Source: a virus. From it: 24,268 bases of DNA. The translations under genes were made by a program, and so were the position numbers. The notes under the pieces were generated by a model that was given only the letters and a program-made list of their open reading frames with translations, did not search any database and was not told the origin of the DNA. Below are positions 1 to 24,268 of the stretch, one piece after another. How positions within the stretch are numbered: the first letter of the stretch is position 1; the number at the start of each line of letters is the position of its first letter. The stretch covers positions 1 to 24,268 of IMG/VR virus record IMGVR_UViG_3300002835_001060, one strand, 5' to 3'.

Positions 1-84
1 GAGGCCACCGGCGAGGTGAAGCACATGCGCAGCGACCAGTTTGTAGTTTTGGCCAATCCGACGATGGACATTGCCAATGAATGA
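1..84 (+). CDS. 3' end of an unknown gene upstream of the terminase (partial)
   Basis: The frame starting at base 1 is open from the window edge and stops at TGA 82-84, giving 27 residues that end in PTMDIANE. The next gene, the large terminase, starts inside its last codons (ATG at 77), an 8-base overlap typical of co-translated phage genes. The position directly before a large terminase is often held by the small terminase subunit, but nothing in these 27 residues identifies it. I leave the function open. Confidence 0.5.
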   Translation, partial: EATGEVKHMRSDQFVVLANPTMDIANE

Positions 85-1699
85 GCATCAACAGCGTTTT
101 AAGCCCACACCGCACCCTGTCATGCAGGTCGATCTCGACCTGTTGGAGAAACTGGGACCGGACGACGGCTGGAAATACCTCAAAACACGCGAAGAGCTGA
201 TCGCCCGCGAGGCATCAGACCCGTTCCGCTATGGCTACATCCCGCCGGTGTGGAAGCGCGCCAGTGAACTGCTCGAAAAACATCGTGAAATTTTGGTCAT
301 GGGCGGAAACCGCTCAGGCAAAACCGAGTGGGCGGCCAAGGAAGCCATCAAGACCATGTATGGCAAGCCCGGGGCGGTTGTCTGGTGCTTCCAGACCACG
401 GCGCCGAACAGCATTGAACTGCAGCAGCCCCGCGTTTGGAAATATATGCCGCCTGAATGGCGCAATGCGCGCAAGGGACAAGTCACCAACATCACTTACT
501 CGGTCAAAGGTGGTTTTACCGAGGCCAAGTTTGTCGCACCGAACCAATCCATCTGCATTTTTCGCAATTACGCGCAAGACCCGAGCACGCTTGAAGGCGG
601 CGAGATCGATTTCGCCTGGGCGGACGAGCTGGTCCCGCTTGACGTTCTGGAAACCCTCCGGTTCCGCCTCGTAGACCGCAACGGCAAGCTCGCCGTCACG
701 TTCACGCCGGTTGAAGGCTGGAGTCCTACGGTTGCCGACTACCTGTCCGGCGCCAAGACCGTCACCGACACCGACGCCGAGCTGCTGCCGCTCAAGAACG
801 ACAGGGGCGAGATTGCCGGCTACGAGAAGGTGCCCATTGAGCAGATCAATCCAAAGGGCCGCCCGATTCTTTACTTCCACACACAAAGCAATCCCTGGGC
901 TGGTTGGTCGCGGATGAAGAAAGAGCTGCAGAGCGAGACGAAAGAAAAAATCCTCTGCCGCGCCTACGGCGTGCCCACCAAAGCCATCAGCGGACGCTTC
1001 CCGCTGTTCAACCCCAAGGTTCATGTCATAAGGCACAGCGATGTGCCCAAGGGCACCCGCTACCATTGGGTCGATCCGGCCAGCGGCAAGAACTGGGCCA
1101 TGATCTGGACCGTGCATGACACCGCCGGCCGCATTGTCGTTTACCGCGAGTGGCCCGACCAAGTGTCATACATAGAAGGCGTCGGCTATGCCGGCGAGTG
1201 GGCGCTGCCGGACGGCAAGAAGCTCGACGGCAAGCCTGGTCCCGCGCAGCAGGACTTCGGCTTCGGCCTTGAGCGATACCGCGACGAGATCCTGCGCGTC
1301 GAAGGCGGCGAGGAAATTTTCGAGAGGTGGATGGACAGCCGCTACGGCCATGCCCGCACGCTGGCCAAGGAATCGCCGACGACCTTGATCGACGAAATGG
1401 CCGACCTCGGTATGCTCTTCACGGCAACCCCGGGCGACTCCATCGACGAGGGCGTTTCGATGATCAACGACGCGCTGTCCTACAACCCCGAAAAGCCGGT
1501 GGACGCCCGCAACCAGCCGAAGCTCTACATCTCGGAGAATTGCAAGAACCTCGTCTACGCCTTGCAAACGTACACCGCGGCGGACGGCAAAAAGGGCGCG
1601 ACCAAGGACTTCATTGACCTTCTGCGCTATGTCTGCCTAAGCGACGCCATCAATGTCGAGGGCGACATCCTGCGGCCGACTGGAGGAGGAAGCTACTAA
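77..1699 (+). CDS. Terminase large subunit (DNA-packaging ATPase and nuclease)
   Basis: This is the packaging motor that cuts concatemeric phage DNA and pumps it through the portal. The 540-residue protein, near the usual TerL length, has an N-terminal ATPase with Walker A GGNRSGKT at residues 76-83, Walker B IDFAWADE at about 177-184, and a coupling motif AVTFTP at about 206-211. The C-terminal half looks like the RNase H-fold nuclease: candidate metal-binding aspartates are in HWVDPASG (D333), WMDSRYG (D420) and KDFIDLLRY (D511/D514). I chose ATG 77; an in-frame TTG at 71 would add two residues. It overlaps the end of the upstream gene, and its last codons (GGAGGAGGAAGC) supply a Shine-Dalgarno sequence for the next gene. 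The motifs make the assignment firm, but the exact TerL subfamily cannot be told by eye. Confidence 0.93.
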   Translation: MNEHQQRFKPTPHPVMQVDLDLLEKLGPDDGWKYLKTREELIAREASDPFRYGYIPPVWKRASELLEKHREILVMGGNRSGKTEWAAKEAIKTMYGKPGAVVWCFQTTAPNSIELQQPRVWKYMPPEWRNARKGQVTNITYSVKGGFTEAKFVAPNQSICIFRNYAQDPSTLEGGEIDFAWADELVPLDVLETLRFRLVDRNGKLAVTFTPVEGWSPTVADYLSGAKTVTDTDAELLPLKNDRGEIAGYEKVPIEQINPKGRPILYFHTQSNPWAGWSRMKKELQSETKEKILCRAYGVPTKAISGRFPLFNPKVHVIRHSDVPKGTRYHWVDPASGKNWAMIWTVHDTAGRIVVYREWPDQVSYIEGVGYAGEWALPDGKKLDGKPGPAQQDFGFGLERYRDEILRVEGGEEIFERWMDSRYGHARTLAKESPTTLIDEMADLGMLFTATPGDSIDEGVSMINDALSYNPEKPVDARNQPKLYISENCKNLVYALQTYTAADGKKGATKDFIDLLRYVCLSDAINVEGDILRPTGGGSY

Positions 1700-1915
1700 G
1701 TGAGCAAGCGCGACCAACTCTGGAGCGACCTCACGCGGCGCAATCCGCGATTGTTGGATGATCCGCATTTCACCACGGCTGGGCTGCGCAAGTTTTTTGA
1801 GCGTGTGTATGACGCCGGATTCGACGCCGGCACGCTGGCCGCGCAGCCGCCGCGCATGAGCGGGGCTTCGGGTGCGGCGGCTTTTGAGGAGATTTTCGGA
1901 AATTTTCGCCGATGA
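1700..1915 (+). CDS. Small protein of unknown function, GTG start
   Basis: This 71-residue frame begins at GTG 1700, directly after the terminase TAA (1697-1699). A purine-rich GGAGGAGG tract 11-18 bases upstream serves as ribosome binding site. The protein starts MSKRDQLWSDLTRRNPRL and has an aromatic, charged central part (LRKFFERVYDAGFDAG) that is probably helical. The tail is rich in Gly and Ala. No membrane segment or known motif is visible. Its stop overlaps the next start as ATGA (1912-1915), so it belongs to the terminase operon. The strong binding site, tight spacing and codon use favour a real gene. I do not recognise the family. Confidence 0.65.
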   Translation: MSKRDQLWSDLTRRNPRLLDDPHFTTAGLRKFFERVYDAGFDAGTLAAQPPRMSGASGAAAFEEIFGNFRR

Positions 1916-2118
1916 GCATCTCCGGCATCGTCCCCCCACCGCCGCGCGTGCGCCCATGGCGCGGACGCAGCAAGGAGCCGCCGAAGTGCGGTGTCTGTAG
2001 CAAGCAGCTTCGTATCGACGACATCCATGGCGTGGATCAGCAGCTCGGTCCTGTCTGCCGCGAGTGCGGGCCGCATGTCGTGGCCGCCAACAGGCTACTG
2101 CATCCCTTTTGGGTCTAA
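1912..2118 (+). CDS. Small zinc-knuckle protein (CxxC..CxxC)
   Basis: This 68-residue protein begins at ATG 1912, overlapping the previous stop by four bases (ATGA), so it is probably translationally coupled. Residues 8-24 are rich in proline and arginine. Cysteines lie at 26 and 29 (KCGVC) and at 49 and 52 (VCREC), a spacing that fits one zinc ribbon or treble-clef knuckle with a 19-residue loop. Such small phage knuckles often bind nucleic acid or another protein. Next to the terminase, a packaging accessory role is conceivable but unproven. An overlapping frame from 1991 is unlikely to be used that far upstream; its real start is probably ATG 2165. Confidence 0.65.
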   Translation: MSISGIVPPPPRVRPWRGRSKEPPKCGVCSKQLRIDDIHGVDQQLGPVCRECGPHVVAANRLLHPFWV

Positions 2119-2126
2119 CGACCTTC

Positions 2127-2178
2127 GCTATTCGCAAACCCCGAACACAAACAGCTTAAAAATTATGCTATTCGCAAA
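2127..2178 (+). repeat. 12-base direct repeat, copies 40 bases apart
   Basis: GCTATTCGCAAA occurs at 2127-2138 and again at 2167-2178. The second copy begins on the G of the start codon at 2165-2167. The two copies would be read in different frames, so protein coding does not explain them. They may be a binding site near the start of the next gene, or the trace of a small duplication. Confidence 0.5.
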
Positions 2179-2449
2179 AACCAAAACCATCCCCCTCGAC
2201 CGTTATCAACCCGGCGACCACGACCCCAAGAGCGCCCTCGCCTTTTCGCGCGAGCAGGCGCCGCCGGCTTATCTCGCCGTGATGCTGGAGCTGCAGGACC
2301 GCATTGCCGACACCGCGCTGCTGGTCAGCACGATGGCCACGGCCAAGGAACCCGGCTGGCTCGCCCATGCCTCGGGACAGCTCAACGCCCTGCTGGAGCT
2401 GTGGGACGCCTTGGAGCAACGCCGCGCCGAATCGGCGAAGCTGGAGTAG
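2165..2449 (+). CDS. Small helical protein of unknown function
   Basis: From ATG 2165 this encodes 94 residues starting MLFAKTKTIPLDRYQPGD. The C-terminal two thirds should be helical, with leucine/alanine-rich stretches (AVMLELQDRIADTALL and LNALLELWDALEQRR) that could pair as a short coiled coil or helical hairpin. The frame is open back to 1991, but that part overlaps the zinc-knuckle gene and reads as low-quality sequence, so ATG 2165 is the better start. There is no clear Shine-Dalgarno; the leader is A-rich. It is the last gene before the long non-coding region. The size, helical content and place beside the terminase would suit a small packaging factor, but that is only a guess. Confidence 0.6.
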   Translation: MLFAKTKTIPLDRYQPGDHDPKSALAFSREQAPPAYLAVMLELQDRIADTALLVSTMATAKEPGWLAHASGQLNALLELWDALEQRRAESAKLE

Positions 2450-2452
2450 TTT

Positions 2453-2482
2453 TGTCAGAAAAACGTATACTTTTTTCCGACA
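2453..2482. terminator. 30-base imperfect palindrome with T-run: terminator or operator
   Basis: TGTC at the left end pairs with GACA at the right. GAAAAA pairs with TTTTTC around a central GTATAC, leaving only two symmetric mismatches. It begins four bases after the TAG stop of the upstream gene (2447-2449). In RNA the right arm supplies a six-U run, so it could end transcription. The stem is weak (A-T rich), however, so a protein-binding operator is just as likely. Confidence 0.45.
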
Positions 2483-2483
2483 T

Positions 2484-2506
2484 AAAAAGTTGCCGTTCGC
2501 CGGCAA
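2484..2506 (-). terminator. Possible minus-strand terminator-like hairpin
   Basis: The arms TTGCCG (2490-2495) and CGGCAA (2501-2506) enclose a five-base loop. Read on the minus strand, the hairpin is followed by CTTTTT, the layout of a small intrinsic terminator. No minus-strand gene is seen nearby, so its use is uncertain. Confidence 0.3.
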
Positions 2507-2518
2507 TGTCGCCGTGCG

Positions 2519-2538
2519 TTGACATTAGGCCGGCCTAA
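2519..2538 (+). promoter_or_regulatory. TTGACA hexamer abutting a perfect 14-base palindrome
   Basis: A consensus -35 hexamer TTGACA (2519-2524) is followed at once by TTAGGCCGGCCTAA (2525-2538), a perfect palindrome. A -10 box at normal spacing is poor (ATCGCC), so an activator-dependent promoter or a plain binding site is more likely than a strong constitutive promoter. Confidence 0.35.
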
Positions 2539-2568
2539 GGCATCGCCATGCATACTTTTTGCGCCGCA

Positions 2569-2587
2569 GTTCAAGCCACGTTTGAAC
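2569..2587. repeat. Small inverted repeat
   Basis: GTTCAA (2569-2574) and TTGAAC (2582-2587) are exact inverted arms around a seven-base spacer. Short arms like these are weak evidence alone, but the site lies in a run of similar dyads. Confidence 0.3.
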
Positions 2588-2597
2588 TACTGCTCAT

Positions 2598-2618
2598 AAA
2601 TGGAGCGCGGCTCCATTT
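2598..2618. terminator. Nine-base-pair stem-loop
   Basis: AAATGGAGC (2598-2606) and GCTCCATTT (2610-2618) are perfect inverted arms around the three-base loop GCG. The stem is strong but only TTT follows inside the arm, then GCCGCC, so it is not a textbook intrinsic terminator. An operator or an RNA structural element is possible. Confidence 0.4.
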
Positions 2619-2655
2619 GCCGCCGCCGCTCTAAACATTCCCGCTCGCGCCCAAT

Positions 2656-2693
2656 CGGGTATAATCTGGCCGCTTTCCCGGCATTTATACCCG
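2656..2693. promoter_or_regulatory. Nine-base inverted arms enclosing TATAAT
   Basis: CGGGTATAA (2656-2664) pairs exactly with TTATACCCG (2685-2693) across a 20-base spacer that itself contains short GCCG/CGGC arms. The left arm overlaps a perfect -10 hexamer TATAAT (2660-2665), but no good -35 lies 16-18 bases upstream. The 8-mer CCCGCTCG occurs beside each arm (2640-2647, 2690-2697), exactly 50 bases apart. Confidence 0.4.
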
Positions 2694-2761
2694 CTCGGGA
2701 ACTGTTGCAAACTGTCTGACTTTGCGCGCAACGTCCTACGGTTTGTCACAAAATTTCCGCA

Positions 2762-2780
2762 CAGAAAGTGGCAGAAAGTG
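2762..2780. repeat. Two copies of CAGAAAGTG, 10-base period
   Basis: CAGAAAGTG occurs at 2762-2770 and 2772-2780 with one base between, a period of one helical turn. It precedes the longer 10-base repeats at 2831-2870. Confidence 0.4.
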
Positions 2781-2830
2781 TCATTACTTGCGCAGAACTA
2801 TAGCGATTTCTATCCGATTTCCCCTAGAGA

Positions 2831-2870
2831 CAACGATAAATAACGATAAATAACGAAAAATAACGAAAAA
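2831..2870. repeat. Four tandem 10-base AT-rich repeats
   Basis: The array reads CAACGATAAA, TAACGATAAA, TAACGAAAAA, TAACGAAAAA. A 10-base period puts every copy on the same helix face, as expected for cooperative protein binding (iteron-like). The A+T richness would also suit a DNA-unwinding segment or an UP-element-like stretch just before the promoter candidate at 2877. Confidence 0.6.
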
Positions 2871-2876
2871 TAGTTC

Positions 2877-2904
2877 TGGACATTTGTCCAAAAGTGTCCA
2901 TAAT
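2877..2904 (+). promoter_or_regulatory. Late-gene promoter candidate with overlapping operator
   Basis: TGGACA (2877-2882, 5/6 to the -35 consensus) and CATAAT (2899-2904, 5/6 to the -10 consensus) are separated by 16 bases. The -35 box is the left arm of the dyad TGGACA-TT-TGTCCA (2877-2890), and a third half-site TGTCCA (2895-2900) reaches the -10 box. Transcription would begin near 2911, about 85 bases before the scaffold start codon. The layout fits a repressible or activator-controlled sigma70-type promoter for the head operon. Confidence 0.5.
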
Positions 2905-2996
2905 AGATAGTATCAATGTGAAGTTGTGCCCTCATGGCACGCAGGTGTTGATCGGACTGAGCGACGCACGCTCTGGCACTACTTGGAGGTTTATCC

Positions 2997-4025
2997 ATGG
3001 CGGAAGAGAAGGCAGCCCTGGCTGCAGGTGACGATATCATTTCTATGGCTCTGGAGGAGCTGACCGGACAGCCGGCCCAGCCCGAGGACGTAGAACAGCC
3101 CGAAGCGGCTGAAGATCTTTCACAAACTGAGACAGAAGAGGAATCGGAGGAGAAATCCGAAGATGCCTCTGAAGATGTTAAGGACGAAGAGTCCGAGGAC
3201 GAGGAGTCCGAAGAAGACGACGAGGAAGGCGAGAAGGACGACGAAGCGCCGCAGGAGAAAATCCAGAAACGGATCAATAAGCTCACTGCCCAGAAAAAAG
3301 AGGCGCTCGAAAAAGCCCAGACGCTAGAAAGCGAATACGCGCAGGCGAAAACACGTCTCGCCGAGCTGGAATCCCAAGTCAACGAAGCCGCCCGCCCTGT
3401 GCTGCAGCCGACCGCGGAAAACCCGCTGGCCGATGTGGACACGCCCGAGGCGCTTGAAGCGAAAGTCAAAAGCGCGCAGGAAGTTCGCCGCTGGGCACTA
3501 CGCAATACCGACGGCGCCACGGTCAAACGACCGGACGGCACCGAGGTGTATCTCGATAGCGACCAGGTCAAAGACTACCTCATCAAAGCGGACGACGTTC
3601 TGACCGTTCACGCCCCGGCCCGCCAGCAGTGGCTCGCCCAGCGTCAACCGGCCGTTGAAGCCGCCAAGAACCTGTTCCCCGACATCTTCAAAAAAGGATC
3701 GCCGATGCATCAAGCGTATCAGGCGACGATCAAGCAGGCGCCCGAGCTATTGAAGCTCCCCCAGAATGAATACTGGGTCGGCCTCGCCCTCTACGGAGAG
3801 CAGCAGCTCATGCAGAAGCAGGCGGCCGATCAAGCCAAGGCCAAAGCCGCCAAGAAAGTCTCAGCCAGTGGAACATCCAAGACCCCGACACCTGTCAAAC
3901 CCGTGAGCACGCCGAAATCTGCCACCAAGGGCGCGGTCAATACGGCCACGCGCAACCGAGTGCTCTCTGGCGCCGGCGGGATCTCCGATCTCGAGGCTTA
4001 TATGTCAGAGGCGCTGTTCAGTTAA
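2997..4025 (+). CDS. Probable capsid scaffolding protein (acidic, coiled coil)
   Basis: The 342-residue product lies directly upstream of the major capsid gene, the usual place for an assembly scaffold. Residues 30-85 are an extreme run of Glu, Asp and Ser, followed by a predicted coiled coil at about 86-132 (KIQKRINKLTAQKKEALEK). The rest is hydrophilic, and the C-terminal part is lysine/alanine-rich, as scaffolds often are where they touch the coat. TTGGAGG sits about 8-14 bases before ATG 2997, a strong ribosome binding site. It is the first gene after the long control region and so opens the head operon. No protease motif is visible. The call rests on composition and position. An internal head protein is the main alternative. 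Confidence 0.7.
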   Translation: MAEEKAALAAGDDIISMALEELTGQPAQPEDVEQPEAAEDLSQTETEEESEEKSEDASEDVKDEESEDEESEEDDEEGEKDDEAPQEKIQKRINKLTAQKKEALEKAQTLESEYAQAKTRLAELESQVNEAARPVLQPTAENPLADVDTPEALEAKVKSAQEVRRWALRNTDGATVKRPDGTEVYLDSDQVKDYLIKADDVLTVHAPARQQWLAQRQPAVEAAKNLFPDIFKKGSPMHQAYQATIKQAPELLKLPQNEYWVGLALYGEQQLMQKQAADQAKAKAAKKVSASGTSKTPTPVKPVSTPKSATKGAVNTATRNRVLSGAGGISDLEAYMSEALFS

Positions 4026-4055
4026 CAAACCTCCCAAAAAGAAAGAATTACTATT

Positions 4056-5075
4056 ATGCCCTCTACAGTAGGTGCCTTGTTCCCATCCACGGGCAACCGT
4101 GAAGACCTCCTCGACATCATTTCCGTTGTCGACGCGAAAAACACTCCCATCAGCTCGTCTGTCGCCAAAGTCGGCGCCGATCTGAACAACCCCGGTCTCT
4201 ACAGCTACCAAGCCGATTCCTACAACTCGCCCACCACGGACGGCGTTGTGGATTCTGCCGACGTTTCTGACTTCGACGACCCGACCAAAAACCGTGTCCT
4301 CCTGAGCGCCCGCGCGCAGAAGTTCCGCCGCACCATCAAGGTGAGCGACTTCCAGCAAAACGTCCAGGACGTTGCCGGCGTTGGCAAGAAGAAGGAAATG
4401 GCCCGCGGCACAGCTCGCGCCATCACTGAACTCAAGCGCGACATCGAGGCGACAATCTCAAGCGACAACGACTCCGTCGAAGGTTCCGGCTCGACCGCTT
4501 ACAAGACCCGCGGCCTCGGCGAGTGGATCAAAGCCACGGCGCAGACCGACCTCCCGGTTCCTGCTTCACAGCGCACGCCGTCCGGTAGCATCAACGCGAC
4601 CGTGACCGCTTCTCTCACCGAGACGATCTTCCAGAACGTCTTGCAGAGCATCTACGAGCAGACCGGCACGACCGACCGTCTCGTCATGGTGGCTGGCCCG
4701 TCGTTGAAGAAAGCCGTCACGAACTTCACCCGCTTCACGGTGAACGCGACCAGCGATGTCTTTAGCCTGCGTCAGAGCACCCAGAATGCCGATTCCGGCA
4801 AGCTGGTCTCCAACGTGAGCTTCTACGAAGGCGACTTCTCGACTGTCGAGATCGTGCCCTCGCTTCTGCTCGCGGCCAACGCCTCGACCGATGCCGAGAA
4901 ATTCGCCCGCGGTTACATCATGTCGGCCGATCACCTCATGCTTCGCTATGGACGCCGTCCGCGGTTCCAAGAGCTGGAAGACATGGGTGGTGGTCCCCGC
5001 GGTTTGATCGACGCCATCGTGTCGCTCGCCGTGATGACCCCGAAGGCCATGGCCAAGTTCAACGGAGTTTCCTAA
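4056..5075 (+). CDS. Major capsid protein, SU10-like (DUF5309-type)
   Basis: This 339-residue protein has the expected size and place for the coat protein, between the scaffold and portal genes. Its N-terminal part (GNREDLLDIISVVDAKNTP, then YSYQADSY) resembles the start of the SU10 major head protein family, in which a 'TP' turn and an aromatic-D-S/Y segment precede the HK97-fold core. The C-terminal part (MLRYGRRPRFQELEDMGGG) also resembles that family. The leader AAAAAGAAAGAATTACTATT has only a weak Shine-Dalgarno (AAGAAAG), so A-rich leader pairing may matter. It follows the scaffold gene by 30 bases. Family assignment is from pattern memory. The coat-protein role is well supported by context. 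Confidence 0.8.
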   Translation: MPSTVGALFPSTGNREDLLDIISVVDAKNTPISSSVAKVGADLNNPGLYSYQADSYNSPTTDGVVDSADVSDFDDPTKNRVLLSARAQKFRRTIKVSDFQQNVQDVAGVGKKKEMARGTARAITELKRDIEATISSDNDSVEGSGSTAYKTRGLGEWIKATAQTDLPVPASQRTPSGSINATVTASLTETIFQNVLQSIYEQTGTTDRLVMVAGPSLKKAVTNFTRFTVNATSDVFSLRQSTQNADSGKLVSNVSFYEGDFSTVEIVPSLLLAANASTDAEKFARGYIMSADHLMLRYGRRPRFQELEDMGGGPRGLIDAIVSLAVMTPKAMAKFNGVS

Positions 5076-5108
5076 TTCCATCCAGAACAACTAACTAGGA
5101 GAAATTAA

Positions 5109-5558
5109 ATGCAAGTCTTTGAACTTCCCATTGAAACCAAATCGTCCACCGGCTTCACCCACAAGGCGATCATCACCCACAGCGACCTCACCGAGTCCAC
5201 CGCCGACACCGACCAGACGCTCTCGCTTCTGGCCCTTGCCGCCGGCGACGTTGTGACCACGGCCGCCTGGAAACTGGTCACGCCCTTCAAGGATGCCAGC
5301 GACGCAGCCCTCAACGACACCAAGGTCCAGCTCGGCGACAGCTCCGACGACGACGAATACGTCGCCGCCACGCAGGTCAACGAGAACGGCACCGAAGTCC
5401 TCTTCGCCGCTGCCGCTCCCGCCTCCGTTCCGTTCGTTTACACGGCGGCCAACGCGGTCGAACTCTTGGTTGAGTCGATGACGGCCAAAAGCCTCAGCGA
5501 CATCGACACCGGTGAACTCCACGTTTACCTCGGCGTCAACAAACTGAGCGACCTCTAA
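5109..5558 (+). CDS. Small beta-rich virion protein, possibly capsid decoration
   Basis: The 149-residue product starts at ATG 5109 behind a good AGGAG site (5097-5101), 33 bases after the coat gene. The sequence alternates short polar and hydrophobic stretches (HKAIITHSDL, AWKLVTPF, VEVLF-like), is acidic (DSSDDDEY at about 78-85), and has no membrane or coiled-coil segment, suggesting a compact beta structure. Genes right after a coat gene often encode decoration or stabilising proteins, and the strong binding site implies high expression. I do not recognise the family, and a head-completion role would also fit. Confidence 0.65.
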   Translation: MQVFELPIETKSSTGFTHKAIITHSDLTESTADTDQTLSLLALAAGDVVTTAAWKLVTPFKDASDAALNDTKVQLGDSSDDDEYVAATQVNENGTEVLFAAAAPASVPFVYTAANAVELLVESMTAKSLSDIDTGELHVYLGVNKLSDL

Positions 5559-5571
5559 ACGTCTTGATTCA

Positions 5572-5594
5572 CTGCCCCTGCACTGCGGGGGCAG
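5572..5594 (+). terminator. Seven-base-pair GC stem-loop between gene and start codon
   Basis: CTGCCCC (5572-5578) and GGGGCAG (5588-5594) pair perfectly around a nine-base loop. The stem lies 13 bases after the previous stop and nine bases before the next ATG (5603). No T-run follows, so it is more likely an mRNA-processing, stability or translation-control stem than an intrinsic terminator. It could lower expression downstream of the highly expressed coat genes. Confidence 0.4.
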
Positions 5595-5602
5595 ACTTCA
5601 GG

Positions 5603-5941
5603 ATGTCAGATAATATATTCGGCGATCTGGTCGCCGACATGGACGACGAGTTAGCGCACCTCGTCAAACAGGAGTTGCAGACTGGGTGGCGCGCCCAGCA
5701 GGTCATGGCCGCCATCGAGGCGACCCGTGTGAAGCAGCTCAACGACCAGATCGAACACTGCACCGTCGAAGGACTCGGCCAGCACGTCATGGACGTGCCG
5801 GCCGATGCGTATTTTGCGTGGAAGCGCCACCTTGGGGACGACTGCTGGGCAGATCGTGGCTTCCGAGACTGGTTTAAGAAACATAACCCCGAGACCGCGG
5901 TCAACTACACCCCTCGCAACACTACTATTCTCGTCCCGTGA
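5603..5941 (+). CDS. Conserved-looking protein of unknown function before the portal gene
   Basis: ATG 5603 gives 112 residues starting MSDNIFGDLVADMDDELAHL. An in-frame TTG at 5564 would add 13 poor residues and run through the stem-loop, so I prefer the ATG. The N-terminal half is acidic and helical. The C-terminal half is rich in Trp, Tyr and Phe (YFAWKRHLGDDCWADRGFRDW) and ends in a basic, proline-containing tail. Its stop overlaps the portal start as GTGA (5938-5941). The aromatic, compact sequence looks like a folded globular protein. A head or packaging accessory role is suggested only by the neighbours. Confidence 0.65.
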   Translation: MSDNIFGDLVADMDDELAHLVKQELQTGWRAQQVMAAIEATRVKQLNDQIEHCTVEGLGQHVMDVPADAYFAWKRHLGDDCWADRGFRDWFKKHNPETAVNYTPRNTTILVP

Positions 5942-8043
5942 CCAAACTCGACCGCGAAAAAATCACCGAGATCATCGGTGATATCGACCAGGCTGACGCT
6001 GACGGCGCATCCTATATTCAGCGCAAGCTGCGCAACTTCAACACCCGCTACTGCATCTGGCCGGGGCAGACCGACGACGGCCGTAAGCACGCCGGCGCCT
6101 ACGGCAAAAAGATTTTCCCTTGGGATGGCGCTGCCGACACCAAGATTTTCTTGAGCGAGCAGATCATCCGCGAGCGGGTGATTGCCCTCGTCAACGCCTT
6201 CTTCAAAGCCCGCATCCAAGTGCAGCCGGTTGAGTCGATGGACATCGACAAGCGCAACGCCGCGGAGACCGTCCTCAAGTGGCTGATGTTCCAGCACTGC
6301 TTGGACGACCTGCGTCGTGAAGTGCGCTTGGCCGCCGAGATCCGCGAGACCTACGGACTCGCCGTGATGGCGATTGACTGGGAGCAGCAGACCCGCGTGG
6401 AGGTCAAATCGTTCAGCATGGAAGACGCCATGGCGATGCTGCAGGAGTCGCAAGACCCCAACTTGCAAGCCCTCCTTGAGGTCGTGCTTGATCCCGAGCA
6501 GGAAGAACTCGCCGCACAGCTCATGGGCGAAGTTATCCCGGCTTTGGGATCAACTGTCAAAGTTCGCCAGTTCCGCGAAAAGGGCATTGTCGAATGGGAC
6601 GAGCCTTACATCTTTTCCAGCAAGCCGGTCGTGCGTGCCTTAGAAGCCTGGGAGGACATTATTTTCCCCATCCAGACCGACAGCATCCAGCGTGCGTCCT
6701 TTGTCGCCCGCCGCGAACTGCTCAACGAGGTCGAGCTGCGTGAGCGTGCGAACCTCGAGGGCTGGGACAAGGAATGGCTGGAAAGCGCTGTGAAGCACAA
6801 GGGTGAGATGAAGCGCATCCACCTCAACGTCCACCGCTCGGACCAATTCCTCTACGAGAAGCTCCGCGACCTCATCGAAATCTGGCACGTCTACCGCAAG
6901 GAGCTGGACGAGCGCACCGGCGCCGTGAAGGTCACCCGCACCGTCATCAGCTACAGCATCACCGACAAGGCTGCCGTGCATGACATCATGCCGTACGCGC
7001 ATGGCCTATATCCATTTGTTGAGCTTCCCCGCGAACGCAACACGCGCCCGCTTTTAGAGTCCCGCGGCATCCCGGAGATTGTCCAAACGGCGCAGGAGGA
7101 AATCAAGGTGCAGCGCGACTTCCGCGTAGACCGCGCATCCATTTCTATACTCCCGCCGCTCAAGACGCCCGCCGCCCGCGGCAAGTTTGACCTCGTGCTC
7201 GGCCCTGCCATGCAGATCCCCGAGCGCCGCCCGGGCGAGGTCTCTTGGATGCAACCACCAGCCTTTGACCAAGGCAGCATTGAAGTGGAAGCCGCCACCC
7301 GCGCCGATGTGGACCGATATTTTGGCCGCATGACCGAGGCCGTGAATCCCAACATGGCGATGCTCCACATGCAGGAGCTGGTCGATAGTTGGCTCATCGA
7401 CATGAAGCTGGTGAGTGTACAGATCATGGCGCTCGCCCAGCAGTATATGACTCCCGAGGAGGTCGCGCGCATCACCGGCAATGCGCAGTTGGCATTCAAC
7501 GCAAGCCCGCAAGACATCCGTGGGCGATTCGACATTACGGCCGAGTTTGACGCGCGCCTCCTCGATAACGAAGCGCTGGGCGCCAAGTTGGAATACCTCG
7601 CCAAGATTCTCGTCCCGATGGACAGCTTCGGCGTCATCGACCGCGCGGGTCTTGTGAAATACATGTTCCAAGCCGTTGACCCGAACTTGGCCGGCATGTT
7701 GGTGCAAGACATCGGCAAGGCCACGCAGGCCGAGATTGAGGACGAGCAAACCGCCTTTGCCAAGATCGCTGCCGGCACCGAGCCGCCGCTCAAAGAAGGC
7801 GGACAAAACGCGCAAGTGCGTTTGCAGACCTTGCAGCAAATCATTCAGTCGAATCCCGCCGTCCAACAGCGCTACCAGCAGGATGAAATCTTCAAGTCGA
7901 TGATCGACGCGCGCGCGCAAGCCTTCCAGTTCCAGCTCCAGCAGCAGCAAAACGCCGTCATCGGCCGCGTGGGCGCCCAGCCCGCCTTGCAGCAGATGCA
8001 GCAGGACCAGCAGCTCGGCATGACCGCCCAACCCGCCGCCTAA
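5938..8043 (+). CDS. Portal protein
   Basis: The 701-residue product matches the large podovirus portals (P22 portal is about 725 residues). It would form the dodecameric ring at one capsid vertex through which DNA enters and leaves. A motif often seen in this family, FPWDGAADT, lies at about residues 60-68, followed by helices (FLSEQIIRERVIALVNAFF). The long C-terminal part is helical and then very glutamine-rich (FQFQLQQQQNA; LQQMQQDQQ), as in portal barrel or crown extensions. The start is GTG 5938, overlapping the previous stop by four bases. Unusually, it follows rather than precedes the scaffold and coat genes. I am confident of the role, less so of the exact subfamily. Confidence 0.82.
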   Translation: MTKLDREKITEIIGDIDQADADGASYIQRKLRNFNTRYCIWPGQTDDGRKHAGAYGKKIFPWDGAADTKIFLSEQIIRERVIALVNAFFKARIQVQPVESMDIDKRNAAETVLKWLMFQHCLDDLRREVRLAAEIRETYGLAVMAIDWEQQTRVEVKSFSMEDAMAMLQESQDPNLQALLEVVLDPEQEELAAQLMGEVIPALGSTVKVRQFREKGIVEWDEPYIFSSKPVVRALEAWEDIIFPIQTDSIQRASFVARRELLNEVELRERANLEGWDKEWLESAVKHKGEMKRIHLNVHRSDQFLYEKLRDLIEIWHVYRKELDERTGAVKVTRTVISYSITDKAAVHDIMPYAHGLYPFVELPRERNTRPLLESRGIPEIVQTAQEEIKVQRDFRVDRASISILPPLKTPAARGKFDLVLGPAMQIPERRPGEVSWMQPPAFDQGSIEVEAATRADVDRYFGRMTEAVNPNMAMLHMQELVDSWLIDMKLVSVQIMALAQQYMTPEEVARITGNAQLAFNASPQDIRGRFDITAEFDARLLDNEALGAKLEYLAKILVPMDSFGVIDRAGLVKYMFQAVDPNLAGMLVQDIGKATQAEIEDEQTAFAKIAAGTEPPLKEGGQNAQVRLQTLQQIIQSNPAVQQRYQQDEIFKSMIDARAQAFQFQLQQQQNAVIGRVGAQPALQQMQQDQQLGMTAQPAA

Positions 8044-8047
8044 CGCC

Positions 8048-8269
8048 ATGACTCCCAACATCCAAGTCCGCAACATCGCCGGCCTCAACATCCCGCAGCA
8101 CGACCATGTGGCGTGCGCGTATTACAGCGGCACAAACAACCTGGCGACCGTGACCTACCGCGAGGGCGGCGCCAGCGGAACCATCGTCGCCACCGTCAAT
8201 TTCACCTACACCCCCACGCAGCCGCCGACCGCGAATGACGCGCTGCTGCTCAACGTGACACGTTCCTAA
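8048..8269 (+). CDS. Small beta-rich protein of unknown function
   Basis: This 73-residue frame begins at ATG 8048, four bases after the portal stop, and shares one base with the next start (TAATG, 8267-8271). It is rich in Thr, Val, Asn and Tyr in alternating patterns (ATVTYREGGASGTIVATVNFTYTP), which suggests a small beta sandwich. There is no cysteine, signal peptide or membrane segment. Between portal and fibre genes, a small connector or fibre-associated subunit is plausible. I do not recognise it. Confidence 0.6.
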   Translation: MTPNIQVRNIAGLNIPQHDHVACAYYSGTNNLATVTYREGGASGTIVATVNFTYTPTQPPTANDALLLNVTRS

Positions 8270-9465
8270 TGGGCCTTCGCTACAATCCCTTCAACGGAAG
8301 TTTCGACTTCACGCGCTCGCCGGGGAGCTACCTCGACGGCGAAGTGGCGACGTTTGCCGACTTGCCGTTGGACACCGCCGCCGCGCCGCTCAATAGCGCG
8401 TGGTTGGTCCGCGAGGCGTCTGGTTTGTATTTCCTCACCCGCAAGCCGGCGGGCATTTACATCCGCACGGCCACCGGGGGCACTGACCGCAGCGCCGATT
8501 ATACTTATGCGTCCGCTTTCCCGGACGTTTTCAGCGATGCCAATCTGGTCGTCTACTCGGATGCGGACTCAAGTAAGAATATCAAGTTTTCCGCCAGCAG
8601 CATCACCACCGGCACCACCCGCACGCTGACCGTCCCAGACGCCTCGGGCACCCTGCCGCTTTTGGAAACCGCCAACACCTTCACGCAAAACCAAACGCTC
8701 GACGGCACGAACAATGTTGCGCCCAACCAAACGGCGGCGAGTGGGTCGTCGATCCTCACCCGCCAACTACTCGATGACAGCAACCTCGACACCCGCATCA
8801 TCCGTTTCCGCGACGACTTTGCTAACGGCGGCAGGACTAATGGCATCATTGGCGAGACGGGTTGGGGCACGAGCAACGCTGGCGGCGGGAGCATTGTTGA
8901 GCGAACCTCAGTTGCCGTCTTTCCCAACCACAGTGCATTTCGCTTAACAACAGGCACAACCGCCAACAACTATTTGCGGATTTTTACCTGCAACGGCATT
9001 TTCGGGACCAGCAACCCGGCGACGGTCGCAGGCTGGCACGCCTTGGCCATCATGGCGTTGCCCACAGTGACCGACGTGACCGTCTCAGCGGGATTTTCCG
9101 CAAACCCCACCGACATTGATTTTAACAGCAGGCTGATCGGCTGGCGTTACAAAGCGGGCGTGGACACCAACTGGCAGTTCGTGACGAAAAACGATGTCAC
9201 GGCTTACGCATCGTCAACTCTCACAACGCTGGTCGATAGCGGCACGGCACCCGTTGCTGACACATTTTACAAATTTGAAATGCGCTGCGTCACGGCAGGC
9301 ACTATCGAGTTTCGTCTCAATGGCGGCACTTGGCTGACCTCGTCAACAAACGTGCCGTCTTCTTCAAATGCCGGTTTATTTTATATCATTGTCGGCACGC
9401 AAACCAGCGCCGCCAGAACGTGCGATGTGGACCTTGTGGCATGGAATCAAACAGTTTCACGATGA
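8269..9465 (+). CDS. Tail fibre or other virion surface protein
   Basis: The 398-residue protein opens with a segment familiar from phage fibre and structural proteins: RYNPFNGSFDF, then ATFADLP, LVREASGLYFL and RKPAGIYIRT. At about residues 103-131 there is a common fibre motif (SSITTGTTRTLTVPDASGTL). The rest is Ser/Thr/Asn/Gly-rich and beta-structured, with an AFRLTTGTTANNYLRIF stretch and a possible lectin-like C-terminal domain. It overlaps the genes on both sides (TAATG at the start, ATGA at the end). The first part would anchor to the particle and the last part could contact the host. It could be a head fibre instead, because it sits between the portal and adaptor genes. Confidence 0.7.
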   Translation: MGLRYNPFNGSFDFTRSPGSYLDGEVATFADLPLDTAAAPLNSAWLVREASGLYFLTRKPAGIYIRTATGGTDRSADYTYASAFPDVFSDANLVVYSDADSSKNIKFSASSITTGTTRTLTVPDASGTLPLLETANTFTQNQTLDGTNNVAPNQTAASGSSILTRQLLDDSNLDTRIIRFRDDFANGGRTNGIIGETGWGTSNAGGGSIVERTSVAVFPNHSAFRLTTGTTANNYLRIFTCNGIFGTSNPATVAGWHALAIMALPTVTDVTVSAGFSANPTDIDFNSRLIGWRYKAGVDTNWQFVTKNDVTAYASSTLTTLVDSGTAPVADTFYKFEMRCVTAGTIEFRLNGGTWLTSSTNVPSSSNAGLFYIIVGTQTSAARTCDVDLVAWNQTVSR

Positions 9466-9845
9466 CCCTCCGCCTCTCCAACAACACGCTCACCCGCTAC
9501 GTCCAGCGAAGCGGCTACGCCGCCGCCGAAAACGTCCCGCTCGACGGCCCCCTCGGCGAAGTCGCCGCGAGTCTCCTCGCATGGCTCTCGGCCCAACTCG
9601 CCACTGGCGAGACGCTGGCGGATGTCGTGCTGGAAGCCAGCGGCCAAGTGGCGACAGCCTACGAGACGCAGACCGACGACGAAGGCAACGAGATCGAAGT
9701 TGCGACGGCATGGCGTCCTGCGATTTCCGCCGCCGTGAGCGTCACGGCCCCGCTCGGAAGCCGGACGTTTGTGGTCTCCAGCGAGAGTTTGCCGGACGAA
9801 TTGCGCGATGGGCTGGTGGCGGCTTGGGAGGGGCTTAACGAATGA
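9462..9845 (+). CDS. Structural-module protein of unknown function
   Basis: I take ATG 9462, overlapping the previous stop as ATGA, giving 127 residues from MTLRLSNNTLTRYVQRSGY. The frame is open back to 9330, but that part lies inside the fibre gene and is Cys/Arg-rich out-of-frame sequence. The protein is acidic and alanine-rich, with a helical middle (GEVAASLLAWLSAQLATGETLADVVLEAS) and a beta-like second half. Its stop also overlaps the next start (ATGA, 9842-9845), placing it between fibre and adaptor genes. No motif is recognised. A competing frame at 9368-9838 is arginine-rich shadow. Confidence 0.6.
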   Translation: MTLRLSNNTLTRYVQRSGYAAAENVPLDGPLGEVAASLLAWLSAQLATGETLADVVLEASGQVATAYETQTDDEGNEIEVATAWRPAISAAVSVTAPLGSRTFVVSSESLPDELRDGLVAAWEGLNE

Positions 9846-10459
9846 AGACGGTCACCCTACAATCTATACTCCTCCGCGCCTGGCAGCGCAGCGGCAACGA
9901 CGGCTCGGATATTTCTAACATCCCCAGCGGCGCCCGCACCATGATGGTCGCCGCCGCAAACGAGCGCATCAGCGACTGCTGGGAGTGGGCCGATTGGCCG
10001 GAGCTGTGCCGCGTGGAAGCCCGCACGGTGCAAGGTAACGAGACGAGCGGCTTCTATATTGACTACGAGCAAGTGGGCGAGACGCCAATGGGTGAGGTCT
10101 TTGCCGTGCTGCGCGACAACCCGGCGACGCATGTGGCGCCGCGCCAGATCGGCTACACGCTGCTGGGTGATGCCATTAGGTTCCCCGAATCAACCAGCCT
10201 GCCGACCACCGTGTATGTGCGCTTCCGTTTGCGCCCCGAGACTTACACGACGAGCAACCTCACGGCGACCGTTCCCGCCGTTCTCGCCAAAGCCGTCGCC
10301 TATCTCCTCACCGGCGACCTTCTGGAGGAGGACGGGCAGATGGATAAGGCCATGCTCATGGAGCAGAAGGCCGAGAGCGAGCTGATTTCCCAACGCGACA
10401 AATACGTTTTCCAACAGAACCAACCCACGATGTGGACCGCCCGCGTCAACCAATACTAA
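9842..10459 (+). CDS. Putative head-tail adaptor protein
   Basis: The 205-residue protein has features of the adaptors that bind below the portal in podoviruses (P22 gp4 or T7 gp11 type). An N-terminal helical segment ends in a Trp-rich stretch (CWEWADWPEL, about residues 45-54). A beta-rich centre follows (VYVRFRLRPETYT), then a long helical C-terminus in which AKAVAYLLTGDLLEEDGQ leads into a charged helix with Met and Glu. The length and the place after fibre genes and before the nozzle gene fit. Start ATG 9842 overlaps the previous stop. The assignment rests on general resemblance, not on a diagnostic motif. Confidence 0.6.
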   Translation: MKTVTLQSILLRAWQRSGNDGSDISNIPSGARTMMVAAANERISDCWEWADWPELCRVEARTVQGNETSGFYIDYEQVGETPMGEVFAVLRDNPATHVAPRQIGYTLLGDAIRFPESTSLPTTVYVRFRLRPETYTTSNLTATVPAVLAKAVAYLLTGDLLEEDGQMDKAMLMEQKAESELISQRDKYVFQQNQPTMWTARVNQY

Positions 10460-10463
10460 ATCT

Positions 10464-10718
10464 ATGAATCCTAATGTAAGAACTACCAACCGCCAATCGG
10501 GCGCCGTCAGCATCGCCGACACCAACGCCGTGACCGGAGATTTCGTCAGCCTCGACGTGATGACCGACACCAAGTTTCACACTTTGACCGGCAACCTCAC
10601 CGGCGCCGCCAACGAAACCGAAGCCAGCGCCCACACGGTCAAGGCCGGCACGACCATCGACGGCTACTTCACCGCGATCAAGCTGCACAGCGGCACGGTG
10701 ATCGCCTACCGCAAATAA
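10464..10718 (+). CDS. Small beta-rich protein of unknown function
   Basis: ATG 10464 follows the adaptor stop by four bases and gives 84 residues. The sequence is Thr/Ala/Gly-rich with alternating hydrophobic residues (GDFVSLDVMTDTKFHTLTGN; IDGYFTAIKLHSGTVIAYRK), which suggests a small beta barrel or sandwich. There is no signal peptide, cysteine or membrane helix. It resembles in style the small proteins coded near phage fibre and tail genes. Its job is unknown. It is the last gene before the lysis cassette. Confidence 0.6.
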   Translation: MNPNVRTTNRQSGAVSIADTNAVTGDFVSLDVMTDTKFHTLTGNLTGAANETEASAHTVKAGTTIDGYFTAIKLHSGTVIAYRK

Positions 10719-10721
10719 ATT

Positions 10722-10925
10722 ATGAGCCTGCTGCAAAGCCATCTTACTACGGTTGAGCGCGGCGCCTTGGGCACGTTCGCCAGCATTGGCAGTGCAGCGG
10801 TTTCTATGGTGTCCCACCTCGAAGTCTATCTGCGCGTCGCCGGCCTGTGTGTCGGCCTCGCTGTCGGCATTGTCACATTGCTTTCGGTCCTTCACGACCT
10901 TCGGAAAAAACAGAAAGAGAAATAA
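10722..10925 (+). CDS. Small membrane protein, holin candidate
   Basis: The 67-residue protein begins at ATG 10722, three bases after the previous stop. Residues 35-57 (VYLRVAGLCVGLAVGIVTLL...) form a clear transmembrane helix. Residues 15-31 form a weaker hydrophobic segment (ALGTFASIGSAAVSMV), so one or two spans are possible. The C-terminus is strongly basic (HDLRKKQKEK), as in many holins, and would face the cytoplasm. It opens a run of another small membrane protein, a lipoprotein and an amidase. Size, topology and neighbours support holin. An antiholin is possible because a second small membrane protein follows. Confidence 0.6.
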   Translation: MSLLQSHLTTVERGALGTFASIGSAAVSMVSHLEVYLRVAGLCVGLAVGIVTLLSVLHDLRKKQKEK

Positions 10926-10926
10926 T

Positions 10927-11100
10927 ATGAGAAACTGGAAAACTACTACGATTGGCGTTTTGACCGCCATCATTGCCACCGCCACCGGCGCCCGCGAGTT
11001 CCTCGCCACCGGCAGCGTGCCGGACCTCGGCCTCATCGCTGCGAGCCTCATGGCTGCTTGGGGTCTGATCATGGCCAAGGACAACAATGCGCGCCTCTAA
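10927..11100 (+). CDS. Second small membrane protein, holin or antiholin candidate
   Basis: ATG 10927 follows the previous TAA (10923-10925) by one base and gives 57 residues starting MRNWKTTTIGVLTAI. Two short hydrophobic segments, about residues 7-20 and 34-49, are joined by a loop with Pro and Asp. The end (AAWGLIMAKDNNARL) resembles a pattern I recall from small phage membrane proteins. The open frame extends upstream, but that part overlaps the first holin candidate. AAAGAGAAA provides a weak ribosome binding site. A two-component holin/antiholin system is a reasonable reading. Confidence 0.6.
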   Translation: MRNWKTTTIGVLTAIIATATGAREFLATGSVPDLGLIAASLMAAWGLIMAKDNNARL

Positions 11101-11239
11101 ACATATCGCCGCTGGCCTGCTGTTCGCCGCCTTTGCCCTCCTAGGCACGGGCTGCGTGACGGTGGGCTACGACTTTCTGAAGCAGCAGGCGACGCTCACC
11201 TACACGCACCCGCCCAAGACGGACGGCTACAAAAAGTAA
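11087..11239 (+). CDS. Short lipoprotein, outer-spanin (Rz1-like) candidate
   Basis: The frame from ATG 11087 encodes 50 residues and overlaps the end of the preceding membrane-protein gene by 14 bases. Residues 1-22 look like a lipoprotein signal: MRASKH, a hydrophobic core (LLFAAFALLG) and a cleavage region LLGTGC ending in Cys23. The mature 28 residues (CVTVGYDFLKQQ..., with HPPK) would be lipid-anchored. A lipoprotein this small within a lysis cassette is what an outer spanin subunit would look like. No separate inner spanin with a coiled coil is visible nearby, so the role is uncertain. The lipobox has Gly at -3, which is acceptable but not typical. Confidence 0.6.
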   Translation: MRASKHIAAGLLFAAFALLGTGCVTVGYDFLKQQATLTYTHPPKTDGYKK

Positions 11240-11242
11240 CCC

Positions 11243-11830
11243 ATGTGGACGTGGATCAAGAGAGTGTTTGGCAGCAAATCCGCGACTGGCCATCGGCCAG
11301 CCTCGCCGAGCTGGCCTTACGCATCCACAACCGTCTCCACGTCCGCAAAGAGCACGCCAAACTACGACGAGCGCCGGGTCAGCACGCCGAACAAAAGCCA
11401 GTCGCCGATTACCCCGCAGGCGATTGTGCTGCACCACTCAAGCGGCAGCTACCTTGGTGGCGTTGACTGGATCATGAACCCGCAAAGCAAGGTCAGCTAC
11501 CATGTGCTCATCGCCCGCGATGGGCGGCGCACAGTGTTTGGCGACGATACCGCCCGCATGTGGCACGCGGGCAAAAGCTCCTGGCTGGGACGGCCGGACC
11601 TTAACTCTTGGAGCCTTGGGGTTTCGTGGGAAGGCAACACTTACGACGACCCGCTGGAAGATGCGGCGATGGACAGCGCCATTGAATATCTGGCGCCACG
11701 CATGAAGCAGTGGGGCATTCCCATGACGCGCGTGCTGACGCACGCCGATGTGGCTCCCGGGCGCAAGAACGACATTAGCCCCGCCGATGCGGCGCGGTTC
11801 AAAAGCAAATTGAAAGCGGCCCTTAACTAA
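11243..11830 (+). CDS. Endolysin: N-acetylmuramoyl-L-alanine amidase (Amidase_2 type)
   Basis: The 195-residue enzyme should cut the bond between muramic acid and the stem peptide at lysis. The zinc amidase core covers about residues 57-193. It has IVLHHSSG with candidate ligand His64 (or His65), VSYHVLI at 85-91, MWHAGKSSW at 107-115, and VLTHADVAPGRKND with His167 and Asp177, the classical last ligand pair of the T7 lysozyme/AmpD fold. Residues 1-56 are a Ser/Thr/Pro-rich linker after MWTWIKRVF. This could be a short membrane- or wall-targeting segment, but no clear signal peptide is seen. Start ATG 11243 follows the lipoprotein stop by three bases, and its stop overlaps the nozzle gene (TAATG). 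Confidence 0.9.
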   Translation: MWTWIKRVFGSKSATGHRPASPSWPYASTTVSTSAKSTPNYDERRVSTPNKSQSPITPQAIVLHHSSGSYLGGVDWIMNPQSKVSYHVLIARDGRRTVFGDDTARMWHAGKSSWLGRPDLNSWSLGVSWEGNTYDDPLEDAAMDSAIEYLAPRMKQWGIPMTRVLTHADVAPGRKNDISPADAARFKSKLKAALN

Positions 11831-13953
11831 TGGCATTAGAAAGTCCAGTCCAACGCGACGGCGACGCCGGGTTCCTCGGCTTTGCCAGCCGGTTGAATCC
11901 CCTCACCTTGCCCGCGGGCATGTTGCAGGACTCGGTGAATATGCGGCTGGATCGTGGCGTGGCGCAGACCCGCAAGGGGAGCAAGCGCCTCACGGATACC
12001 ATCGGCACGACGGGGGCGCCTCTGACTTTGGATTTCAGCCTCGGCACGGACAAGACCGTAAGCAGCCTCACGCGCTCGGTGAGCACGGCGACGGCAACCG
12101 CGACGGCCCACGGGTTCACCACCGGCGACCAGGTGAACATTCGCGGCGCCGCGCAGGCGGAATACAACGGCGACTTCATCGTCACCGTGACCGACGCCAA
12201 CACCTTTACTTACACCGTGACGGGCAACCCAGCGACCCCGGCGACCGGCACGATCATCGCCAACAACGGCCCCGAGGTGCGCGACTCCTATGACGGCGGA
12301 CTGTATGCGGCAGGGGTGTTTGCCTCGCAGAACTACGACAACGCCAGCGAATGGATTGCCCTCGCCGGACGCGACACCTGCTTCCTCTGGCGCGATGGGC
12401 AGTCGAGCGTGACGAAAACTTTCCCGCAGTCGCCGGCCGAGGTGATCGATGGCACGGACACGGTCTCGGTGGTGCAGGCGTTTGACCGTCTTTACATTTT
12501 GCGCGAGGCCGACCAGACGGTGGTGGGCTGGGAAAAGCGCAGCGTGACGGCGGGCGGGATCACAGTCTCAGGCACGACGGCCACGGTGAACCTGACGGCG
12601 CACGGCTACCCGCAGGGCGCACGCGTGCGGATCGACGGCAGCACGACACCGGCTTTCTCGGGGCACGAATACGACATCCAAAGCACGGCGACCAACAGCT
12701 TTACCATTACGGTGCCCAGCGGCACGGCGCCGGACACGACATTGACTGGACGCACGGTGCGGCGGGTCAAGCCGCCGATCTACTGGGATGGCGGCACAGG
12801 GGACTTTGTGCGGGCGGCGGCCGGCGTGCCAAGCGAAGGCGTCACCTACACCAAGATGCCGAGTGTCGGCTGGGCGAGCTACATCAACAACCGCCTCTGG
12901 ATCGCCAAGAACCGCGACACGGTGGGCATCAGCGACGTGCTTGACCCCGATCTTTACGATCCGTTTTTCAACAGCTTCCGCGCCGGGGCCGGCGGCGATG
13001 ATCGCATTGTGGCCATCCACCCATGGGTCGAAGGGCAGGCGCTCGTCTTCTGCCGCAAGTCGATCTGGCTGGCGACACTGAATCAGTTTGCCAGCACGGA
13101 CGGCAGCGGCTTCTCAGTGGATACGCCGGTGAGTGGCCTCACGCTGCTGACCAACGAGATCGGGTGTAGCGCCCGCAACAGCATCGTGACGGCGGGCAAT
13201 TTTGTTTTCTTTCTGTCTGACGCCGGGATTTACCGCCTCGACAGCCGCTTGGATCTCAAGCTGCGCGGCGACACCATGCCGCTCTCCGAGCCGATTGCCG
13301 ATTTGTTTGGCACGGTGGTGCAGTCCCGCGTGGAGCGGAGCGCCTTCGGCATCTGGCACAACAACCGCTACCTCATCGCGCTGCCGATTAGCCCCGACCC
13401 GCTTGATGGGAACCAGCTCGTTCTCGCCTGGAACGCTCTGAACAATTCGTGGGAATACCGCGACACCTATCCCAGCTCGGCCAGCGTGAATATAATACTC
13501 GTCGGCACCTATAACAATCAGCGCCGTGTGTTCTCAGTCCCGCGCTCGGGCAACCTTTACTTGCTAGAACAAGAAGACAGCGCGCTCGATGACAACGCCG
13601 TCAACGCGGGAACCAGCCCGGTCACTGGCAGCATCAAGACGCGCCGCTACGACTTTGGCGACATGCACTCTAAGCGCTTCCTCCGCACGATTGCCGATGT
13701 GGTGATACCCGAAGGCGGAAGCGTCACGACGAAGATCAGCACGATCAATCCCGATACCGAAACTATTGTCGGCACGCTGACCAACGGCAGCGCTGGACCC
13801 GAGGACTATAATATGAAGACGCCGGTGCGCTACAAGGCGCACAGCGCCGAAGTGATTTACGAGACATCCGGTGGGCGGCCGGAAATACGATCCGCCAGCA
13901 TTGAGGCATCGCCGAAGGGCCTGCCTTCGACCGAAACCCGATCAGCAGCATAA
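11830..13953 (+). CDS. Tail nozzle/stabilisation protein (T7 gp12 / P22 gp10-like)
   Basis: The 707-residue protein begins like known nozzle proteins: GFASRLNPLTLPAG, then VNMRLDRGVAQTRKGSKRL (about residues 17-54). The middle and C-terminal parts have propeller-like blades with conserved-looking phrases such as PPIYWDGGTGDF, WASYINNRLWIA, VAIHPWVEGQALVFCRKSIW and FFLSDAGIYRLDS. These proteins form the lower tail tube through which DNA leaves. Two similar beta domains, residues about 83-141 and 245-308, each with HG..G..V.I.G and a later FTxTV, look like tandem insertions into the N-terminal half. Start ATG 11830 overlaps the endolysin stop by one base, so lysis and tail genes share an operon. 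The class is well supported, the exact family less so. Confidence 0.75.
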   Translation: MALESPVQRDGDAGFLGFASRLNPLTLPAGMLQDSVNMRLDRGVAQTRKGSKRLTDTIGTTGAPLTLDFSLGTDKTVSSLTRSVSTATATATAHGFTTGDQVNIRGAAQAEYNGDFIVTVTDANTFTYTVTGNPATPATGTIIANNGPEVRDSYDGGLYAAGVFASQNYDNASEWIALAGRDTCFLWRDGQSSVTKTFPQSPAEVIDGTDTVSVVQAFDRLYILREADQTVVGWEKRSVTAGGITVSGTTATVNLTAHGYPQGARVRIDGSTTPAFSGHEYDIQSTATNSFTITVPSGTAPDTTLTGRTVRRVKPPIYWDGGTGDFVRAAAGVPSEGVTYTKMPSVGWASYINNRLWIAKNRDTVGISDVLDPDLYDPFFNSFRAGAGGDDRIVAIHPWVEGQALVFCRKSIWLATLNQFASTDGSGFSVDTPVSGLTLLTNEIGCSARNSIVTAGNFVFFLSDAGIYRLDSRLDLKLRGDTMPLSEPIADLFGTVVQSRVERSAFGIWHNNRYLIALPISPDPLDGNQLVLAWNALNNSWEYRDTYPSSASVNIILVGTYNNQRRVFSVPRSGNLYLLEQEDSALDDNAVNAGTSPVTGSIKTRRYDFGDMHSKRFLRTIADVVIPEGGSVTTKISTINPDTETIVGTLTNGSAGPEDYNMKTPVRYKAHSAEVIYETSGGRPEIRSASIEASPKGLPSTETRSAA

Positions 13954-13956
13954 TCT

Positions 13957-15957
13957 ATGGCAAACTACGGCTACACCTTCACCAGCGGCGACACCGTCAC
14001 GCCGACCAAACTTAACAACGCCCGCACTGTCAGCGAGATCGTCAATGCGGACATCGCCAGCGCGGCGGCGATTGTGGGAACGAAAGTGTCTCCCAACTTC
14101 GGGTCGCAAGCGGTGAGCACGACTGGAACCGCGACGCTGGGAACCTTGAGCGTGACCGGCAATACCACCTTGGGAGACGCAACGGCCGATACCATCACGC
14201 TTACTGGCACCGTGCAGCCGGGTGTGGTTGTTTCCGGCAGCAGCGCCGGTGATGCGGTGCGGATTACGCAGACCGGCGCGGGTAATGCTTTGACTATTGA
14301 AGATAGCGCTAACCCCGATAGCACGCCGGTAATCGTCGATGCCGCGGGCAATGCCGTGATCGGGCACACGGCCGCCTTGGCGGCGGGCGGCACAACGCAG
14401 CCGCTGACGGTAAGCGGCCTCGGCGCCACGCTGGTGCGGGCGGCGGCGGATGCGGTCGGCGCCGTGCTGATGTTTTGCAAATCGCGCTCGACCACGGTAG
14501 GCGGGGCGCGGGCGATTGTGGCCAACAATGACGAGTTGGGCGCGATTGAATTTGCCGCCGACAATGGCGCCAACTTGAGCGTCTTGGGCGCGATCATTCA
14601 GGCGTCCGTAGACGGAACACCTGGTAGTGCCGATATGCCGGCGCGATTGGTCTTTAGCACGACGGCGGATGGGGCGGCTTCGCCGACCGAGCGGATGCGG
14701 ATTACTAACGCGGGCAATGTTGGTATCGCCAACACCTCGCCCAGTGAAAAGCTGCATGTCACCGGCAACATTAAGGCCAGCGGGTTCATCGACACCGACA
14801 CATCGTTCCGAGGGCAGGCCAGCGACTCGGCTGGGGCACCGTCGTTCACTTGGACCGGCGACACAAACACCGGTATGTTCCGGCCGGCGGAAGACACGCT
14901 GGCCTTCAGCGAGGGCGGCAGCGAGGTGATGCGCATAGATTCTTCCGGCAACGTCGGCATTGGCACGGCTGCGCCCAGCACCAAGCTCGATGTGAGCGGC
15001 ACGGTGACGGCCACAGCGTTTAGCGGTCCGCTGACAGGGTCGGCCACCACGCTAGCCACCGGACGCACCATCGAGCTGACCGGCGATGTCACGGGAACCA
15101 CGGGATCGTTCAACGGCTCGGCCAACGTGAGCGCGGCGACAACGATTGCCAACAATGCGGTAGGCAACACCAAGCTGCGCGACAGCGCCGCGCTCTCCGT
15201 GATCGGCCGGAGCGCCAACTCCAGCGGAGACCCGGCCGACATTGCAGCCGCCACCGATGGCCATGTGCTGCGCCGCAGTGGGACGGCCTTGGGTTTTGGG
15301 CAGATTGCCACGGGGGGCATTACGGATGCGGCTGTGACCACAGCGAAGATTGCGGATGCCAATGTCACCACAGCGAAGATTGCGGATGCCAATGTCACCA
15401 CAGCGAAGATTGCGGATGCCAATGTCACCACAGCGAAGATTTTGGACGCCAATGTAACTCCAGCGAAGCTGTCGCAGCCTCTAACGCTCGCCACCGCCCA
15501 AGCCACCACCAGCGGCACCAGCATTGATTTTACCGGCATTCCGTCTTGGGTGAAGAGGATTACGGTGATGTTTGGTGGGGTTAGCACAAGCGGCACAAGT
15601 ATTCCAATGATTCAGCTTGGCGACTCTGGCGGAATTGAAGCGACCGGATATGCGGGATCAGCAGGTTTTGTAACAGGCGCTTCCAGCAATGCAGCAACCT
15701 ACACCGATGGATTTCGTCTAAACCAAGCGCACGCCGCCTCGACCGTTTTCCACGGGAATGCTGTTTTGGCGTTGCTTAGTGGCGCCTCCAACACTTGGGC
15801 CATGTCGTTTGTCGGAGGATACTCCAACTCCGGTGCCTTGAAGATTTCGGGCGGCTCAAAATCTTTGTCAGATGCCCTCACTCAAGTCCGCCTTACAACA
15901 GTCAACGGCACCGATACCTTCGATGCGGGGTCGGTCAACATCATGTATGAGGGCTAA
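13957..15957 (+). CDS. Long tail fibre protein with tandem repeats
   Basis: The 666-residue protein is almost entirely Thr/Ser/Gly/Ala/Asn-rich, as trimeric fibres are. Residues 1-45 (ANYGYTFTSGDTVTPTKLNN...) may anchor to the tail. The shaft contains familiar fibre modules: ERMRITNAGNVGIANTSPSEKLHV (shortened here) at about 248-270, then RIDSSGNVGIGTAAPSTKLDVSG, and TGMFRPAEDTLAF between them. At 461-500 a 10-residue repeat TTAKIADANV occurs, coded by a 30-base tandem repeat. The last ~150 residues have a different, mixed sequence (PSWVKRITVMFGGVST) and are probably the receptor-binding tip. No endosialidase-chaperone triad is visible. It lies four bases after the nozzle gene. Confidence 0.8.
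   Translation: MANYGYTFTSGDTVTPTKLNNARTVSEIVNADIASAAAIVGTKVSPNFGSQAVSTTGTATLGTLSVTGNTTLGDATADTITLTGTVQPGVVVSGSSAGDAVRITQTGAGNALTIEDSANPDSTPVIVDAAGNAVIGHTAALAAGGTTQPLTVSGLGATLVRAAADAVGAVLMFCKSRSTTVGGARAIVANNDELGAIEFAADNGANLSVLGAIIQASVDGTPGSADMPARLVFSTTADGAASPTERMRITNAGNVGIANTSPSEKLHVTGNIKASGFIDTDTSFRGQASDSAGAPSFTWTGDTNTGMFRPAEDTLAFSEGGSEVMRIDSSGNVGIGTAAPSTKLDVSGTVTATAFSGPLTGSATTLATGRTIELTGDVTGTTGSFNGSANVSAATTIANNAVGNTKLRDSAALSVIGRSANSSGDPADIAAATDGHVLRRSGTALGFGQIATGGITDAAVTTAKIADANVTTAKIADANVTTAKIADANVTTAKILDANVTPAKLSQPLTLATAQATTSGTSIDFTGIPSWVKRITVMFGGVSTSGTSIPMIQLGDSGGIEATGYAGSAGFVTGASSNAATYTDGFRLNQAHAASTVFHGNAVLALLSGASNTWAMSFVGGYSNSGALKISGGSKSLSDALTQVRLTTVNGTDTFDAGSVNIMYEG
15337..15456 (+). 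repeat. 30-base tandem repeat in the tail fibre gene
   Basis: Three identical 30-base copies (15337-15366, 15367-15396, 15397-15426) are followed by a diverged fourth (15427-15456) and a partial fifth. Each encodes TTAKIADANV, the diverged copy TTAKILDANV. The unit is a whole number of codons, so copies can be gained or lost without breaking the frame. Confidence 0.9.
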
Positions 15958-15959
15958 GC

Positions 15960-16307
15960 ATGACCCCATGGCAACGCGCAAAACACTGGTGGGACGAGCA
16001 CTCGACGCAGGACTTCTGGGAAGAGGTCGGGGAGCATCTTTCGGCGGGCTATGTGTGGAACTCGCCGTCCTGCTTTGTGCTGGCCAAAGCCTGCCGGTGG
16101 AACGCGGAGGAGCAACAATTTGAACTCGGGGAAGCTAACTGCTGGTTCGTCACTTTGGCTGCTGGCGCTTTTGGCACAGACCCTGTGCGGGAGTGTCTGC
16201 GCGTGGCACCGCATCCGCACCCCTATGTGGCCTGGTGCCGCCGTGGGAGCTTTGAGCCGCGGGTATACTATTGGGAGAAACTTATGAAGAAAGTAGGAGG
16301 ACAATAA
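15960..16307 (+). CDS. Protein of unknown function, Trp/Cys-rich
   Basis: The 115-residue protein starts at ATG 15960, two bases after the fibre stop. It is rich in Trp and Cys (PWQRAKHWWDEH; NSPSCFVLAKACRWN; ANCWFVTLAAGAFG; VAWCRRGSFEPRVYYW) and looks like a compact globular alpha/beta fold. No membrane span or zinc motif is clear. A small gene right behind a tail fibre is sometimes a fibre-assembly chaperone or a host-range factor, which is one possibility here. The next gene follows at once, with an AGGAGG ribosome site inside this gene's last codons. I do not recognise the family. Confidence 0.65.
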   Translation: MTPWQRAKHWWDEHSTQDFWEEVGEHLSAGYVWNSPSCFVLAKACRWNAEEQQFELGEANCWFVTLAAGAFGTDPVRECLRVAPHPHPYVAWCRRGSFEPRVYYWEKLMKKVGGQ

Positions 16308-16308
16308 T

Positions 16309-17844
16309 ATGGGAGGAGGACCAAGCATTCCAGCACCGCCACCGGCGCCGCCGGCACCGAAGCCAATCGATTACGATAAGATGTATGCGGCCGCCACGCG
16401 CGGCGCCATAGCCCAGATGCGGGAGCAGGAGGCGCAGATCCAGCGGCTTTACCCGCAGATGACCGCGCTGCAGCTTGGCACGGCGCGCCAAGTGGCCAGC
16501 GAGCTAGACAACGAATACCTCGCCCGCACCCGTGGCGTGCTGGGCGAAGAACTCGCTGCGGCCGGGGCGCCTTCGTCCTTTGAGTCTGACATCCAACGTC
16601 AAGCTGCGGCCGAATTTGCCGAGGGGCCAACGCTGGCAGACCGCCAGATACAAAGCGCCGGCATGGGGGCGATGGATGTGCGGGCGGATCAAGTCTCTGG
16701 CCCTATGAATATCCGCGAGGTGTCGGCCCGCAATGTGCGCGCACAACAGGCGGCGGCGGCGCAGATGGGTCGGGTGGCCGACGTGAACGCGGTCAACGCG
16801 CAGCGGGTGGCCGATGTGAACGCGCAGAATGTCGAGGCCGGAGCGCTAGGCGGCGCGCTCATGCAGCAAGCGATCCAGCGGGCCAACAGCGACGGAAGGC
16901 TCTCGCCGGAGGCATCACGCGATGCGGTGCAGTCGGCGCGCGCGGGGATGGCCTCGCGCGGCATGGCCACGGGCAACGCCGGTCTGGCGGCCGAGTTGCT
17001 TAATCGTGACCGCTATGCCCGCAGCCGGCAGGCGGAAGATTTGGCCTTTGCCCAAGGCGTGCAGCAGCAGGATGTGTCGCGGCAGTTTGGCAACCAAGAG
17101 GCGCAGATGCGCGCGGCGATGGCCAACCAGCAAATGGCTGGTCAAATGTCCCTCGCCGACCAAGAGGCGGCGATGCGGGCGGCGATGGCCAACCAGCAGA
17201 CGGCCTTCAATACCGGACAATTCAACGCGGCCAACCAGCAGCAAGCCAATCTGGCCAACCTCGACGCCTCGATGCGTGCCTCTCTGGCCAATCAAGATGC
17301 CGGACTGCGCGCATCATTGGCTAACCAAAACCGCGACCAGACGCTGGGGCAGATGTTTATGCAGGCGCAGATGGCCAACCAAGCGGCAAACCAGGCGCAG
17401 CTCGCGCAGAATCGCAGCTTCATGCTTTCGGCCAACGATGCCTTCAACGCGGGCAATGATCGCCGCATGAATCTTGCCCTCGGGGCCAATCAGCTCGATC
17501 TCGCCCGCCGCGGTCGCCGCATCACCTTGGCTGAAGGTTACGGAGCGCTTGATCCGTATGCGCGAGGCATCAATTCGGCCTTCCAGCTTGGCAGCGCCAC
17601 GATGGGGCAAGGAACCAGTCTCATCGGCAACACCTTCAACAATGCGGTGCAGACCGCAGGCAACGTGGAGAGCTTCAACGCCAACATGGCGGCCAACCGC
17701 TACAACTCTTGGGCCAACAACGCGGCCGCGCTGCAAGGTGCGGGGATGCAGGCGGGAGCGGCCAGCCAAGCGGGGACGATGGGAATGGTCGGCTCCGGTG
17801 TGGGCGCCGCTATCGGCATCGCAGGCATCGGCATCGCTATCTAA
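16309..17844 (+). CDS. Internal/ejection protein with hendecad repeats
   Basis: The 511-residue protein has an AGGAGG ribosome site 9-14 bases before ATG 16309. It begins with a proline-rich tail (IPAPPPAPPAPKP), followed by Ala/Gln/Asn/Met-rich helical sequence. Residues about 254-350 follow an 11-residue period (AQMRAAMANQQ, AAMRAAMANQQ, ASMRASLANQD, AGLRASLANQN), typical of right-handed or straight coiled coils. The last 20 residues are glycine/isoleucine-rich and hydrophobic, like membrane-active ejection proteins. Such proteins sit in the head and are injected with DNA in podoviruses such as P22 and T7. The role is inferred from composition, place and the absence of a tape measure. It ends in a TAATG overlap with the PP-loop gene. 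Confidence 0.65.
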   Translation: MGGGPSIPAPPPAPPAPKPIDYDKMYAAATRGAIAQMREQEAQIQRLYPQMTALQLGTARQVASELDNEYLARTRGVLGEELAAAGAPSSFESDIQRQAAAEFAEGPTLADRQIQSAGMGAMDVRADQVSGPMNIREVSARNVRAQQAAAAQMGRVADVNAVNAQRVADVNAQNVEAGALGGALMQQAIQRANSDGRLSPEASRDAVQSARAGMASRGMATGNAGLAAELLNRDRYARSRQAEDLAFAQGVQQQDVSRQFGNQEAQMRAAMANQQMAGQMSLADQEAAMRAAMANQQTAFNTGQFNAANQQQANLANLDASMRASLANQDAGLRASLANQNRDQTLGQMFMQAQMANQAANQAQLAQNRSFMLSANDAFNAGNDRRMNLALGANQLDLARRGRRITLAEGYGALDPYARGINSAFQLGSATMGQGTSLIGNTFNNAVQTAGNVESFNANMAANRYNSWANNAAALQGAGMQAGAASQAGTMGMVGSGVGAAIGIAGIGIAI

Positions 17845-18803
17845 TGGATCAACTCGTCACAGACACCTGCCGCAAGGTGGAACGCTGGCTCGCCGCCAGC
17901 GCCAACCCTGTCGTGCTCTGGAGCGGCGGCAAGGACAGCACTGCGATGCTGCACCTGATCCGCTTCAAGGTGGGCGCCAAGACGCCGGTGGTGCAGTGGC
18001 GGGAGCCGCGGTTCCGGCACCGGTATGCGCATTCGGACATGCTGGCGCAGGCTTGGGACTTGGAGATGTATGACTGGTCGCCGCTCGGCTATGCGCTGAC
18101 GGACGGCTACGACATCGAGACCGGCGTGCCGCGCTTTGACTTTGTGAAGATGTATGAGATGGCGCCGCGGAAGGTGATGTTCCTCTGCCTCGGCACCGAA
18201 GAGCCGCAACCGGAGGAGCTGGCCAGCGGACGCTACCTCTGCGGGCTGGATGCTCTGAAGCGCCCGACCGGCACCTTTAACTTTCCTTGGGACGCCGCTT
18301 TCCACGGCCAAAAGTCGGCCGACGTGGATCTCATCAAGGGCCAAGTGCCGCTGGCGCAGGACGCCTTGGTGCAGGCCGGTGTGCCGACGCAATACTATCC
18401 TATGCGCCATTGGTCGGATGCCGAGGTGTGGAATTACTTGGAAGCCGAGGGCGTTCCTAATGACGAGACGCGCTACGAAAAGGCGGACGGCGTGTGGCGG
18501 CACCGCAAGGACAAGAGCGCGAACTCGGACTACTACCCGGTCTGCTGGAACTGCATCAACCGGCACTTGGGCGAGACGGTATACTGTCCTAAGAACTCAT
18601 GCGAGACGAACAACATCAGCTCTCTGGCGCCCTACATCGACCTACAATCGGAAGCGCAGGGCTTCCGCCCGACGTGGCAAGATTCGACTGTGAACGGTGT
18701 GGGGCATGCTGCTCTCACAAGTGGTCCTGGCCTGTGCTGCGACGAGACCGCTCCGACGCCGCTGGCATCCCGCCATGGATGCTGCGCACCGACTACCCTT
18801 TGA
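17844..18803 (+). CDS. PP-loop (PAPS reductase-like) enzyme
   Basis: The 319-residue product carries a PP-loop, SGGKDST at residues 27-33, which binds the diphosphate of ATP or an adenylated substrate. YYPMRHWSDAEVWNYL at about 184-199 matches the family's P..W....VW.YL element. Cysteines C234, C237, C248 and C253 (CWNC... CPKNSC) could hold a metal or Fe-S cluster. The ECGxH catalytic motif of sulfate-assimilation CysH is not seen, so thiolation, nucleotide or DNA modification, or another sulfur/adenylation role is as likely. The start ATG 17844 shares a base with the previous stop; the frame upstream is arginine-rich shadow. The last ~40 residues (from about STVNGVGHAA) look like out-of-frame sequence and overlap the YkgJ-like gene. 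The natural end may be nearer residue 280, through a frameshift or sequencing error. Confidence 0.8.
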   Translation: MDQLVTDTCRKVERWLAASANPVVLWSGGKDSTAMLHLIRFKVGAKTPVVQWREPRFRHRYAHSDMLAQAWDLEMYDWSPLGYALTDGYDIETGVPRFDFVKMYEMAPRKVMFLCLGTEEPQPEELASGRYLCGLDALKRPTGTFNFPWDAAFHGQKSADVDLIKGQVPLAQDALVQAGVPTQYYPMRHWSDAEVWNYLEAEGVPNDETRYEKADGVWRHRKDKSANSDYYPVCWNCINRHLGETVYCPKNSCETNNISSLAPYIDLQSEAQGFRPTWQDSTVNGVGHAALTSGPGLCCDETAPTPLASRHGCCAPTTL

Positions 18804-18964
18804 TGAAGACAACGAACCATAGATGCGTGGCGCTGACCGGCAAGGTCGGCTCTGGCGTGTCGTGTTCTATTTACAATCACCGGCCGGCAGCCTGCCGCGC
18901 TTTCGTGCCGGGTTCACCACTGTGCCTCGAAGCACGGGCTGCGGCGGGAATACAGGAGGAATAA
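18674..18964 (+). CDS. YkgJ-type cysteine-cluster protein (CxxCxxCC)
   Basis: The start is uncertain. GTG 18674 gives 96 residues opening MARFDCERCGACC; ATG 18599 would add 25 unconvincing residues (MRDEQHQLSG...). The Cys pattern C6xxC9xxC12C13, then HRCVALTG, SCSIYNHRPAACRAF and PLCLEA, matches the YkgJ/PF03692 family of putative zinc- or iron-sulfur-binding proteins. Its function is not settled; an oxidoreductase or metal-chelating role is often suggested. Translated in -1 frame relative to the PP-loop gene, it overlaps that gene by 130 bases, so the two may be coupled or fused by frameshift. Its last codons form the AGGAGG ribosome site of the next gene. Confidence 0.75.
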   Translation: MARFDCERCGACCSHKWSWPVLRRDRSDAAGIPPWMLRTDYPLMKTTNHRCVALTGKVGSGVSCSIYNHRPAACRAFVPGSPLCLEARAAAGIQEE

Positions 18965-18968
18965 AACT

Positions 18969-19454
18969 ATGTTTGCATTTAACCCAGGGAACGAAGATCG
19001 GAGCGGAGAGATTCTCGGAAACGCCGCAGTCGGCGCGGCTAATACGACCGCACAGGCCAATGTCGGCCTGGTCAATGATATCGGCGGGGCGCTGATGGGC
19101 TTGGCCTCCAGCTACGCAGGGAACAGAGCCATGAAGGCCGAAGCCGAAGGCTACGACAAAATCGGCGAGATTCTTGGCGGCTCTATGTTTAAGGACAATC
19201 CTGCCGTTGGAGGATATCTCGCTGACCTCCGCAAGCAAAAAGACCCGCAGGCGAAGATTGCCGGATACAATGCGCTGTTTGGACTAGCTGGCCCGATGAG
19301 CAACGCCATGATGGCGCAGCGCAATGCGGGGATTCGGGAGAATGCGCAGATCATAAATTCCCCCGTAGCTCGTGCCTTAACCGGCAACCAAGAAGATATC
19401 GCCGCCCAAGGTGGCAACAACATCATGGGAGCCACCCGTCGCCGCGTGCGCTAA
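18969..19454 (+). CDS. Putative internal virion protein
   Basis: The 161-residue protein starts at ATG 18969 behind a near-ideal AGGAGG site (18954-18959). The sequence is rich in Ala, Gly, Asn and Met. An amphipathic, membrane-friendly segment lies at about 30-50 (VNDIGGALMGLASSYAG), followed by a charged helix (AMKAEAEGYDKIGEIL) and a basic end (TRRRVR). Composition and place among internal-protein genes suggest an ejection protein, with the glycine/alanine-rich segment perhaps touching a membrane. No enzyme motif is seen and the family is not recognised. Confidence 0.6.
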   Translation: MFAFNPGNEDRSGEILGNAAVGAANTTAQANVGLVNDIGGALMGLASSYAGNRAMKAEAEGYDKIGEILGGSMFKDNPAVGGYLADLRKQKDPQAKIAGYNALFGLAGPMSNAMMAQRNAGIRENAQIINSPVARALTGNQEDIAAQGGNNIMGATRRRVR

Positions 19455-19459
19455 AACTT

Positions 19460-20410
19460 ATGGCATCCCCCCGCAACAGACAGCTTCCGCCTCCGGTTGA
19501 GCCAGATCTTCCGGCTCTCGACTCGGCAAGCCAGACGAGCATCAACAACTCGCTGGCCGATGTTGATTCCAATTACGGTCCGGCCATGTCTGACGATTCG
19601 TTGGCGGCGCCGGAAGACGTGGTCAACGATCTTTCAACCGCCACCGAAGTGCGCGGCGCCGAACCTAACCTCAAGCCGACCGGCGCGTTTATGGACGTTA
19701 GCTTCATCCAGCAGCTCAACAACGCGGCTTCGGACGAGGAGTTCAACGCCATGTACGACGCCCTCGACCCGGCACTGCAGCACGTCTACGACCGCAGCTA
19801 CAACATGGAGGTCAGCCCGAAGTGGGCGGCGGATACGGCGCAGGAGTTTTACAAGATGCAGGATGAGCGGAATAAGGCGGCGAGCGATCCTCGCAACCAA
19901 GCCCTAGAGGCTCAGCGCAACGAAAAAGCGCAAGCCACACGGGACCAAATCGGCATTTTGCGCGGCGTGGTGAGCGGCATCTTAGAGCATCCCGGCTTTT
20001 CTGGGTCGGTGGGCGCAAAAAATGCTTCTTTTCTTTTTGGCCTAAAGAGTCAGCCGTTTTCTGGCACCAAGGAAGCGGACTTCATGGCAATGCTCGACCA
20101 GCTCAAGGGCGGGGCATTTTTGCAGGCGTTCCAATCACTGAAGGGCGGCGGGCCGATCACCGACGTGGAGGGCGAGAAAGCCACGCAGGCTATCGTACGC
20201 GCGCAGAATTCTCAGTCGGAGGAGGGATTCCGTAAGTCGATGGGAGAGGTTTTGGAAGTATTAACCAACGCAGAAAAACGGCTCGCCTCGGACAATGCGC
20301 CGTCCTCACCTGGCACTGTTTCGGCCGCCGCACCGGCCAAGCCGCGACGTGTTTCCGGCGGGATCACCTACGAAAAAGGTGACGACGGACTTTGGAACCC
20401 CGTCCAATAA
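19460..20410 (+). CDS. Putative internal virion protein with KGGGxITxxEG motif
   Basis: The 316-residue protein starts at ATG 19460, five bases after the previous stop. Residues 1-75 are acidic, Pro/Ser-rich and probably disordered. The 130-165 stretch is charged and coiled-coil-like. At about 216-246, GGAFLQAFQSLKGGG and ITDVEGEKAT form a segment I recognise in outline from phage proteins of the same class: a helix, a glycine turn, then ITxxEGxxAT. The C-terminus is a Pro/Ala linker ending ITYEKGDDGLWNPV. It lies before the very large ejection protein and probably works with it inside the particle. The recognised segment gives a family resemblance but no biochemical function. Confidence 0.6.
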   Translation: MASPRNRQLPPPVEPDLPALDSASQTSINNSLADVDSNYGPAMSDDSLAAPEDVVNDLSTATEVRGAEPNLKPTGAFMDVSFIQQLNNAASDEEFNAMYDALDPALQHVYDRSYNMEVSPKWAADTAQEFYKMQDERNKAASDPRNQALEAQRNEKAQATRDQIGILRGVVSGILEHPGFSGSVGAKNASFLFGLKSQPFSGTKEADFMAMLDQLKGGAFLQAFQSLKGGGPITDVEGEKATQAIVRAQNSQSEEGFRKSMGEVLEVLTNAEKRLASDNAPSSPGTVSAAAPAKPRRVSGGITYEKGDDGLWNPVQ

Positions 20411-20413
20411 CTA

Positions 20414-23400
20414 ATGGCAAAAGGCTTTACAGACGCCCAGCTCGACGCAATGGACGAGATGGAGGCTCGACAGAACCTTTACGGAACTGCCGCTAGGGTG
20501 CTCGAGCCGCCGGAGGCCGCCCCGATGACGGACGCGCAGATGGACCAGCGCGTCACGTCGGACAGCGTCATGCAGGCCACGTCCTTTGGCCAGAAGACCA
20601 TGCCGCAGCCTGAACCGCAGCCACCGCAAGCGGACTTTCGAGCGCCAGCAAGGCCGCTGACAGATGCAGAGCTGAACGCGCAAGAGGACGCTTTGTATTA
20701 TGATCCGTCCTATGAGATGCCCTTTGAGGAGTTTGCCCCGGTGCATGCGCGGAGGCAGGAGCAAAAGAACACGGTGGGCAGCTTTGTGGATGGAGCGGTT
20801 GCCGCGGGCCAAGGGCTGGTGTCGCTTACTGCGGAAATGGGCGGCGAGCTTCGGGACAATTTTACCTCCAATCTTTTCCGGCCAGACCGCTTCGCTACGC
20901 AGAACTTTGTCACGTTTAAGGAGGGTGGGCGCAAGGCCGGTTTGGAGTTTGCCAAGTTCGTTGACTGGATCGGCAACACGGTGCGCGACCATGCTACAGA
21001 CGTGCGGAGGCAGGAGCAGGTGCGCGGCGCCATTACCCAAAAGCTGCAGGCTGAGGGCAAACTTTCCGGCGACCTGCGCAAGGACATTGAAATCATCAAC
21101 CGCGAGTTTGCCGCGGCGAAAGAACGTGGCGAGACGGCGCCAACGCCGCTGGAAGAAAATGCTGATGTCGAACAGGCGTTTGAAGATTATCGGCGCGGCA
21201 AGAACTTTGACCGCGAGATTGCGGGCGTGGGAAATTACCGCATCGGCCAGACGCCGGTAACGCAAGAAAGTAGCGAGGCAAGGGCCACAAATCCGTTCAC
21301 CGGCGAGGTCATGCAGCCACAGCGTGCCTTGGCAACTGGCTTATCTTTGGCCATGGCGCCGGACAACATTTTGCCGGTTGGCGCTGGTGTGCTGGCCAAG
21401 GCGCGCGTCCTGCGCCGCCTGTCTTCGATAACCGGAGTGCCTCTTAAGATGACGGAAGGGGTGGCCAATGCGGGGGCGGACGCTTTGCAGCGCGGCTCCA
21501 TGCGTATCACTGACAAGGTGCAGGATTTGACCGGAATGAATGCTGGGCAGCAGACGGCGGCCGCAACAGCGTTGACTGCCACCGCGGGTTATTTAAGCGC
21601 GCAAGGTCAAGGAGCGCCGGCGGCAATAGGTGGCGTGGCTACAGGTGTTCTTTCGATCTTGCCCATCATGAAATTTGGCGGGGCGATTCTTCGGCGCACC
21701 GGAGGGGCCGCGGGCGGCGGTTATGCCATCGTGCGCGAAATGGGTGCTGGAGGCGTCGGCGTGGCTGGTGCCGAGACGGCCGAGGCGATGGCCAAGAGTG
21801 GCGTGTTCCCCCAGCGCTACGCCCGCTACATGCAGCCCGGCGCGGGGTCTGTTGAGAGTACGCTGCAGCGTGTGGCCAAAAGCCCCGAGAACCCGCAGAT
21901 GCTGCGCAGGCTGTCGCGGACGGCGGACAACCTGGGCGCAACACAAGTCTTCCGGCTAACGGACGACATTGTTAGCTCTGCTGCGGTGTCTGGCCTTGCG
22001 GCGGCTCCGTTTGCCTTAACGGCTCCAGATGCCGAGCAAGGCGGGCAGATTGTGGGCGGCGCTGTTCTGCTGGGAACTGTTGCCGGGACGGCGACAAGGG
22101 CTTTCGGCAGGCGGCCGGCCGAGGTGGACGCCGACATTGCCAGAATGCTGGTCGATGTGACCGAGAGCAACGGTGACGCAGCGTCTCTCATGTCGCTTTC
22201 GCACGACAGCCTCTCGCAGTTGGCGGCCATGCAGGGCGTGTTGCGCGACAAGGTAAAATTTATCCCGCTGCGTGGTCAGGATTATCGGGCCAACGCCGAC
22301 CTCCGCGCAGCCGGCGGCGAGACGGCCGCGGGTCTTTACGTTGAAAAGGACGCCAATGGGTTGGCGAGGATCTTCGTCAACATGGGCCACACAGCTCCGG
22401 TGGACGGCTCGGTCGTGGTGCGCCCCGACGCTGATCGCGGTGGCAGCGTGATCGACATCACCGCGGCAGACGGGACCGTGGATTCGACGCATGTGCCGCA
22501 GGGAGTTCGGCTGCTAGTTAAAACGGGCGACACCGTGTCGTCCAACCAGCGGCTGGCGCAGGACTTGTCGCCTAATCGAATTATCCCGCACGAAATCGGT
22601 CACGCCATTTTGACCAGCAACATTCTTGACGGTCAGCCGCGCAACGATCTGCGCAATTTGGTGAACCAGCAATATGCGCCCGAAGGCGTCGCTGCGCGCG
22701 GCAGAGAGTACGCAACACAGTTGGTGGACAAGGACATTCTGGTCGGCGCGATTGAGGACGCCCCGGTCAAATTGACCGACGCCCAGATCGATGCCGTCTC
22801 CACAGGCAAGACAACGCTGGCGGACATTATGAAGAGCCAGCCGGTTTCTGAGCAGGCACGACAGCGTCTCATCGACCAGCGTGTCGAAGAGCTATCCCAG
22901 CGCAGCATTGAAAATGGCCAAGACCCCCTCGACTGGGCGCGGGACGAGATCATCGCCGAGACTTTTGCCAGCGAGGCGCCGGCCATTGACTTCCGCGCGA
23001 TCCGCCGCGATGCCGCCTTCCCTCGCCTCGCCGAGGCAATGCTGGCGACTGGCGGGCGGGTGCTGGAGATGATGGGCGTGCGCCTTGACCGCGGCACCGG
23101 CAAGATGCTGGACAATCCGTCGGTGCTTTTCCGCGACAACCCGCTTTTCCAAGACCGCATCATGCAGAAGCGGGTGAAGGAATACGTCCGAGCCTACGAT
23201 CAATTTTTGACCGGCCTCGAGGAGGCTGGCAGCGCAACGCCCCGCGGCGTGGAGCTGGCGCGCAGCAGCCGCCCGGAAGACATGGCGCGCAGCACGCACG
23301 TCAAATTACGGGACGAGGGACGCGGCGTCTTGGAGAACGATTTCCTTTTCCAAAAGCCGGACGGCACCTACAGCTTCAAGCCGCAGCGCATCATCAACGC

Positions 23401-24268
23401 CGCTGAGGCCAACCGCGCAGCGCAAATCAAGACGCTGTACGATGCGCGCAAGTTTGTGCCGGTGAACTCGACCGAGTTTGGCAAGCGCAAGGTCAACGGC
23501 CGCGAAGTCATCGGCGGGCCGGTGCTACCGCCGCAGTTTGACCTCTTCACGCAATTCCCCAAGCATGTGCGCGAGTTTGCCCGGGCCATGGAAGCCAGCC
23601 GCGCCGAGGGCGGGAGCTGGAATATCGATTACAACGCCATCGGCACCAGCTCCAGCGGACGCTATCGCATCACCAACATGGGCGCTGTGCGTGCCATCCA
23701 GCGCGAGACCGTGCCTTTCGGTTGGCAGGTGACCAAGCAGAACCATTTGCTCGCCGCCTCGCTTGACCTTAACGCCTTCCGCGCGTCGGCCATGAAGGCG
23801 ATCAACCGCGGCGAGCTGGGCATCTTCAACAACGACATGCGGCAGGTGGAGGCCGACCTCAAGACCTACCTCGCCAACCACCGCAACGGATTGCCCGGAG
23901 AGGCAACCATCGGACAGCAGAAGCGCGATACGCTCAACGGACTCATCGGCACCGGCACCGCCGTGCAGCGCGCCGCCAACCCGCTCTACGCCGAGCTAAA
24001 TCCCAAGGGCAGCATCCGCACCTGGCGCATCGACCGCCTCAACGACGCCCAGCCGAGCGGGCGCACCGGCTACTTCTTCGACTACGACAAGATCAACAAC
24101 AACCGCATGCCCCAGCAGATCCCGCGGGAGGCTCAGGGGATGCCGGACTTTGTCCAGCCGGACGGTAGCACCCTGCGCGTGCCGGATGCATCTTGGCGCG
24201 CCGACAGCGCCCGCCAGTTGCAAGAGGCTGACGCTTACTTCCGGTCACTTGCCAAGCAGCGCAAGGAG
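20414..24268 (+). CDS. Very large ejection protein with zinc-metalloprotease-like domain (3' end outside window)
   Basis: The frame is open from ATG 20414 to the window edge: 1,285 codons with no stop. The N-terminal ~375 residues are charged and helical. Glycine/alanine-rich hydrophobic stretches at about 376-430, 517-540 and 545-565 could cross or disturb a membrane. A beta segment (GLYVEKDANGLARIFVNM) precedes HEIGH at residues 726-730, the HExxH zinc signature. DEIIAETFASE at 844-854 supplies a candidate third ligand, Glu845 or Glu849, as in the polyvalent-protein zincins. The last ~200 residues (VPFGWQVTKQN, then TWRIDRLND and YDKINNNRMP) resemble a conserved C-terminal region of large phage ejection proteins. 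It starts three bases after the previous stop, without a clear ribosome site, so coupling is likely. Confidence 0.75.
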   Translation, partial: MAKGFTDAQLDAMDEMEARQNLYGTAARVLEPPEAAPMTDAQMDQRVTSDSVMQATSFGQKTMPQPEPQPPQADFRAPARPLTDAELNAQEDALYYDPSYEMPFEEFAPVHARRQEQKNTVGSFVDGAVAAGQGLVSLTAEMGGELRDNFTSNLFRPDRFATQNFVTFKEGGRKAGLEFAKFVDWIGNTVRDHATDVRRQEQVRGAITQKLQAEGKLSGDLRKDIEIINREFAAAKERGETAPTPLEENADVEQAFEDYRRGKNFDREIAGVGNYRIGQTPVTQESSEARATNPFTGEVMQPQRALATGLSLAMAPDNILPVGAGVLAKARVLRRLSSITGVPLKMTEGVANAGADALQRGSMRITDKVQDLTGMNAGQQTAAATALTATAGYLSAQGQGAPAAIGGVATGVLSILPIMKFGGAILRRTGGAAGGGYAIVREMGAGGVGVAGAETAEAMAKSGVFPQRYARYMQPGAGSVESTLQRVAKSPENPQMLRRLSRTADNLGATQVFRLTDDIVSSAAVSGLAAAPFALTAPDAEQGGQIVGGAVLLGTVAGTATRAFGRRPAEVDADIARMLVDVTESNGDAASLMSLSHDSLSQLAAMQGVLRDKVKFIPLRGQDYRANADLRAAGGETAAGLYVEKDANGLARIFVNMGHTAPVDGSVVVRPDADRGGSVIDITAADGTVDSTHVPQGVRLLVKTGDTVSSNQRLAQDLSPNRIIPHEIGHAILTSNILDGQPRNDLRNLVNQQYAPEGVAARGREYATQLVDKDILVGAIEDAPVKLTDAQIDAVSTGKTTLADIMKSQPVSEQARQRLIDQRVEELSQRSIENGQDPLDWARDEIIAETFASEAPAIDFRAIRRDAAFPRLAEAMLATGGRVLEMMGVRLDRGTGKMLDNPSVLFRDNPLFQDRIMQKRVKEYVRAYDQFLTGLEEAGSATPRGVELARSSRPEDMARSTHVKLRDEGRGVLENDFLFQKPDGTYSFKPQRIINAAEANRAAQIKTLYDARKFVPVNSTEFGKRKVNGREVIGGPVLPPQFDLFTQFPKHVREFARAMEASRAEGGSWNIDYNAIGTSSSGRYRITNMGAVRAIQRETVPFGWQVTKQNHLLAASLDLNAFRASAMKAINRGELGIFNNDMRQVEADLKTYLANHRNGLPGEATIGQQKRDTLNGLIGTGTAVQRAANPLYAELNPKGSIRTWRIDRLNDAQPSGRTGYFFDYDKINNNRMPQQIPREAQGMPDFVQPDGSTLRVPDASWRADSARQLQEADAYFRSLAKQRKE

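Follow-up and report, generated by a model that had tools for sequence, protein, structure and literature searches.

What role does the one long intergenic gap of a phage contig play, lying as it does directly before the head genes? The contig is an IMG/VR-kind virus record of 24,268 bases, which in its entirety constitutes the window analyzed here. All its genes are on the + strand, in the order terminase large subunit (71-1699), three small ORFs, the gap, a scaffold-like gene, the capsid gene and more head and tail genes. The 547 bases at 2450-2996, between the end of an ORF at 2449 and the start of the scaffold ORF at 2997, contain no convincing gene, and all other intergenic gaps in the ORF list are of about 50 nt or less. 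The scaffold-like gene, which is the first of the head operon (2997-4025, + strand; 342 aa), shows a weak match to the head scaffolding proteins of PHROG 8865 (E 5e-4) and sits 5' of the capsid gene, an arrangement shared with annotated phages (e.g. phiM5); the major capsid protein (4056-5075, + strand) belongs to the SU10_MCP family (Pfam PF17236, E 1.7e-41). The first 8 kb recovered zero DNA-level matches among 50,697 phage records. The capsids of the nearest isolates are 24-34% identical to that of the window, and in the three upstream regions read from these isolates less than 60 nt precede the scaffold gene. No tRNA, small ribozyme or other known RNA was detected in the window. A small conserved ORF between the terminase and the gap (1912-2118) shows a CxxC...CxxC zinc-ribbon-like pattern and recovered no family match.

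The dyad-rich upstream block varies among relatives

The initial annotation had singled out 2450-2996 as the sole long gap and as unusually dense in dyads, and our counts confirm both statements. Counting non-overlapping dyads with at least 7 matched pairs and a loop of up to 25, the gap holds seven, amounting to 61 pairs as against 24.9 +/- 11.5 in 200 dinucleotide shuffles. None of the 200 shuffles reached this pair count and five reached the dyad count, and only 1 of 83 same-size windows elsewhere matched the gap in pairs. The excess sits in 2450-2868, and in the 128-nt core adjacent to the scaffold gene simple dyads are not significant (43/200 shuffles being as good). The two direct repeats with a 10-base period that had been reported are likewise real, with CAGAAAGTGG occurring twice at 2762-2780 and a AACGATAAAT-like unit four times at 2832-2872. 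Neither is conserved, and relatives carry other short repeats at the same place.

Terminase and capsid searches recovered 158 loci, and across these relatives the gap measures between 127 and 896 nt. Three of them (L003-L005) have a capsid protein 99% identical to that of the window, yet their gap is just 147 nt long; indeed, the whole block 2450-2868 is absent from close relatives (gaps of 127-147 nt). The last 124 or so nt are kept in all 53 of the distinct gaps that were scored. The modules upstream of this core, namely the hairpin module A (2553-2600), B (2598-2634), C (2635-2702), D (2703-2740) and F (2741-2815), are independently present or absent, with their order constant in 52/53 gaps and none at all present in ten. 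In eight long relatives the modules are confined to this gap, apart from short weak matches. Thus, the variable block at 2450-2868 appears to be optional, mosaic sequence, and the core at 2869-2996 to be the conserved part, whose importance becomes visible solely by comparison with relatives. Accordingly, when the dyads were checked for conservation, most of those at 2450-2868 were found to come and go, and the dyad over the -35 box and the leader described below were kept.

Module A occurs in both orientations (window 2553-2600; L012, L114), with the loop GCCACGT in one and its reverse complement ACGTGGC in the other on the same arms, so that the hairpin is locally inverted. Directly ahead of the promoter, several lineages have short tandem repeats of their own, AACGATAAAT in the window-specific 10-bp repeats at 2832-2872 and CTCTCAACCCTCAT, CTCGTCACTCGTCAC and GCATTCTGCATTC in L090, L082 and L086; this site appears to be a hotspot of repeat birth or exchange. 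By eye, stretches resembling an extra small membrane-protein gene were also seen at the gap starts of L041, L010 and L015 and in the gap of L148.

The dyads and short direct repeats, in excess within 2450-2868, had also invited the view that the whole cluster is a replication origin or a DNA packaging site. Neither suggestion gains support, since near-identical relatives (e.g. L003) do without the dyad-rich part, and a block absent from close relatives cannot be essential for replication initiation or packaging. Against an origin, moreover, the GC skew does not turn at the gap, and the combination of a skew inflection with conserved iterons or dyads was not found. The window is a genome fragment, and a search for terminal repeats in eight long relatives recovered none. 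We consider an origin or packaging function of the cluster very improbable.

A promoter with an operator-like dyad

A sigma-70-like promoter (2877-2904, + strand) lies at the start of the core, with the -35 box TGGACA at 2877-2882, a 16-nt spacer and the -10 box CATAAT at 2899-2904. It is well supported, being present in 99 of 100 distinct upstream sequences with a hexamer spacing of 16-17 nt. The first base of P1, the stem that opens the leader, follows the -10 box by 6 nt (75 sequences) or 7 nt (24) and is a purine in 99/99. From this fixed spacing we infer that transcription begins at the first base of P1, which in the window would be A2912, 7 nt after the -10 box.

The -35 box is overlapped by a dyad, CTGGACATTTGTCCAA (2876-2891), which was followed through the 100 distinct upstream sequences. 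In most relatives it takes the form CTGGACA-N5-[CAT]CAG, the best case being the perfect palindrome CTGTACATATGTACAG of the operator-like CTG-N10-CAG type. A LexA-type box CTG-N10-CAG covers the promoter in most relatives and reads CTG-N10-CAA in the window, where the last base of the form is lacking; its position 4 is usually G. Two genome-collection scans with the capsid and terminase found no prophage and no host. Given that the promoter does not need the right half of the dyad, the latter probably acts as an operator, bound by a phage repressor or by a protein resembling LexA. An S24 repressor was sought in 14 relatives and not found.

A second copy of the late-promoter dyad is present in 4 of 7 long relatives (G002 at 24079, G003 at 22278, G005 at 23414 and G006 at 24668, positions being those of records turned so that the leader reads on the + strand), where it precedes the start codon of a small gene by 11-12 nt, upstream of a dnaB-like helicase gene. 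This second copy hints that a single regulator might act on both early and late operons.

A covarying RNA fold in the leader

The leader RNA would extend for 86 nt on the + strand, from the likely +1 at A2912 to the A of the scaffold AUG (2912-2997), and the covariance model matches it at 2907-2999 with 102.7 bits. Its first stem, P1, pairs AUCAAU (2912-2917) with GUUGAU (2947-2952) and encloses the hairpin P2, GUGCC-CUCAU-GGCAC (2926-2940). A linker CGGACU (2953-2958), nearly invariant as CGG[A/U]CU in a 44-sequence alignment, leads to the hairpin P3, GAGCG-ACGCA-CGCUC (2959-2973), of which 12 stem haplotypes are found in relatives. Over 47 distinct sequences, standard pairs occupy 98.6% of the cells of P1-P3, and 15 of the 16 pairs have changed on both sides (6/6 in P1, 5/5 in P2 and 4/5 in P3). 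The covariation score of 0.436, compared with 0.132 for shuffled alignments (0/500 as good) and at most 0.055 when the structure is slid by 1-3 columns, comes from an alignment fitted to the covariance model and hence leaning towards the structure; RNAalifold, applied to a MAFFT alignment of 27 sequences, recovers P1-P3 unaided. The wobbles in P1-P3 comprise 13 G-U and 0 A-C, a bias that fits a + strand RNA better than a dyad acting as DNA. Mapped onto a tree built from the scaffold and capsid proteins, P3 shows at least 21 haplotype changes, and its two most variable pairs underwent at least 11 and at least 13 changes with both sides following. In addition to the linker, the unpaired positions that remain invariant are two bases of the P3 loop (CG) and a UGG after P3. 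On these comparative grounds the P1-P3 fold on the + strand is well supported. When single sequences are folded by free energy, other pairings are preferred for the window and for about half of the leaders, with the probability of P1-P3 low or near 0 in some.

Two further candidates were considered. An ON/OFF switch, in which the 5' domain pairs with the ribosome-binding site (the strongest of the alternative pairings), is thermodynamically strong in many sequences and is not supported by coevolution; the pairing of a 5' domain with its own ribosome-binding site is no stronger than with swapped ones (-13.07 vs -13.43, p 0.88). An upstream ORF beginning at an AUG in the P2 loop was rejected, as it breaks in frame in the sequences read by hand (MARRC*, MAREV*, MARGC*, MAHRCWSDW*) and one subclade lacks this AUG.

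A hairpin over the scaffold Shine-Dalgarno sequence

Immediately before the scaffold gene a further hairpin, P4 (UGGA-GGUUUA-UCCA, 2984-2997, + strand), contains the Shine-Dalgarno sequence GGAGG (2985-2989), and the last base of its 3' strand is the A of the AUG. The P4 pairing is present in all 66 distinct leaders, whereas among 36 other start sites with a Shine-Dalgarno sequence from these phages 4 have it, and the hairpin is thus well supported. Its stem is of three types (UGGA/UCCA, UGAG/CUCA and UGG/CCA), with at least 10 exchanges among them on the tree, and its loops vary in sequence and length. The presence of P4 everywhere, with its stems exchanging, points to the initiation of scaffold translation. 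Some of the exchanges in P3 and P4 could have arisen through short recombination blocks, rather than point changes.

Distribution of the leader and the sister clade

A pattern scan recovered at least 119 stretches with the leader, which appears to be an undescribed folded RNA kept in more than 100 related virus contigs by paired mutations. It matched nothing in Rfam 15, either at the gathering threshold or with E relaxed to 5, and the leaders of eight diverse relatives were likewise unmatched. Long relatives within the clade give one strong match apiece, and the leader is retained across capsid lineages down to 48% identity. Its fixed position before the scaffold gene is well supported, as it precedes this gene in 61 of the 61 cases with a complete enough downstream ORF; in the remaining five of the 66 leaders this ORF is ended by contig ends. 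Thus, as in structured cis-regulatory leaders, a fold backed by covariation lies in what, judging from the promoter spacing, is the 5' UTR of a single type of gene.

A sister clade (L049-L080, L283-L347), whose terminase is about 50% identical, is without this RNA and carries, in the same place before its scaffold gene, an unrelated covarying leader consisting of a hairpin with a loop pairing downstream to form a pseudoknot, and a second hairpin. In this leader 99.1% of the cells are paired, and the covariation score is 0.281 as against 0.089 in shuffled alignments and at most 0.052 for slid structures. The occurrence of different covarying leaders before the scaffold genes of two clades suggests that leader control of such genes may be common.

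Functional implications

With moderate confidence we interpret the core 2869-2996 as a late promoter that drives the head operon, together with a cis-acting structured leader behind it that most likely acts at scaffold translation. The initial annotation had offered late-gene control alongside origin and packaging functions; of these it alone is retained, as a promoter and a covarying leader lie 5' of the scaffold and capsid genes in every clade member examined. The fold of the leader we regard as well supported, and its function we infer: given that the fold is kept and includes the scaffold ribosome-binding site, the leader probably controls the timing or amount of capsid. Transcription would start at A2912, so that the mRNA would open inside P1 with its 5' end paired; P1/P2 and P3 would fold as transcription proceeds, and the scaffold Shine-Dalgarno sequence would be held in P4, a weak hairpin. 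Working in cis on the head mRNA, the leader would most likely control the initiation of scaffold translation and hence the supply of scaffold and capsid, with P1-P3 providing a folded platform for a putative bound factor and a shield for the 5' end. Translational control is favoured because of P4 and the link to the scaffold gene, and it may act together with protection of the 5' end.

It is conceivable that the leader is mainly a stabiliser of the mRNA without any regulated state, in which the paired 5' end and the hairpins block the 5'-end-dependent decay initiated by RppH and RNase E and thereby raise the output of head proteins. P1 begins at the inferred +1 in all leaders, and both enzymes prefer single-stranded 5' ends (PMC3997798). 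However, a mere end block needs neither the invariant unpaired bases (CGG[A/U]CU, the loop CG and UGG) nor a conserved P4, and we regard this explanation as rather unlikely. Alternatively, P1/P2 and P3 might form a factor-independent antiterminator comparable to HK022 put, which would bind RNA polymerase at the nascent stage and let it read through the long late operon. The put RNA suppresses termination without a phage protein and binds the beta' zinc-binding domain, and antitermination of this type is known from lambdoid early operons. HK022 putL is about 70 nt long, with two stem-loops just downstream of its promoter (PMC9378689), and P1-P3 similarly span 62 nt with two stem domains from the inferred +1, directly 3' of a phage promoter; this likeness is in architecture only. 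The one-strand run of genes 3' of the gap, which reaches the contig end, is also consistent with a role of this kind. Yet put occurs in early operons, two per genome, whereas the leader is found as a single copy per genome, before the head operon only and joined to a ribosome-binding-site hairpin. Furthermore, terminator-like sites are not in excess in the operon, Rfam offers no match, and the covariation of P4 points to translation. An antiterminator is in our estimate unlikely, and a little more doubtful is the compound proposition that the leader is a put-like factor-independent antiterminator driving the late structural operon and that tailed phages have more than once placed different folded RNAs before scaffold genes. 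A metabolite-binding riboswitch timing capsid synthesis might be suggested by the compact junction-like fold, with its invariant unpaired bases beside the ribosome-binding-site hairpin, but the downstream gene is of one kind only, Rfam again gives no match, and there is no coevolved alternative fold, making this quite improbable.

The favoured reading, a structured leader acting at scaffold translation, is reminiscent of several known phage systems. In the MS2/R17 coat-protein operator a small hairpin holds the Shine-Dalgarno sequence and reaches the AUG, as does P4; however, MS2/R17 is an RNA phage and the gene concerned is the replicase, whereas P4 is the shorter hairpin and follows a larger fold that covaries. 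In P22, free scaffold protein is said to control the scaffold gene post-transcriptionally (Casjens and co-workers), which by analogy might be a precedent for translational control here; our search of the open-access literature on P22 scaffold autoregulation found no support for it, and we know of no covarying leader RNA in that case. How tailed phages balance scaffold against capsid protein during assembly is an old question, and few cis-acting RNAs that set this ratio are known to us. The present RNA family, which is absent from Rfam and occurs in more than 100 environmental phage contigs, has a constant position at the start of the mRNA of the head operon. The operators of T4 genes 32 and 43 also combine a structure at the 5' end of the mRNA, a hairpin or pseudoknot, with a sequence overlapping the ribosome-binding site ahead of the controlled gene (PMC3014915). 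These differ in serving replication genes and in being bound by the product of the gene itself, whereas here the gene is that of the scaffold and the fold is different.

With regard to lifestyle, 11 of 14 long relatives match tyrosine integrases (E <= 0.001), 4 of them above the curated cut-off, and the group is therefore probably temperate. Elsewhere in the window, an ORF at 13957-15957 that matches tail fibre families contains five 30-nt tandem repeats, 90% alike, at 15319-15468.
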